Below are positions 1-64,000 of a DNA stretch of 64,000 nt, piece after piece. Every line of letters begins with the position of its first letter. Within the stretch, counting starts at the first letter, position 1. The notes under the pieces were generated by a model. That model did no database searches. It was not told the origin of the DNA and was given only the letters and a program-made list of their open reading frames with translations. Location: assembly GCF_003177035.1 (NCBI RefSeq), contig NZ_CP029488.1:3540501-3604500 (forward strand), read 5' to 3'. Source of the DNA: Salinisphaera sp. LB1. GTDB taxonomy: Bacteria; Pseudomonadota; Gammaproteobacteria; Nevskiales; Salinisphaeraceae. Both the position numbers and the translations under genes were made by a program.

Positions 1-386
1 ATGGCACCGGAGGCCTTGTGGCCCGGGTACAACTCGAAGATCCGGTTGAAGCAGCGCAACAATGTTGATTTGCCACAGCCCGACGGGCCGATGAACGCGG
101 TCACCTCCTTGTCGACGATCTCCACGTTGATGTCCTTGAGGGCGTGGAAGTCGCCGTAGTGGAAGTTCAGGTCGCGCACCGAAACCTTGCAGGGGTTGTC
201 CTTGGCCACGACGCCGGTGATCTTCTGCGCTTCGGTCTTCGAAGCGGCGGATGTGGAGGCCCCCGCGGCGCCGTCAGCGGCCGGCGACTGCGTCTTGCTG
301 CCCGGTCCGGCCTCGTCATGGGTGTTGCGTGTCGTCACCGACGACGTCGAGCTCGGGGAAAGCGAATCGGTCGAAGTACTGGCCAT
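1..386 (-). CDS. pstB: Phosphate ABC transporter ATPase PstB (3' end outside window)
   Basis: ATP-hydrolysing subunit of the high-affinity PstSCAB phosphate importer, acting at the cytoplasmic face of the inner membrane. Only the N-terminal 128 codons are in the window. The Walker A motif GPSGCGKST is intact, preceded by [19 protein letters not shown], as in PstB. The ATG at 386 is preceded by AGGAGA, and the gene follows pstA by 12 bp, so it closes a pstSCAB operon (phoU may follow outside). Oddity: about 65 residues rich in Ser, Thr and Ala precede the usual start of the PstB fold, which normally begins within a few residues of the N-terminus. The family assignment is certain; the role of the extension is unknown. 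Confidence 0.93.
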
Positions 387-398
387 GATAATGCTCTC

Positions 399-1232
399 CT
401 ATTTGCTCGGGCGGAGTACGAGCCGCACCAGAACATTGAGCGCCAAGATTGCGAAAGTTATGAGAAAAGCGCCAACCCACGCCAGATGATGCCAGTCCTC
501 GTACGGACTGAGCGCAAACTGGAATATCATCATGGGCAGATTCGCGATCGGCTGCAGCACATTCGTGCTGAAAAAGTTGTTGTTCAGGGCCGTAAACAGC
601 AGTGGCGCGGTCTCACCGGCAATGCGCGCAATGCCGAGAATCACACCGGTGATAATGCCGGACAGCGCCGCACGATACACAATCCGGGTGATCACCTTCC
701 AGCGCGGGATGCCCAGTGCCGCGGCGGCTTCGCGCATCTGGTCAGACACCAGGCGCATCATGTTCTCGGTGATCCGCAGGGTCAGCGGGATCACGATCAG
801 CGAGAGCGCGATCCCCCCGGCCAGGGCCGAGAAATGCCCCATCGTCAACACCACGATCTGATACACGAACAGACCGATGATGATCGATGGCGCCGACAGC
901 AGCACATCGTTGAAGAAGCGCACGATCGCGGCGATCCGCCGATTGCGACCGTATTCGGCCAGATAAGTACCGGCGAAGATGCCGACCGGGGCGCCAATGC
1001 CGGTGCCGATCATCGTCACGATCAGGCTGCCGACGATTGCGTTCGACAAGCCGCCGCTGTTGCCCGGGGCCGGCGTCGACTGGGTAAAGACCTCCCAGTT
1101 CAGATAGCCTAAACCATGCCCGACCAGCGTCCAGAGTAGCCAGGCCAGCCAGAAAAGACCGAACGCCGTAGTCGCGACCGCGGCCCCCATATTGAAGCGA
1201 TTGATGAACTGGCGTTTCTGATAAAGCGTCAC
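399..1232 (-). CDS. pstA: Phosphate ABC transporter permease PstA
   Basis: Inner-membrane permease subunit of the first Pst system, 277 aa. The sequence shows six hydrophobic segments and the permease EAA-type loop (REAAAALGIPRWKVI), ending in VRLVLRPSK. The frame stays open upstream to 1388, but that stretch is Arg-rich and unlike PstA. I chose the GTG at 1232 because GGGAGA sits 6 bases before it and the family N-terminus starts there (VTLYQKRQFINRF). This leaves a gap of about 180 bp after pstC, wider than usual within a pst operon. It would pair with PstC (1414-2394) in the membrane and with PstB in the cytoplasm. Confidence 0.93.
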   Translation of the reverse strand: MTLYQKRQFINRFNMGAAVATTAFGLFWLAWLLWTLVGHGLGYLNWEVFTQSTPAPGNSGGLSNAIVGSLIVTMIGTGIGAPVGIFAGTYLAEYGRNRRIAAIVRFFNDVLLSAPSIIIGLFVYQIVVLTMGHFSALAGGIALSLIVIPLTLRITENMMRLVSDQMREAAAALGIPRWKVITRIVYRAALSGIITGVILGIARIAGETAPLLFTALNNNFFSTNVLQPIANLPMMIFQFALSPYEDWHHLAWVGAFLITFAILALNVLVRLVLRPSK

Positions 1233-1413
1233 GTTCGATCTCCCGGAGTTGCGTTTGCACGCCGCACGCGGACGGGCCGCCCGCCTGGATCGGCACTTTC
1301 GCAGGACAGCCGGACGCGGCGACGCGCGGTATCGGGATATGCGGCGCATGGCGGCAGCGCCGCATGGCGCGACCAACCGCCGCAACAAGGCAATGAGTCG
1401 GCGTTACGAAACA

Positions 1414-2394
1414 CTAGCGCCCTTCCTGGTTCGACAACTGCATCAACAACAGCCGCGCCAGGGCGAGGACAATCAGCGTGATCACGAACAGCACGAGCCC
1501 AAGCGCGATCAACGCCGACGTATACAGCCCGCCCGAGGCCTCGGTGAACTCGTTGGCCAGCGTGGCGGCAATGCTGTTGCCGGGATAAAACAAGCCATTG
1601 GGGATACTGTGCGAATTGCCGATGACAAAGGTCACCGCCATCGTTTCGCCGAGCGCCCGCCCGAGTCCCAGCATGATGCCGCCGATCACGCCGGTCTTGG
1701 TAAACGGCAGAATCACACTCCGCACCACTTCCCAGGTGGTCGCGCCCAGTGCATAGGAAGATTCCTTGAGCACCGCCGGCACGACCTCGAAGGTATCGCG
1801 CATCACGGCCGTGATGAACGGGATCACCATGATGGCAAGCACCAGGGCCGCGGTGAACACACCGATACCGATCGGTGGCCCGGAAAACAGGTATCCGAAG
1901 ATCGGGAGGTCGCCGAATACGTCATTCAACCAAGGCTGCACGTAATCGGACAGGAATGGCGCGAAGACAAACAGACCCCACATGCCGTAAATGATGCTGG
2001 GAATGGCGGCCAGCAACTCGATCGCGGTGCTGATCGGCCGCCGCAACCAGACGGGCGACAACTCGGTAATGAACAGGGCAATGCCGAAACTCACCGGCAC
2101 GGCGATGACCATCGCCAGCGCCGAACTGACCAGCGTACCGAAAATCGCAACCAGCGCACCGAAGGTATCGGTCACCGGGTTCCATTCACTGCTGAGCAGA
2201 AAGCCGAAGCCGAACTTGCTCAGCGCCGGCCAGGCGCCGACAACCAGCGACACGGCAATACCGACGATCAAGGCGAGCACGATCAGGGCGCAGGTCGCGG
2301 TCACGGCATGAAAGACGCGATCTGCAAGGCCGCCAGCAGCGCGCCGGCCCGTCGCAAATGCCTGCGGGCTTTCTGGGGCGATCATGTCACTCAA
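1414..2394 (-). CDS. pstC: Phosphate ABC transporter permease PstC
   Basis: Partner permease of PstA, 326 aa. There is a short cytoplasmic N-terminus (about 25 residues) and then a first hydrophobic segment (VTATCALIVLALIVGIAVSL). The family sequence FGFLLSSEWNPVTDTFGALVAIFGT follows, and near the C-terminus the coupling loop KESSYALGATTWEVVRSVILP. It lies 148 bp downstream of pstS1 across a strong hairpin followed by a T-rich tract, so less permease than binding protein is expected. A second, divergent PstC is encoded at 15184-16191. Confidence 0.95.
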   Translation of the reverse strand: MSDMIAPESPQAFATGRRAAGGLADRVFHAVTATCALIVLALIVGIAVSLVVGAWPALSKFGFGFLLSSEWNPVTDTFGALVAIFGTLVSSALAMVIAVPVSFGIALFITELSPVWLRRPISTAIELLAAIPSIIYGMWGLFVFAPFLSDYVQPWLNDVFGDLPIFGYLFSGPPIGIGVFTAALVLAIMVIPFITAVMRDTFEVVPAVLKESSYALGATTWEVVRSVILPFTKTGVIGGIMLGLGRALGETMAVTFVIGNSHSIPNGLFYPGNSIAATLANEFTEASGGLYTSALIALGLVLFVITLIVLALARLLLMQLSNQEGR

Positions 2395-2457
2395 TCTTGT
2401 GCTCCATCGGGCGAGTCAGCCGTTTTCCTCGCACGCCCGTACTACGCCATGGCGCGC

Positions 2458-2491
2458 GAAGAAAACGGCCGACCCAATGATTGGGTCGGCC
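2458..2491 (-). terminator. Intercistronic terminator-like hairpin between pstS1 and pstC1
   Basis: Perfect 10-bp inverted repeat (2467-2476 with 2482-2491, loop ATGAT). On the minus strand it is followed by GTTTTCTT, so it looks like an intrinsic (probably leaky) terminator after pstS. The T-rich arm could instead pair with a matching GAAAACGGC copy further downstream near 2425, giving a competing structure. Inference: it reduces read-through so that the binding protein is made in excess over the permeases. Confidence 0.7.
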
Positions 2492-2500
2492 ACTCGATGC

Positions 2501-2527
2501 GATTCGCCGCTGTTCGAACGGCGAATC
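2501..2527 (-). other. Second hairpin in the pstS1-pstC1 gap
   Basis: Perfect 9-bp inverted repeat (2501-2509 with 2519-2527, loop of 9) starting 15 bases after the pstS1 stop codon. There is no T tract. It is a plausible 3'-end stabiliser of the pstS mRNA after processing, working with the terminator-like hairpin just beyond it. Confidence 0.5.
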
Positions 2528-2542
2528 GCGTCGCAACAGCTA

Positions 2543-3595
2543 TTACTGCTGCACGGGCCAGATCGGCTGACCGTTGTCGTCTTTCATCTGGCTGTGCCAC
2601 TTGTCCTGAACCAGCTTCACGGCGCTGTCCGGCATCGGCACATAGTCGAGCTTCTCGGCCATCTGGTCGCCGTTCTTGTACGACCAGTCGAAGAACTTGA
2701 GCACGGCCTGGGCCGTCTTCGGATTCTTCGGGTGCTTGTACATCAGGATGTAGGTCGCTGCGGTGATCGGCCAACTCTTGGCGCCCGGCTGATCGGTCAG
2801 CACCACATAAAAGCCCGGCGCATCCGCCCAATCGGCGTTCGCGGCAGCCGCCTGGAAGTTGGCCGCGGTCGGCTGCACGAAGTTGCCCGCCTTGTTCTCG
2901 AGCGAGACATAGGTCATCTTGTTCTGCAGCGCGTAAGCATACTCGACGTATCCGATCGAATTCTTGATACGCTTCACGTACGACGCCACACCCTGGTTGC
3001 CCTTGCCGCCGACCCCGGTCGGCCAGGACACGGCCTTGGCATGGCCCGGGCCATTGGCCCATATGTCGCTGACCTTGGTCAGATAGCTGGTGAAGTTCCA
3101 GGTCGTGCCCGAGCCGTCGGAACGATGGACCACCGTGATGTCGGTGTCCGGAAGATTCAGATTCGGATTCAGGTGCTTGATCGCCGGATCATTCCACTTG
3201 GTGATCTTGCCGGCATAGATCCTGGCCAGAGTTTTGCCGTCCAGGCGCAGCTTGCCCGGCTGAATTCCCTTCAGATGCACGACCGGCACCACGCCGCCCA
3301 TCACCATCGGGAACTGCAGCAGACCGTGTTGGTCGAGCTCGTCCTTCTTGAGCGGCGCATCCGAGGCGCCGAAGTCCACGGTCTTGGCTTCGATCTGCTT
3401 AATACCACCACCGGAACCGATGGCCTGGTAGTTGAGTTGCACACCGGTCTCTTTCTGGTAGGCCTGCGCCCACTTGGAATAAACCGGATAAGGGAACGTC
3501 GCGCCAGCCCCGTTAAGCTGGTTGACGGCCGCGCCGGCCGACCCCCAGATCGACAGCGCCGCAACAGCGGTAACCAACGTCTTACTGAAACTCAT
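2543..3595 (-). CDS. pstS: Periplasmic phosphate-binding protein PstS (first copy)
   Basis: High-affinity phosphate-binding protein delivering phosphate to PstCA, 350 aa. It starts with a Sec signal peptide (MSFSKTLVTAVAALSIWGSAGA) and then AVNQLNGAGATFPYPVYSKW, typical of the E. coli-type PstS. Ligand-loop sequences GSGGGIKQIEAKTVDFGASDAPL and HRSDGSGTTWNFTSYL are present. The ATG at 3595 starts at the signal peptide. A GTG at 3601 has better spacing to AAAGGAGA (6 versus 12 bases) and may be the true start, adding two residues. A Pho box lies about 90 bp upstream. The second PstS (16289-17359) is clearly divergent, so the two probably differ in affinity or expression; that is inference. Confidence 0.96.
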   Translation of the reverse strand: MSFSKTLVTAVAALSIWGSAGAAVNQLNGAGATFPYPVYSKWAQAYQKETGVQLNYQAIGSGGGIKQIEAKTVDFGASDAPLKKDELDQHGLLQFPMVMGGVVPVVHLKGIQPGKLRLDGKTLARIYAGKITKWNDPAIKHLNPNLNLPDTDITVVHRSDGSGTTWNFTSYLTKVSDIWANGPGHAKAVSWPTGVGGKGNQGVASYVKRIKNSIGYVEYAYALQNKMTYVSLENKAGNFVQPTAANFQAAAANADWADAPGFYVVLTDQPGAKSWPITAATYILMYKHPKNPKTAQAVLKFFDWSYKNGDQMAEKLDYVPMPDSAVKLVQDKWHSQMKDDNGQPIWPVQQ

Positions 3596-3665
3596 TCGCA
3601 CAGAATTCTCCTTTCTGCTGCATCCACGTAACGGGCGCATAGCGGACGCCTCGCCTGGAGACTCA

Positions 3666-3699
3666 ACGGTAGGCGCAAATTATGACACTCATGTGACAC
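3666..3699 (-). promoter_or_regulatory. Pho box and -10 of the pstS1 operon
   Basis: Read on the minus strand: GTGTCAC-ATGA-GTGTCAT (3699-3682), then 10 bp, then TACCGT (3671-3666) in -10 position. Two direct 7-bp repeats with a 4-bp spacer, replacing the -35 box, are the known PhoB-binding architecture. It lies about 70 bp before the pstS1 start. Confidence 0.85.
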
Positions 3700-3801
3700 G
3701 GCTGCAGGGCCACGCCACTCTTACCCAACCGACCTGAAAAGACGACGCGCCGGCGCCGCGTGGCCAGCCCGTCCAATGCGCGGGAACGGCCGCGAGAAAG
3801 C

Positions 3802-3827
3802 AAAAAAAAGCCCGGGCAAGCCGGGCT
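3802..3827 (-). terminator. Intrinsic terminator of the Pho-driven mini-gene
   Basis: On the minus strand a GC stem (3826-3821 with 3815-3810, loop CTTGC, plus an extra A-T pair) is followed by eight T residues (3809-3802). The TAG stop codon of the 25-codon ORF overlaps the stem. No long ORF lies between this and the preceding terminator at 4088-4112, so it ends a separate short transcript of about 175 nt. Confidence 0.88.
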
Positions 3828-3903
3828 AAAGAATGGGAGCCATCTGTGGATGTGGGTTGCATCGCGCCAGGCAATGCGGCCGGCAGGGACAAGAACCGGC
3901 CAT
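3826..3903 (-). CDS. Candidate Pho-regulated 25-residue cysteine-rich microprotein
   Basis: Unrecognised and too short for routine gene calling. The ATG at 3903 has AAGG 6 bases upstream (AAGGTGGGTC). The 25-residue product has cysteines at 5, 7, 11 and 15 (pattern C-x-C-x3-C-x3-C), histidines at 10 and 18, and four prolines, suggesting a metal-binding or disulfide-linked peptide. The stop codon falls in the terminator stem. Its own Pho box and -10 element lie upstream (4016-3983). The putative leader (about 70 nt) starts with a perfect 8-bp hairpin. The unit sits between the porin-lipoprotein pair and pstS1 in a Pho island. It could instead be a Pho-induced small RNA with a chance ORF. The transcription unit is better supported than the peptide. 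No function can be assigned. Confidence 0.45.
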   Translation of the reverse strand: MAGSCPCRPHCLARCNPHPQMAPIL

Positions 3904-3982
3904 GACCCACCTTGCGGGATCGGCCCGAGCGCTGGGCTCGACAGCCGCGGCCCCGGTCGCGGGGAGAACGCGACCGAGAAAA

Positions 3983-4016
3983 ATTATGCGTACGCGATAT
4001 GACGCGTTCGTGACAG
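3983..4016 (-). promoter_or_regulatory. Pho box and -10 of the mini-gene
   Basis: On the minus strand: CTGTCAC-GAAC-GCGTCAT (4016-3999), then exactly 10 bp, then CATAAT (3988-3983). This is the same geometry as the pstS1 and phoB promoters and one of the best -10 elements of the set. It lies after the terminator of the lipoprotein gene and about 80 bp before the microprotein start, so it can only serve the short unit or read into pstS1. Confidence 0.8.
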
Positions 4017-4087
4017 CGCGGCCGAGCACCCGAAAATCCAAGCCATCGCGGGCCTTCGCACACCCCGCGCCTCGATCCGCCGGCCGC

Positions 4088-4112
4088 AAAAAACCCCGGA
4101 CGGGCCGGGGTT
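4088..4112 (-). terminator. Terminator after the porin-lipoprotein operon
   Basis: Stem AACCCCGG / CCGGGGTT (4105-4112 with 4092-4099, loop of 5). On the minus strand it is followed by a T run at 4093-4088. It lies 57 bp downstream of the lipoprotein stop codon and closes that operon. Confidence 0.88.
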
Positions 4113-4169
4113 ATCTCGTTCAGACGCCAAAACAGGAACCGACGCCAGTACGGCATCAGCAGCGTGACA

Positions 4170-4640
4170 TTATTCCTGCTGCTGCTTCTGATGCTGCTCC
4201 CAGCGCTTGTATTCCTTCCACTGCTGGAAGGTCTGGAAACGCTGTTTTTCCGGCGAATTCGCAGGGAGCTTCTTGAAATGCTCGTATTCCTGGAATTGCT
4301 TGAAATCGGAGAAGCTGCCATTGGCGCCGGCACTGGAGCCGGAGGCGCTCGGCGAACTGCCCGATGTGGTCGACGCCGACTGACCCTGGTCGCTGTTCGA
4401 GCGATGGCTGCGTACCGATCCGAACACCGACTTTTGCGGGTTCTTGTCCGAATACAGCAGCGTACCACCGCCGTCCGAGGCATCGTAATGCCCGCCGCTG
4501 AGCAGACCCGGCCCCTTGGCCGAGTCATTTTCACCGGGCAGGTTGTCGTAGTCGACCTGCTTGCCATGGGGAAAGCCGGATGCACATCCGGCCAACCCCA
4601 ACAGCATCACCAGGCCCGTAATGGCGTGGGTAGATTGCAT
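4170..4640 (-). CDS. Small putative outer-membrane lipoprotein
   Basis: 156 aa, family not recognised. The N-terminus is a lipoprotein signal with lipobox LAGC (MLLGLAGC, modified Cys at about residue 19). A Ser/Gly-rich low-complexity middle (about 85-110) follows, then a charged C-terminal segment rich in Gln, Lys and aromatic residues (FKQFQEYEHFKKL, QQWKEYKRWEQHQKQQQE), probably helical. The start is 7 bp after the porin stop codon and a terminator follows, so it is co-transcribed with the porin from a Pho-box promoter. Inference: a lipoprotein partner of a phosphate-starvation porin, perhaps peptidoglycan-facing. No function can be claimed. Confidence 0.8.
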   Translation of the reverse strand: MQSTHAITGLVMLLGLAGCASGFPHGKQVDYDNLPGENDSAKGPGLLSGGHYDASDGGGTLLYSDKNPQKSVFGSVRSHRSNSDQGQSASTTSGSSPSASGSSAGANGSFSDFKQFQEYEHFKKLPANSPEKQRFQTFQQWKEYKRWEQHQKQQQE

Positions 4641-4647
4641 TGATTTC

Positions 4648-5835
4648 CTAGAAGAACTTCACACGGACGCCGGCGAACACGACGTTCATATTCTTGGCAC
4701 CGAACGACCCCACAGAGGTGCCAACTTGGTCACCCGAGCCGTTCGTTACGGGGGTATAAGAAGCCAGATTATCGCCAGTCAGGTGATGGTACGAAGCATA
4801 CATGTTAACCGACTTGAGCAGATCATAGCGATAGGCCACGCCGTAGTTGCGCACCTGGCTGTTGCTGCTCTGCAGATCGTCGGTCTGGCCGAAGAAGGCC
4901 TGGATATGGTTCTTGCCGCGGATATAGCCGATACCGCCCGAGTAGGACTGGGCATGATCCTGGCTAATGAATTTACCCGAATCGTAATAAGTATCGTGAT
5001 AATTGCGGCGCTTGTACTGGGCAAAGAAGTTCAGGCCCGAGGGCAACAGCACTGAGGCGGAGCCGCCGAATTCATGGAAATACTGATTCTGCTTAACCAC
5101 GCCCGCCTGGTTGATATCTTTTTTCTGGTTGCCACTATCGACATAATCTACCGCGGCCGCGACCTTCACGCCGTTGGCAAACTTGTGTTCGTAGCGCGGT
5201 GCGACTTCGATGGCCTGGCCCTGATCATAGCTGATCGAGAGGGTCGCGCCATTGAAGCTCGGCGAGTCGTAGCGCACCGTGTTCTGACGTGACAGGGCGT
5301 CAAAGTTGCTGTAGCCGCTGCTCAGGCCGACCGTGCCGCCATTGCCATTGACGAAGCTCAAGCCACCGAAATAGTCATCCACAACCGAGCCACCACCGAG
5401 ATCGGTCAGACCCGACAGGTCGACCTTGGAGGTGCTGTTGGCGGCACCGTCCGTCTTGCCGAACCGCAGCTTGCCGTAATTGCCTTGGAAGAAGGCATAG
5501 GCCTGCCGGTTATCGGTCGAGGTGCCGGTCGCACCTTTGTTGATGTCATATGTGCCGGACTTGTTCACGAACACAGCGATCTCGTAATCGAAACCGACCT
5601 TGAGATTCGGGTTGACGTCCTGGCTGCCCTTGAACGCGAAACGCGTCGGCGAGGAGCCATTGTCCACCAGACCGGCGTCCGTGGACTTGCCGTTATCGGC
5701 GGCGATGACGGCCCGGTTGACCTGGCCGGAGATCTTGAAATCCAGCGCATGCGCGGCCGGCGCAGCGCCGAACACGGTGGCCATGGAAACGAGGCCGGTT
5801 GCCAAACCAGCGTATTGGGCCTTGATCGACATAAA
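4648..5835 (-). CDS. Pho-box-controlled general porin
   Basis: Outer-membrane beta-barrel porin of the Gram-negative trimeric type, 395 aa. It has a signal peptide ending AAPAAHA, then LDFKISGQVNRAVI. Internal family features include QAYAFFQGNYGKLRFGKTDGA and YRYDLLKSVNMYASYHHLTGD. The final strand AGVRVKFF ends in Phe, the signal for barrel assembly. The start was chosen at the ATG at 5835, which carries the signal peptide and has GAGGGAGA upstream; the frame is open further up without family sequence. A Pho-box promoter 155-190 bp upstream and the neighbouring phoBR suggest it admits phosphate or other anions during starvation (a PhoE/OprP-like role). That role is inferred, since substrate cannot be read from the sequence. 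Confidence 0.9.
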   Translation of the reverse strand, partial: FMSIKAQYAGLATGLVSMATVFGAAPAAHALDFKISGQVNRAVIAADNGKSTDAGLVDNGSSPTRFAFKGSQDVNPNLKVGFDYEIAVFVNKSGTYDINKGATGTSTDNRQAYAFFQGNYGKLRFGKTDGAANSTSKVDLSGLTDLGGGSVVDDYFGGLSFVNGNGGTVGLSSGYSNFDALSRQNTVRYDSPSFNGATLSISYDQGQAIEVAPRYEHKFANGVKVAAAVDYVDSGNQKKDINQAGVVKQNQYFHEFGGSASVLLPSGLNFFAQYKRRNYHDTYYDSGKFISQDHAQSYSGGIGYIRGKNHIQAFFGQTDDLQSSNSQVRNYGVAYRYDLLKSVNMYASYHHLTGDNLASYTPVTNGSGDQVGTSVGSFGAKNMNVVFAGVRVKFF

Positions 5836-5990
5836 GTTTCTCCCTCGAAGCAGATTGATCCGGGCGTCTTTGCCCCTACTGGCACAGTCGGTTCCCGACT
5901 GCATCGCTACCCCGGGCGGGCGCGTGCCCCTGCACGACACTTGGTTGCGCATGTGCAATCGCAACTCGACCCGATCCGGACGATGGCCCA

Positions 5991-6024
5991 ATTAAACACC
6001 CCGGTTATGACCGTTTTATTGCAA
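5991..6024 (-). promoter_or_regulatory. Pho box and -10 of the porin gene; rest of the 5836-6173 gap is leader
   Basis: On the minus strand: TTGCAAT-AAAA-CGGTCAT (6024-6007), then 10 bp, then TTTAAT (5996-5991). The first repeat is weaker than in the other boxes (4 of 7 to CTGTCAT); the second repeat and -10 are good. The rest of the 338-bp gap between the porin start and the phoR stop is a leader of about 150 nt, in which I see nothing else. Confidence 0.65.
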
Positions 6025-6173
6025 CAAGTGAAAATTGCGATTCCCGGCGAAAATAACCCGGCCAGGACGGGCAAGACGCAGGCATTTCAAGGGGTTCGGA
6101 GACCGCGCCGGCGGGGATTTCAGCGCGGCGGGCGCCGGTTCGGCGGCATGGAACGACCGGTTACGCCGATCCG

Positions 6174-7499
6174 CTACGCCGCGTCAGCACCGACCAGTCG
6201 TTGATACGGGAACAGACAACGAAACGTGGTGCCCTGCCCGAGCTCGCTGTCAATCTGCAGCTCGGCCTCGTGATGTTCGAGGCTGTGCTTGACGATGGCC
6301 AGCCCGAGGCCGGTCCCGCCATCCGAAGAGCTGCGCCCGGAATCGATCCGGTAGAAGCGTTCAGTGAGTCGCGGCAGATGTTCCGGCGCGATGCCGGGCC
6401 CGTTGTCGCTCACGGCCAGCTGCGCTGCGCGCCCATTGCGCCATTGCACCGTGACCCGCCCGCCGGCGGGTGTGTAGCGCAAAGCGTTGGCCACCAGGTT
6501 GGAGATGACGCTCTCGATCTCGGACGGACGACCGAACAGCGACAGGCCGGCCTGGACATCCGTATCGATCTGGTGTCGACCTTCATCGGACTTGCGGAAG
6601 TCGGCCACGATACGGTCGATCATGGCCGGCATATCGACCGTCTCCTGGGCCTGCGCCAGCCCCTCGCTTTCCAGTCGCGCCAGGCGCAGGAGACTGTCGA
6701 TGATGCGCCCCATGCGCGCGGACTGGGCATCCATTTCGCGAATCGGCGTACGCCAGGCCGCAAGCGCCCCCGCTTCGGCCGCATCCTCGGTCATCATTTC
6801 CAGATAACCGCGCAGCACGGTCAGCGGCGTGCGCAACTCATGCGAGGCATTGGCGACGAAGTCGCGCCGGGTCGATTCCAGCCGTTTCTGCTCGCTGACA
6901 TCGCGCGCGATGAGCAGGCGCTGGCCGTTACCATAGGGCACGATGCGCAGCGAGAGGGTGTCGGTATCGTTGGCCGGCGACGGCACTTCCAGCGGCTCGC
7001 CGACATGGTCGGCGCGCGCCAGGAATTCGGCGAAACGCGGGTGGCGCATCAGGTTGACGATACGCTGGCCGTTATCCTGGCCAGCGCGCAAGGCCAGCAA
7101 CGCCGCGGCCGCATTGTTGAACCACACGATACGTCCGCGCCCGTCGATAACCACGGCACCATCGGGCAGCGCGGCGGTCGAGGCCTGGAACTCGCCGACG
7201 ATGCTCTTGAGCCGTTTCTTGCGCCGACGGTTGCGCTGTTTGAGGCGATACAACTCGGTGTAGATTTCCTGCCACACGCCCGCCCCCTCGCGGGGCTCGA
7301 CCCGTGGCTGCGCCAACCAGCGGTGCAACTGATAGGCGAACATCAGGTGCCCCGCGGTATAGAACGCCAACGCGATGAGCAGGGCCAGGGTGACCCGGTC
7401 GAAGGCCAGCCCGACCAACGCCGCGACCGTCAGCCAGGCCGCGAGCCGCAGGCCGGCCATGAACCAGATACGGCGTACTTCATTGGCCGCGGGGTCCAT
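6174..7499 (-). CDS. phoR: Phosphate regulon sensor histidine kinase PhoR
   Basis: Inner-membrane kinase that phosphorylates PhoB when phosphate is scarce, 441 aa. Two close hydrophobic segments lie within about residues 10-60 with no large periplasmic loop, as in PhoR. A basic stretch (RRRKKR) follows, then a PAS domain (about 105-200). The phospho-acceptor box VANASHELRTPL has His220, and the ATPase domain has NALRYT, DNGPGIAPEHL and GGTGLGLAIVKH. It starts 9 bp after phoB, so the two are one operon. Signal is expected from the Pst complex via PhoU, which is not in the window. Confidence 0.95.
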   Translation of the reverse strand: MDPAANEVRRIWFMAGLRLAAWLTVAALVGLAFDRVTLALLIALAFYTAGHLMFAYQLHRWLAQPRVEPREGAGVWQEIYTELYRLKQRNRRRKKRLKSIVGEFQASTAALPDGAVVIDGRGRIVWFNNAAAALLALRAGQDNGQRIVNLMRHPRFAEFLARADHVGEPLEVPSPANDTDTLSLRIVPYGNGQRLLIARDVSEQKRLESTRRDFVANASHELRTPLTVLRGYLEMMTEDAAEAGALAAWRTPIREMDAQSARMGRIIDSLLRLARLESEGLAQAQETVDMPAMIDRIVADFRKSDEGRHQIDTDVQAGLSLFGRPSEIESVISNLVANALRYTPAGGRVTVQWRNGRAAQLAVSDNGPGIAPEHLPRLTERFYRIDSGRSSSDGGTGLGLAIVKHSLEHHEAELQIDSELGQGTTFRCLFPYQRLVGADAA

Positions 7500-7508
7500 G
7501 CCGACCGG

Positions 7509-8204
7509 CTACAACGAACGACTCGAAAAACGGTAGCCGCTGCCGCGCACGGTCTGGATGAAGCCATCGAACCCGTGCGGCGCCAGCGCCTTGCGCAACC
7601 GGCGAATATGCACATCGACCGTACGTTCCTCGACATAAACATTCTGCCCCCAGACGCGATCGAGCATCTGTTCCCGGGTATACACCCGCTCGGGGTTGCT
7701 CATGAAGAAACGCAGCAGGCGATACTCGGTGGGGCCCAGCCGCACCGAGGCGTCGCCCACCGATACGCGCTGGCTGGCGGCGTCAAGGGTCAGACCGTCC
7801 AGTTCGAGCGTCTCGTCCTCGCCGCCCGGCAGGCTGCGACGCAACACGGCACGCACCCGGGCCACCAGCTCGGACGAAGAAAACGGCTTGGTCACGTAAT
7901 CGTCGGCGCCGAGATTAAGCCCGCGCACGCGGTCGTTTTCATCCACGCGCGCGGTCACGAGGATGATCGGCAGGTTCTGGGTGAGCTCGTCGCGCCGCCA
8001 CTCACGTGCGAGCTCCATGCCGGATACCCCCGGCAGCATCCAGTCGAGCAACACCAGATCGGGCCGCCGCTCGGCCACGGCCAGCCTCGCGGCCTGGGCA
8101 TCCGGCGCTTCGGCGACCGAAAAATCCGAGCGCTCGAGCGCGAAGCGGATCATATCGCGAATCGGGGCTTCGTCTTCGACAACGAGTATGTGCTTGCGTG
8201 ACAT
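7509..8204 (-). CDS. phoB: Phosphate regulon response regulator PhoB
   Basis: Transcription activator of the Pho regulon, 231 aa, the normal length. The receiver domain has the acidic pair in LVVEDEAP, phospho-acceptor Asp54 (LVLLDWMLPG) and TKPFSSSEL. The C-terminal OmpR-type winged helix (about 130-228) contains LGPTEYRLLRFFMSNPERVYTREQMLDRVWG and RTVDVHIRRLRKAL. A strong Pho box lies just upstream, so the operon is autoregulated. The five Pho-box promoters described here are its likely local targets. Confidence 0.96.
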   Translation of the reverse strand: MSRKHILVVEDEAPIRDMIRFALERSDFSVAEAPDAQAARLAVAERRPDLVLLDWMLPGVSGMELAREWRRDELTQNLPIILVTARVDENDRVRGLNLGADDYVTKPFSSSELVARVRAVLRRSLPGGEDETLELDGLTLDAASQRVSVGDASVRLGPTEYRLLRFFMSNPERVYTREQMLDRVWGQNVYVEERTVDVHIRRLRKALAPHGFDGFIQTVRGSGYRFSSRSL

Positions 8205-8234
8205 GGCAGCGGTATCGCATCTGAACTTATGGCG

Positions 8235-8268
8235 ATGTTATGAACGTCATGTGACATATGTATGACAC
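8235..8268 (-). promoter_or_regulatory. Pho box and -10 of phoBR
   Basis: On the minus strand: GTGTCAT-ACAT-ATGTCAC (8268-8251), 10 bp, then TAACAT (8240-8235), ending about 30 bp before the phoB start. This implies positive autoregulation by PhoB. The box sits in the short gap after pepN, whose stop is at 8296. Confidence 0.85.
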
Positions 8269-8295
8269 ACCCAACACCGCCGCGGGGCAACCCGT

Positions 8296-10911
8296 TCAGG
8301 CCGCGTCGGTTGCAAGCCCCGCATCCACGATCTCGCGTGTGTTATCCGACAACTCGGCCGCGCCGACGCGCGCCAGGGCATCGCGCATGCCGGTGGCATA
8401 GGGCTCGACATAGCGCCGCCACGGCGCCAGCATCCCGGCCAATGCCGCCGCCAGTTGCGGGTTGAACCGGTCCAGGCGCAGGATTTCGTCGGCCACGAGT
8501 GCGTAACCGGCGCGGTCCGCCCGATGAAAACCCAGCGGGTTGCCACGCACGAAACCGCCGACCAGCGCGCGCACCCGATTGGGGTTGCTGAAATCGAAGC
8601 GGGCATCGCCCAACAGATCCCGCACCCGCGCCACGGTATCGCCGTCCGGCGTGGCCGCCTGCAGCCGCAGCCACTTGTCCATGACCAGCGGCTCATCGGC
8701 AAAACGCTGCGCAAAGTCCGCGCGCACCGCATCGCGGTCGGGACCGGGCAGATCCTGCAGAGCGTTCAATGCGGTCATGCGATCGGTCATGTTGTCGGCG
8801 GCATCGTATACCCGATGCGCGCGCTCGCGCAGCGCCGGCGTATCCAGACAGGACAGATAGTCCAGCGCGATGGCGAAGACCCGCCGACGCCCGGCCGACT
8901 GCGGGTCGAACACATAACCGGGGCGCGGCGCGTGCGCATCGGCGAGCTGGCCCAGCTCGGCCTCAAACCGCGTCGCGATCTCGTGCTTGATGTGCCGACG
9001 CGCGGCCTCGACTGCCGCGACATCGATCGCATCGAACGCCTCGCCGATCTGGGTCGTGCTGGGCAGGTTCAGCATTTCGGCCAGCAACGCGCGGTCATCC
9101 GGCGGATCGGCCAGCAGCGCCGCGATGGCCGTGCTCATGCCCGCGCCGAGCGCCGGCATGGGTTGCGCGTTCTGATAGGCACGGACCGCGGCGGTGGCCG
9201 TGGCCATGTAAAGGCTCTGGGCGGCGTCCCAGCGCGACACGGGATCCGAGTCGTGCGCCATCAGTCGAACCAGCGCGGCTTCGGGCCGATCGAACGTCAG
9301 CCGCACCGGAGCCGTCAAGCCGCGCAATACCGAAATCGTCGGCGTCGATGGCAGCTCGTCGAACACGAACGTGTCGCGCTGGCCCGTCAACCGGACGATC
9401 TCGGGGGCGCGCAGTGGATGGCCCGCGTCATCGAACAGAGCCACGGCAACGGGTATGTCGAAGTTCGGCTTGTCCTGCTGGCCGGGCGTCGCCGGCGTGG
9501 CCTGTGCCAGATCGAGCTCGAGCCGGCCGTCGGCGAAGCGTGACGTCACGCGCAGGCGCGGGGTGCCGGCGAATGCGTACCAATGACGGAATTGCGTCAG
9601 ATCCAGTCCGGTGGATTCCTCGATCGCGAGCACGAAATCCTCGATGGTCACGGCCTGGCCGTCGTGCTTGTCCAGATAATGCCGCACCGCCCGGGTGAAC
9701 GCCTCGCGCCCGGCCATCTGCGCCATCATCCGGATGAGTTCGGCGCCTTTTTCGTACACCGTAATGGTGTAGAAGTTGTTCATCTCGACGTACGATTCCG
9801 GCCGCACCGGATGGGCGCGCGGTCCGGCATCCTCGGGAAACTGGACGTCGCGAAGCATGCGCACCTGCTCGATGCGGGTCACCCCGGGCGAGCCGTGGTC
9901 GATGGCGAACTGGTGCTCTCGATACACCGTGAGCCCTTCCTTGAGCGAGAGCTGGAACCAGTCGCGACAGGTCACGCGGTTACCGGTGTAATTGTGAAAG
10001 TATTCATGGGCGACGACGTCGCGCACGCGGGCGAAGTCGCCGTCGGTGGCGGTATCGGCATGGGCGAAGATACAGGCCGTGTTGAAGATATTGAGGCCTT
10101 TGTTTTCCATCGCCCCCATGTTGAAGCTGCCGACGGCCACGATCACAAAGGTGTCGAGATCGTATTCCAGGCCATAGGTCGCTTCGTCCCAGGCCATGGC
10201 GTCCTTGAGCGACGCCATGGCGTGATGACACTGGCCCTCGTTGCCGTGCTCGGTATAGAGCGCCAGCGCGACGTCGCGGCCGGAGGCCGTGGTGAAGGTA
10301 TCCCGGATTACACCGAGATCGCCGGCCACCAGTGCGAACAGATAGCAGGGCTTGGCGAACGGGTCCTCGTAGACCGCGTAGTGCCGGCCCTCGCCCGCCG
10401 CGCCGGATTCGATGCAATTGCCATTCGACAACAGCACCGGGTAGCGCGCGGCATCGGCTTCCACCCGCGTGGTGTAGCGCGCCATCACGTCCGGACGATC
10501 CGGGAAGTACGTGATGCGCGAAAAACCGGTCGCCTCGCACTGCGTGCACAGAATCGAGCCGGAACGGTACAACCCCTCCAGCGAGAGATTGCTGTCGGGA
10601 TCGATTTCGGTGACCACCGTCAGAGCGAAACGATCCGGCAGGTCATCGAGCCACAAGCCGCTGTCGACGACTTCCAGCGCCTCATCCGCCACGGCCTCGC
10701 CGTCGACCGCGATGCTCAGCAAACGCAGATCGCGGCCATCGAGCCACCAGCGCCCGCCATCGCCGATGCGCTGTGGATTGCGACGCACCGCGTGGCGCGC
10801 GGTCACCCGGGTCGCGCCGTCGCCAATGTCGAAATCGAGTTCGACGCGGTCGATCAGATAGATCGGCGCTTGATAGTCGCTGCGATACTTACGCTGTGGC
10901 GTGCCGGTCAT
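8296..10911 (-). CDS. pepN: Aminopeptidase N, M1 family zinc metallopeptidase
   Basis: Cytoplasmic broad-specificity aminopeptidase of the proteobacterial PepN branch, 871 aa (E. coli 870). The exopeptidase motif GAMENKGLN is followed by the zinc site HEYFHNYTGNRVTCRDWFQLSLKEGL, a HEXXH motif with the distant Glu. A conserved TQCEATGFSRITYFPDRPDVMA stretch lies in the N-terminal domain. The C-terminal helical domain is complete. It starts 30 bp after the KAS III-like gene and may be co-transcribed with it. Its end lies close to the phoB promoter without overlapping it. Confidence 0.96.
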   Translation of the reverse strand: MTGTPQRKYRSDYQAPIYLIDRVELDFDIGDGATRVTARHAVRRNPQRIGDGGRWWLDGRDLRLLSIAVDGEAVADEALEVVDSGLWLDDLPDRFALTVVTEIDPDSNLSLEGLYRSGSILCTQCEATGFSRITYFPDRPDVMARYTTRVEADAARYPVLLSNGNCIESGAAGEGRHYAVYEDPFAKPCYLFALVAGDLGVIRDTFTTASGRDVALALYTEHGNEGQCHHAMASLKDAMAWDEATYGLEYDLDTFVIVAVGSFNMGAMENKGLNIFNTACIFAHADTATDGDFARVRDVVAHEYFHNYTGNRVTCRDWFQLSLKEGLTVYREHQFAIDHGSPGVTRIEQVRMLRDVQFPEDAGPRAHPVRPESYVEMNNFYTITVYEKGAELIRMMAQMAGREAFTRAVRHYLDKHDGQAVTIEDFVLAIEESTGLDLTQFRHWYAFAGTPRLRVTSRFADGRLELDLAQATPATPGQQDKPNFDIPVAVALFDDAGHPLRAPEIVRLTGQRDTFVFDELPSTPTISVLRGLTAPVRLTFDRPEAALVRLMAHDSDPVSRWDAAQSLYMATATAAVRAYQNAQPMPALGAGMSTAIAALLADPPDDRALLAEMLNLPSTTQIGEAFDAIDVAAVEAARRHIKHEIATRFEAELGQLADAHAPRPGYVFDPQSAGRRRVFAIALDYLSCLDTPALRERAHRVYDAADNMTDRMTALNALQDLPGPDRDAVRADFAQRFADEPLVMDKWLRLQAATPDGDTVARVRDLLGDARFDFSNPNRVRALVGGFVRGNPLGFHRADRAGYALVADEILRLDRFNPQLAAALAGMLAPWRRYVEPYATGMRDALARVGAAELSDNTREIVDAGLATDAA

Positions 10912-10941
10912 CGAGAGTCCCTGGGAAAAATGAGCGTGCCT

Positions 10942-12063
10942 TCAGCGCCGGCGGAGTACGACGCTGCCGGCCGAATAACCTGCGCCGAAACCGCAGAGCA
11001 CGCCAACATCGCCGGGCGCGAGATCGTTGGAGAATTTATGGAACACGATCACCGGCGAGGCCGAGCTGGTATTGCCGTATTCCGCCAGCACCGACGGCAT
11101 TTCGCCGTCCTCGGGCGCGCGGCCGAGCACGCGCTTGGCGATCAGCGTGTTCATGTTGATGTTGGCCTGGTGCAGCCACAAGCGCTTGAGATCGCTCGCC
11201 GCCCGATCGTATTCGGCCACATGGTCGACGATCATCTCGGCCACCATCGGCCCCACTTCCTTGAACACGCGACGCCCGTTCTGCACGAACAGCCGATCGG
11301 CCTCGGATCTCGGTTCGATCTCGCTGCGATTGAGGAAACCGAAGTTGTTGCGGATGTTGTTGGAAAAGCGCGTGACCAGGCGCGTGCCGAGCACGTCGAA
11401 GCCGGTGCCCTGCGGGGCATCGTCGGCATGCTCGAGCAGCGCGGCGGTGCACACATCGCCGAAGATGAAATGGCTGTCGCGGTCGCGGAAATTCAGATGC
11501 GCCGAACAGATTTCCGGATTGACCATCAGCACGCGCCGCGCGCTGCCCGACTTGATCATGTCGGCCGCGGTCTGGATACCGAACGCCGCCGAGGCACAGG
11601 CCACGTTCAGATCGAAACCGTAACGCCCGCCGCCCAGAAACTCCTGCACTTCCACCGCCAGCGCCGGATAGGGCCGCGGCAGGTTGGAACAGGCCACCAG
11701 AATCACGTCGATATCCTCGGCGCGGCGACCGGCGGCCTCGAGACAGGGCGCGATCGCCGCTAACGCCATCTCGCACTGCAGCGAGGGCTCGTCGTTGCCG
11801 CGTGTGCGGATACGCGGATGCATGACTTCAGGATCGAGGATGCCGGCCTTGTCTACCACGTAGCGGCTCTGGATGCCCGAGGCCTTGGTGATGAACGCGC
11901 TGTTGGAATGCGACAGCGGCGCGACCCGACCCGCGGCGATATCGTCGGCGTGCGCGGCGTTATGAATATCCACGTAGGCGTTGAAAGACGCCACGAGTTC
12001 ATCGTTGGAAATCGCCTCGGGCGGCGTATACAGCCCCGAGGCCGTTAGAACGACATTACTCAC
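10942..12063 (-). CDS. Beta-ketoacyl-ACP synthase III-like condensing enzyme
   Basis: 373-aa thiolase-fold enzyme related to FabH. The Cys-His-Asn triad is intact: Cys156 (NVACASAAFG), His298 (LHQANINMNT) and Asn331 (EYGNTSSASP). The C-terminus is the usual GFGAGYSAGSVVL. It is longer than canonical FabH (about 320), with an extended N-terminal region, resembling the FabH paralogues of pseudomonads thought to prime fatty-acid synthesis from acyl-CoA. The start is the GTG at 12063 with AGGAG five bases upstream; a longer open frame to 12918 overlaps the next gene antiparallel in frame and is rejected. Substrate is unknown. No acyl-carrier or reductase gene is next to it, so it is unlikely to be the main FabH. 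Confidence 0.85.
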   Translation of the reverse strand: MSNVVLTASGLYTPPEAISNDELVASFNAYVDIHNAAHADDIAAGRVAPLSHSNSAFITKASGIQSRYVVDKAGILDPEVMHPRIRTRGNDEPSLQCEMALAAIAPCLEAAGRRAEDIDVILVACSNLPRPYPALAVEVQEFLGGGRYGFDLNVACASAAFGIQTAADMIKSGSARRVLMVNPEICSAHLNFRDRDSHFIFGDVCTAALLEHADDAPQGTGFDVLGTRLVTRFSNNIRNNFGFLNRSEIEPRSEADRLFVQNGRRVFKEVGPMVAEMIVDHVAEYDRAASDLKRLWLHQANINMNTLIAKRVLGRAPEDGEMPSVLAEYGNTSSASPVIVFHKFSNDLAPGDVGVLCGFGAGYSAGSVVLRRR

Positions 12064-12236
12064 CGCAGCTCCTGATCTCGATGGTTCGGCGATAGGCAAT
12101 TCTGGCCCTCGGGCGCGACGTCCACAACCGGCGACGGCATAAAAACGCGCATCGCACACACCGCGGGCCATCGGTCGAGGCCGAACCGGAGGCGCGCGCC
12201 AGGCCGGTATCCGAATCGCGCCAACCGCGGCACGGC

Positions 12237-13676
12237 TCAACCGCGCATGCCCGACTCGGCCAGCGCCCGATCGATAAACGACCGGACATCGGGTTCGTGG
12301 CGCACCGACAGATGCGAGCCGTGATACCACTGCAGCGCCGGTTCGCCCCAGTGTCGCCAGAGTGCGAGCGGCTGTTCCGGTGCAATCAACTGGTCGGCCG
12401 TCGCGGCGAAGATATAGCGTCGATCGCGGGGCACGCACGGCTCGGCCGCGAGCGGCGACACGGCGGCCAGCCGCTCGCCCACCGCGGCCGCACTCAGCCC
12501 GCGCGCTTCCAGGTAATGCGCGTGCGCGGTCGGCAAATGTTGCCAGAGGGTCGCCGGGATGTCGGTCATCGGGATGCCGGCGATCACACAGGCCAGCGCC
12601 GGTTCGTGCGCGGCCAGTAGCGCCGCGTGGTAGCCGCCGAGGCTGTAGCCCAGCACGCCGATGCGCGCATCCGGGTCGATCTCGCGAATCCAGGCGACGC
12701 AACTGCGCAGATCGATCAGCGACTGCGCCTGGCCGTGCAGCAGATCCGCGAACGGCCCGTCCAGGAACAGCCCGCCCGTGAGCGGCGTGGCGCGACGGAC
12801 GCCATGCAGCGGCAGGATCGGCATCACCAGGTTCAAGCCGAGATGCGCATGCAGCCGGGCCACGTCGAACAACTGAAAATCGAGCCCGGCGACGCCCATG
12901 CGATACCCGTGCACGCACAGCAACCAGGGCCGCCCGCGACCTTCACCGTGGCGCAGAATACGCGCGGCCATCGTTCGGTTGTTCTTGTGGCCGCGCCAAC
13001 GCGCACCGCCCGGCAAGGCGGGATCGGGGGTGTAGCACGAAGGCGCGGTGAGCCATTCGTAGTCCACGCCGAAGGTTCGCATCGATTCGATGCGCGGCGA
13101 CTCGAACGGGGCCGCGGCCTCGTGCAAACGCGCCGGAAAGTTCTGCCAGTCGCGCTCGGCCGCGACCTCGCCGATCGCATTCAACTCGGCGATGTCGTTA
13201 TCCACCGCGGCCCCGCGCGGCACGCGCGCGCAGTTGATGAAAAAACCGAGCACGGCCGCATCACAGGCCATCTTGGCCAGCAGTTTGGGTTGCGTCGGCG
13301 GTGGCGCCACGCCCGCGGGCACCGGGTGCTGGATGCGCAGCGCCCACCCGGCCACCATGAACACCGCCGCGCCGCCGAGGATCAACCCGACACCGGGCCA
13401 CAGGCCGAGCCAGTAGATCAGGATCAGCGCCAGGAGCGAACTCAGCGGGCCCGCCAGCGCCATGTGGCAGCACAGCTGGCGATCCCCCGCCCAGAGCAGT
13501 TGCCCCGCCCCGGTGGCGATAAGCACCACACCGGGCACGGTGCCCAGCGCCGCAACCCCCCAGTTCGTCGGCCAGGCGGCCACCAGCCAGGACAGGCCGA
13601 TGGCCAGCACAATACTCGCGGACTTAAAACGCCGCGGTTGCCAAAGCATCGGCGACACTTCGCGCAAGGGTTCCAT
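12237..13676 (-). CDS. Membrane-anchored alpha/beta hydrolase
   Basis: 479 aa, specific family not recognised. The first 130 residues hold about four hydrophobic segments (SIVLAIGLSWLVAAW, ALGTVPGVVLIATG, LSSLLALILIYWL, VGLILGGAAVFMVAGWAL), followed by a catalytic alpha/beta hydrolase domain. The oxyanion-side motif LLCVHGYRMG, nucleophile elbow GYSLGG, acid ATADQLIAP and histidine HGSHLSVRHE give a complete Ser-Asp-His triad. It begins one base after the stop codon of the preceding small membrane protein, so the two are translationally linked. An esterase, lipase or depolymerase role is possible but the substrate cannot be inferred. No frameshift is seen. Confidence 0.75.
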   Translation of the reverse strand: MEPLREVSPMLWQPRRFKSASIVLAIGLSWLVAAWPTNWGVAALGTVPGVVLIATGAGQLLWAGDRQLCCHMALAGPLSSLLALILIYWLGLWPGVGLILGGAAVFMVAGWALRIQHPVPAGVAPPPTQPKLLAKMACDAAVLGFFINCARVPRGAAVDNDIAELNAIGEVAAERDWQNFPARLHEAAAPFESPRIESMRTFGVDYEWLTAPSCYTPDPALPGGARWRGHKNNRTMAARILRHGEGRGRPWLLCVHGYRMGVAGLDFQLFDVARLHAHLGLNLVMPILPLHGVRRATPLTGGLFLDGPFADLLHGQAQSLIDLRSCVAWIREIDPDARIGVLGYSLGGYHAALLAAHEPALACVIAGIPMTDIPATLWQHLPTAHAHYLEARGLSAAAVGERLAAVSPLAAEPCVPRDRRYIFAATADQLIAPEQPLALWRHWGEPALQWYHGSHLSVRHEPDVRSFIDRALAESGMRG

Positions 13677-13677
13677 G

Positions 13678-13992
13678 TCAGCGGCTCGTAATGCCGTAGT
13701 AAAGCGCGATGAGCACGGCGACCGCGAGCGCCAGTTCCGCGATCCAGAACGCCGGGTGCCGCTTGTCGGTCAGCCAGGTCGCGATGGTCGCAAACAGAGC
13801 CACGCCCGCCCCCAGCTCGGTGGCGATCCATATATCGGCCAGCCCGCCGCCGTTATCGGCGACCTGGGGAAACGGCCAGGTCAGCAGACTGATGACCGCG
13901 CCGGTCAGAGTGGCCAGTACTGCCAGCGTGAGCACGACCCAATTGACGAACGACAGCCATTTCAGAATCCGGCCTTGCGCCTCGCGCCCCAT
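13678..13992 (-). CDS. Small three-helix membrane protein of unknown function
   Basis: 104 aa from the ATG at 13992 (a GTG at 14028 would add 12 residues; neither has a convincing ribosome binding site). Three hydrophobic segments are visible: VNWVVLTLAVLATLTGAVISLL, IWIATELGAGVALFATIATWL and AFWIAELALAVAVLIALYYGI. Its stop codon is one base from the hydrolase start, so they probably act together at the inner membrane. No family was recognised. Confidence 0.65.
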   Translation of the reverse strand: MGREAQGRILKWLSFVNWVVLTLAVLATLTGAVISLLTWPFPQVADNGGGLADIWIATELGAGVALFATIATWLTDKRHPAFWIAELALAVAVLIALYYGITSR

Positions 13993-14253
13993 GACATCGC
14001 CACCCAGTATCCTGTCACCCCAATTCACTGCCGTATTTCGGCGCGTTGCCGCGGCATGCGCCGTCTTGCCTGATGCGCTCGCTTCCCCGAGCCGTACCGG
14101 GCACGAAAAAATACGCCAAATGCCGGCGCGAGCTCACATTGCCGCAGGCAAGCATGGTAGCCCGCCACTCGATTGGTCGTCCATCGAGAGCGCATCGCGC
14201 GTCCACGGGCCGCCGATACGCGTCCGGGCGCAACGCGGGCCCGCGTGGAACGG

Positions 14254-14274
14254 GCGCGCCCCGAAGGGGCGCGC
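14254..14274 (-). terminator. GC hairpin after the second pst operon
   Basis: Nine-bp perfect GC stem (GCGCGCCCC / GGGGCGCGC) with a GAA triloop, 12 bases after the pstA2 stop codon. There is no T tract on the minus strand, so it is either a 3'-end stabiliser or a non-canonical terminator. The rest of the roughly 290-bp gap (13993-14286) holds nothing I can identify. Confidence 0.45.
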
Positions 14275-14286
14275 GTCGTCGAGTGG

Positions 14287-15177
14287 TTAACGCCCTTTTT
14301 CGATATAACGCAGCAGCAGCCGCGAACTCAGCGTAATGGCGAGGGCGAAGAAGGTGATCAGCAGGGCCGCGGCGAAGGCCAGCTTGTGTGCCGATTCGAA
14401 CGGTTCGTTGATGAACGACCAGATGACGTAGGTCAGGTAGCCTACCGGCTCCTGGGTCAATTGGCCGCTCCAGGTGTAATTGGACCAGCCCACGGTGTAG
14501 ATCAGCGGCGCCGTCTCGCCCATGGACAGGGCCATGGCCAGCAACAGGCCGGTGAGAATGCGGCCCGCGCAACTGGGCATCAGCACGCGCAGAATGACGC
14601 TGGCCTCCGAGGCGCCCAGGGAATACGCGGATTCGCGCAGACTGCCCGGCAGCGCGACCAGTGCCAACTCGGTGGTGCGGGCAATGTACGGAATAATCAT
14701 GATCGCCAGTGTGATTGCACCGGCGAGCACGGAGAAATGCCAGCCCAGGGCCACGACCATGGTGATATAGCCGAACAGGCCGAGCACGATCGACGGCACG
14801 CCGACCAGCACATCCCCCATGAAGCGCACCACCCGGGAAAACAGATGATGGCGTTTTTCCGAGCAATACACGCCGACGCCGATGCCCAGCGGGCCCGCGA
14901 TGGCCACCGAGCCGACAGTGAGCAACGCCGTGCCTTCGATCGCGTTCAGAAGACCGCCGGACACGCCCTGCGTGGGTTCGGTAAACAGCTTGAGATTGAG
15001 CGCGGAGAACCCGCCAACCGTGACCTCCGCCAGAATATCGACCAGCGCGGCGGCTAGAATCAGGAAACTGGCACCGCAGATGGTCCAGCCGATATAGCTC
15101 ACCAGCCGTCGCCGGTGGTACCGAACCCGCGCCTTAGCGTCGAGGGCGAACGTCGTGCTCGCAAACGTTTCACTCAT
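14287..15177 (-). CDS. Second phosphate ABC transporter permease PstA
   Basis: 296 aa, PstA family. After an N-terminal segment with Arg-rich KARVRYHRRRL it shows the multi-pass permease pattern, with FTEPTQGVSGGLLNAIEGTALLT, LGIGVGVYCSEK and the coupling loop RESAYSLGASEASVILRVLMP. The terminal hydrophobic segment leads to RLLLRYIEKGR. It starts 6 bp after pstC2. No pstB or phoU follows: the next gene on this strand is an unrelated membrane protein beyond a hairpin. Inference: this permease borrows the ATPase of the first system or one encoded elsewhere. Confidence 0.92.
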   Translation of the reverse strand: MSETFASTTFALDAKARVRYHRRRLVSYIGWTICGASFLILAAALVDILAEVTVGGFSALNLKLFTEPTQGVSGGLLNAIEGTALLTVGSVAIAGPLGIGVGVYCSEKRHHLFSRVVRFMGDVLVGVPSIVLGLFGYITMVVALGWHFSVLAGAITLAIMIIPYIARTTELALVALPGSLRESAYSLGASEASVILRVLMPSCAGRILTGLLLAMALSMGETAPLIYTVGWSNYTWSGQLTQEPVGYLTYVIWSFINEPFESAHKLAFAAALLITFFALAITLSSRLLLRYIEKGR

Positions 15178-15183
15178 GTTCGA

Positions 15184-16191
15184 TTACTCTCTTATCTGCC
15201 AGAGCAGCAGGCGCGCGACCGCGTTGACGATCACCCCCATGATCAACAGCACCAGACCGATCTCGGTGAGACTGTTCACCGCCATGCCGGTTGGGTCCTG
15301 CAGCGCGCTGTCCAGCTGCGAGACGATGAAAGCCGCCATGGTGGACATCGGATTATAGATATTGGTCGGCACCGCCAAGGCGTTGCCACTGACCATGAGA
15401 ACGGCCATGGTTTCGCCCAGCGCACGCCCCAGCCCGAGAATGGTCACGCCGATGATGGCGCGCCGAACCTGGGGCATGACCACCTTGCGCACCACCTCGA
15501 AGCGCGTCGCGCCCAGCGCAAAGCCGGCCTCGACTTCGCTCTGCGCCACCGCGGAAATGGCCTCGCGCACGTTCGCCGTGATGATCGGCACGACCATCAG
15601 CGCCAGCACGATGCCCGCGGTCAACAGACCGTAGCCGGCCCCGACCGGGCCGCCGAAACCCGGGATGAAGCCCAGCACATCCGCCATGTAGGGATACACA
15701 TAATGTGCGGCCAATGGTATGACAACGACATACCCCCACAGCCCGAACACCACACTGGGCACCGCAGCCAGTAATTCGACAATGGCCGCGACCAGGTCGC
15801 GCACCCCGGCCGGAACGATCTCGGCGATGAACATCGCCGCCAGCACCCCGACCGGTACCGCGAACAGCAGCGCTAATCCGGAACTCGCCAGGGTGCCAAA
15901 AATCAGAAAGAAAATGCCGTAGCTTGCGCCCGGCAGGACCATATGGCCATCGACCGTGGTCGGCGTACCGTACTGGCTGCCCAGATCCCAGTCGTTACTG
16001 CCCAGGAAACCCAGGCCATTGAACTGGAGCGCAGGCCACGCCTTCCACGTCAAAAAAAGAAAAAGTCCGACCAGGAGCGCGGGAATGATCAGCGAGAACA
16101 AGCGAAGCAACAGGGCGAACAATACCCGCTGAATGCTCTGCCAGCGCGCATTGCGCCGAGTCGAGACGAAATCCGCAGTAACTTCGGACAT
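15184..16191 (-). CDS. Second phosphate ABC transporter permease PstC
   Basis: 335 aa, PstC family and clearly divergent from the copy at 1414-2394. Family signatures include LVGLFLFLTWKAWPALQFNGLGFLGSNDWDL, FGTLASSGLALLFAVPVGVLAAMFIAE and the loop VEAGFALGATRFEVVRKVVMPQ. The frame is open to 16248, but that part overlaps the hairpin after pstS2 and has no family sequence, so I chose the ATG at 16191 (MSEVTADFVSTRRN). It lies between pstS2 and pstA2 in one operon. Confidence 0.9.
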   Translation of the reverse strand: MSEVTADFVSTRRNARWQSIQRVLFALLLRLFSLIIPALLVGLFLFLTWKAWPALQFNGLGFLGSNDWDLGSQYGTPTTVDGHMVLPGASYGIFFLIFGTLASSGLALLFAVPVGVLAAMFIAEIVPAGVRDLVAAIVELLAAVPSVVFGLWGYVVVIPLAAHYVYPYMADVLGFIPGFGGPVGAGYGLLTAGIVLALMVVPIITANVREAISAVAQSEVEAGFALGATRFEVVRKVVMPQVRRAIIGVTILGLGRALGETMAVLMVSGNALAVPTNIYNPMSTMAAFIVSQLDSALQDPTGMAVNSLTEIGLVLLIMGVIVNAVARLLLWQIRE

Positions 16192-16223
16192 AGTAGTTTT
16201 ATCTGCTGGCCGGAAACGCGTAA

Positions 16224-16268
16224 GAGCCGGCACCCCGGCGGCGCGCATGCACCGCCGGAGCCCGGCTC
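16224..16268 (-). other. Intercistronic hairpin between pstS2 and pstC2
   Basis: Two nested perfect 7-bp stems (16224-16230 with 16262-16268; 16235-16241 with 16252-16258) just after the pstS2 stop codon. There is no strong T tract. As with the hairpins in the pstS1-pstC1 gap, it is placed to protect the binding-protein mRNA and lower permease expression. Confidence 0.55.
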
Positions 16269-16288
16269 ATCAACGCTGCACCCGGACT

Positions 16289-17359
16289 TTAGCCGTGGAT
16301 CTTGTCGATCTGGTTCAGCGTAAGCTTACGCGCCGGAGCGGGCAGCGGCATGAAGTGAACCTGCTTGAGGTACTGCATGCTGTTGCCGCCATCCGAGCTC
16401 ACCGCCCAGGTCAGGAAGTTCTTCAGTTCCTTGGCGGTCTGCTCATCCGACTGCTTCGACTGTACGAGCACATACTCGTAGTTGATGATCGGATAGGACT
16501 TCTTGCCCGGCGCGAAAATCAGGCTGATGCGCTCGCTCTTCGGCGTCTTCGGCACCATCTGAGCGGCCGCCGCCGGGACAGTCTCCTCGTCCGGCTGGAC
16601 GAAGTTGCCGGCCTTGTTCTTCAGCATCGCTTCGCCCAGACCGGCCTTGTCGGTCTGATCCTTGTAGCTGACGCCGATGTAGGCGATCGAGTACGGATTG
16701 TTACCCAGCGCGGTCACCATGCCCGAGTTGCCGGTCGCCCCGATGGCGCCCTGCACGTTCGGCCAGCTGACGGTCGTGCCGTAACCCGCCTTCCAGTGAT
16801 GCCCGGCCGACTTGGTCAGGAACTGGGTGAACAGGAAGGTGTCGCCACTGCCGTCGGCGCGATGGAGCGGCACGATCTGCTTGTGCGGAAGATCGACGCC
16901 ATCGTTCATGGACTCGATCTTCTTGTTATCCCAGTAGCGGATCTTGCCGCTGTAGATCTCGGCCAGCACCGGACCGCTCAGCTTGAGATTGGCATCATTC
17001 TCGCCCGGCACATTATAGTTGACCATCTGCGAGGAAATCGCCACCGGGATGTTCAGCATGCCCGGATGCTTTTTCATCTGCGCGTTGCTGAGATAGGCAT
17101 CCGAAGCGCCCATCTGCACGATGCCCTGGGTCGACTGGGCAATGCCCGTGCCGCTGCCCGTGGCCGCCGTGTTGATTTTGAGATCGCTGTGGTTGCTGGT
17201 GTAGGCCGGCACCCAGAGGTTGAACAACGGATACAGCAGGCTGGAACCGGTTTCGGTCAGCGTCGTGGCACCGAAAGCCACGCCAACCGACGACACCGCC
17301 AGGGCGGCGCCGGCGATCGCTTTGACCGAACGACGGAAGGAAGGATGATTATCGAACAT
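16289..17359 (-). CDS. Second periplasmic phosphate-binding protein PstS
   Basis: 356 aa, PstS-type binding protein of a different subgroup from the copy at 2543-3595. The signal peptide includes AIAGAALAVSSVGVAFGA, followed by TTLTETGSSLLYPLFNLWVPAY. Phosphate-loop sequences NTAATGSGTGIAQSTQGIVQMGASDAYL and LHRADGSGDTFLFTQFL are present. A Pho box lies upstream and pstC2-pstA2 follow. The organism therefore carries two Pst binding proteins under PhoB control. Whether they differ in affinity or pH optimum cannot be read from the sequence. Confidence 0.94.
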   Translation of the reverse strand: MFDNHPSFRRSVKAIAGAALAVSSVGVAFGATTLTETGSSLLYPLFNLWVPAYTSNHSDLKINTAATGSGTGIAQSTQGIVQMGASDAYLSNAQMKKHPGMLNIPVAISSQMVNYNVPGENDANLKLSGPVLAEIYSGKIRYWDNKKIESMNDGVDLPHKQIVPLHRADGSGDTFLFTQFLTKSAGHHWKAGYGTTVSWPNVQGAIGATGNSGMVTALGNNPYSIAYIGVSYKDQTDKAGLGEAMLKNKAGNFVQPDEETVPAAAAQMVPKTPKSERISLIFAPGKKSYPIINYEYVLVQSKQSDEQTAKELKNFLTWAVSSDGGNSMQYLKQVHFMPLPAPARKLTLNQIDKIHG

Positions 17360-17421
17360 AAACCTCGTGCTCCTAATATTTTTAGGTGAAGCGCCCTAGG
17401 TCTTCGCAATAGGGTATCCAC

Positions 17422-17455
17422 ACTTTGCATGGACTATGTGACGGAAACATGACAA
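17422..17455 (-). promoter_or_regulatory. Pho box of the pstS2 operon
   Basis: On the minus strand: TTGTCAT-GTTT-CCGTCAC (17455-17438), then 10 bp, then CAAAGT (17427-17422) where a -10 should be. The repeats are good; the -10 is poor, suggesting strong dependence on PhoB or a start slightly further on. It lies about 65-95 bp before the pstS2 start. Confidence 0.75.
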
Positions 17456-17473
17456 CACGTTCTCGGCCCGGGC

Positions 17474-18487
17474 TCATTTATTTCGCGAAATCGCCCTCAC
17501 GCAATCGTTAACCAACGCCGGCCCCCGATAGATCAGCCCACTATAAATCTGCACCGCACGGGCCCCGGCCGCAATCTTGGCCGCCGCATCCGCGCCGTTC
17601 ATGATGCCGCCCACGCCGATGATCGGTATATCCCCCGCAAGACGCGCATACAGCGCGGTAATCACGCGATTGGAGGCCGCCCGCACGGGCCGTCCGCTCA
17701 CGCCGCCCGCCGCCTCGCGCCAGGCCAGAGGCAGAGCGGCGCGCGCCGTCGTGGTGTTGGTCGCGATCACGCCGTCGATGCGATGGTAACGTAGCCGTGC
17801 CACGATCGCGTCGATGCCGGTCTCGTCCAGATCCGGGGCGATCTTGAGCGCAAGAGGCACATAGCGCCCACGCGCCTCGGCCAGCCAGTTGCGCTCAGCC
17901 ACGACCGCCGCCAGCAGCGCATCCAGTGCATCCTCGCCCTGCCAGTCACGCAACCCCGCGGTGTTCGGCGACGACACATTGATCGTGACGTAATGGGCCG
18001 CGTCGTAAACCGTGGCCAGTGCCGATATATAGTCGTCGACCGCCCGGTCGGCCGGAGTGTCCTTGTTCTTGCCGATGTTGATGCCGAGCACGCCGTCGTA
18101 TCGCGACGACGCCAGATGCGCCACCAGCGCCGCTGCCCCGGCGTTGTTGAAGCCAAAGCGATTGAGCAACGCGCGCTGCTCGGGCAGTCGAAACAGGCGC
18201 GGTTTCGGATTGCCGGGCTGGGGCTTCGGCGTGACCGTGCCGACCTCGATGAAGCCGAAGCCCAGACCGGCCAGCCCGTCCACATGCGCGCCGTTCTTAT
18301 CGAGCCCGGCGGCCAGGCCCACCGGATTGGGCAGGGTCAGCCCCATCAGTTCCGTGGGCAGCGCGGGCACGCGCGCGCCATAGAGGCGATGCGCGAGCGA
18401 GGCGAAGCGCGACAATTGATCCAGGGTGAGCTCATGCGCGCGTTCGGCCTCGAGGCCGAATAATGCCGGTCGAATCAGCGAATACAT
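17474..18487 (-). CDS. pyrD: Dihydroorotate dehydrogenase (quinone), class 2
   Basis: FMN enzyme oxidising dihydroorotate to orotate with membrane quinone, in pyrimidine synthesis; 337 aa (E. coli 336). It has the class 2 N-terminal amphipathic region ([21 protein letters not shown]). [14 protein letters not shown] and [17 protein letters not shown] (catalytic Ser of class 2 enzymes) are present, with the FMN-phosphate loop [19 protein letters not shown]. It is a single gene with its own leader, divergent from dusA. Its start lies about 90 bp from the dusA start. Confidence 0.96.
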
Positions 18488-18580
18488 GCGAATGCGGGCT
18501 TGGAATGCCGGCCTATTGTGCGGGCTGGAACGACGCAGCGCACGATTTGGCCTGCGCGGCCATGATGCGATAATAGCAGC

Positions 18581-19591
18581 ATGACCAAATATTCACGCCG
18601 TAACCCGCCGGGCGCCCGGCTGTCCATCGCGCCCATGATGGACTGGACCACCCCGGCCCAGCGCTACTTCATGCGCCGCATCACGCGCCATGCGCTGCTG
18701 TATACCGAGATGGTCACCACCGCGGCGCTGATCCACGGCGATACGGCCCGGTTTCTGGATTATCACGCCGACGAGCATCCATTGGCGCTACAGCTCGGGG
18801 GCAGCGATCCGGCGGCCATGGCGCACTGCGCGCTGCTGGCCGAGAACGCCGGCTTCGACGAGGTCGACATCAACGTCGGCTGCCCGTCGGACCGCGTCCA
18901 GAACGGCGCGTTCGGTGCCTGCATGATGGCCGAACCCGGGCGCATTGCCGATTGCGTGGCCGACATGAAGGCCCGCGTCGCCATCCCGGTGACGGTCAAG
19001 ACCCGCATCGGCATCGATCATCAGGACAGCTATGAATTCCTGCACGATTTCGCCTCGCGCGTGGCCGAGGCCGGCGCGGACCGGCTGATCGTGCATGCGC
19101 GCAAGGCCTGGTTGTCGGGCCTCTCGCCCAAGGAAAACCGCGAAGTGCCGCCACTCGACTATGCCCGAGTACACCGGCTGGCGGCCGATTTTCCGGATCT
19201 GCCGATGTCGATCAACGGCGGCATCGTGGATCTGGATACGGCCGAAACCCAACTCGCACATGTCGACGGCGTGATGATCGGGCGCGAGGCCTATCGCAAC
19301 CCCTATGCGATGGCCGGGGTGGATTCGCGCTTTTTCGGTGACGACGCCCCCGTGCCCTCGCGCCTGGATGTGGTCGAGGCCATGCGGGGCTATATCGCCA
19401 ACCACCTCGCCGCTGGCGGCCAGCTCAAAAGCATCACCCGCCACATGCTGGGATTGTTCCATGCCCAGCCCGGCGGTCGCGCCTGGCGGCGCGTGCTGTC
19501 CGAACAGGGCAATCGGCCGGACGCGGGTCTTGAGGTTCTTGATGCGGCGCTAACCTGCGTCGCCCCGACCACCGATGCGGTGCTGACGTAG
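18581..19591 (+). CDS. dusA: tRNA-dihydrouridine synthase A
   Basis: Flavoenzyme reducing uridines 20 and 20a of the tRNA D-loop; 336 aa. The start [24 protein letters not shown] contains the family motif APMMDWT. The active-site loop [19 protein letters not shown] carries the catalytic Cys. [23 protein letters not shown] and INGGI are DusA-type. The C-terminal helical tRNA-binding part includes [20 protein letters not shown]. It is divergent from pyrD. Confidence 0.95.
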
Positions 19592-19645
19592 GCAACACCG
19601 GCGCATTGCCGCACAATAGCGGTTTTTGCGCAGAGCCTGTTCATC

Positions 19646-20131
19646 ATGGTGATTTTCAAGACCAACCTCGGCGACATTCATATCGATGTCGACGAACACA
19701 ACGCCCCGATCTCGGCCGAGAACTTTCTCACCTATGTTCGCGACGGCTTTTACGACGGTGTGATCTTTCATCGCGTGATCCCGGGCTTCGTCGTCCAGGG
19801 CGGTGGGTTCGACGAAAACTTCAACCAGAAGACCACGCGCGCGCCGATCAAGAACGAATCCGCCAACGGGCTGGACAATGAGCGCGGTACCCTGTCGATG
19901 GCGCGCACCCAGGACCCGGATTCGGCCACCTCGCAGTTCTTCATCAATCTCGAAGACAACGAGGCCCTCAACGACATGGGCACACGACCCGGCTATGCCG
20001 TGTTCGGTCGCGTGGTCGAGGGCATGGAAGTGGTCGACGCCATCGCCAAGGTGCCCACCGGCGCCGCCGGGCCGTTCCGTCAGGACGTTCCGCAGGACAC
20101 CGTTCGCATCGAGTCGGCGGAAATCGTCTGA
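19646..20131 (+). CDS. ppiB: Cytoplasmic cyclophilin-type peptidyl-prolyl isomerase
   Basis: Prolyl cis-trans isomerase of the PpiB type, 161 aa (E. coli 164), with no signal peptide. Catalytic and binding sequences [37 protein letters not shown] and [18 protein letters not shown] are intact. The lpxH start lies 10 bp after its stop codon. The pair ppiB-lpxH is a common arrangement in gammaproteobacteria. Confidence 0.95.
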
Positions 20132-20141
20132 TTGGCGCGCC

Positions 20142-20876
20142 GTGGCCGCGACCCACTTCATCGCCGATCTGCACCTGATCGACGATCGCGAGCCGGCTGC
20201 GTGCCGGCTCGCCGGCTATCTGGGCGGTCCGGCGCGCGCCGCCGATGCGTTATATGTGCTGGGCGATCTGTTCGATGTCTGGATCGGCGACGATGGCTCG
20301 ATCCCGCAGCATGCGGCCACGCTGGATGCGTTCGCCGCACTCGCCCACACGGGCACGCCGATCTTCTTCATTCGCGGCAACCGTGATTTCGCTGTGGGGC
20401 CGAGCTTCGAATCGCGCAGCCGAATGCAGATTCTGGACGACCCGACGGCTGTCAGGCTTCACGGCGTGCCCACCCTGCTCGCCCACGGCGATGTATTCTG
20501 CAGCGACGACAGTGCCCATCAGGCATTTCGGGCGAAGTACAGCGACGCCCGCTGGCGACAACGGCGCCTTGCCCTGCCCTTGTGGCTGCGGCGCACGGTG
20601 GCACGGCGCGCGCGGCGCCGTTCAGCTCGGGCGAAAACCCGCAAGCCGATGCGCATCATGGATGTGAACGCGGCGACCGTGGCGAGCATGGCCGACGAAT
20701 ACCGGGCCCAGCGGATCATCCACGGCCATACCCACCGGCCCGCCGATCATCTGGACGGCGATATTGCACGCTATGTGCTGGCCGACTGGCGCGACGACCG
20801 CAGCGAAGTATTGATCGTGGACGACAACGGCGTCGCGCGCCGGCGCCTGGATCACGCCGGGCGCTTCATCGACTGA
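20142..20876 (+). CDS. lpxH: UDP-2,3-diacylglucosamine diphosphatase LpxH
   Basis: Calcineurin-like Mn-dependent phosphoesterase making lipid X in lipid A synthesis, at the inner-membrane face; 244 aa. All metal-site blocks are present: FIADLHL, LGDLFDVWIGDD, RGNRDF, LAHGDVFCSDD and IIHGHTHRP. The start is the GTG at 20142, 10 bp after ppiB, which places FIADLHL close to the N-terminus as in the family. A longer frame from 19803 runs through ppiB and is rejected. The stop codon abuts the convergent DUF455 gene. Confidence 0.93.
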   Translation: MAATHFIADLHLIDDREPAACRLAGYLGGPARAADALYVLGDLFDVWIGDDGSIPQHAATLDAFAALAHTGTPIFFIRGNRDFAVGPSFESRSRMQILDDPTAVRLHGVPTLLAHGDVFCSDDSAHQAFRAKYSDARWRQRRLALPLWLRRTVARRARRRSARAKTRKPMRIMDVNAATVASMADEYRAQRIIHGHTHRPADHLDGDIARYVLADWRDDRSEVLIVDDNGVARRRLDHAGRFID

Positions 20877-21674
20877 TTACGGTCGCTGCGCGTCGCGCGC
20901 GGTCAGTTCATCCAGTTCCGGCTCGGAAAAACGCGCCTCGCGCCGTGCGGCGAGGTTGTACGGCCCGGGCGGGCCGCCGTTCATGTATTCATCCAGCAAT
21001 TTGAAGAAGGTCTCGTCCGGGTCGAGTCCACGTGGCTCGGCGAAGTAGCGAAACCACTTGCTGCCGATCTCCACGTGCGGCACTTCCTCGGCCAGAATCT
21101 GCTCGAAGATGGCAACGGTCTTGTCATCGCCGACGCGCTTGAGTTTTTCGATCATGCCGGGCGTGACATCGAGTCCACGTGCTTCCAGTACACGCGGCAC
21201 CAGGGCCATGCGCACCATCGGGTCGTGCGCGGTCTTGACCGCCATTTCCCACAGTCCGTTGTGGGCATCGAAATCGCCGTAGGCATAGCCGAAATCGGCC
21301 AGCCGGTCATTGAGCATCTCGAAGTGGCGTGACTCGTCGGCGGCCATCGACAACCAGTCGGCATAATAATCGGCCGGCAGTCCGCGATAGCGATACGCCG
21401 CGTCCAGCCCCAGATTGATCGCGTTGAACTCGATATGGGCGATGGCATGAATGAGCGCGGCGCGGCCATGGTCGGAGCCCAGGCCGCGCCGCGCCAGCTT
21501 GGCCGGATGCACCAGCGCCGGACGCGCCGGGCGCCCCGGCACCGGCACGGCTTGTGCTGCGCCGGACGCGGCGGACAACCCGCTGGAGTCGGCCGCGTGC
21601 AATGCCCGCGTGGCGAGGCATTTCGCCCGCGGCTCGCACGCCATGAGCGCGGCATGCACGTCATCCGGCGTCAT
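20877..21674 (-). CDS. DUF455 ferritin-like protein
   Basis: 265 aa, DUF455 family with a ferritin-like four-helix core expected to hold a di-metal site. Candidate ligands lie in HAIAHIEFNAINLG, ADESRHFEML and LAEEVPHVEIGSKWF, the E-x-x-H pattern of diiron carboxylate proteins, related in fold to the tRNA hydroxylase MiaE. Substrate is unknown. The ATG overlaps the metZ stop by one base (TGATG), so it is translationally coupled to metZ and probably shares its SAM-riboswitch control. That coupling is seen; any link to sulfur metabolism is inference. Confidence 0.8.
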   Translation of the reverse strand: MTPDDVHAALMACEPRAKCLATRALHAADSSGLSAASGAAQAVPVPGRPARPALVHPAKLARRGLGSDHGRAALIHAIAHIEFNAINLGLDAAYRYRGLPADYYADWLSMAADESRHFEMLNDRLADFGYAYGDFDAHNGLWEMAVKTAHDPMVRMALVPRVLEARGLDVTPGMIEKLKRVGDDKTVAIFEQILAEEVPHVEIGSKWFRYFAEPRGLDPDETFFKLLDEYMNGGPPGPYNLAARREARFSEPELDELTARDAQRP

Positions 21675-22864
21675 CAGGCGGCCAGGCCCCGCCCGAGATC
21701 GGCCATGATGTCGTCCACGTTCTCCAGCCCCACCGAGACCCGGATCAGGCCCTCGCCGATACCGGCCCGGGCACGGGCCTCGGCCGAGATGCGGGCATGG
21801 GTGGTACTGGCGGGATGGACGATGGTGGTGCGGGTATCGCCGAGATTGGCGGTGATCGACAGCATCCGGGTGGCGTTGATGAGCTTGAACGCATTCTCGC
21901 GGCCGCCCCTCACATCGAACGACACGATGCCGCCAAAGCCGCCCGGCTGCTGTTTCGCGGCCAGGTCATGCTGCGGATGCGACGCCAGACCGGGGTAATA
22001 GACATGCGCCACACCGGGCTGGGTTTCCAGCCACTGGGCGAGCCGGGCCGCGCCGTCGCAATGCGCGCGCATCCGCACTTCCAGCGTCTCCAGCGCCTTG
22101 TAGAAAATCCAGGCGTTGAACGGGCTCATGCTCGGCCCGCAGGTGCGCAGGAAACGAAAGACCTGGTTGCCGACGATATCGGCATCGCCCACGACCGCCC
22201 CGCCAAGCGCCCGCCCCTGGCCATCGAGATACTTGGTAGCCGAGTGCGTCACGATATGCGCGCCCAGCTCCAGTGGGCGCTGCAGCGCGGGCGTACAGAA
22301 GCAATTGTCGACCACCAGCCTGGCGCCGTGCGCCTCGGCCAGCGCCCCGAGTGCGCCGAGATCGACGATCTCGGTCAGCGGGTTGGACGGTGTTTCCACG
22401 AACAGCATCTTCGTGTTCGGTTCGATCGCGGCCTGCCAGGCGTCGACATCCGCCGGCGCCACGTAGCTGGTGCGGATGCCGAGCTTGCCGAGGTAATTGT
22501 TGAACAGGCCGATGGTGGAACCGAACAGGGTATGCGCGGCCACGATATGGTCTCCGGCCTCGAGCGTGGCCAGACAGGTCGCCAGAATCGCGGCCATGCC
22601 GGAACCGGTGGCCACACACGCCTCGCCGCCTTCCATCGCCGCCAGCCGATCGCAGAAGGCATCCACGGTCGGGTTGGTGAAACGCGAATAGATGTTGCCC
22701 GGTTCGTCGCCGGCGAAGCGCGCCGCACAGGCCTCGGCCGAATCGAACACGAAGCTCGAGGTCATGTAGATGGCGCTGCTGTGCTCGCCTTCGGGGCTGC
22801 GATGGGTGCCGGCGCGTACACCGCGTGTGGCGGTGCCCCATTCGGGATCGAAATCGGTGCTCAT
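21674..22864 (-). CDS. metZ: O-succinylhomoserine sulfhydrylase
   Basis: PLP enzyme making homocysteine from O-succinylhomoserine and sulfide (direct sulfhydrylation) in methionine synthesis; 396 aa. The PLP lysine lies in HSATKYLDGQGR. Cofactor-site sequences MEGGEACVATGSGMAAI and LVVDNCFCTPALQRPL match MetZ, as does GNIYSRFTNPTVDAF. I chose the ATG at 22864 because AGGAGA sits 5 bases before it; an in-frame ATG 15 bases upstream has no such site. In pseudomonads purF-metZ is a pair; here a NYN gene intervenes. The gene has its own promoter, a SAM-II-like riboswitch and a terminator in its leader. Confidence 0.95.
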   Translation of the reverse strand: MSTDFDPEWGTATRGVRAGTHRSPEGEHSSAIYMTSSFVFDSAEACAARFAGDEPGNIYSRFTNPTVDAFCDRLAAMEGGEACVATGSGMAAILATCLATLEAGDHIVAAHTLFGSTIGLFNNYLGKLGIRTSYVAPADVDAWQAAIEPNTKMLFVETPSNPLTEIVDLGALGALAEAHGARLVVDNCFCTPALQRPLELGAHIVTHSATKYLDGQGRALGGAVVGDADIVGNQVFRFLRTCGPSMSPFNAWIFYKALETLEVRMRAHCDGAARLAQWLETQPGVAHVYYPGLASHPQHDLAAKQQPGGFGGIVSFDVRGGRENAFKLINATRMLSITANLGDTRTTIVHPASTTHARISAEARARAGIGEGLIRVSVGLENVDDIMADLGRGLAA

Positions 22865-22893
22865 GATGCTCTCCTGCATGGGTCGGCAGACAC

Positions 22894-22924
22894 AAAAAAA
22901 CCCGCTGGCGCATAACGCCGCAGG
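22894..22924 (-). terminator. Leader terminator (expression platform) of metZ
   Basis: On the minus strand a GC stem with one bulged A (22924-22916 with 22910-22901, loop TTATG) is followed by seven T residues (22900-22894). It ends 30 bases before the metZ start and about 12 bases after the riboswitch core, the usual place for an attenuator. It would also stop read-through from the purF operon. Confidence 0.85.
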
Positions 22925-22936
22925 CCGCCTGTCTGA

Positions 22937-23011
22937 CCGGTTCGTTTAGCGGCATTTGTTCAGCCATCGGCGATGGCCCGCGCCCGCAAGCTGTTGCAAA
23001 TCGGCGCGCGG
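22937..23011 (-). promoter_or_regulatory. SAM-II-like (SAM-alpha) riboswitch in the metZ leader
   Basis: In order on the minus strand: P1 5' arm CCGCGCGCC (23011-23003), GATTTG (23002-22997), GCTTGC (22991-22986), P1 3' arm GGGCGCGG (22985-22978), an extra 6-bp hairpin (22977-22963), TGAACAAATG (22962-22953) and GCTAAA (22950-22945). This order, P1 enclosing GAUUUG and GCUUGC and then an A-rich strand and GCUAAA, is the conserved SAM-II core as I recall it. The gene downstream is a classical SAM-II target. The extra hairpin between P1 and the A-rich strand is unusual. SAM binding would be expected to favour the terminator that follows. Confidence 0.75.
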
Positions 23012-23013
23012 CA

Positions 23014-23042
23014 AGTATGGCCCGAGGACGGGCCGGCATCAA
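23014..23042 (-). promoter_or_regulatory. Sigma70 promoter of metZ
   Basis: On the minus strand TTGATG (23042-23037), a 17-bp spacer, and CATACT (23019-23014). Transcription would start near 23008, at the first bases of the riboswitch P1 helix. The promoter lies 24-52 bp after the NYN stop codon and gives metZ expression independent of purF. Confidence 0.7.
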
Positions 23043-23065
23043 GCCCGATGGACCCGTTGGCGGCG

Positions 23066-23797
23066 CTACTTCAAGCGTACGTAAACGATGTGGGTATCGG
23101 CGTCGCTACGCGACTCGCGAAAATCCACGATCACGTAGTCCAGCGATTCCATCAGCTTGCTCAGCTTGGAAAAGCCGTAGTTGCGCGAATCGAACGACGG
23201 ATGGTTCTTGTTCACGTAGCTGCCCACCGCACCCAGCGGCGCCCAGCCGTCATCGCGCGAGACCGCTTCGATGGCCGTGGTGAGCATACGCCGCAGCTCC
23301 TTGGGATCGCCGGTGGGCGCCTTTTCGTCCCGGGCCGGTTCGGCCGCCAGGATTTCGGTGAACACGAACCGGTCGCAGGCCGAGACGAACGCCGGCGGCG
23401 TCTTTTTCTCGCCGAAGCCGTAAACCGCGAGCCCGGATTCCCGGATGCGCGTGGCCAGCCGCGTGTAGTCGCTGTCCGAAGACACGATCACGAAGCCGTC
23501 GAGATGCGCCTGATGGAGCAGATCCATGGCATCGATGATCAACGCCGCGTCGGTCGCATTCTTGCCGGTGGTGTAGGCGAATTGCTGGATCGGCTGGATT
23601 GCATGATCGTGCAGGGCCCGCTTCCAGCCCTTCAGATGGGTCGTGGTCCAGTCGCCGTAGGCCCGCTTGATACTGGCCAGCCCGAAGGTCGAGACTTCCG
23701 CCAGCAACTCGCCGCAGCGCGACGACGGCGCGTTGTCGGCATCGATGAGTACGGCGAGCTTGAGATTGTCGATCGCGGAGGACAACTCGCGCGTCAC
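23066..23797 (-). CDS. NYN-domain ribonuclease-like protein with C-terminal LOTUS/OST-HTH domain
   Basis: 243 aa. The N-terminal PIN-like NYN domain (about 10-150) keeps acidic residues in [31 protein letters not shown] and [16 protein letters not shown], the metal-binding pattern of NYN nucleases. The C-terminal part (about 165-240), [25 protein letters not shown] to VDFRE, matches the OST-HTH/LOTUS RNA-binding fold. The start is a GTG overlapping the purF stop (GTGA), so it is coupled to purF. This pairing of NYN and LOTUS is known in bacterial LabA-like proteins; the target RNA is unknown. It separates purF from metZ, which are adjacent in pseudomonads. Confidence 0.82.
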
Positions 23798-25305
23798 GCG
23801 TCGTTATGGATTTCGAGCACGGCATTGTCCTTCTTGCGGCGCGCCTCGCGCGTGGCGTCCGCACGGAACAACTCGAGCTGTTCCAGATACTCGGCCGATA
23901 CATCCGCGGTGATGTAGTTGCCGGTGAACACCGAATCCTCGTAGCTCTGCAGCGCGTCGTTGCCGACCGACACCGCGCGCTTGAGATCGGCCATGTCCTG
24001 ATAGATCAGCCTGTCGGCACCGATGATTTCGGCGATCTCGTCGTCGGAGTGGCCATGCGCGACCAGTTCGGCCGCGCTGGGCATGTCGATGCCGTAGACG
24101 TTGGGGTAGCGCACCGGCGGCGCGGCGGAGGCGAAATAGACCTTGTTCGCCCCTGCGTCGCGTGCCATCTCGATGATCTGGCGCGACGTCGTGCCGCGCA
24201 CGATCGAGTCGTCGACCAGCAACACATTCTTGCCGGCGAATTCCAGGTCGATCGGGTTCAGCTTCTTGCGCACCGATTTCACCCGCTGCTGCTGGCCCGG
24301 CATGATGAAGGTGCGGCCGATATAGCGGTTCTTGATGAAGCCTTCGCGATACTTTATGTCGAGCTGGCTGGCCAGCTCCACCGCCGCCGTGCGGCTGGTC
24401 GAGGGGATCGGGATCACCACGTCGATATCGTGATCGGGCCACTCGCGCCGGATCTTGTCGGCAAGATAGGTGCCCATGCGCAGCCGCGCCTTGTAGACAT
24501 AGACATCGTCGATGACCGAGTCCGGACGCGCGAGATAGACGTATTCGAAAATACACGGCGAGTGATACGGCTGGTCGGCACACTGCTGGACATGGATCTC
24601 GCCGTCGAGCGTGATCACCACGGCCTCGCCGGGGCCGATATCGCCCAGGCGCTCGAAACCGAGCGCGTCCAGCGCCACCGATTCGGAGGCGATCATGTAA
24701 TCCGTGCCGTCGGCGGTCTCGCGTTTGCCGTAGACCGCCGGGCGGATACCATTGGGGTCGCGGAAGCCGACCAGTCCGTAACCCGTGATCAGCGCGGTGG
24801 CCGCGTAACCGCCGCGACAGCGGCGATGCACCGCCGCTACCGCCTCGAAGATATCCTCGGGCGCCAGCTGCAGACGCTCGCTCTGCATCAGTTCGTGGGC
24901 AAACACGTTGAGCAGGATCTCGGTATCGGAGTCGGTATTCAGATGCCGCCGGTCCGAGCGATACAGTTCGTCCTTGAGCTGGTCGGCGTTGGTCAGATTG
25001 CCATTGTGCGACAGGCAGATGCCATACGGCGTGTTGACGTAGAACGGCTGCGCCTCGGCGGTGGAATCCACCCCGGCCGTCGGATAGCGGACATGCCCGA
25101 CGCCCGCGTTGCCGACCAGCCGCAGCATGTGGTCGGTATGAAACACATCCCGCACCAGGCCGTTATCCTTGCGCAGATACAGACGTCTGCCGTCCGTGGT
25201 GACGATGCCGGCCGCGTCCTGGCCGCGGTGCTGCAGCACCGTCAGCGCATCATAGATATCCTGATTGACCGGGGAGGTCGAGACCATCCCAACAATGCCG
25301 CACAT
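23794..25305 (-). CDS. purF: Amidophosphoribosyltransferase
   Basis: First enzyme of purine synthesis: glutamine and PRPP to phosphoribosylamine; 503 aa (E. coli 505). The N-terminal nucleophile glutaminase starts MCGIVGMVS with Cys2 directly after Met, so no propeptide is removed. The PRPP-binding motif [18 protein letters not shown] is intact, and [20 protein letters not shown] is typical. It lies 33 bp after cvpA, the conserved order in gammaproteobacteria. Confidence 0.97.
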
Positions 25306-25338
25306 AAGCGAGTCGCTCGGTTTGGAGAAGGAAAAATG

Positions 25339-25878
25339 TCAGGTCGAGGTCGTCGTCGTGCGGCCCGCGGGCAGCGTCGACGGCGCATCGGGATAGGTGA
25401 TCGCATGGGCGATGTCGGGCGGCAGATAACCCCGCACCCAGAGCGCGCCGGCTTCCAGCTGCCCGATGAAGATCGAGCGCTGCCACCAGCTGTCGCGCGG
25501 CACGGGGGTCACGCCAGCCAGCAGGACCAGAACAATGAGCACGGCCACGCCGCGCACCACCCCGAATATGATCCCGACAGCACGGTCGGTACCGGCGAAA
25601 CCGGTCTGGTTGATCAGCCGGCCCAGCAGGTAATTGAAGATCGCGCCCGCGACGAGCACGCCGAGAAAGACAATCGCGAACGCCACGGCCAGACGTGCTG
25701 AGCCGGAATCGATCCAGCGCTGCAGATAGACCGACGCGGGGGCTGCCAGAACGAACGCCAGATAAAAGGCCAGGATCCACGTCGCCAGACCCAGCGCCTC
25801 GCGCAGAAAACCACGGAAGAAACCGATCGTCGCCGACAATGCGACCACCACAACGATAGCGACATCGATCCAGATCAT
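25339..25878 (-). CDS. cvpA: CvpA family inner-membrane protein
   Basis: 179 aa with four hydrophobic segments (IDVAIVVVVALSATIGFF, LGLATWILAFYLAFVLA, AVAFAIVFLGVLVAGAIFNYLL, AVLIVLVLLAGVT). The early motif GFFRGFLREALGLATWI is the CvpA signature. In E. coli it is needed for colicin V export and for bile-salt and envelope stress tolerance; its molecular function is unsettled. It sits between dedD and purF in the conserved order. Confidence 0.93.
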   Translation of the reverse strand: MIWIDVAIVVVVALSATIGFFRGFLREALGLATWILAFYLAFVLAAPASVYLQRWIDSGSARLAVAFAIVFLGVLVAGAIFNYLLGRLINQTGFAGTDRAVGIIFGVVRGVAVLIVLVLLAGVTPVPRDSWWQRSIFIGQLEAGALWVRGYLPPDIAHAITYPDAPSTLPAGRTTTTST

Positions 25879-25948
25879 GACAGCCAGCCGCCGGGGCGAA
25901 ACCCCTCAATGATAACAAATTGGGCGCGCAACCGCGGCTGGCCTGTCA

Positions 25949-26701
25949 TCAGGGCAACTGGCGCACCAGCCCCTTGTGCCCGGCCTTGCTCAGTCGATCG
26001 GCTGCCGACTGTGCCGCCTGCTTGCTGTCGAACGGGCCAACATTCACGCGATACCACGTCTTGCCGTTGACCTGGCCCGGGGTATACGACACCGGGAACC
26101 GGCCCTTGAGTTGGTTCGCCAGATCGGCCGCGTTGCCTTGCTGACTGAAGCTCGCCACCTGCACCACCCAGCCCTGGATACTGGATTTTTCCAGCCCGGA
26201 GCCGCTGGACGACGAAGCGCTGGCGGCGCCGGAGCCGGCGGACGACGCGCCGTGATCATGCGTTCCCGAATGCGGATTCTGGCCCGCCCCGTTGGTCGCG
26301 GATGCACCGCCCGATGCCGGCTTGCTCGACGGTGACTGCGAATCCAACGGCTTCGAAGCCGCCCCGCTACCGCCATGCACCGGCGGTGCCGAGAAGCCCT
26401 GCTTGCTCTGCGGCGATACCGCATCCGGGGTTGGCGCCTGCGGGCGCCCCTGGCTGCCGTTACTCTCGGTGTTGCCCGCTGCCGATTGCGCCGGGGCCGG
26501 GCTCGCCCCCGCCTGATCGTTGTGATCGTTACCCGCCGGCTCCGCCTTGCCATCGGGCTGCACGTCATACACGCGCATGGAACCGCGGCCGTTATCCTGG
26601 CTATCACCATGCATGCAGCGCGAGAGCAGCAACGGCGCCAGTACGCCGATGATTACCAGAATGGCAACGCCGATCAGGCGTTTTTTCATCACGTCATTCA
26701 T
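25949..26701 (-). CDS. dedD: DedD-like SPOR-domain cell-division protein
   Basis: 250 aa. An N-terminal membrane anchor (KKRLIGVAILVIIGVLAPLLLS) is followed by a long low-complexity linker rich in Ser, Gly, Ala and Pro (about 40-165). The C-terminal SPOR domain (about 170-250) has QGWVVQVASFSQQGNAADLANQL and YRVNVGPFDSKQAAQSAADRL and should bind denuded peptidoglycan at the septum. The start ATG at 26701 overlaps the end of folC and has GGAG upstream. A longer upstream frame lies inside folC and is rejected. The position folC-dedD-cvpA supports the name. Confidence 0.88.
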   Translation of the reverse strand: MNDVMKKRLIGVAILVIIGVLAPLLLSRCMHGDSQDNGRGSMRVYDVQPDGKAEPAGNDHNDQAGASPAPAQSAAGNTESNGSQGRPQAPTPDAVSPQSKQGFSAPPVHGGSGAASKPLDSQSPSSKPASGGASATNGAGQNPHSGTHDHGASSAGSGAASASSSSGSGLEKSSIQGWVVQVASFSQQGNAADLANQLKGRFPVSYTPGQVNGKTWYRVNVGPFDSKQAAQSAADRLSKAGHKGLVRQLP

Positions 26702-27965
26702 GATCAGGACTCCGCGCCTGCGCCACGGTGAAAAATGAACCACAGACGACGATACGATCGCCCGGTACGGCCGCTGCCTGCGCCGCAGCGAGCGCCTGTT
26801 CGGGGCCGGCATAAACAGGCCCGGCATGACGCAGCCGTGCGGCCAGCGCCTGGCCCGTCAAGCCGCGCGTACTGAGACCGTCGAGTCCGGCCGGATACAG
26901 CGCGTCGGCCCAGGGCATCAACCGCCGCGCGACGGCTTCCACCGGCTTGTCCGCCAACATACCCAGCACCACGTGTGTCCTTCCCGAAACAGGCCGCTGC
27001 TGCAGCGATTCCGCCAGCAGAGCCACTGCATCTTCATTGTGGCCCACATCGTAGATGATCGGTATGGGAGCGTCGATAACTTCGCGCCGTCCGGGCAGTA
27101 ATGCCTGCCAGGCGCAGGCGCGCCGAATATCCTCGGCGCCCGGCCCATACCCGGCCGCGCTCGCGCCCGCGATTGCGAGGGCGAGATTGTCGGGGTGCAC
27201 GGCCGCATGCGGCGCGATATCGAGGCAGGTGGCGCCATCCGACCATGTCCAGCGTTGCGGCGGCGTGCACGTCAAATCGAAATCGCGGCCCAGACACGCC
27301 AGATGCGCGCCGCAGGCGGTGGCCGCGGCCGGAATGCTGTCCGGCGGATGTCGGTCGCCACAAAACACCGGCCGCCCGGGGCGCATGATGCCGGCCTTCT
27401 CGCGACCGATCGCCTCACGGGTATCGCCGAGCCAATCCATGTGGTCGAGACCGATCTGCGTGATCAGCGCCACATCGGCATCCACGATGTTCACCGCATC
27501 GAGTCGCCCGCCGAGCCCCACCTCCAGTACGGCGACATCGACCGCCATGCGCCGGAAGATGACGAGCGCAGCGAGCGTGCCGAACTCGAAGAAGGTCAGG
27601 GACGTCCCGCCGCGCGCCGCCTCGACGGTCTCGAAGGCCGCGATCAGGTCCGCATCGCCGACCGGCGCGCCGTCGATCGCGATGCGCTCGTTGTAACGCC
27701 AGAGATGCGGCGAGGTGTAGGAGCCAACCCGGGCGCGCGCGCCGATCAGGCCCGCGACCAGGGCCACACAGCTGCCCTTGCCGTTGGTGCCGGCCACAGT
27801 GATCGTGGCATGCGGCGGCGGCACCAGGCCGAGCCGATCGGCCACCGAGCGCACGCGATCGAGGCCAAGCTCGATCTCGCTCGGATGCATCGCCAGCTGG
27901 TAGTCCAGCCACTGGGCCAGCGTCCGGCGGGCAGCCGCCGGACGCAGCGGGTCCTGCTTGCTCAC
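26694..27965 (-). CDS. folC: Dihydrofolate synthase / folylpolyglutamate synthase
   Basis: Mur-ligase-type enzyme adding glutamate to dihydropteroate and folates, ATP-dependent; 423 aa. The ATP loop [14 protein letters not shown] is intact. [36 protein letters not shown] carries the carbamoylated Lys and metal-site residues, and [10 protein letters not shown] marks the C-terminal domain. Its start overlaps the accD stop by 4 bp (ATGA). Confidence 0.96.
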
Positions 27966-28864
27966 GCTTGGGTCGTCACCTCGGGCGTGTCGACGTCTTC
28001 GGCCGCCGGCGCGCGATGCATGAGCGTGGACACGACGCGATGAATGCGATCACGCAGATCGACACGTTCGACGATCATGTCGATGGCCCCGTGCTCGAGC
28101 AGGAATTCGCTGCGCTGAAAGCCTTCCGGCAACGTCTGCTTCACGGTCTGCTCGATCACCCGCGGCCCGGCAAAGCCGATCAGCGCTTCGGGTTCGGCCA
28201 CGTTGATGTCACCCAGCATGGCGTAACTGGCGGCCACGCCGCCCATGGTCGGATGCGTCAGTACCGAGACGAACGGCAGCCCGCGATCCGCCAGCCGAGT
28301 GAGGGCGGCACTGGTCTTGCCCATCTGCAGCAGCGAGAACAACCCCTCCTGCATGCGGGCACCGCCCGAGGCCGAGAAGAACACGAACGGCGAACCGGCC
28401 TCGATCGCGGCGTGCACGCCGCGCACGAACGTCTCACCGACCACGCTGCCCATCGAGCCCCCCATGAACTGAAAGTCCATGGCCCCGGCGACGATCGGCA
28501 TGGACTTGAGGTGCCCGGTCATCATGATGACCGCTTCGCGCTCGCCGGAATCCTTCTGCGCTGCCGACAGGCGATCGCGGTATTTCCTGGAATCGCGGAA
28601 CTTGAGCGGATCCCGCGGCTCGAGATCGCTGGCGATCTCGGTGCGATCGTCGGCGTCGAGAAAGAAATCCAGACGCTGACGGGCACGCAGGCGCTGGTGC
28701 GTGTTGCACTTCGGGCAGACATGCAGCGTCCGCTCCATCTCGGCGGTGTACAGCACCGCGCCGCAGCTGCTGCACTTGGTCCATAACCCTTCCGGGACGC
28801 TGTTCTTGCGCCGAGAGGCATCGTTTCGCATCTGCGATGGCATGATTTTTCCGAGCCAGCTCAT
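27962..28864 (-). CDS. accD: Acetyl-CoA carboxylase carboxyltransferase subunit beta
   Basis: Beta subunit of carboxyltransferase, transferring the carboxyl group from biotin to acetyl-CoA; 300 aa. The N-terminal zinc finger [23 protein letters not shown] has its four cysteines. The crotonase-like core includes [38 protein letters not shown] and [18 protein letters not shown]. It starts by 4-bp overlap with trpA. The partner accA is not in the window. Confidence 0.97.
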
Positions 28865-29712
28865 ACGCTTTCGCCCTCCTGTTCGCGTTCGTCCCGTCGC
28901 TTGTCGTCCGCCTGGTCGATCGCCGCACGCATCGCCGCCAGCGTTTCGCGCAGTTTCGCGGTGGCCGTGGCCACGTCGTGCCCGTGTTCCGCGATCCGAC
29001 TGACCAGCGCGCTGCCCACGATCACCGCATCCGCCACCGCGGCCACGGCCGCCGCGTTGTCCGGCGTGCGAACGCCGAAGCCCACCCCGACCGGCAACGC
29101 CGTGGCGCGCCGAATCGGCGCGATCTGGGCCGCCAGACTGTCGGTGTTCAGGCTCGAAGCACCGGTGACGCCCTTGAATGAAACATAATAGATAAAACCG
29201 GCGGCGTTTTCGCAGATCCGGCCAATGCGCGATTCGCCGGTGGTCGGCGCGATCAGACAGACCGGGTCGACACCGGCCGCCCGCAGCTTCGGCGCGATAT
29301 CCGGCGCTTCCTCGGCGGTCATGTCGACGATCAGCGCGCCGTCGACCCCGGCAGCGCCCGCCCGTTCGCCGAATGCCTCGAGCCCCATGGAATCGATGGG
29401 GTTGAAATAGCCCATCAATACGACGGGGGTGTCGGTGTCGCGTTCGCGAAAACGCGCGACCATGGCCAGCACGTCGCGCAGGCTCGTACCGTGCGCCAGC
29501 GCACGCTCGCAGGCCGCCTGGATCACCGGGCCGTCGGCCATCGGATCGGTGAACGGCACGCCCAGCTCGATCACATCGGCCCCGGCCGCCACCAGCGCAT
29601 GCATGAAATCGACGGTCGCGTCCGGCCCTGGATCACCGGCGGTCAGAAAGGGGATCAGCGCGGTGCGCTGCGCCCGCTTGAGTGCGGTAAAACGATCGGT
29701 GAGACGGCTCAA
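28861..29712 (-). CDS. trpA: Tryptophan synthase alpha subunit
   Basis: Cleaves indole-glycerol phosphate to indole and glyceraldehyde phosphate; 283 aa. Catalytic Glu is in [17 protein letters not shown] and Asp in [13 protein letters not shown]; the phosphate loop [14 protein letters not shown] is present. The start is a TTG at 29712 that overlaps the trpB stop codon (TTGA), with GAGGGGGA upstream. No ATG or GTG gives the family N-terminus, so translational coupling to trpB is likely. A charged tail ([12 protein letters not shown]) extends beyond the usual end. Confidence 0.95.
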
Positions 29713-30959
29713 AGCGTGTCCCCCTCGGCCTCGGCCACGCTGGCCATGTCCTTGTCGCCCCGGCCCGACATGTTCAGCAGGATGTTGGCTTCCGGGCTCA
29801 TCCCGGCGGCCAGTTTCTTGGCGTAAGCGACCGCATGGGCCGATTCCAGTGCCGGCATGATGCCTTCGATGCGGGTGCATTCATGAAACGCGGCCAGCGC
29901 TTCGGCGTCGGTGACATCGACATAGTGCGCCCGGCCGATGTCCTTGAGCCAGGCATGCTCGGGCCCGACGCCGGGATAATCCAGCCCGGCCGAGATCGAA
30001 TGCGTGCCCTGGATCTGGCCGTTGTCGTCCTGCATCAGGTAGGTGCGGTTGCCGTGCAACACGCCCGAGCGCCCGGCCGAAAGCGGTGCCGCGTGCCGCC
30101 CGCTGGCGATGCCGTCGCCCCCCGCTTCCACGCCGTAAATGGCGACCTCTTCATCGTCGAGGAACGGATGGAACAGGCCGATCGCGTTCGATCCGCCACC
30201 CACGCAGGCCACCAGCGCGTCCGGCAGGCGCCCGGTTCGATCCAGCATCTGGCGGCGCGCCTCGCGGCCGATCACCGCCTGAAAATCGCGCACCATTGCC
30301 GGATACGGCGCCGGACCGGCCACCGTGCCAATGATGTAAAAGGTATCGTCCACGTTGGCGACCCAATCGCGAAGCGCATCGTTCATCGCATCCTTGAGCG
30401 TCTTCGAGCCGGATTCGACCGGCCGCACCTCTGCGCCCAGCAGGCGCATGCGGTAGACATTGGTCGCCTGGCGGCGCATGTCCTCGCTGCCCATGAACAC
30501 CACGCATTCAAGCCCCAGGCGCGCGGCGACCGTGGCCGTGGCCACCCCGTGCTGGCCGGCACCGGTCTCGGCGATGATGCGCGTCTTACCCATGCGCGCG
30601 GCCAGCAGCGCCTGGCCGATGGTGTTGTTCACCTTGTGCGCGCCAGTATGATTCAGATCCTCGCGCTTGAACCAGATCTTCGCCCCGCCGGCCAGCTTCG
30701 ACAGGCGCTCGGCGTAGTAGATCGGGGTCGGCCGGCCGACATAATCGGCCAGATCGGCATCCAGTTCGGCCATGAACGCCGGATCCCGGCGGGCGTCGGC
30801 ATAAGCCGCGGCGAGTTCGTCGAGCGGTGCCATCAGTGTCTCGGCGACGAACTTGCCGCCGTACGGCCCGAAGTGACCCCGGGCATCGGGCATGTCGCGC
30901 CAGGCGTGCGGGCCGTGGGCTGCGGGATTCGCCGGGTCCTTGGATATCGTCGTACTCAT
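29709..30959 (-). CDS. trpB: Tryptophan synthase beta subunit
   Basis: PLP subunit condensing indole with serine; 416 aa. The PLP lysine lies in [19 protein letters not shown], and [21 protein letters not shown] and the phosphate loop [12 protein letters not shown] are intact. An N-terminal extension of about 20 residues precedes [14 protein letters not shown]. Its start overlaps the trpF stop by 4 bp. It lies between trpF and trpA, whereas in pseudomonads trpBA is elsewhere. Confidence 0.97.
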
Positions 30960-31621
30960 GCCTTACCCATTTCGGTTACTGTGTTGACGAACACACGCAT
31001 GCGCTCGCTGCATTTCACACCGGGCTCGCTCTCGACCCCGCTGCTGACATCCACTGCATACGGTGCAAACCGCGCAATGGCTGCACCCACATTACCGGGC
31101 GTCAGCCCGCCCGCGATCACGATCGGCCGATCGATCGCCGCCACCGTGGCCTGCCAATCGAACGCGCGTCCCTGGCCGCCGGCCTCGCCGACGCGGTTGG
31201 CGTCGAGCAGAAAAGCCGTGGCCCGCGGATGGCGCTCGGCCCAATCGGTCAGTTTCACCCCCGGCTCACCCATCGGTACAGCCTTGATATATGGGCGATC
31301 GAAGGCATTGCAAAAATCCGCCGACTCGGCGCCGTGGAACTGGATGACATCGATCGCGACCGTGGCCAGAATCCGGGCGATCTCGTCGGGGTCGTTGTCC
31401 ATGAACAGCGCAACGCGCGAGACGAACGGCGGCAGTGCCGCCGCGATTTCGGCGCCCTGTGCCGCCGTGATGCGCCGCTTGCTCGCCGCCGCAAACACCA
31501 GCCCGACCGCATCCGCCCCGGCCGCGGCGGCCGCGCGCGCATCGGCGACGGAGCGCACGCCGCAGATCTTCGTGCGCACACGGTTGACCGTGATCAGCTG
31601 TGGTGCATCGAGGGACGTCAT
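30956..31621 (-). CDS. trpF: Phosphoribosylanthranilate isomerase
   Basis: Third step of tryptophan synthesis (PRA to CdRP), a monofunctional TIM barrel; 221 aa. The catalytic Cys is in TKICGVRSV and the catalytic Asp in [29 protein letters not shown] and [11 protein letters not shown] match the family. The gene is the first of the trpF-trpB-trpA run with 4-bp overlaps, and lies 12 bp after truA. trpC and trpD are not here. Confidence 0.96.
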
Positions 31622-31633
31622 AGATCTATCATT

Positions 31634-32413
31634 TTACCAGCCCGCGTCATCGAGGGGCGGCTCGGGCAATTGAATATCTTCGGGATAATGCACGCGCCGC
31701 AGCGATAAACCCGCCGCCGGCGCGGTCATGCCGGCGCGGCGCCGATCCCGGCCGTCAAGCAACTCGCCCACCCATGCCGGCGCCGCCTCGCCGCGCCCGA
31801 CCACGGCCAGCGTGCCGGCAATGTTACGCACCATGTGATGCAGGAATGCATTGGCCCGCACGTCGATGCGTACCCAATCGCCGAGGCGCGTGACGGTGAC
31901 ATGATGCACTTGGCGAACCGGGCTTTTGGCCTGACAACCCGCCGCCCGGAATGCGCTGAAGTCGTGCCGGCCGACGAGCGTTTGCGCCGCTGCCTGCATG
32001 GCGTAGTCATCCAACCGCTTGTGCGCGTGCCACACTCGATTGCGCCAGAGCGCCGACGGCGCGTCCCGATCGATGATCCAGTAACGATAATCGCGCGCGA
32101 TCGCATTGAATCGCGCATGGAAGGTTTCCGGCACGGGCACGAACCACTGCGGCGCGATATCGTCGGCCAACCAGCGATTGCTGCCCAGCAGCCAGCTACG
32201 ATCGCGACGCTCGGCCCCGGTGTCGAAATGCACGATCTGGCCCTGCGCATGCACCCCACTGTCGGTGCGGCCGCTGCAGACGGTGCGGATCGGTTCATCG
32301 GCGACCTTCGATAACGCGGCCTCGAGACTGTCCTGCACGCTGGGCGCATGCGGCTGGCTCTGCCAGCCGCTGTAGGCAGAGCCGTCGTATTCAATGCAGG
32401 CAGCCCAGCGCAT
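31634..32413 (-). CDS. truA: tRNA pseudouridine synthase A
   Basis: Modifies uridines 38-40 of the tRNA anticodon arm; 259 aa. The catalytic Asp lies in CSGRTDSGVHAQGQIVHFD. EYDGSAYSGWQSQ near the N-terminus and FLHHMVRNIAGTLAVVGRG in the C-terminal half are family motifs. It sits 33 bp downstream of fimV in the conserved order. Confidence 0.97.
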   Translation of the reverse strand: MRWAACIEYDGSAYSGWQSQPHAPSVQDSLEAALSKVADEPIRTVCSGRTDSGVHAQGQIVHFDTGAERRDRSWLLGSNRWLADDIAPQWFVPVPETFHARFNAIARDYRYWIIDRDAPSALWRNRVWHAHKRLDDYAMQAAAQTLVGRHDFSAFRAAGCQAKSPVRQVHHVTVTRLGDWVRIDVRANAFLHHMVRNIAGTLAVVGRGEAAPAWVGELLDGRDRRRAGMTAPAAGLSLRRVHYPEDIQLPEPPLDDAGW

Positions 32414-32446
32414 CAGACAGCCCCGCCCCGGGCGGGTACGTGCCGC

Positions 32447-34690
32447 TCAGGAATCGAGGCGCTCGAGCAGCCGCTCGGCCTCGTCGCGCTGCGCGTCGTC
32501 GCCTCGCGTTCGCACATCGACAAGCAGCTCGCGGGCGGCGGCGTTATCTTCCATGTCAAGGTACATACGGGCGAGATCGAGACGGATCTCCACGCTGTCG
32601 TTTGAGTCATCGTCGGTCGGCCCCGCGGTCTCGGAAGGCGGATCGTACAGGTCGAACCCGCCGGGATCGATCATTTCGAGACCATAGGGATCGGGGCGGC
32701 CTGCAGCAGGCGTGGCGCTGCGGGTCGCGCCGGGCGTATCGGCCGCAGGCCCGCTGTCGGCATCGAAATCCAGCCCCGGCGCCCCGTCCGCGCCCAGATC
32801 ATGCTCGCGCTCCCCGGTCTCCGGTAGCGATTGCGTCTCGAAGGCCAGGGCCTCGATCTCCTGGTTCGTAGCCGGGCGGCGATGTACCAGCAGGTCGCGA
32901 TCACCGGACTCGGCTGCCGCAACCGGCTCGAAACGCATCGCCGGATCAGGCGCCCGCGCAGGCTCGGCCGCAGCAGGGGTAGATTCGGCGCCCGGCTCGG
33001 CCGGTTCATCCGCACCCGTCCGATCGCCGCGCCCGCCCAGCGCCGCGCCCGCGTTCGGCGAAGACGCGCCGGTGCGTTCGGCCCGCGGCATGTCCCGCTC
33101 CGCGCTGGCAACGGGCGTTGCCGGGCGTTCCGGCTCAGGTTCCGGCTCAGGTTCCGGCTCCGGTTCGGGTTCCGGCTCCGGCTCCTGCGCCGACCTGGGC
33201 GTCTGGACCGCCGTGGGCGCCACTTCGCCCGGCGCAGTGCTATCGCGGCCGGGGGCTTCGCGGGCGACTGCGGGATCCGCCGCCGCGCCGGTCGGCTCCG
33301 GATGCACCGCCGGCTCATCCGCAGCCGACGGCGCCTGCTCGCGCTCGAGCGTGACCGGCTTGTACCCGCGCTCGCGCAGGCGCCGCAGGGCCCACCCGAC
33401 CAGCACCAACAACAATAGGAACAACAACAGATTGCGCGGCGACAGCCAGACGTCACCGCTGGCCTGGGCCACGTCGCCCGGCGGCGGAGACGCAACCCGC
33501 GGCGGATGGGCAGCGCGGCCGCCGCCGGATGAATCGGTCGCCGACTCGGGTTTCGACTCGGGTGTCGGCTTTGGGCTGCCGTTCGTGGATGCGGTCGCCG
33601 GGGCCGTTGCAGTCGACGCGGTATTACCGGCTGGCGTGGCGCCCGACCCCGCGCCGGACGCGCCCGGCGCCGACGCCGTGGCGTGGCCGCTCGAGCTCGC
33701 CTGCGGCGTCGGCCACGGCGCCGCGGACGGCAGGCTCAGTTGGCCGAAGGGTCCGGCCGGCGTCGTTTTCGCGCCGGCCGGCGTGGCTTTTGCTGGCCCG
33801 GGCGGCGTCTTTGCTTCGCCTTTGCTCGCACCCGTGGCCCGGGGCGCGGTACTGGCATTGGCATTCGGTGACTGCAGCGCCGCCGGCGGCGCGACGCCAC
33901 TCGCCGCCAGCTTGGGCGAATTATCGGCACCGCCGCGCCCGGTGGCGTTGTGGTGCGCCTGAGCATTCTGCAAGCGCTGTTGCGCCGTGTCGGCGTTCAC
34001 GGCGCGAATGCGATCCGCACCCGGGATGGTCAGACGCGCGTTCTGCGACAGCGCGCCCATGCGGCCATTGAAGGCGGATGGATTGGCCCGGTAGATCGCC
34101 AGCATGGTCTGCGCGATCGTCGCCCCGGGCGGCGTGTGGCCCGCGGCGATCGACCAGAGGGTTTCACCGGAACGCACTTCGTGACGGGACGCGCGGCCCG
34201 CGGCGGATGTCGCCGCCCCCGGCCGGCCCGCCGTCATCGCACCGGGCGCCGGCGACGGCGCCGCATTCGCCTCGGGCCCCGGATCGAGCATGGCGGTGTA
34301 TTCGCGTAGCGCACTGCCGCTACCGGAATCCACTTGCAGAAGAAAATCCACGAACGGCTCGCTCACCGGGCGATTCGTGGCGATATGCACGGTCGCGCGA
34401 TGGCCGCCCGGGCTCATCTTGGTATCGACCTTGAGGCGATCGACCGCGCTGCTGCGGCGGATGCCGAAACGCTGGAACATGGCCGGCGGCGCGATACCGA
34501 CGTCGAGCGACGCGCGCTCGGCGGCATCGATATCCTTCAACACCACCGTAGCGTCGAGCGGCTGATTGAGATGCGAATGCACCGTAAGCGCCCCGAATTC
34601 GAGGGCGAACGCGGACGAGGCATACCCCGCCGCCGCAATACTCGCGGCGATCAGACCGCATCGGATAGCTCGATCGATGAAAACGGCCAC
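32447..34690 (-). CDS. fimV: FimV/HubP-type polar peptidoglycan-binding protein
   Basis: 747 aa. FimV organises type IV pili, motility and polar landmarks in pseudomonads and vibrios. A signal-like N-terminus (GLIAASIAAAGYASSAFA) precedes LEFGALTVHSHLNQPLDATVVL, the FimV hallmark. A LysM-like region follows (about 170-240, VRSGETLWSIAAGHTPPGATIAQTMLAIYRANPSAF), then a long Pro/Ala-rich linker, a transmembrane segment (NLLLFLLLLVLVGWAL) and an acidic cytoplasmic part with an uninterrupted run of about ten Glu-Pro pairs (33130-33185). The C-terminal TPR-like domain (VEIRLDLARMYLDMEDNAAARELL) is typical. I chose the GTG at 34690 with GGGGG upstream; a TTG at 34726 is possible. Linked leuB upstream and truA downstream support the call. 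Confidence 0.92.
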   Translation of the reverse strand: MAVFIDRAIRCGLIAASIAAAGYASSAFALEFGALTVHSHLNQPLDATVVLKDIDAAERASLDVGIAPPAMFQRFGIRRSSAVDRLKVDTKMSPGGHRATVHIATNRPVSEPFVDFLLQVDSGSGSALREYTAMLDPGPEANAAPSPAPGAMTAGRPGAATSAAGRASRHEVRSGETLWSIAAGHTPPGATIAQTMLAIYRANPSAFNGRMGALSQNARLTIPGADRIRAVNADTAQQRLQNAQAHHNATGRGGADNSPKLAASGVAPPAALQSPNANASTAPRATGASKGEAKTPPGPAKATPAGAKTTPAGPFGQLSLPSAAPWPTPQASSSGHATASAPGASGAGSGATPAGNTASTATAPATASTNGSPKPTPESKPESATDSSGGGRAAHPPRVASPPPGDVAQASGDVWLSPRNLLLFLLLLVLVGWALRRLRERGYKPVTLEREQAPSAADEPAVHPEPTGAAADPAVAREAPGRDSTAPGEVAPTAVQTPRSAQEPEPEPEPEPEPEPEPEPERPATPVASAERDMPRAERTGASSPNAGAALGGRGDRTGADEPAEPGAESTPAAAEPARAPDPAMRFEPVAAAESGDRDLLVHRRPATNQEIEALAFETQSLPETGEREHDLGADGAPGLDFDADSGPAADTPGATRSATPAAGRPDPYGLEMIDPGGFDLYDPPSETAGPTDDDSNDSVEIRLDLARMYLDMEDNAAARELLVDVRTRGDDAQRDEAERLLERLDS

Positions 34691-34840
34691 GCCGTATGCA
34701 ACCCCCTGTTTACTCCCCGCGGCCAACCCGGCCCGACCGCCCGCCCGATTACTGTTATCGGCAGACTGGGGCGGCGCTCAAGCGCCACACCCAGGGCGCG
34801 GGCCGATGCGATTCGCCCGCCGCCTGGCTATCCGGCCGGC

Positions 34841-35917
34841 TCAGCGTAGCATATCGACGATCGCGCCCCCCATCTCCCGGGTGCTGGCAATCTGGGTTTC
34901 ATCGTCCATGATATCGCGGGTGCGAAGACCTCGGTCGAGCGCATAGCCGACCGCCGCCTCCACCTTGTCGGCCAGGTCGCCGCGATCCAGCGTATAGCGC
35001 AGCATCATCGCCACCGACAGGATGATCGCCAACGGATTGGCCAGGCCCTGGCCGGCGATGTCGGGCGCGCTGCCGTGCACCGGCTCGTACAGCCCCTTGC
35101 CGTGGGCATCCATCGATGCCGAGGGCAGCATGCCGATCGAGCCGGTGAGCATGGCGGCCGCGTCCGAGAGAATGTCGCCGAACAGGTTGCTGGTGACCAC
35201 CGTGTCAAACTGCTTGGGCGCGCGCACCAGCTGCATGGCGGCGTTGTCGACATACATATGCGAGAGTTCGACGTCCTCGTACTCGCGCGCGAGTTCGTTC
35301 ATGACATCGCGCCACAACTGCGAGACATCCAGCACGTTGGCCTTGTCGACGCTGCACAGGCGATGGCCGCGGGCGCGCGCGGTCTCGAACGCCGCCCGGC
35401 CGATACGCTCGATCTCGGCTTCGTTGTAGCGCAGGGTGTTCCAGGCCTCGCGCAGACCGGCTTCGGTGCGGCCGGAACCCGCCGGCTTGCCGAAATAGAT
35501 GCCCCCGGTCAGCTCACGAACAATCATGATATCCAGCCCCGACACCATCTCCGGCTTGAGCGCCGAGGCATGCGCCAGCTGCGGATAGAGAGTCGCCGGG
35601 CGCAGATTGGCGAACAGGCCGAGTTCGCTGCGCAGCCGCAACAGTCCGGACTCCGGCCGCATGGCGCGCTCAAGGTTATCCCAGGCAGGCCCGCCGATCG
35701 CGCCGAACAGCACGGCATCGGCCTCGCGCGCGGCGGCGAGCGACGACTCCGGCAGCGGATCGCCCTCGACATCAATCGCGGCCCCGCCGACGAGCGCTTC
35801 ATCCAGCTCGATGTCGAGCCCGTGATCGGCGGCCAGCGCTTCGAGCACGCGCACCGCTTCGCGACAGATTTCGGGGCCGACGCCGTCGCCGGGCATTACC
35901 AGAATGCGTGAGGTCAT
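34841..35917 (-). CDS. leuB: 3-isopropylmalate dehydrogenase
   Basis: NAD-dependent oxidative decarboxylation in leucine synthesis; 358 aa. [13 protein letters not shown] at the start, the [11 protein letters not shown] loop, [20 protein letters not shown] and [17 protein letters not shown] near the C-terminus are the expected substrate, metal and NAD sites. Unusually it is separated from leuD by 480 bp of repeat sequence, so it probably needs its own promoter there. asd, which follows leuB in pseudomonads, is absent before fimV. Confidence 0.96.
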
Positions 35918-35959
35918 GACAATCCTTGTTCAGCTTTCGTCGGATATATTCGAGAAGAC

Positions 35960-36398
35960 AAAAGCGGTCCACAAATGAACGCGAAACAACGCAAATATTG
36001 TTCTGTATGACTTTTTATTTGCGCGTATTTGCGTTCATTTGCGGACGTTTCCCATGTAACGATAGATTTAAAAGACAAGAAAAATCCGCAAATAAACGCC
36101 AATAAACGCAAATTAAAAACGCAACCGGACAGCAGCTATGTTACTTCGCGCCCATTTGCGAACCGTTCCAATACCCAAAATAGATCAGAGAAGGCAATAG
36201 CGATCCGCTAATAAACACCAATAAACGACAACTGGAAGTCGTGCGGAACAGGATTTGCGTTAATTGGCGTTCATTTGCGGACGGTTTCAATAGCAGAGAA
36301 AGATTCGAAAACAAAAAAAATCAGTCCGCAAATGAACGCAAGTCGAAAGCGGCGCAGAACAGCATTCGCGTTGATTCGCGGACGGCTCCAATACACGA
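35960..36398. repeat. Four tandem imperfect palindromic repeat modules between leuB and leuD
   Basis: AT-rich island in GC-rich DNA. Four modules of about 90-120 bp each carry a left arm of type GTCCGCAAATGAACGCAA and an inverted right arm TTGCGTTCATTTGCGGAC. Module 1 arms: 35967-35997 and 36016-36046 (25 of 31 positions match). Module 2: 36084-36113 with a short right arm 36153-36163. Module 3: 36202-36228 and 36254-36282. Module 4: 36324-36341 and 36365-36383. Each right arm is followed by a similar GGACGGTTCCAATA-type flank. Similar 'CGCAAATGAACGC' palindromes occur as dispersed intergenic repeats in other bacteria (from memory). They contain no credible gene; transcripts would fold into long hairpins. 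Confidence 0.8.
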
Positions 36399-37043
36399 TT
36401 ACAACTCGCGAAAGAGCCAGGGCTTTTCGGCCGCGCGCTGTTGTTCGTACGCGCGAATCGCGTCTTCGTGCTGCAGTGTCAGGCCGATGTCGTCGAGGCC
36501 TTCGAGCATGTTCTTGCGGCGATAGCCCTCGACCTCGAAGGCGTAGATGCTGCCGTCGGGCAGGCTGATCCGCTGCTCGACCAGATCGACGCGAGCGCGC
36601 AGACCGCCGGCCGCGTGGGCCGCCTGAAACAGCGCGTCGACCTGCTCCGCGGCCAGCGCGATCGGCAGCACGCCGTTCTTGAAACAGTTGTTGTAGAAGA
36701 TATCGGCGAAGCTGGGCGCGATCACACAGCGGATGCCGAAATCCTCCAGCGCCCACACCGCATGCTCACGCGAGGAGCCACAGCCGAAATTTTCGCGCGC
36801 CAGCAGGATCGAGGCGTCGCGGAACGGCTCCTTGTTGAGGATGAAGTCGGGGTTTTCGCGCCGGTCGGCGATATCCACGTCCAGGCCGCCGGCATCCAGA
36901 TAACGCCAGTCATCGAACAGATACTGGCCGAAACCGGTGCGGCGGATGGATTTCAGGTACTGCTTGGGGATGATGGCGTCGGTATCGACGTTGGCACGAT
37001 CCAGCGGCGCGACCAACCCTTCGTGAACGGTGAATGCCTGCAT
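36399..37043 (-). CDS. leuD: 3-isopropylmalate dehydratase small subunit
   Basis: Small subunit of the LeuCD isomerase; 214 aa (E. coli 201). The start [30 protein letters not shown] and the motif [19 protein letters not shown] are diagnostic. The ATG at 37043 has AGAGG upstream; the open frame above it overlaps the methyltransferase gene and is rejected. It lies 13 bp after the methyltransferase and at the edge of the repeat island, which may form the 3' end of its mRNA. Confidence 0.95.
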
Positions 37044-37056
37044 GATGAGAATCCTC

Positions 37057-37845
37057 TTATACGGGTTTGCGGGCGACAAAGCGCAGCCGCACGTACGGGG
37101 CGACCCACTGGCCGTCGTGGTGGCGCATCTCGCCGGCCAGGCGCTCGCGCACCGCGGCGACATAATCGTCGCGCGCCCGGCCTTCGGCGAACGCGGTCAC
37201 GAACGGGCGCGCCAGCGTAGTCAGCCAGTCGGCCACGTCACCCGGCAGCTGGGTCGGCCGCTCGAAACTGTGTGAGCGCTCGATATGAAAGCCGGCGGTG
37301 GCGAGCCGGTCGAGATAGGTCGTCTCGCTCGGGAAATACCACGGATCGAGCGTATCCGGGTCGATCCCGCGGGCATCGGCCTCGGCACGCAGCGCGGCCT
37401 GGATGGGGGCGATATTGCCGGCGCCGCCCATCTCGGCCACGAAGCGCCCGCCCGGCTTCAAGCGTGCGAACACGCCGTCGATGACGGCCTGCGGATCATC
37501 TCGCATCCAGTGCAGCGCGGCGTTCGAGAACACGGCATCGAAGGTCCGATCGAGCTCGGGGACCGTATCCAGGTTCTGGCCGTCGGCGACCACCGCCGCC
37601 ACCCCTCGGGCCCGGGCCGCGGCCACCATGGCCGGGCTGCCGTCGGCGCCGATCACCTCGGCGCCGGTTTCGGCAAGGCGTTCGCTGAGCGCGCCATCGC
37701 CGCAGCCCAGATCCAGGATCTGCTCGCCCGCGGCCGGCGCCAGCCACGCCACAAGATCTGCCGCCAGATGGGCGACGAAACGGGCGTTGCGGTGGTAATC
37801 CTCAGCCCGCCAGCCGCCGGCGTTGATTTCCGCGGTGTCACTCAT
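37057..37845 (-). CDS. Class I SAM-dependent methyltransferase, trans-aconitate-methyltransferase-like
   Basis: 262 aa. The SAM site is clear: [15 protein letters not shown] (motif I), [16 protein letters not shown], and [15 protein letters not shown] (motif IV region), with a [13 protein letters not shown] strand. This type is often annotated Tam or a malonyl-ACP O-methyltransferase-like enzyme. The ATG overlaps the leuC stop (ATGA) and leuD follows by 13 bp, so it is embedded in the leuC-leuD operon. A similar methyltransferase near leuCD is known in some gammaproteobacteria. A plausible, unproven role is methylating an aconitate-like or isopropylmalate side product. Confidence 0.82.
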
Positions 37846-39251
37846 GCCGCAACATCCAGCTCGCGGATATCCACGAAATGGCCATGAACCGCGGCGGCGG
37901 CGGCCATGGCCGGGCTGACCAGATGGGTCCGGCCGCCCTTGCCCTGGCGCCCTTCGAAGTTGCGGTTCGAGGTCGAGGCACAACGCTCGCCCGGCAGCAG
38001 GTTATCGTCGTTCATGCCCAGGCACATCGAGCAACCGGCATCGCGCCATTCGAAACCGGCGGCCTTGAAGATCGCGTCCAGCCCTTCTTTTTCGGCCTGC
38101 GCCTTCACCAGCCCCGAACCCGGCACGACCATCGCCAGCTCAATGTTCGGCGCGATCCGGCGGCCTTCCAGATATTTCGCGGCCACGCGCAGATCCTCGA
38201 TACGCGCGTTGGTGCAGGAGCCGATGAAGATCTTGTCCAGCATGATCTCGGTGATCGGTACGCCGGGCGTCAGATCCATGTATTCGAGCGCGGCGCGCCA
38301 GCCTTCATTCTGACCCGCGCGCGGCGCGCTGTCCGGCTCGGGCACACGATCGGTGACCGGGGCGACCATTTCCGGCGACGTGCCCCAGGTGACCTGCGGC
38401 GCGATCTCGGCGGCATCCAGCACGACCACCTGATCGTATTCGGCGCCCTCGTCGGAAACCAGCGTACGCCAGTAGGCTTCCGCCGCCGGCCATTGCTGTT
38501 CATCCGGCGCATAGGGGCGACCGCGCATGTAGTCGATGGTGGTGTCGTCGACCGCGACCATGCCGGCGCGCGCGCCCGCCTCGATCGACATGTTGCAGAT
38601 CGTCATGCGGCCTTCCATGGACAGCGCGCGAATCGCCTCGCCGCCGTACTCGATGACGTGACCCGTACCGCCGGCCGTGCCGATCTTGCCGATGATGGCC
38701 AGCATGATGTCCTTGGCCGAAATACCGGGTGCCACCTGCCCGTCCACGCGCACCAGCATGGTCTTGGAGCGCGACTGCGGTAGTGTCTGGGTGGCCAGCA
38801 CATGCTCGACCTCGGACGTGCCGATGCCGAAGGCCAGCGCGCCGAAGGCGCCGTGGGTGGCGGTATGCGAGTCGCCGCAGACAATGGTCATGCCGGGCTG
38901 GGTCGCGCCCTGCTCCGGGCCGATGATATGCACGATGCCCTGGCGCCGATCGCCCATGCCGAACAGGCGCACACCGAAATCGTTGCAGTTGACCTGCAGC
39001 GCCTCGACCTGCGCGCGCGAAATGGGGTCGGCGATGCCGCCGTCGCGATTAGTGGTCGGCACGTTGTGGTCGGGCACCGCCAGATTGGCGCTCGCACGCC
39101 AGATGTCGCGATGCGCCAGGCGCAGGCCCTCGAAGGCCTGGGGCGAAGTCACCTCGTGCACCATGTGCCGGTCGATATACAGCAGCGCATTGCCCGCTTC
39201 CTCGCGGACAACGTGTTCATCCCAGATCTTTTCGTACAGCGTGCGGGCCAT
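37842..39251 (-). CDS. leuC: 3-isopropylmalate dehydratase large subunit
   Basis: Fe-S hydrolyase subunit, 469 aa (E. coli 466). The [4Fe-4S] cysteines are in [13 protein letters not shown] and [43 protein letters not shown] is the conserved C-terminal block, and [31 protein letters not shown] is intact. It is divergent from a LysR gene, with two T-N11-A palindromes in the 106-bp gap, so its transcription is likely controlled by that regulator. Confidence 0.97.
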
Positions 39252-39301
39252 GAGCGCATCTCGTTGCTTGAGCTTGCCTGGAGTCTAGGTGCGGCCTATC
39301 T

Positions 39302-39346
39302 ATTACTCAAATGAATAATTTTTCGCGCGGCATTCCAAACTGGAAT
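39302..39346. promoter_or_regulatory. Two LysR-type operator palindromes between leuC and lysR
   Basis: ATTACTCA-AA-TGAATAAT (39302-39319, 7 of 8 arm positions match) and ATTCC-AAACT-GGAAT (39332-39346, perfect). Both contain the T-N11-A core of LysR-family sites. They are centred about 29 bp apart in the divergent promoter region, with the second one 12 bp before the lysR start, so the regulator could repress itself and activate leuC. Confidence 0.65.
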
Positions 39347-39357
39347 ACAATGCCGGC

Positions 39358-40242
39358 ATGCGTATCGATGCATTGCAGGCGTTCGTGGCCGTGGCCGAGC
39401 TGGGTTCCTTTCAGGACGCCGGGCACCGGCTGCATCTGAGCCAGCCGGCGGTAAGCAAACGCATCGCCGCCCTGGAAAGCGAACTCGGCCATCGTCTATT
39501 CGATCGCGTGGGTCGCGGCATCGGGCTGACCGAGGCAGGACGCGCCTACCTGCCACACGCCCGCGAGACGCTGGCCGCGGTCGCGGACGGCGACCGGGCG
39601 CTGGATAATCTCGCCGAGCAGGTCGCCGGCACGCTCGAACTGGCGGTCTCGCACCATGTCGGCATGCACCGCATGCCCGAGGTGCTGCGGGCCTTCGTGG
39701 CGCGCTATCCGGACGTGGCGCCTCAGATCGAGTTCGCCGATTCGGAGCAAGCCTGCCAGCGCGTAGTCAACGGCGAATCGGAACTCGCCCTGATCACGCT
39801 GCCGGTCAAACCCCATCGGACACTGATCGCGCGCACCATCTGGCACGACCCGCTCGCCATTTATGCCGGCATCGACCACCCGCTGGCACGGCGCGCGGCC
39901 ATTCCGTTCTCGGAACTGGTGCGCTATCCCGCGGTACTGCCGCCGCCGGACAGCTATACCCATCGGATCATCGAATCCGCCCTGGCCGAACACGGTGTCG
40001 CGGTGACCGCGCGCATGACCAGCCACTCGCTGGAAACCCTGCGCATGCTCGCGGACGTAGGCCTGGGCTGGACGGTCCTGCCCGAGGCCATGCCGCATCG
40101 GCTGGTGCCGCTGGCGCTGCCCGGACTGGGGATGCATCGTGAACTGGGTGTCATGCGGCATCCACAGCGGCACTTGTCGAACGCAGCGCGCGCGTTGCTC
40201 GCCATGCTGGAAGCGGAAGCCGGAGGCGCTCAGCTTTCCTGA
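39358..40242 (+). CDS. LysR family transcriptional regulator, likely controlling leuC operon
   Basis: 294 aa. The N-terminal winged HTH (about 1-60) reads LQAFVAVAELGSFQDAGHRLHLSQPAVSKRIAALESELG, typical of LysR. The substrate-binding domain (about 90-290) is complete (LELAVSHHVGMHRMPEVLRAFVARYPDV). It is divergent from leuC; in pseudomonads a LysR gene occupies the same place. Inducer is presumably a leucine-pathway intermediate, which is inference. The stop codon overlaps the convergent TPR gene end by 13 bp. Confidence 0.9.
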   Translation: MRIDALQAFVAVAELGSFQDAGHRLHLSQPAVSKRIAALESELGHRLFDRVGRGIGLTEAGRAYLPHARETLAAVADGDRALDNLAEQVAGTLELAVSHHVGMHRMPEVLRAFVARYPDVAPQIEFADSEQACQRVVNGESELALITLPVKPHRTLIARTIWHDPLAIYAGIDHPLARRAAIPFSELVRYPAVLPPPDSYTHRIIESALAEHGVAVTARMTSHSLETLRMLADVGLGWTVLPEAMPHRLVPLALPGLGMHRELGVMRHPQRHLSNAARALLAMLEAEAGGAQLS

Positions 40243-41192
40243 CGGATACGCCAGGCCCCATCCTCACGCACGAACACCATGTGCCGGGTGGCATCGCGTT
40301 CATTGCCCGCGGCGCGATAATGCTCCTGGAAGGTGGCCTGGGCACGATTCGAGCTTTGTGCCGTCACCCGGACATCGGACACGCTCACATGCACCGATTT
40401 CGGCTGGGTCACCCGCGCACGCTGCTGACGGATCCACTGTGCGCGGCTGATCTTGCCCTGCGGTTGATAGTCGTCGCTGTATGCCGCCAGATAAGCCGAT
40501 ACATCCTGTTGCGACCATGCATTCGCCCAGTGCGACAACACCTGATCGATTGCCTGCCTGGGCGGGCCCGAAGCCGGGTTTTTGGCCGCGCCGTGGCTGC
40601 TACCGCTCGCTGCCGCGGCATCCGCCGGCGTGGCGGCGCTCGGCTTTGCGGAAACCGCGGTCGGTTGGGCCGGGCTCGGTAAGGCGGGAACCAGCCGCGC
40701 CAGTGCGCGGCGGCGGCGAGTCATGGCCTCGGCACTCGCGCCCTGCTGCTGCGCATGCCGATAGGCCGCGCTGGCCAACGCCACATAGACATCGCCCAGA
40801 TTCTCGTCGGCGACGGCGTAGTCCGGCGCGGCTGCGACCGCATGCGCCAGCGCGTCGCGCGCCTTGTCGAGCCGGCCCTGGCGGGCATAGAGCACGCCCA
40901 GGTTATTCCAGACGCGTGCCCGCTGCGGATACTCGGTCGACAACTTTCGGTAGAGATCGATCGCGTGGGACGCATCGCCGGTTCGCGCCAGCGCCATGGC
41001 CTGCAGGAACTGCGCCTGCGGATCGTCCGGCTGATCGGCCAGGCGGGCGTTCGTCGCTTCCAGCGCCTGCACGGCCTGACCGTTCGACAGCTCATGACCG
41101 ACCGCGGCCGGGTTCCAATCGGCTGCCGCCGCGACCGCCGGGCCGGCCGCCAGTACGGCGATGCAGGTAATACTCGAAAACCAATGTTTCAC
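40230..41192 (-). CDS. Periplasmic TPR protein with C-terminal NTF2-like domain
   Basis: 320 aa. Signal peptide (ITCIAVLAAGPAVAAAA), then TPR-like repeats (about 30-150: ARVWNNLGVLYARQGRLDKARDALAHAV; YAVADENLGDVYVALASAAYRHA). An Ala/Pro/Ser linker (about 165-210) is followed by an NTF2/SnoaL-like domain (about 213-320: VLSHWANAWSQQDVSAYLAAYSDDYQP ... MVFVREDGAWRIRQES). The last domain resembles the Cds6-type module found in L,D-transpeptidase and cell-envelope proteins. Its role is unknown, probably envelope-associated. The end overlaps the end of the convergent LysR gene. Confidence 0.75.
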   Translation of the reverse strand: MKHWFSSITCIAVLAAGPAVAAAADWNPAAVGHELSNGQAVQALEATNARLADQPDDPQAQFLQAMALARTGDASHAIDLYRKLSTEYPQRARVWNNLGVLYARQGRLDKARDALAHAVAAAPDYAVADENLGDVYVALASAAYRHAQQQGASAEAMTRRRRALARLVPALPSPAQPTAVSAKPSAATPADAAAASGSSHGAAKNPASGPPRQAIDQVLSHWANAWSQQDVSAYLAAYSDDYQPQGKISRAQWIRQQRARVTQPKSVHVSVSDVRVTAQSSNRAQATFQEHYRAAGNERDATRHMVFVREDGAWRIRQES

Positions 41193-41273
41193 GCGACGCC
41201 CCCAGCCACTGTGCCTCGACGCATCCTAGCCGGCCGGCGCCGCGGCGCAAAGCCCCCGTGCGCAGCCGGTGGA

Positions 41274-42377
41274 TCAGAACATCGGCCCGCCGCCCAGGGG
41301 CGCCATGGGCGGCTCGACATCGGCGTTCTGCCCACGATGGCGCAACGCGTGGTCGAGCAGCGTGATGGCGAGCATGGCTTCAGCGATCGGCGCCGCACGC
41401 AGCCCCACACAGGGGTCGTGCCGTCCGGTGGTCCGCATCTGTGTGGCCTGGCCCGCCGTGTCGACCGTATCCCCCGGGATGGTGATGCTGGAGGTGGGTT
41501 TCAGCGCCATGCTGGCGCGAATCGCCTGGCCGCTGGAAATACCGCCCTGGATACCGCCGGAATGATTGCTGGCGAAACCGTCCGGCGTCATTTCGTCGCG
41601 GTGTTCCGAGCCGCGCATGGACACCACATCGAAGCCATCGCCGATCTCCACGCCCTTGACCGCATTGATGCTCATCAGTGCCTTGGCGATATCGGCATCC
41701 AGCCGGTCGAACACCGGCTCACCCCAGCCCGCCGGCACGCCGGTGGCCATGACATCGATACGCGCGCCGATGGAGTCGCCGTCACGACGCAGCTGGTTGA
41801 TGTAGGCCTCCAGTTCGGGCAACCGGTCCGGTTCGGCGCAGAAGAACGGGTTGTCGTTGGCCGCGGCGAGATCGGTGCAGCCGAGGCGAATATCGCCCAT
41901 CTGGGCCAGATAACCCTGGATGGCCACACCCCAGCGCTCGGCCAGGATGCGGCGCGCGATGGCGCCGGCGGCCACGCGTACTGCGGTTTCGCGCGCCGAA
42001 GAGCGCCCGCCGCCGCGATAGTCGCGAATGCCGTATTTCTGCAGATAGGCGTAATCGGCATGATTCGGCCGGAACACGTCCTTGATCTTGGAATAATCAC
42101 GCGAGCGCTGATCGGTGTTCTCGATGATGATCGCGATCGGAGTGCCCGTGGTCACGCCCTCGAAGACACCCGAGACGATGCGCGCCTCGTCGGCTTCGCG
42201 GCGCTGGGTCACGTAGCGCGACGTACCGGGCTTGCGCCGATCCAGATCGCGCTGCAGCAAGGCCTCGTCGACCGCCACGCCGGGCGGGCAGCCGTCGATG
42301 ACACAACCGATCGCCGGTCCGTGCGATTCGCCGAACGAAGTGACGGTGAACTGCTGGCCCCAGGTATTGCCCGCCAT
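41274..42377 (-). CDS. aroC: Chorismate synthase
   Basis: Last shikimate-pathway step, EPSP to chorismate, needing reduced FMN; 367 aa. Family motifs [61 protein letters not shown] and [12 protein letters not shown] are all present. The start is the ATG at 42377, 4 bp after prmB; longer upstream frame lies within prmB. prmB-aroC adjacency is conserved in gammaproteobacteria. Confidence 0.97.
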
Positions 42378-42381
42378 GCGA

Positions 42382-43323
42382 TTACGCTCCCACCTGTTGT
42401 GCTTCGACCCAGGCGGCGAGGTCTTCGGCCTCGAGCGCGCCCACACCCATGCCGCCGCGCTCCAGATCGATCCAGGTGACCGGCAGGTCCGGATAGCGCT
42501 GTTCCAGCAGGAACGCCGACGCGCCCACTTCCATGATCAACAGGCCGTCCTCGGTGAGATAGTCGGGTGCGCCCAACAGGATGCGCTCGACCAGGGTCAG
42601 ATCCTCGGCGTCGCCGTGGAAGGCGAAACCCGGTTCGTGGCGGAATTCCGGGTCCAGGCCCGACCATTCGTCCTGCGTGACATACGGCGGATTGGTCACG
42701 ATCAGGTCGAACCGCTGCGCTTCCAGCCCGTCGAACAGGTCGGCCCGCACCAGTTCCACCTGCGGCCCGGTATCGTGCTTGTCGCAGTTGATCGCAGCCA
42801 CGGCCAGTGCATCGTCACTGGCGTCGGTCGCCACGATCTGTGCATCGGGGAAGGCGTAGGCACAGCCGATCGCGATCGCGCCGCAGCCCGTGCACAGATC
42901 CAGCACGGCCAACGGCTCGCGGTGGCCAAGCCACGGCTGAAAGCCCTGCTCGATCAATTCGGCGATCGGCGAGCGCGGTACGATGACGCGCTCGTCGACG
43001 AAGAACTCCATCTCCGCGAACCAGGCGCGACCGGTGATATACGGCGCCGGCAGCCGCGTGTCGATTCGGCGCTCGATGACCGCGATTACGCGCTGGCGCT
43101 CGCTCGGCGTGAGCACGGACTCGAGATACGCATCAGGCAGCCCCGGATCCAGAGCCAGCGCATCCAGCACCAGATGCGCCGCCTCGTCGATCGCATTGTC
43201 GCTGCCGTGGCCGAACGATAGATCGGCCGCCACGAAACGCGATGCGCCCCAGCGGATGTAATCGACGATGCGCGTCAGGGTCGCGGCGATCTCGGAGGCC
43301 GGTTCGGCGGTGTCGCTAGCCAT
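42382..43323 (-). CDS. prmB: Ribosomal protein L3 N5-glutamine methyltransferase
   Basis: Methylates a glutamine of 50S protein L3 with SAM; 313 aa (E. coli 310). The SAM site [20 protein letters not shown] and the catalytic NPPY ([14 protein letters not shown]) are intact. The N-terminal substrate domain ([25 protein letters not shown]) distinguishes it from PrmC. Its operon with aroC supports this. Confidence 0.96.
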
Positions 43324-43489
43324 AGTCTCACTCGCGGGCCCGGGCCCGCTCCTGTCGGTGGCACGACGCGCGACCGGTATCGCGCGTCATTCTCAATCGG
43401 GAACAGCGGGCTAGGATAAACCAGATCGCCAGTGTTGCGGCGTTGCGCTAGGGTGACGGCTCGCTCCGCTGTCGTTTTCCCGCTTGACC

Positions 43490-44383
43490 ATGCCCAATGT
43501 CCCGGTTCGCTTCACCGATCGCCTGTTCGCCCTTGCGCTCGCGCTGTTACCCACGCGCGCCATCTCGCATCTGGCGTTTGTCATCGCCGAGATGCGGCTG
43601 CCACGGATCAAGAATGCGCTGATCCGTGGCTTCCTGCGCGCCTATCCGGCGATCGACATGAGCGAAGCGGCCGAGCCGGAACCGACGCAATATGCCTGCT
43701 TCAACGATTTTTTCACGCGCGAACTCGCTGCCGACGTGCGGCCGTTGCCGGCCGACGACCACACACTCGCCTGCCCCGTCGATGGCCAGCTCGGCATGTT
43801 CGGGGCCATCGAGACCGGCCGCCTGTTCCAGACCAAGGGCGTGGCCTACGACCTGCGGCAACTGGTGGCCGGCGACGACAGTCTTGCCGCCGCTTTTCTC
43901 GGCGGCCGCTATGTCACGCTCTATCTCGCGCCGCATAATTATCATCGGGTGCATATGCCGCTGGACGGCCGGCTGCGCGAGACGCAATATGTACCGGGGC
44001 GTCTGTTCGGCGTGAATCCGCGCTGCGTGCGCGCCATCCCCCGGCTGTTCTCGCGCAACGAACGTCTGGTGAGCTGCTTCGATACCGCGGTCGGGCCGGT
44101 GGCCGTGGTGATGGTCGGGGCCTTCATCGTCGGCGGCATCCACACCCGTGCCGCCGGGCGTGTCTGCCCGCCCCATCAAAAGGCCCGCCGCCACACCAGC
44201 TATATCGATGCCGGCCAGACCGAGCACCGCTATGGCCGCGGCGATCCGATGGGGCATTTCATGCTGGGATCGAGCGTGATTCTGCTCACCGGCCCGGATG
44301 CGGTGGCTTTCGATCCCGAACTGACGGCCGGCCAGCCGGTGCGTCTCAACCAGTCGCTCGGACAACTCGTGCCGGGCGCCTGA
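43490..44383 (+). CDS. psd: Phosphatidylserine decarboxylase proenzyme
   Basis: Inner-membrane enzyme making phosphatidylethanolamine; 297 aa. The self-cleavage site is present as MLGSSVILL near residue 258, an LGSS variant of the usual LGST; the Ser after Gly becomes the pyruvoyl group. FNDFFTRELAADVRP and the His motif LYLAPHNYHRVHMP are conserved. The ATG at 43490 is preferred to a TTG 6 bases upstream. It is divergent from prmB. The 166-bp gap holds a perfect 9-bp hairpin (43365-43388) of unclear role. Confidence 0.95.
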   Translation: MPNVPVRFTDRLFALALALLPTRAISHLAFVIAEMRLPRIKNALIRGFLRAYPAIDMSEAAEPEPTQYACFNDFFTRELAADVRPLPADDHTLACPVDGQLGMFGAIETGRLFQTKGVAYDLRQLVAGDDSLAAAFLGGRYVTLYLAPHNYHRVHMPLDGRLRETQYVPGRLFGVNPRCVRAIPRLFSRNERLVSCFDTAVGPVAVVMVGAFIVGGIHTRAAGRVCPPHQKARRHTSYIDAGQTEHRYGRGDPMGHFMLGSSVILLTGPDAVAFDPELTAGQPVRLNQSLGQLVPGA

Positions 44384-44392
44384 CGCGCCGGA

Positions 44393-45343
44393 TCAGCGCC
44401 CGTCGGCGAATGGCAGAACCGGCGCAATCGCGTCCACGCCCTGCAACAACGCCAGCAATCGGTCGATCCCGAGCGCCACGCCGGCGCAAGGCGGCAGGCC
44501 CGCACGCATTGCCGCCAGCAGGGCCTCGTCGACCGGCGGCACCGGGCTGCCCTGGGCGGCACGCGCCTCTTGTTCACGCGCCATACGCTGGCGAGCGAGG
44601 TCGGCATCGGTCAGCTCGCGGGCGCCGTTGGCTAACTCCACGCCCTGCCAGAAGCATTCGAACCGCAGCGCCTGACGCGCATCGTCCGGATCGCTGGCCA
44701 CCAGCACGGCGTCGTCGGCCGGGAAATGCGTCACCAGCTCGGCGCCGTCGCGGCCCAGCGTCGGCTGTACGCAAGTCGCCATGAGCAGATCGAGCCAGAA
44801 CACGCGCCCGGCCTCGGCCCCCATGCCACCCGGGGCAACGCCCTGGGCGGCCGCGCAGTCGGCAAGTGCGCGGGCGTCGGCCACCAGCGGATCGAGGCCG
44901 AGCGCCTCGCGGAACACGGCGCGATAGGTACGCGCCGGCCGGCCCGCGGGCACGCCCAGTCGACGCAGCAGCGCGGCGAGCCGGGCCATCGCCGCGCCCA
45001 TGTCCTCGTCGACGCCGTACCACTCGAGCATGGTGAACTCGGGATTGTGCCAGCGCCCGGTCTCCCCGGCGCGAAAGACATGCCCGAGCTGATACAACGA
45101 GCCGGCACCCTCGGCGAGCAGACGCTTGAGCGCATGCTCGGGCGACGGCACGAGATAGCCCGCACCCGCGACCGCCAGGCATTCCAGCGCGCGCTCGCTC
45201 GGTGCGGCCGCCGACAGCACGGGCGTATCCACTTCCAGCAGCCCGTGCTCGGCCATGAAGACACGAGTATCGGCGAGCAACCGCGCCCGCGCCGCCAGCG
45301 CGCCCGGGGCGAGCCCCGAGCGCCAGCGGCCATCGTGGCTCAT
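44393..45343 (-). CDS. epmA: EF-P beta-lysyltransferase EpmA
   Basis: Paralogue of the class II lysyl-tRNA synthetase catalytic core that attaches (R)-beta-lysine to EF-P Lys34; 316 aa (E. coli 325). Motif 2 region QLGHVFRAGETGRWHNPEFTMLEWY and motif 3 GVALGIDRLLALLQGVD are intact. No anticodon-binding domain is present, as expected. The ATG at 45343 lies 7 bp after the efp stop. A longer frame through efp is rejected. efp is directly upstream and epmB divergent, so the modification pathway is clustered. Confidence 0.94.
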   Translation of the reverse strand: MSHDGRWRSGLAPGALAARARLLADTRVFMAEHGLLEVDTPVLSAAAPSERALECLAVAGAGYLVPSPEHALKRLLAEGAGSLYQLGHVFRAGETGRWHNPEFTMLEWYGVDEDMGAAMARLAALLRRLGVPAGRPARTYRAVFREALGLDPLVADARALADCAAAQGVAPGGMGAEAGRVFWLDLLMATCVQPTLGRDGAELVTHFPADDAVLVASDPDDARQALRFECFWQGVELANGARELTDADLARQRMAREQEARAAQGSPVPPVDEALLAAMRAGLPPCAGVALGIDRLLALLQGVDAIAPVLPFADGR

Positions 45344-45350
45344 GCGGGTC

Positions 45351-45923
45351 TCAGCTTTCGTTGGCGCGCGAGACGTACTCACCCTTGCGGGTATCGATGC
45401 GCAGGGTCTCGCCTTCTTCGATGAACAACGGCACCTGGACCACCGCGCCCGTTTCCAGCGTGGCCGGCTTGGAACCGCCCGAGGAGGTGTTGCCGCGCAC
45501 GCCCGGATCGGTCTCGGTGACCTGCAGGACGACGAAGTTGGGCGCATCCACCTGCAGCGGCACACCGTTCCACAGCGTGACATCGCAGCTGTCCTGGGGC
45601 TTGAGCCACTTGGCGGCATCGCCGACCGCGGCTTCGCTGGCCTGGTACTGCTCGAACGTGTTCGGTTCCATGAAATGGAAGAACTCACCATCGTGGTACA
45701 GGAACTGAAGATCGAGGTTGAACACGTCGGCCGCCTCGACCGAATCGCCCGACTTGAAGGTGCGCTCGACCGTGCGATTGGTCTTGAGGTTGCGCACCTT
45801 CACGCGATTGAAAGCCTGGCCCTTACCGGGCTTGACGAATTCGTTCTCGACGATGGTGTACGGGTCGCCGTCGAGGATGATCTTCAGGCCGCCCTTGAAC
45901 TGGTTGGTGGAAAACTGCGCCAT
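45351..45923 (-). CDS. efp: Elongation factor P
   Basis: Relieves ribosome stalling at polyproline stretches; 190 aa (E. coli 188). Lys34 in the loop [10 protein letters not shown] is the site for beta-lysylation, matching EpmA and EpmB nearby. The final domain ends [26 protein letters not shown]. The ATG at 45923 gives the family start [15 protein letters not shown]. Pro-rich proteins in the window, such as FimV, are plausible clients. Confidence 0.97.
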
Positions 45924-46039
45924 AAAACGAAACTCCAAGGCTGGAATGCGTCGCGCCGGCATGCGCGGCGCCCCGGTCTCAAGAATCCGTCGTCAGGCCG
46001 TGCGGCACGGGCTGACGACAGCCTCTATACTGGTTCGAT

Positions 46040-47128
46040 ATGAGCACACGCCCCGCGCCATCACGGATTACGCCGCTGATCGAGCCGCGCAGTCTATCGT
46101 ATCGCAGCGGTGGCTGGCAGCAGGCCATGCGTGACGCCATCACCGACGTCGATACGCTGTTTGCCGAACTCGACCTGCCGGCCGAGTACAAGCCCGCGGC
46201 CCGACGTGCCGCCGCTCTGTTCGATCTACGCGTACCGCGCGGCTATGTCGCGCGCATGCGCCGCGGCGACATCGCCGACCCCCTGCTGCGCCAGGTTCTG
46301 CCGCTGCACGCCGAGTGCCACGATCCGCCCGGTTTCGTCGACGATGCGGTGGGCGACAATTCGAGCGCCGTCGGCGATGGGCTGCTGCACAAATACCACG
46401 GCCGGGCGCTGCTGGTGACCACCGGCGCCTGTGCCGTGCATTGCCGCTATTGCTTTCGCCGGCACTTCGATTACAGCGCCCAACATGCGGGCGGCTCGCA
46501 TACCGAGGCCGCGCTGGCGCGCATCGCCGCGGACCCGAGCATTACCGAAGTGATCCTGTCAGGCGGCGATCCGCTATCGCTGTCGAATGCGCGGCTGGAC
46601 GCACTCGGGGCGCGACTGGATGCCATCGACCATGTCCGGCGACTACGCATACATACGCGCACACCCGTTGTGCTGCCCGAACGCGTGGATGACGGGCTGC
46701 TCGCATGGTTCGCCGCACGCCGCGCGCGAACGGTGGTCGTGTTGCACGTCAATCACGCGGCTGAACTTTCCTTCGACGTTGCCGATATAGCTCGTGCGAT
46801 CGCGGGAACCGGCGCCGTACCGCTCAATCAGGCCGTGTTGCTCGCCGGCGTCAACGACGACGCCGACACGCTCGCGGATTTGAGTCTCGCGCTCTTCGAT
46901 GCCGGTGTTATGCCCTATTATCTGCATCTGCTTGATCGCGTTCGCGGTACCCATCATTTCGAGGTACCGGAAGCGCGTGCGGTCGTCTTGATGCAGGCGC
47001 TTGCCGCACGCTTGCCGGGCTATCTGGTACCGAAGCTGGCGCGCGAGGGCCCGGGTGACGATGCCAAGAGCGTACTTGGCGTGCCGGCGCGGGCACGGCA
47101 TGCTGGTTTGAGGGGACAAGGGGACTGA
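46040..47128 (+). CDS. epmB: EF-P-Lys34 lysine 2,3-aminomutase EpmB
   Basis: Radical-SAM, PLP-dependent enzyme making (R)-beta-lysine for EF-P; 362 aa. The cluster motif is at Cys131, Cys135 and Cys138 (CAVHCRYCFRR). EVILSGGDPLSLSNARLDAL and RIHTRTPVVLPERV are family motifs, and the PLP region is near the C-terminus (LPGYLVPKLAREGPG). A TATACT element ends 9 bases before the ATG, so the mRNA may be nearly leaderless (inference). It is divergent from efp-epmA and followed after 5 bp by the FimX-like gene. Confidence 0.95.
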   Translation: MSTRPAPSRITPLIEPRSLSYRSGGWQQAMRDAITDVDTLFAELDLPAEYKPAARRAAALFDLRVPRGYVARMRRGDIADPLLRQVLPLHAECHDPPGFVDDAVGDNSSAVGDGLLHKYHGRALLVTTGACAVHCRYCFRRHFDYSAQHAGGSHTEAALARIAADPSITEVILSGGDPLSLSNARLDALGARLDAIDHVRRLRIHTRTPVVLPERVDDGLLAWFAARRARTVVVLHVNHAAELSFDVADIARAIAGTGAVPLNQAVLLAGVNDDADTLADLSLALFDAGVMPYYLHLLDRVRGTHHFEVPEARAVVLMQALAARLPGYLVPKLAREGPGDDAKSVLGVPARARHAGLRGQGD

Positions 47129-47133
47129 TACCG

Positions 47134-49188
47134 ATGGCTATTGCCGACGCAACCAACGCACATCGATCGAATGCAAGCAACGACAGCGCCAACGCCAATG
47201 CACTGATCGCCGTGATTGGCGACGATGACGCCACCAGCCGGCGATTGGCCGCTCGCCTGCAGACGCTGTCGCCCCGGGATTGGGCGACCCAACGGTTTGA
47301 TGACTTCGATACGGCCGCCAGCCAGGCGCATCCGCCGCTGGCCCTGCTCGCCCTGGTCTGCCGCGACGGCGACCGCTTCGATACCGCGACGCTGATTCGG
47401 CGTGTGGAAGGCGCCGGCAGCGTCCCTCTGCTGGTGGCGGGCACCGAAGTGCGTCTGCCGCCCCGCGGCGCCTGTGTGCGCGCCGGCGTCTGTCAGCGCA
47501 TCGATATCGACGAGGATGCGGAATTGATCGACGCCCGGCTGTCGCGCGCTCTGGATCTGGCCATCGACCGACGCCGCCTGGCCGAGCTCGAGCAACAGAG
47601 CGAGGGCGCGAGAGCCCGCCTCGACGGAGGCACACTCGTCGGGGCGACGCCCCATTTCGCCGACCTGATCGGGGCCGAGTCCGCCGCGGCCATCAACGGG
47701 CAGGCGCTCGGCAGCTGGCTGTCCAAGACCGACGCGGCGCGCCTGTCCGCCGCCCAGGCGCGCCTGAACGACCCCGACCGGCCAGCCGGTCGCGGCGTGA
47801 TCCTGCGCCGGGCCAGCGCTGGTGCCACGCATCCGCTGTCCGCGCATCTGTATACCGGCACCGACCGCAGCCAGTGGCTGTCGCTGGCACCGATCGAAAC
47901 GACCAGCATGCCGGTTCTGGGCGCGACCCCCATTGCCGACGCGCGCATGGCCCTGCATCGACACCTGGCCAGCATCAGCCGCTGGTCCGACAGCGGCCGC
48001 CTGCGCGGCCTCGTGTTCGTGGCGGTCGACGGCGTGCCGGCACTGCAACAGCAATTCGGCCTGGCGAGCACCGATGAATTGCTCGAGGAGGTCAGCCTGT
48101 TCCTGATCGACAATCTGGCCGATGCCGATCGCTGCTTCCGCTTCGCCGTGGGCGAATACGTCCTGTCGATCGAACGCGGGGCCCCGGCCGATGTTTCGGC
48201 CATGGCGGAAACCCTGGTACGCACCATCGGCGACACCGAGTTCGGCGGTCATCATCGCTCGGTGCATGTCACGGCCAGCGTGTCCGCGATCATGCTCGGG
48301 GCGGAATCCACCGCCAACGATCGTCGGCTGCAGCAACTGGTCGACACTGGATATCGCCTGCGGGAAACGGGCGGCGATGCGTTTCGCGAGTGCGAAGGCG
48401 ATCCGATGGCCGACGCACAGGCTGGCTCCGACGCCTGGCAGAGCCGGCTGGAACAGGCGCTCGTCTCGGATCGTTTCCGGCTGGCATTCCAGACCGTGAC
48501 CAGCCTGGCCGGCGACCAGCGTCGCTACTACGACGTGCTGCTGCGCTACGTCGACGATCACGACGGCATGATCATGCCCGCCAACTTCCTGCCGGCCGCC
48601 GAGCAGGCGGGCCTGATGCCCGAGATCGATCGCTGGGTGACCCGGCGCGCGGCGCGCGTGATCGCCGAACAGGCCGCCCGCGATGTCGAACTCGCACTGT
48701 TCGTCAAATTGTCGAGCGCTACGCTCGACAGCGCGCAGACATTCATCCAGTGGCTGGCCGAGGACGAGGCCATGGCCGCGATCGATCACCAGCAGATCAT
48801 ATTCTGCGTGCGTGAAGCGGACGCGCGTTCACACGTGGCCGCGACGCGTCGCCTGGCCGCCGAACTCGATCGCCAGACTTATCGTTTTGCCCTGACGCAT
48901 TTTGGCGAGTCGAGCAGCCATGCGGCGATGCTCGAAAACCTCACGCTGTCGTTCATCAAACTGGCGCCGGCGTTTGCGCGCCAGCTGGCGGAGCAGAACA
49001 GCGAGAATGGGCGCCTGCAGAGGGTGGTCGATTTCGCCCGTGAGCACGGGGTGCCGCTCATCGCCGAGCATATCGAGGATGCCGCCAGCATGGCGCGCCT
49101 GTGGCAGGCCGGCGTCAATTACGTCCAGGGCCACTTCATTCAGGAGCCGGACCCGGCGGCGCTCCAGCACGGCGAAACCATCGGCTGA
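47134..49188 (+). CDS. FimX-like degenerate REC-PAS-GGDEF-EAL c-di-GMP effector
   Basis: 684 aa. The N-terminal region (about 23-150) looks like a decayed receiver (LIAVIGDDDATSRRLAARLQ), then a PAS-like part (about 160-255), a GGDEF-fold domain (about 285-425) with FAVGEYV where GG(D/E)EF should be (around 338), and an EAL-fold domain (about 435-680). The EAL motif is DVLLR at 467-471, and other catalytic acids are replaced (FVKLSS; FCVREADARSHV). The protein should therefore neither make nor degrade c-di-GMP but could bind it, as FimX does in type IV pilus control. It follows epmB by 5 bp. Confidence 0.82.
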   Translation: MAIADATNAHRSNASNDSANANALIAVIGDDDATSRRLAARLQTLSPRDWATQRFDDFDTAASQAHPPLALLALVCRDGDRFDTATLIRRVEGAGSVPLLVAGTEVRLPPRGACVRAGVCQRIDIDEDAELIDARLSRALDLAIDRRRLAELEQQSEGARARLDGGTLVGATPHFADLIGAESAAAINGQALGSWLSKTDAARLSAAQARLNDPDRPAGRGVILRRASAGATHPLSAHLYTGTDRSQWLSLAPIETTSMPVLGATPIADARMALHRHLASISRWSDSGRLRGLVFVAVDGVPALQQQFGLASTDELLEEVSLFLIDNLADADRCFRFAVGEYVLSIERGAPADVSAMAETLVRTIGDTEFGGHHRSVHVTASVSAIMLGAESTANDRRLQQLVDTGYRLRETGGDAFRECEGDPMADAQAGSDAWQSRLEQALVSDRFRLAFQTVTSLAGDQRRYYDVLLRYVDDHDGMIMPANFLPAAEQAGLMPEIDRWVTRRAARVIAEQAARDVELALFVKLSSATLDSAQTFIQWLAEDEAMAAIDHQQIIFCVREADARSHVAATRRLAAELDRQTYRFALTHFGESSSHAAMLENLTLSFIKLAPAFARQLAEQNSENGRLQRVVDFAREHGVPLIAEHIEDAASMARLWQAGVNYVQGHFIQEPDPAALQHGETIG

Positions 49189-49202
49189 TCGCGCCTTCGG
49201 AC

Positions 49203-49225
49203 GCGTGGGCCGACCCGGCCCACGC
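49203..49225. terminator. GC hairpin between convergent fimX-like and parC genes
   Basis: Perfect 9-bp inverted repeat GCGTGGGCC / GGCCCACGC, loop GACCC, in the 58-bp gap between two convergent genes. No T tract on either side, so any termination would be weak or protein-assisted. Confidence 0.4.
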
Positions 49226-49246
49226 CCGGCATCGTCCCGGTCGTCC

Positions 49247-51469
49247 TCAGCCCTGGCGCGACAGGCGCTGGACCTGTGTGAAGCCACGCGGCAGGCGCTT
49301 GCCGCGCGAAGCGCGCGGGCCGCGATAGGCATCGCGCTCGGCGGGTTTGAGCGTCATGTGGCGCTTGCCGCTGTGGATCACCAATGTCTGGTCGCCGGAT
49401 ACCGCCTGAATCGCGATCACGGCCTCACCGGCCTTGAGCGCGATCAGCTTGTTGCCCTTGCCCTTGGCCAGCTGCGGCAGCTCCTCGAGCGACAGGCACA
49501 GCAACTGGCCGGCGGTGGTCACCACGCAGACCTCCGGGTCATCGCCCGCAACCGTCGTCGGCGCCAGCGCCGTCGCCCCCTTGCCCGGCGTGAGCGTGGC
49601 CTTGCCCGATTTTTGCCGGCTTGCCATATCCGCCAGTCGCGTGGCAAAGCCGTTACCGGCCGTCGACGCCAGCACGCAGACCAGATCCCCGTCGCCGATC
49701 GCCAGACCCACGAAGCGCGCCCCGTCGGCCGGCGACAGCGAGCCGGTGAGCGGCTCACCCTGGCCACGCGCCGACGGCAGCCTGTGCGCGGACAGACTGT
49801 AACTGCGGCCGGCCGAGTCGAGCACGATCAGCTTGTCGTTCGAGCGGCCCGCCGCATCGGCCAGATATTCGTCGCCGGTGCGATAATTCATGCCCATGGC
49901 GTCGACATCGTGGCCCTTGGCCGAACGGATCCAGCCCTCGCGCGACAACACCACCGTGATGTTCTCGCTGGGCACAAGATCCGCCTCCGACAGCGCCCTG
50001 GCCTGATGGCGTTCGACCAGCGCGCTGCGGCGATCGTCGCCGTACTGCTCGGCATCGGCGGCGAGTTCGTCGGCAATCAGCTGATTGAGTTTCGTCCTGG
50101 AGCCCAGCGTGGCCTCGAGATCGGCGCGCTCGGCCGCGAGCTCTTCCTGCTCGCCGCGGATCTTGAACTCCTCGAGCTTCATCAAGTGCCGCAGACGCAG
50201 GTTGAGGACCGCGTCCGCCTGCACGTCGGTGATCGCGAAGCGAGCCATCATCACCGGCTTGGGTTCATCCTCGGTGCGGATGATGTGAATCACGTCATCG
50301 ATGTTGAGATAAGCAACCAGCAGGCCTTCGAGAATATGCAGCCGGTCGGTGACCGCCTTCAGGCGATGTTCCAGGCGACGCGTGACCGTGGTCGTGCGAT
50401 AGGTCAGCCATTCGGACAACAGATCGCGCAGATTCTTGACCCGCGGCGCGCCGTCCAGCCCGATTACGTTGAGGTTGACGCGCACATTCTTCTCGAGCCC
50501 GGTGGTGGCGAACAGATGCGCCATCATCGCCTCGATGTCCACGCGGTTGCTGCGCGGCACGATCACCAGCCGGGTCGGATTCTCGTGATCGGATTCGTCG
50601 CGCAGATCCGAGACCATCGGCAGCTTCTTGGCCGTCATCTGCCCGGCGATCTGTTCCAGCACCTTGGCCCCCGAGGTCTGGTACGGCAGCTCGTTGATCA
50701 CGACTTCGCCGGATTCGATCGTGTACGTCGCGCGCACGCGCACCTGGCCGTTGCCGGTGGCATACATCTGGCGAATCTCGGCTGTCGGCGTGATGATCTC
50801 GGCGCCGGTCGGGAAATCCGGCGCCGGCATGTGCGCCATCAGCGCGTCGAGATCGGCATCCGGATTGTTCAGCAGATGGATCGTGGCCGCGGCGACCTCG
50901 CGGATGTTGTGCGGCGGGATATCCGTCGCCATGCCGACCGCGATCCCGGTGCCGCCATTCAGCAGCACATTCGGCAGCCGCGCCGGCAGCGTTTCCGGCT
51001 CGTCCAGCGTGCCGTCAAAGTTCGGCCGCCAGTCGACCGTGCCCTGGCCGAGCTCGGACAGCAACGTGGAGGCATAGGCGGTCAGGCGCGATTCGGTATA
51101 GCGCATGGCCGCGAACGACTTGGGATCGTCCGCCGTGCCCCAGTTGCCCTGCCCGTCGACCAGCGGATAACGATAGGTGAACGGCTGGGCCATGATCACC
51201 ATGGCCTCGTAGCAGGCCGAGTCGCCGTGCGGATGGAACTTGCCGATCACGTCGCCGACCGTGCGCGCCGCTTTTTTCGGCTTGGACGCCGCCGACAGGC
51301 CGAGCTCGCTCATGGCATAGACGATGCGCCGCTGCACCGGCTTCAGGCCGTCGCCGACATGCGGCAAGGCTCGATCGAGGATGACGTACATCGCATAATC
51401 GAGATACGCCTTTTCGGCAAAGGCGTTGAGCGGTTGGCGCTCGCTCTCATGTTCGAAGGTTGTGGCCAT
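49247..51469 (-). CDS. parC: DNA topoisomerase IV subunit A
   Basis: Breakage-reunion subunit of the decatenase; 740 aa (E. coli 752). The catalytic Tyr is Tyr124 (AMRYTESRL). The quinolone-determining segment [10 protein letters not shown] carries Ser84 and Glu88, the susceptible state at the positions equivalent to E. coli Ser80 and Glu84. The C-terminal beta-pinwheel (about 490-740) is present with GKGNKLIAL. parE is about 1.8 kb away on the same strand with accessory genes in between. Confidence 0.96.
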
Positions 51470-51629
51470 CGTGCCTCGCTGGCGGATTATTCCCGGGCGA
51501 CCGACGGTATGCCGGCCCTGGGGACAGTATCAGGCCGCAGAAAGGTACCCGCCCAACGACACGCACGGCAAGCCGGGATCGAACGTCAGCCGGTCCGGGG
51601 CAGCGCCCGAGCGACCTCGGCGGCACCGA

Positions 51630-51911
51630 TCACGGCCGTCGCGGTTTCCAGCATGCCCGGGATGATTGCGTTGCGAAGCTTCCGGATATTGCCCGATCGG
51701 TCTTATCGGCCAGACGTGCGACATGTTCCTTGCCGCTGCCGATTTGCCCGCAAATCAGAATGGGCACGCCGTAGCGCGCCGCCCGGGCGGCCAGATCGAG
51801 TGGCAACATACGGGCTCGGGGTTGCCGCCGCGCGATCGGCGCTCGCGCGCAATGAACCCATTTTCGGTCGTGGACCTCTGGGTCGTAAGCCTTGAGTACG
51901 GCTGCTTTCAT
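51630..51911 (-). pseudogene. Decayed fragment: dehydrogenase-like start joined to a sigma-54 regulator P-loop
   Basis: An open stretch with a good ribosome binding site (GGAGGAAAGG) and start MKAAVLKAYDPEV, typical of zinc alcohol dehydrogenases. About 40 residues later it reads ARAARYGVPILICGQIGSGKEHVARLA, which matches the Walker A region of AcoR/NtrC-type activators (GETGSGKE, here GQIGSGKE). It then loses similarity and ends. Both gene types neighbour each other in alcohol or acetoin loci, so this looks like a deletion scar of such a locus. The surrounding sequence (51470-51629, 51912-52195) has no intact gene; a further open stretch of 42 codons near 52053-52180 may be another remnant. 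Confidence 0.4.
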
Positions 51912-52195
51912 CGTGCGGATCCTTTCCTCCGGTTGTCTTGCCACAACAGGAGCAACGCACGTGCCGATATCGATGAGGCCTGTACGACTCTGTTTTTACA
52001 GTGAGTCGTAATAGAAACCGAGGCAATCGCTGTTCAGGTGAACACCGCGTCAGCGTTTACCACTGAACGGCTGGAGATCGCGCATCCGGGTCGGTCGCAA
52101 GCCCATAGGCACGCGGCGCGGCCACGCTGATCAAGGTTTGTTCAGGGGAGTCGGATAACCATCGCAGCGTTACTTCGACCGCACCCTTCCGCCGG

Positions 52196-52897
52196 CTACC
52201 AACGCTCTGCGAATGGCCGCAGGTCCAGTTCGAAGGTCCAGGCCGAGCGCGGTTGGCGGGTGATGTGATAGATCGACTCCGCGATGGCGTCCGGCTGCAG
52301 AAAGAAGTCGTCCGGTTTGTCCGGCATCCTTTCGCGGGTGCGCGGGATATCGATCACGCCATCGACAATGGCGATCGCCACATGGATGCCTTCCGGTCCG
52401 AGTTGTCGCGCCAGCGACTGGGCCAGGCTGTACTGGGCCGCCTTGGCCGCGGCAAAGCCGGCAAAGTTGGCGCCGCCCTTCTTGCTGGCGGTGGCCCCGG
52501 TGATCACGATATTCCCGCCGCCGGCGCTACGCATGCCGGTGAGCACCGCGCGTACGCAGTTGAACAGGCCGAACGCATTGCTGCGCCAGGCGGATTCGAA
52601 ATGCTCGGGGCCAATCTGATCGATATTGCCGAATACCGCGCCACCACCGTTATAGAGCAATGTGTCGACGGCTCCCAGGTCTTCGGCGATCGCCGTGAAC
52701 ACGCGCTCGACCTGTTCGCCGTCGCCCACATCGCAGGGATAAGCGACGGCACCGTCGATATTGTCCGCCAGTTCGTTGAGACGTTCGTCATTGCGCGCCA
52801 ACAGCGCAACCCGATAACCGGCGGCCGCGAACCGTTGCGCCAGCGCCCGGCCGTTGCCGGGTCCGGCACCGGGGATGACACACACGGGCTGGGTCAT
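52196..52897 (-). CDS. Short-chain dehydrogenase-like protein with Phe in place of catalytic Tyr
   Basis: 233 aa, SDR fold. The nucleotide loop is GAGPGNGRALAQRF near the N-terminus, and DVGDGEQVERVF and LYNGGGAVFGNI are SDR-like. The active-site segment reads GGANFAGFAAAKAAQYSLAQ: Lys152 is kept but the catalytic Tyr position (148) is Phe. Ser138 remains in TGATASKKG. An SDR subgroup with this Phe exists (from memory), so it may be a real but non-classical family, possibly binding NADP without normal reductase chemistry. It lies between a gene remnant and a MITE-like element, suggesting accessory DNA. Confidence 0.75.
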   Translation of the reverse strand: MTQPVCVIPGAGPGNGRALAQRFAAAGYRVALLARNDERLNELADNIDGAVAYPCDVGDGEQVERVFTAIAEDLGAVDTLLYNGGGAVFGNIDQIGPEHFESAWRSNAFGLFNCVRAVLTGMRSAGGGNIVITGATASKKGGANFAGFAAAKAAQYSLAQSLARQLGPEGIHVAIAIVDGVIDIPRTRERMPDKPDDFFLQPDAIAESIYHITRQPRSAWTFELDLRPFAERW

Positions 52898-52936
52898 GAC
52901 GCACTCCTGAGCAAAGCCGTTGATTTATTGTGTACT

Positions 52937-53205
52937 AGGGCCTGTTGCCGTTTCGTTCGAGTCCGCGCCAAGCGCTGTTTTGCGGCAAGACGAGGCGTAG
53001 CGAACGTGGCGTAGTCATTCTACGCGAGAGAGCTACAACGCTGGATTGCCGCAAAACAGCGCTTGTCCCTTCGGGTTGGGCCGCAAATCGCGCCCGGCGG
53101 CGTTACAAGTCTTGATCGTGGCACACCACGATCGGCGACTCGCGCCTTGCCGGACACGATTTGCGGTCTCCAACGCGGCACGTGTACGAAACGGCAACAG
53201 GCCCT
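52937..53205. mobile_element. MITE-like 269-bp element with perfect 20-bp terminal inverted repeats
   Basis: Ends AGGGCCTGTTGCCGTTTCGT (52937-52956) and its exact reverse complement (53186-53205). Inside is a second perfect 20-bp inverted pair (52969-52988 and 53046-53065), and within its loop a small GCGTAG / CTACGC hairpin. A perfect 8-bp palindrome with CACA loop lies at 53114-53133. No ORF encodes a transposase, so it is a non-autonomous element or a highly structured dispersed repeat. No target duplication is evident at the edges. It fills the 338-bp gap between the SDR start and the parE stop, ending 30 bp from parE. Confidence 0.78.
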
Positions 53206-53235
53206 GACATCCCCGGACATCGTGGGTCGAGTTTT

Positions 53236-55290
<2,055 letters not shown>

Positions 55291-55292
55291 TC

Positions 55293-55589
55293 ATGAGTAA
55301 AGCCAAATCCGATAACGCGGCAACCGCCGAAGCCGACACGACCGACGCCCCGCCGCTGGCGGCCTTCGAGAGTTCGGTCGCGGAACTGGAGTCGCTGGTC
55401 GAGTCGCTTGAGGCCGGCGATATCAGCCTCGAACAGGCCCTGGCCAAGTTCGAGCGCGGTGTCACGCTCGCGCGCCAGTGCCAGACCATGCTCAAGAGCG
55501 CGGAACTGCGGGTCGATCAACTGGTCGGCCAGGCGCCGGACGAGCATACCGAACCGTTCACCGGCCCCGCCGAAGACGCCGTCGACTGA
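55293..55589 (+). CDS. xseB: Exodeoxyribonuclease VII small subunit
   Basis: 98 aa. Small subunit of ExoVII, which works with XseA on single-stranded DNA. The family core AAFESSVAELESLVESLEAGDISLEQALAKFERGVTLARQCQTML is clear (two helices). The ATG at 55293 (MSKAKSDN) gives the normal length; an in-frame ATG at 55215 would add 26 unrelated residues. It is usually followed by ispA and dxs, but here a convergent regulator gene follows at once. Confidence 0.93.
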   Translation: MSKAKSDNAATAEADTTDAPPLAAFESSVAELESLVESLEAGDISLEQALAKFERGVTLARQCQTMLKSAELRVDQLVGQAPDEHTEPFTGPAEDAVD

Positions 55590-55612
55590 ACCGCTCGGCG
55601 CCGGGCGATACA

Positions 55613-56680
55613 TCACTGCAGTATGCGGTCGGAGTGCGATGCGGGCGTGGGCCGGATGTCATCGCGAGCCTGAAACAGGCGCACACCAGCCTTGCCTTCA
55701 TGCTTGACGCGATACAAGGCGGAATCGGCATTGTGCATGAGTTCGTCGGCGTCGCCACCGTGCTCGGGGTAAAAGGCAATGCCCAGACTCGCGCTGATTG
55801 CGACATCGATTTCCCCGGTTGATGTGGGCACCGCGATGGGCGCCGAAAGGGCGTCGAGCAGGTCGCGACAACGGGCCAGACACGACGGCTCGGATTCGAC
55901 GTCCTCGATCAGGAGGGCGAACTCGTCACCGCCGAAGCGCGCGGCCGTGTCGACATCCTGCAGCGTCTGCTCGAGCCGGCGCGCCACGTGCTCGAGCACG
56001 ACATCGCCCGCGCGATGGCCGTAGGCATCGTTGACCGGCTTGAAGCCGTCCAGATCCATGTAGCCGATCGCGAAACGCCCGGACCGACGGCGCGCGCGTT
56101 TGGTCATGCTGCTCAAGCGATCCACGAACAACAGGCGGTTGGGCAGCCCTGTGAGCGCGTCGTGCGTGGCCAGATGCTGGGCGCGCGCCTCGGCGCGGCG
56201 CCGGATGTCGATCTCGCCACGGAGTTGGGTGTTCACCGCGTCCAGTTCGTCGCGCGCGCGCCGCAGCGCCCGGCGGCTGTCGTACAGCTCGACGAAATTA
56301 CAGACCTTGGCCTGCAACAGGCGTTCGTCGATCGGTTTCGTGATGTAGTCCACGGCGCCCAGGCGATAGCCCTTGAGGCGATCCATGTCGTCGCTCGAAT
56401 CCGCGGTGACGAAGATTACGGCCGTATCGCGTGTGGATTGTTCCCCGTTGAGCAGTTCCGCGACTTCCATGCCGTCCATGCCGGGCATCTGCACATCGAG
56501 CAGGATCAAGGCGAACTCGTGATCCAGGCAGGCGGCGAGCGCATCGTTGCCGCTGCCGGCCTCGATCACGCTCACGTCGAGGTGCTTGAGCACCCGGCGC
56601 ATGGCCACGCGGTTGGCATACAGATCGTCGACCACGAGAACCTTGGAGGCCGGCTGATCGCTGTGCTCGGGGTCAGACAT
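55613..56680 (-). CDS. Response regulator with GGDEF diguanylate cyclase domain
   Basis: 355 aa. The receiver domain (about 10-125) has the phospho-acceptor in ALILLDVQMPGMDG, followed by a coiled-coil (SRRALRRARDELDAVNTQLRGEIDIRRRAEARA) and a GGDEF domain (about 175-335) with the intact signature RFGGDEFALLIEDVES. It is therefore a likely active c-di-GMP synthase switched by phosphorylation. No inhibitory RxxD site is evident just before GGDEF. The ATG at 56680 has GGAGG upstream. It lies downstream of cheR and the hybrid kinase on the same strand, so that kinase is the likely partner. Confidence 0.88.
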   Translation of the reverse strand: MSDPEHSDQPASKVLVVDDLYANRVAMRRVLKHLDVSVIEAGSGNDALAACLDHEFALILLDVQMPGMDGMEVAELLNGEQSTRDTAVIFVTADSSDDMDRLKGYRLGAVDYITKPIDERLLQAKVCNFVELYDSRRALRRARDELDAVNTQLRGEIDIRRRAEARAQHLATHDALTGLPNRLLFVDRLSSMTKRARRRSGRFAIGYMDLDGFKPVNDAYGHRAGDVVLEHVARRLEQTLQDVDTAARFGGDEFALLIEDVESEPSCLARCRDLLDALSAPIAVPTSTGEIDVAISASLGIAFYPEHGGDADELMHNADSALYRVKHEGKAGVRLFQARDDIRPTPASHSDRILQ

Positions 56681-56784
56681 AGGCGCGCTGCCTCCGGGCA
56701 GAGCCGGCACCGGTGCACGGCCATGCGACCGGCCCGGTCGCGCGCGGCGTCGAAACCGCCGCGCGGAGCGCCTGCACCGAGAGC

Positions 56785-57633
56785 TCAGGCTTCATGTGGC
56801 GGCCACGCCCGTTTGAGCCGGTAGATGCGATGAGTGTCACTGACGGCCTCGAAACAGGATGCGAGTGAAGAGAATTGCAACGTCTCCCGCGTGCCGAGCA
56901 CGAGATACCCGCCGCGCACGAGACTGTCGGCAAACAAGCGCAATACACGCTCCTTGAGCGCCTGTGAGAAATAGATCAGGACATTACGGCACATCACCAG
57001 GTGGGTTTCCGCAAAGACGCCGTCGGTCACGAGATTGTGATGCGCGAAGACCACGCGATCGCGCAGCGTCCGCCGCATCCGTATCAGATCATATCGGCTG
57101 CGGTAGTAATCCGCGAAATCGCCCCGGCCGCCCGCGCGATCGTAATTGGCGGCGAAGCCCGGGATACGCCGTGCCGCAAAAATGCCTTCCGCAGCCCGCG
57201 CCAGCGCCTGATCGTTGATATCCGTGGCATAGAAGCGACAACGCGACAGCAGACCGGCCTCCTCGGCCAGGATCGCGGTGGAATACACCTCCTCGCCCTG
57301 GGCGCAGCCGGCCTGCCAGATGTTCACCCGCGGATACGACGACAGCACCGGCAAGACCTGCTCGCGCAGCACGGCGAACACCGCCGGGTCCCGGAACATG
57401 TCCGAAACCGGCACCGACAGCCGCGCGATCACCTCGCCGAGCACGGCTGGCTCATAAATCAGTCGCGGAATCAGGTGCCCGATACCCGGCACGCCGAGAT
57501 CCGCTGCCAGCTGCTCGGCCCGACGCTTGAGCGAGGCGCGCGCATAGCCGGAAAAGTCGTAGCCATGGCAGGCATGCAAGGCGAGCACGAACAGATCGAG
57601 CGCGCGGTCTTCGGTGGCCACCGGATCGCTCAT
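56785..57633 (-). CDS. CheR-type protein-glutamate methyltransferase
   Basis: 282 aa. The N-terminal helical domain (SLKRRAEQLAADLGV) and the SAM domain (IWQAGCAQGEEVYSTAILAEEAG; FYATDINDQALARAAEGIF; DLVMCRNVLIYF-type motif as LVMCRNVLIYFSQALKERVL) match CheR. It starts by 4-bp overlap with the hybrid kinase, so this CheR probably serves that signalling complex, not a chemotaxis array. No CheB methylesterase, receptor, CheA or CheW is nearby. In similar clusters of other bacteria a cheB gene usually follows, and it is missing here (104 bp to the next gene). Confidence 0.88.
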   Translation of the reverse strand: MSDPVATEDRALDLFVLALHACHGYDFSGYARASLKRRAEQLAADLGVPGIGHLIPRLIYEPAVLGEVIARLSVPVSDMFRDPAVFAVLREQVLPVLSSYPRVNIWQAGCAQGEEVYSTAILAEEAGLLSRCRFYATDINDQALARAAEGIFAARRIPGFAANYDRAGGRGDFADYYRSRYDLIRMRRTLRDRVVFAHHNLVTDGVFAETHLVMCRNVLIYFSQALKERVLRLFADSLVRGGYLVLGTRETLQFSSLASCFEAVSDTHRIYRLKRAWPPHEA

Positions 57634-60600
57634 GACAACAAGGCCTTCATGCGCCCGAGCAGATCGTCCACGTCCAGCGGCTTGGACAGATAATCGTCGG
57701 CGCCGGCGGCGAGACAGGCCTCGCGATCACCGCTCATGGCCTTCGCGGTCAGGGCCACGATCGGCACCCGCGGATGATTCGAGCCATCCCGGATACGGCG
57801 GATCGTTTCGTAGCCATCCATGCCCGGCATCATGATGTCCATCAGCACCAGATCGAGGCGCTCGGCCCCGGCCAGCCGATCGAGCGCCTTGAAGCCATCG
57901 GCGGCCATCGTGACCTCGACCCCATGGCCCCGCAACAATCGCGACAGCGCGAAGGTGTTGCGCATGTCATCGTCCACCAGTAGCACATGCGCGCCGACCA
58001 GCCCGGGCGCCCGGGCATCGGCCGGCGGCGCGGCGGGCGTGCTCACCGGCGCGGGCGGCGGCGCGAGGCGATGCATGAACAACGAGATCTCGTCCAGCAG
58101 CCGATCCTGCGCGTGGCTACCCTTGATCACGATGCTGTCGGTGTAGTCGCGCAGGCGCTCGGTTTCTTCTGCCGACAGATCGCGCGCCGAATAGACCACC
58201 ACCGGCGGTGCATCGGCCCGTCTGGCGATGGTATCCAGCAGATCGAAACCGGACACGTCGGGCAGCTTCAGATCCAGCACCAGGCAGTCGAAGGTTTCCT
58301 CGTCGAGCCGCGACAGGGCCGCCGCGCCGGAATCCACCGCGACCGTCGAGACCTGCTCGCTGCGCAGCAGGCGCGCAATCGCTGCATGCGCATCCGGATC
58401 GTCGTCGACCACAAGCACGCGGCGGGCCTTGCGTCCGGACAGCGTTTCCGCACGCGCCAGCAGCGTCTCCAGGTTGTCGCGCGTCACCGGCTTGCGTAGA
58501 TAGCCGACCGCGCCGGCGCTGGCCGACCGCCCGGTGTCGTCGGCCGCCGACACGATGTGCACGGGGATGTCGCGTGTGTCCGCGTCAGCCTTGATCCGGT
58601 CGAGCACAGCCCAGCCGTCGAGCTCGCCCGGCAGCCCCAGATCGAGAATCACGGCATCCGGCGCGCACTCGGCGATGGCGGCGAGTGCGCGCCGGCCGTC
58701 GCCCGCGGCTTCGGCCTCGAAACCGCGCTGGCGCGCGGTCTTGCACACGATATCCGCGAAGGTCGCGTCGTCATCGACGATCAGCACTCGCGGCGCCTGT
58801 CCTGCCGGGCGCGCGCGGCGCCGCGGCCGTGGCGGTTCGTTGGCCGCGGGTGGGAGCGCTTCAGGCGCCGCATCCGCTTCGGCCCGATTCACTTCCTCGG
58901 CCGCTTCCCCGGCCGGTGCGAGATCCGTGCGTACGAAGGCCGTGAAGCGACTGCCCTCGCCCGGCGTGCTTTGTACGTGCACCTCGCCGCCCAGAAGGCC
59001 TACCAACTCACGAGTGATCGACAGCCCCAGCCCGGTCCCGCTGTAATTGCGGCTGCTACTGCCGTCGACCTGTTCGAAGGCATGGAAGATGCCTTCCAGG
59101 TGATCCGCCGGAATGCCGATTCCGTCGTCACGGACCTGGATCGCCAACGCATTGTCGTGCGCCAGTTCGTCGCACTCGAAGCGGGCATCGGCGGCCGGCC
59201 GCATGAAACGCACGTCGACCCGCCCCTCGCGCGTGAACTTGAGGGCATTGCCCACCAGATTGCGCACGATCTGCTCGAGCTTGCCGGCGTCGGTGACGAG
59301 TTGCGCGGGCGCGTCCGCGCTCAACTCGACCTCGAACGCCAATCCCTGGGCCTCGGCCATGTGCGCGAACTGGCGGCGTATGCGCGCCGCGAAACCGGCG
59401 GTGTCCACCCGATCGGTCAACACCCGCATCTTGCCGGCCTCGATCTTGGATAGATCGAGGATGTCGTTGATCAATGCCAGCAGACCGGTGCCCGAATCAT
59501 GGATGATGCGTGCCGCCTCGACCTGCTCCTCGTCGAGATTGCCCGGTTCGTTTTCGGCCAGGCTGCGCGAGAGGATCAACAGGCTGTTCAACGGGGTGCG
59601 CAACTCATGCGACATGTTCGCCAGAAAATCGGACTTATAGGCACTGGCCCGTTCGAGCTCCTCGGCGCGCTCCTCGGCCTCGGCATGCAGGGCCGACAGC
59701 TCCTCCTGCTTGTCGCGCAGATCCGCATTGGCCGCCTGCAATGCGTCGGCCTGCGACTGCAGCTCTTCCTCCGACGCGCGCAGCTCGGTCGCCTGGGACG
59801 ACAGCTCCTCGCTCTGCGCCCGCAGTTCGGTATTGGCCCGCTGGAGGCTCGCCTGCTGCTCCGACAGCCGTTTTTCCGAACGGCTGAGCGCCTGCATCTG
59901 TTGCCGGCTCTGGGCCAGCAATTCGCCGGTTCGCCGCGCGCGCATCTGCGTCAACACCGCCATGCCGATATTCGGCAGCAACGTATCCAGCAGTTCGCGC
60001 TCGGTTTCCGTCAGCGGGTGGAACAGGGCCAGTTCGATCACGGCGACCACGCGATCCGCGATCATTGCCGGGGCGACGAACAAAATGCTCGGCCGCGCCT
60101 CGCCCAGCCCGGAACGGATCGTGATGTAACCGGCCGGCAAGTCGGTCAACTCGACCGGGCGCCCGGTTTCCAGCGCGGCGCCCACCAGGCCTTCGCCGGG
60201 CGCGAACCGCTGCTCGGCCTCGGGCGAATAGCCATACGCCGCCAGTAGATTGAAATCGGCCTCGTCATCTTCGAGCGACGCCCGCGTGAACATGGCGGCA
60301 TAGCCGGCATGCATCAGCGGCGCCAGGTCGCGCAACAGGCTCTGGCCCAGTTCCCGCTCGTCCGCAGCATGGTAGAGCATGGCCGTCACGCGCCCGCGGT
60401 GATCGCGGATCCAGTAATCGCGATCCTGGCGCACAATAATCTGGCGAAACTTCTCCAGCGCGCGCGACATCGCGCCGATCTCGTCGCCGCGATGCTGGAA
60501 CCGCACCTGCACGTTGCGCTCGCCGTCCGCCAGACGTCCGGTGATGTCGGTAAGCTGGGACAAGGGCCCCGCAATGCGCCGGCGCACGCCGGTCACGGTG

Positions 60601-61262
60601 GCCAGGCCGATCATCAGGCCCACGACGAGCAGACTCACCAGCGTGGCATCCGCGACCCACTGGCGCTGCGCCACCTCGGCATTGCGCCCCGACAGATCGC
60701 GCTTGAGCTGCGTGCGGTAATCCGACAACGCCTGCTGCATGGGGTCGAAATAGGCCACGCTTGCGCCGTGAACCAGCGTCTGGCGTGCCGCCTGCATGGC
60801 ACCGGTATCCACGCGCGCCATCACCGGCTCGGCCACCTGCGCCTGCCAGCTCGATTCGAGCCGGTCGATCTTGCTGAGCAGCTGCTCCTTGGCCCGGTCG
60901 TGCACCCCCGCGTCCTGCAGTTGATGCAGGTGGTTCTCGACTGCGGCGTTCGCGCCGCGCAGCTGGTTTTCGTAGCGCTTCGAGGCAGTCAGGACGTAGG
61001 CGCGTAGCGCGGATTCCTGCGCGGTGATCGCCGTCCCCAGCTCCTGAGCACGCGCCAGCGACGCATGGGTCCGCCCGGCGTTCAAGCGCGCGCGGTTCAC
61101 GCTCGCCAGCGCGATCAGACTGATCACGCAGGACGCGCCGAACAGCACCAGGATCAGCGCGACCGAGCCGATGAGCTGGCGTCGAATCGATAGACCCCCC
61201 AGCATACGGGCGAGCGCGCCCGATGACGTTAGATCCCGTTCCACCATCCCCCTGCGGCCCAT
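57630..61262 (-). CDS. Hybrid histidine kinase: CHASE3-HAMP-GAF-HisKA-HATPase with three receivers
   Basis: 1210 aa. TM1 (about 31-55), a periplasmic CHASE3-like helical domain (about 60-200), TM2 (about 205-227), HAMP (about 228-285), GAF (about 300-440) and a long coiled-coil (about 445-540). HisKA follows with His near 552 (ANMSHELRTPLNSLL), then the ATPase with NALKFT, DDGIGIPADHL and GTGLGLSITRELV. Three receivers have acceptor Asp near 874, 997 and 1142 (VILDLGLPG, LVLDLKLPD, LVLMDIMMPGMDG). This architecture is known from sensor-CheR-CheB-GGDEF modules controlling stress or biofilm responses. The ATG at 61262 has GAGGGG five bases upstream; a GTG immediately before it is possible. It is co-transcribed with cheR. 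Confidence 0.92.
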   Translation of the reverse strand: MGRRGMVERDLTSSGALARMLGGLSIRRQLIGSVALILVLFGASCVISLIALASVNRARLNAGRTHASLARAQELGTAITAQESALRAYVLTASKRYENQLRGANAAVENHLHQLQDAGVHDRAKEQLLSKIDRLESSWQAQVAEPVMARVDTGAMQAARQTLVHGASVAYFDPMQQALSDYRTQLKRDLSGRNAEVAQRQWVADATLVSLLVVGLMIGLATVTGVRRRIAGPLSQLTDITGRLADGERNVQVRFQHRGDEIGAMSRALEKFRQIIVRQDRDYWIRDHRGRVTAMLYHAADERELGQSLLRDLAPLMHAGYAAMFTRASLEDDEADFNLLAAYGYSPEAEQRFAPGEGLVGAALETGRPVELTDLPAGYITIRSGLGEARPSILFVAPAMIADRVVAVIELALFHPLTETERELLDTLLPNIGMAVLTQMRARRTGELLAQSRQQMQALSRSEKRLSEQQASLQRANTELRAQSEELSSQATELRASEEELQSQADALQAANADLRDKQEELSALHAEAEERAEELERASAYKSDFLANMSHELRTPLNSLLILSRSLAENEPGNLDEEQVEAARIIHDSGTGLLALINDILDLSKIEAGKMRVLTDRVDTAGFAARIRRQFAHMAEAQGLAFEVELSADAPAQLVTDAGKLEQIVRNLVGNALKFTREGRVDVRFMRPAADARFECDELAHDNALAIQVRDDGIGIPADHLEGIFHAFEQVDGSSSRNYSGTGLGLSITRELVGLLGGEVHVQSTPGEGSRFTAFVRTDLAPAGEAAEEVNRAEADAAPEALPPAANEPPRPRRRARPAGQAPRVLIVDDDATFADIVCKTARQRGFEAEAAGDGRRALAAIAECAPDAVILDLGLPGELDGWAVLDRIKADADTRDIPVHIVSAADDTGRSASAGAVGYLRKPVTRDNLETLLARAETLSGRKARRVLVVDDDPDAHAAIARLLRSEQVSTVAVDSGAAALSRLDEETFDCLVLDLKLPDVSGFDLLDTIARRADAPPVVVYSARDLSAEETERLRDYTDSIVIKGSHAQDRLLDEISLFMHRLAPPPAPVSTPAAPPADARAPGLVGAHVLLVDDDMRNTFALSRLLRGHGVEVTMAADGFKALDRLAGAERLDLVLMDIMMPGMDGYETIRRIRDGSNHPRVPIVALTAKAMSGDREACLAAGADDYLSKPLDVDDLLGRMKALLS

Positions 61263-61465
61263 CACGGCCCCTCGGCAAACACAGGCAATATTACGATAAC
61301 GGCGGGTCGGCGGCGAGTTTTAGCGCCGGCGACGCAACTTTACCGCGCGTGCGCGGTCTTACTGGGCGGCAGGCAAACACCGCAGCATCGCTGCATCTGC
61401 CACCCAGATATGGCACGCACGACACAGCGTGCTAGCCTTGCAGCAAGCTGATAACGAGGTAAATG

Positions 61466-62137
61466 ATGAGCGTCGAAAATTCGACCTATACCGCACGTGC
61501 GCAGACCGCGCTGGCCACCAACAGTGTGTTACGCAACACCTACATGCTGCTGTCGGCCACGCTGCTGTTCTCGGCAGTTGTTGCCGGGGCCACGGCCACA
61601 CTGCATCTGCCCTATCCCGGCTTCATCATCACGCTGGTCGGCATGTTCGGGTTGATGTTTCTCGTGCAGGCCACCGCGAACAGCGGCTGGGGCCTGGTGT
61701 CGATCTTTGCCTTCACCGGGTTCATGGGCTACACGCTCGGCCCGATCATCGACATGTACCTGCAGCACTTTTCCAATGGGCCGCAGTTAGTGACGATGGC
61801 CATGGGCGGCACCGGCGCCATCTTCGTCGGCATGTCGGGGTACGCACTGGTCTCCGGCAAGCGCTTCAACCAATGGGGCGGCATGCTCACGATGGGCATC
61901 CTGGTCGCCTTCGTGATGAGCCTGATCGCGGTGCTGTTTTCCATCCCCGCCCTGTCGCTCGCGGTGTCGATGATGTTCGTGCTGCTGATGAGCGGCCTGA
62001 TCGTCTACCAGACCGGCGAGATCATTCACGGTGGTGAGACGAATTACATTCGCGCCACCCTGACGCTGTTCGTCACGATCTACAATCTGTTCATCAGCCT
62101 GCTTCAGTTGCTCGGTGTATTCGCCGGCGACGACTGA
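61466..62137 (+). CDS. Bax inhibitor-1/YccA family membrane protein
   Basis: 223 aa with seven hydrophobic segments, as in the BI-1/TMBIM family (E. coli YccA modulates FtsH). Examples are MLLSATLLFSAVVAGAT, FIITLVGMFGLMFLV, LVSIFAFTGFMGYTLG and LTMGILVAFVMSLIAVLF. The family-typical GFMGYTLGPI and GLIVYQTGEIIHGGETNYIRATLTLFVTIYNLF are present. The second of two adjacent ATGs is preferred (GAGG 6 bases upstream). An intrinsic terminator follows 18 bp after the stop codon. Confidence 0.9.
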   Translation: MSVENSTYTARAQTALATNSVLRNTYMLLSATLLFSAVVAGATATLHLPYPGFIITLVGMFGLMFLVQATANSGWGLVSIFAFTGFMGYTLGPIIDMYLQHFSNGPQLVTMAMGGTGAIFVGMSGYALVSGKRFNQWGGMLTMGILVAFVMSLIAVLFSIPALSLAVSMMFVLLMSGLIVYQTGEIIHGGETNYIRATLTLFVTIYNLFISLLQLLGVFAGDD

Positions 62138-62154
62138 TCGCGGCGCGATCGGCG

Positions 62155-62186
62155 AAAAGCCCGGCCATGCGTGGCCGGGCTTTTTT
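62155..62186. terminator. Bidirectional intrinsic terminator after the yccA-like gene
   Basis: Nine-bp stem GCCCGGCCA / TGGCCGGGC, loop TGCG (62159-62180), with six T residues on the plus strand and four A residues on the other side (T on the minus strand). It lies between the convergent yccA-like gene and the dehydratase gene and can serve both. Confidence 0.88.
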
Positions 62187-62220
62187 GTGGCCGCGGCTTG
62201 CGCCGTGCGCGTGGCGGGTC

Positions 62221-62661
62221 TCAGTCTGCCGCGACTGTTCGGATTGTCAGGCGTCCGCGCACCAGGTCACGCACGCCGGCAACCACGCGAAATGCATAGA
62301 TCGAGCCGCTGGCATCCGCCATCAGGCGCTCGGCGTGAATATCGATCGAGGCCAGGCCGGCCACGGCTTCGGCGTCGGCCAGCAACTCGATATGACGCAG
62401 CCCCACCAGCCGCCCGCCAGCGGCCGGCCCCATGCCATCAGCCGCACGGGCGCGCAACGTACCGTGGGCCGCGGTCGCCTGCGCCGCGTATTCGATCAGC
62501 GCAGTTACCGGCATCACGCCGCGATCGGCCAGCGGATGCGCCGTCGGCGCAGGCAGCCGGCTGCGACAATGAATGCAGTCGTCGGCCCAGGCGACGACCT
62601 CGTCTAGCAGACACATCATGCCGGCATGGGGGACGAGTCCGGCCACTCGCACCGCGCTCAC
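62221..62661 (-). CDS. Hot-dog-fold 3-hydroxyacyl-ACP dehydratase, ApeP-like
   Basis: 146 aa. Reads LVPHAGMMCLLDEVVAWADDCIHC, the FabZ-like active-site His segment seen in small dehydratases of aryl-polyene and xanthomonadin-type clusters, then VMPVTALIEYAAQATAAHGTL with the second-helix pattern. The start is a GTG overlapping the upstream gene stop (GTGA). With the chain-length factor and ketoacyl synthase it should dehydrate hydroxyacyl intermediates during polyene chain growth. It is the last gene of its operon and a terminator follows. Confidence 0.75.
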   Translation of the reverse strand: MSAVRVAGLVPHAGMMCLLDEVVAWADDCIHCRSRLPAPTAHPLADRGVMPVTALIEYAAQATAAHGTLRARAADGMGPAAGGRLVGLRHIELLADAEAVAGLASIDIHAERLMADASGSIYAFRVVAGVRDLVRGRLTIRTVAAD

Positions 62662-63443
62662 AGCGGCGTGATCGGCACGCGCCAGTGCCCTTGTTCCGAT
62701 TCGATGACTGGCGCGGCCGGCAAATTCGCGGCCAGCGCCGCGAATAACGGCAGGCTACGCGCACTGGCGTTCAGGTATCGAAGCCGCTCCAGCTCCGGCC
62801 CAACCATCGATGCCGGCGCGTCGTCCACCGGTTGCGGCCGATCGATGGCGGCCATGGCCCCGTCGGCACGCGTGTCCAGCCACCAGGCCATGGCGAAGGT
62901 CGCGCCGATATCGCGGCGCGCCTCGGCCAGCATGCCGGTGCCGTCCATGTCGTAGCACACCAGCAAAACCGGGCGTCGGCGTTGCGCCAGCAGCCCCCAG
63001 GCTTCGCACAGGGCGACGGCGAATCCGCCCGCCCCGGCCGACAGGCTGGTCGAGGGTTCACGCGCGCCGGTGGCGATACTCCAGTAGCCGGCGGGCGCGT
63101 TATGCACCGAGTTGTGAAAACGGGTGGGCGAAATCGCACGCTCCGGCGTGTTGACGGCCGCGCAAAGCTGGTCGGCGATATCGATATCGCCCGCCGACGA
63201 CGAAAACACCGCCGCCACCGTCGACGCATCGCGCCCCTGGCTGGCCTGTTCGGCCACGCGAAACGCCAGATGTACCGCAGCACCGGCCCGGCGCGCCTCA
63301 TTGCGCGGCAGCAACCGGGTGCGAAACGGGGCCAGCGGCTCGCCGGTATAAGCCGTCTCGCCGGCCAGTACCGGGCGCGCCGCCGGCCAGCCGTCGAGCC
63401 CGGGCCCGGCGATGCCGAGGCCATGCAGATACGCGCGCTGCAT
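62658..63443 (-). CDS. Beta-ketoacyl synthase-like chain-length factor
   Basis: 261 aa, shorter than a catalytic ketosynthase. The segment RFHNSVHNAPAGYWSIATGAREPSTSLSAGAGGFAVAL aligns with the KS nucleophile region, but the catalytic Cys is missing (SLSAG). This is the pattern of chain-length factors that pair with an active KS, such as ApeC with ApeO. The ATG overlaps the KS stop by one base (TGATG). It would act as a heterodimer with the synthase encoded upstream. Confidence 0.75.
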   Translation of the reverse strand: MQRAYLHGLGIAGPGLDGWPAARPVLAGETAYTGEPLAPFRTRLLPRNEARRAGAAVHLAFRVAEQASQGRDASTVAAVFSSSAGDIDIADQLCAAVNTPERAISPTRFHNSVHNAPAGYWSIATGAREPSTSLSAGAGGFAVALCEAWGLLAQRRRPVLLVCYDMDGTGMLAEARRDIGATFAMAWWLDTRADGAMAAIDRPQPVDDAPASMVGPELERLRYLNASARSLPLFAALAANLPAAPVIESEQGHWRVPITPL

Positions 63444-64000
63444 CAGACGTCCTCCGCGGCCAGCAACAGACTGCAGTTGCTGCCGCCGAAGCCGAAGGTG
63501 TTGCTCAACACGCGACGGACCCCGCCGGGCTCGGGCGCCGTGAGCAAACGACACCGCAATGCCGGATCGAGGTCCCGCGTATTCAGGGTCGCCGGGCGAT
63601 AATCGTGCGCGATCGCGAGACAGGCGATGACCGTCTCCACAATACCGGCAGCGCCCAGCGTATGCCCGGTCCAGCCCTTGGTGGCGGAGGCCGGCGTCGC
63701 GGCGCCGAACAGGCTGACCACCGCGCGATCCTCGGCCTGGTCGTTGGCGGGGGTCGCGGTGCCGTGCAGGTTGATGTAATCGACGGCCCCGGGGGCCAGG
63801 CCGGCGCTGTCGAGCGCGCGCCGCATCGCCAGCGCCGCGCCGCGCCCCTCGGGCTCGGGCGCCGCCATGTGATACGCATCGGCCGATTCCCCCACGCCGA
63901 TCACGCGCGGCCCGGACGCTGCGCCGGCCGCCGGGCCGACCAGTGCGAAACCGCCTGCCTCACCGATCGAGATTCCGCGGCGATGGGCATCCCAGGGCCG
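63443..64000 (-). CDS. Beta-ketoacyl-ACP synthase, FabF-like (5' end outside window)
   Basis: C-terminal 185 codons of a KAS I/II enzyme; the start lies beyond the right edge. RPWDAHRRGISIGEAGGFALV, the catalytic His in YINLHGTATPANDQAE, the second His region TKGWTGHTLGAAGIVE and NTFGFGGSNCSLLL are intact. The active-site Cys is outside the window. Overlapping downstream chain-length factor and dehydratase genes suggest an aryl-polyene-type pigment or unsaturated-lipid cluster continuing to the right. Confidence 0.85.
   Translation of the reverse strand, partial: RPWDAHRRGISIGEAGGFALVGPAAGAASGPRVIGVGESADAYHMAAPEPEGRGAALAMRRALDSAGLAPGAVDYINLHGTATPANDQAEDRAVVSLFGAATPASATKGWTGHTLGAAGIVETVIACLAIAHDYRPATLNTRDLDPALRCRLLTAPEPGGVRRVLSNTFGFGGSNCSLLLAAEDV

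Follow-up and report, generated by a model that had tools for sequence, protein, structure and literature searches.

A candidate PhoB-activated small RNA with C-rich loops beside pstS in Salinisphaera sp. LB1

What does a short, free-standing unit with a Pho box of its own make when it lies beside pstS, and on what might its product act? This question is raised by the minus strand of a 64,000-nt stretch of Salinisphaera sp. LB1 (the window, to which coordinates refer unless a genome is named; contig NZ_CP029488.1, positions 3,540,501 to 3,604,500), whose genome (G000) comprises 4.14 Mb in a single contig. The gene order on that strand is phoB (7509-8204), phoR (6174-7499), a porin gene (4648-5832; Pfam Porin_4), a lipoprotein-like gene (4170-4640; without Pfam or NCBIfam match), the unit, pstS and two transporter permease genes, which are pstC and pstA to judge by position. 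The unit itself (about 3976-3802, minus strand) is flanked by the lipoprotein-like gene and pstS and lies outside annotated genes. A terminator-like hairpin seen by eye 3' of the lipoprotein gene (4088-4111, minus strand), with a similar hairpin and T run in the related genome G006, suggests that the unit would be isolated; this hairpin is absent from the output of the consensus terminator scan.

A Pho-type promoter between a porin cassette and pstS

The Pho box of the unit, TGTCACGAACGCGTCAT (TGTCAC-GAACG-CGTCAT; 3999-4015, minus strand), was found by pattern match and is conserved in G006. It is followed by a -10 that can be read in the sequence as CATAAT (3988-3983, minus strand), 16 nt from the start of the second Pho repeat; in G006 this -10 is GATAAT at unchanged spacing. 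The pstS gene has its own Pho box by pattern match (3682-3698, minus strand), downstream of the terminator of the unit. The first-pass annotation, made from the letters of this DNA, had proposed a good -10 and a geometry shared with pstS and phoB, and this holds: the repeats are 11 nt apart and the second repeat stands 16 nt from the -10 at all three promoters, in G000 and G006 alike. With a Pho box in place of the -35, a fixed distance to the -10, and PhoB and PhoR encoded in the genome, the unit has the features of a Pho-regulon promoter. A plain sigma-70 scan reported no minus-strand promoter at the unit, as expected since the Pho box replaces the -35, and the consensus scan gave one promoter-like site on the opposite strand (4010-4037).

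The pattern behind these assignments, TGTCAYNNNNNYGTCAY, is rare enough to be informative. It matches four times in the window, against 0.06 expected, and none of 100 shuffles reaches four; genome-wide there are seven matches in G000 and six in G006, against none for the reversed pattern in either. Relaxed to two mismatches the pattern becomes uninformative (20 seen, 23.6 expected). The seven boxes of G000 precede phoB, pstS, the unit, a gene that we take from its sequence to be polyphosphate kinase and a second pstS-like gene, while two look incidental. The box before the polyphosphate-kinase-like gene is conserved (L223 at G000:C1:864465, and L230 in G006). That of the second pstS-like gene lies upstream of it at 17438-17454 of the window, so the genome may carry two PhoB-controlled phosphate-binding proteins.

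In several genomes of the family (L102-L111) the genes for the porin and the small lipoprotein come together as a two-gene cassette, of which G000 itself has a second copy (G000:C1:2442139). At the G014 locus (L110), a Pho-box-like sequence read by eye, TTGTAAC-TAAAA-TGTCAT, stands directly after the lipoprotein gene and upstream of the gene for an exported-looking protein; the cassette thus adjoins Pho-like control there as well. A sequence search for solved structures of the porin returned none (E 0.01).

Probably an RNA rather than a peptide

The putative small RNA (3802-3976, minus strand; about 175 nt), with its start placed from the -10 and its extent backed by a conserved fold and a covariance model, opens with a 5' hairpin of eight pairs (3954-3976; stem 3976-3969/3961-3954), two of which are changed on both sides in G006. 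It closes with an intrinsic terminator recovered by the consensus scan on the minus strand (seven-pair stem, 3827-3809, followed by eight T ending at 3802), whose outer pair is changed on both sides in G006. Own promoter, own intrinsic terminator and a position outside annotated genes are the make-up of a gene for a trans-acting sRNA. Several C-rich (UCCC) motifs are exposed in the predicted fold. Loop 1, the predicted seed for the porin Shine-Dalgarno sequence (SD), occupies 3962-3968 (minus strand; unpaired probability 0.99-1.0) and reads UUCUCCC in G000 and CUCUCCC in G006; both it and the UUGUCCCU part of motif 2, UUGUCCCUGCCG (3881-3892, minus strand; invariant between the two genomes), have an unpaired probability of about 1 in both genomes. 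Motif 3, CAGAUGGCUCCCAUU (3832-3846, minus strand), is an invariant 15-mer whose GAUGGCUCCCAUU is partly paired. In single-sequence folding the G000 transcript folds better than all of 200 shuffles (z -3.2), and the G006 copy gives z -3.3.

The first-pass annotation had left the choice between a phosphate-starvation microprotein, an sRNA, or both. The features on which it built are all found on the minus strand: the 5' hairpin, and a 25-codon ORF (3826-3903 with its stop) with an ATG (3903-3901) spaced from an AAGG, cysteines at positions 5, 7, 11 and 15, and a TAG (3828-3826) inside the eight-T intrinsic terminator. On its own such an ORF is unremarkable, since a closed ORF that begins with ATG and has 25 codons or more turns up in 158 of 2000 dinucleotide shuffles; one with at least four cysteines occurs in 3 of 2000, in a test devised after the ORF was seen. 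G006, the only relative with the unit, lacks an ATG at the ORF start and its indels break the frame. A frame there with the common C-P-C-R string begins at TTG with no evident SD and runs open through the terminator, and the cysteines common to both genomes are accounted for by the invariant RNA motif UUGUCCCUGCCG. A conserved Cys-rich microprotein was therefore rejected. That the unit nevertheless encodes the 25-residue peptide in LB1, or is a dual-function RNA that also makes it, would agree with the AAGG-spaced ATG, the four cysteines and the recurrence of C-P-C-R; given the loss of start and frame in G006, and changes within the ORF region that keep RNA pairs, we regard it as very improbable. 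With the ORF lost in G006, the unit is read here as a PhoB-activated non-coding sRNA: judging from the two sequences, it is the RNA rather than a peptide that G000 and G006 preserve. Of the first-pass alternatives, the Pho-driven, terminator-bounded sRNA is supported by its counterpart in G006, and the microprotein is not supported.

In G006 the unit is at the unchanged position, flanked by the lipoprotein gene and pstS, and retains the Pho box, the -10, the three C-rich motifs and the terminator. Identity between the two genomes is 91% for pstS, 74% for the porin and 63% for the lipoprotein, and the DNA from the terminator to the pstS promoter hardly aligns. Within the unit the two genomes are identical over TTGTCCCTGCCG, CAGATGGCTCCCATT, the hairpin 1 sequence TCTCCCCGCG, and the greater part of both Pho box and terminator. 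The longest word common to both transcript bodies is 15 nt, a length reached by none of 2000 mononucleotide shuffles (12 nt is reached by four of 2000). RNAalifold on the G000-G006 pair predicts 45 pairs, 13 of them changed on both sides, against a mean of 3.3 in column shuffles that preserve gap pattern and conservation class (0 of 1000 get 13). The consensus energy is -59.8, against a mean of -26.1 (sd 3.9) in these shuffles (z -8.6; 0 of 1000 as low), and with the terminator removed z is -6.9. When a fixed 15-pair structure was set against shuffling of the 3' partners, 60 of 500 shuffles reached it, a non-significant result from a comparison that has little power with two sequences. What is found is conserved RNA structure in the place of a conserved ORF, on two sequences and with the pair-shuffle control not passed.

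The distribution of the unit is narrow. A DNA search of 41 genomes returned a match in seven, with the full unit in G000 and G006 alone; in G005, G019, G024, G026 and G030 the matches are only 27-29 nt long and nearly all to the terminator. A covariance model built from the G000 and G006 copies and scanned over 85 genomes of the order scored 203.8 bits on the former and 191.5 bits on the latter, the very sequences it was built on; no other score exceeds 21.5 bits. Of the 85 genomes, 36 have some match with E no higher than 1, and two have the unit. The best other match of the model (L152) and a further one (L160) were examined as homologues and rejected, both lying at the start of an apparent coding sequence. 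The porin-lipoprotein paralogue loci that lack the unit (L104-L111) have no match to the model with an E of 1 or less, and no match to the unit was found on plasmids. The core of motif 3 is found with one mismatch in all 14 genomes of the genus, at about the control level, and its exact copies are in G000, in G006 and at one coding-looking site in G002 (L132). The first-pass proposal to look upstream of pstS in relatives gave a mixed outcome: one of seven such regions, that of G006, has the unit, while in G001, G013, G010, G002, G014 and G004, all of the genus or family, it is absent, with no model match above 5.1 bits (the pstS match of G009, at a contig end, was left out, and 7 of 17 family genomes have no pstS match). 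A unit present in only two of 85 genomes of the order might be a non-functional remnant, kept through recent common descent and not by selection. We consider this highly unlikely, as much of the flanking intergenic DNA can no longer be aligned, yet the loops are identical or nearly so and the stems covary.

Three of these relatives offer a hint as to origin. Upstream of pstS, G013, G010 and G002 (L114, L115 and L116) have a second, distal Pho promoter of unchanged geometry, and no terminator was seen to separate the two promoters (in G002 the proximal box, identified by eye, is degenerate). Either a distal pstS promoter may have acquired a terminator and become the sRNA, or the sRNA may have been lost from the other genomes. 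Tandem promoters also suggest another product, namely a leader or attenuator of pstS, transcribed from the distal of two Pho promoters and read through at its terminator in some condition; a precedent is the pstS of Sinorhizobium meliloti, for which two PhoB motifs and two start sites are reported (PMC3616915, in the accessible part of the article). This is improbable for LB1, where pstS has its own Pho promoter beyond the terminator of the unit and no conserved alternative pairing that would open this terminator was seen by eye. A possible shorter analogue of the sRNA was noticed at L116 (about G002:C31:121790-121860): in the DNA that separates a porin-like gene from the distal Pho box, a short CUCCC-loop hairpin precedes a strong terminator.

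The porin mRNA as predicted target

For the proposed PhoB-activated sRNA, the adjacent porin gene is the best-placed candidate target. Its SD, GGGAGAA (5838-5844, minus strand), is complementary to all 7 nt of loop 1, and the complementarity is exact in both genomes (UUCUCCC/GGGAGAA in G000, CUCUCCC/GGGAGAG in G006), the single base that differs between the two loops being matched by a changed base in the porin SD. When loops were ranked by hybridisation to start regions, using crude gene calls, the porin came first of 53 in the G000 window and first of 38 in a 40-kb stretch of G006 (39 called, one dropped as too near the end), both for loop 1 and for loops 1 and 2 together; the combined G000 score is -22.8, with the runner-up close at -22.3. 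Loop 2 alone places the porin fourth of 53 and seventh of 38, and loop 3 gives it no preference (26th of 53 and 20th of 38). A possible second contact was read in the porin leader, where AGGGGCAA (5870-5877, minus strand) could form eight pairs, one of them G-U, with motif 2. It lies upstream of the SD in G000, an order that fits simultaneous antiparallel pairing of the two loops, and the arrangement is weaker in G006. Full-length duplex energies are uninformative, since they ignore structure.

The covarying base needs to be weighed against the frequency of such SDs. Genome-wide, GGGAGAAN{3,8}ATG has 27 sites in G000 (reversed control 4) and GGGAGAGN{3,8}ATG has 22 in G006 (control 5), not all of them before real genes, and by blastp just one pair among them is orthologous, that of the porin. 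Five of the 27 G000 sites have a G006 orthologue with GGGAGAN, the last base being A in three, T in one and G in the porin (65 loci covered 66 sites; two blastp matches at 24-30% identity were excluded); the covarying base by itself is therefore weak evidence, roughly a one-in-five event. Besides, GGGAG precedes the porin start in six of the seven readable porin loci that lack the unit (L104, L105 and L107-L110, the exception being L111, the paralogue in LB1 itself; the start at L106 was unread and left out), and L104, L105 and L108 carry the exact heptamer GGGAGAG. The porin SD therefore predates the RNA or is independent of it, and any co-evolution would consist of the loop following the SD.

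These frequencies lend some weight to a PhoB-controlled sRNA of the same build that would act mainly on other mRNAs whose start regions are G-rich, the match to the porin being incidental given that many SDs resemble GGGAG. The C-rich loops would fit many such SDs, among them those of the 27 G000 sites and of the porin relatives without the unit, and motif 3, the longest invariant block, is left without an assigned target. We hold this to be possible, though doubtful: for loop 1 the porin ranks first in both genomes, at the same locus, and no further orthologous pair is an exact fit to both loops. Sites complementary to motif 2 or 3 number 104 in the two genomes (51 and 53, counting the copies in the unit itself); 40 of them had loci, 38 gave entries, and among these 38 no site that lies where a whole ORF starts was seen to be shared. 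Motif 2 has a one-mismatch site, CGGCATGGACAA, that is found in each genome (L206, L207); it lies within an ORF, some 320-375 nt from the ORF start, with an in-frame ATG next to it. Scanning start regions for exact words returned 7-mers at three other genes of the window and, in G006, an 8-mer for motif 3 (120627-122066); none of these is shared between the genomes.

We therefore return to the porin and put the probability at a little over one half (about 0.55) that the unit is a PhoB-activated non-coding sRNA of about 175 nt with UCCC loops, the first of which blocks the SD of the adjacent porin. Under phosphate limitation PhoB would bind the Pho box of the unit and transcription would start, to be ended by the intrinsic terminator; the RNA would fold into stem-loops exposing the C-rich motifs, all 7 nt of loop 1 would pair with the SD of the porin mRNA, and 30S binding would be blocked, while loop 2 may contribute a second contact upstream in the leader. 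The porin itself has a possible Pho promoter (5991-6023, minus strand), a degenerate box TGCAAT-AAAAC-GGTCAT with a TTTAAT -10, conserved in G006 and in Pho geometry. It matches 7 of 10 core positions in both genomes and is missed by the two-mismatch Pho scan; as other offsets in the same leaders likewise score 6 or 7 of 10, the argument for it is conservation and geometry, not score. This weak Pho-like promoter suggests that the circuit is likely an incoherent feed-forward loop, with PhoB acting on the porin transcript and a PhoB-driven RNA limiting its translation: PhoB would activate the porin weakly and the sRNA strongly, and the sRNA would cap porin synthesis in starvation. PhoB dependence, transcription, porin repression and feed-forward logic are all features that we infer from the DNA. 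The fullest version, a porin-dedicated PhoB sRNA with loop and SD co-evolving, a feed-forward loop and two-loop antiparallel binding, perhaps derived from a distal pstS promoter that gained a terminator, is put forward tentatively and is more likely wrong than right.

Comparison with known systems

Rfam has no match in the window, and both copies of the unit give only matches below the gathering threshold, none named sX13. MicF, MicC and VrrA are porin-repressing sRNAs driven by other signals, and from partial accounts they act, as proposed for the unit, on outer-membrane protein mRNAs through pairing; to our knowledge, none of them has a Pho box. A literature search for PhoB- or phosphate-controlled sRNAs by name found no paper among the articles covered, and a Pho-driven C-rich-loop sRNA beside pstS was not among the matches listed, in a search over titles and abstract beginnings with most subscription journals outside its coverage.

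The accessible parts of related articles provide a background of phosphate and sRNA connections. In S. meliloti, 45 sRNAs were altered in a nitrogen and phosphate stress experiment, in an article that further mentions, by citation, an E. coli sRNA that is induced by PhoB and acts on rpoS (PMC8829014). sRNA candidates with predicted PhoB sites have been listed, together with four phosphate-starvation-induced candidates for which a conserved PhoB site was not evident (PMC2573895). Further reports concern LasR-controlled sRNAs that act on phoB (PMC12506140), a predicted phoB site (PMC6186989) and MavR, which promotes PhoB expression (PMC8565329). Similar in its proposed control is EsrL of E. coli, an sRNA reported to be phosphate-induced and to have PhoB bound upstream (cited in PMC10294691); in K-12, PhoB binding upstream of esrL was not detected (PMC10294691, accessible part). 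Well-supported PhoB-activated sRNAs thus appear to be few, with EsrL, one E. coli case, questioned. If the reading of the unit is true, the Pho regulon would gain a testable post-transcriptional arm with a concrete one-loop target prediction.

In its proposed mode of action, pairing of C-rich loops with start regions, the unit resembles sX13 of Xanthomonas and LhrC of Listeria. Like the unit, sX13 has three C-rich motifs and stable stems, and its targets are G-rich sites near start codons, as predicted for the unit; unlike the unit, sX13 sits at the polA locus, and no Pho control is stated in the accessible part of its description (PMC3771888). LhrC carries its three UCCC motifs in two loops and a single-stranded stretch and binds a G-rich sequence 5' of the start codon; its expression requires a two-component system, as proposed for the unit, this system being LisRK in the one case and PhoRB in the other (PMC4132741, accessible part). 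It differs in having five copies and a Gram-positive host, the sequence comparison being through Rfam scans alone. If our reading is true, regulation by C-rich loops, as in sX13 and LhrC, would extend to another lineage.
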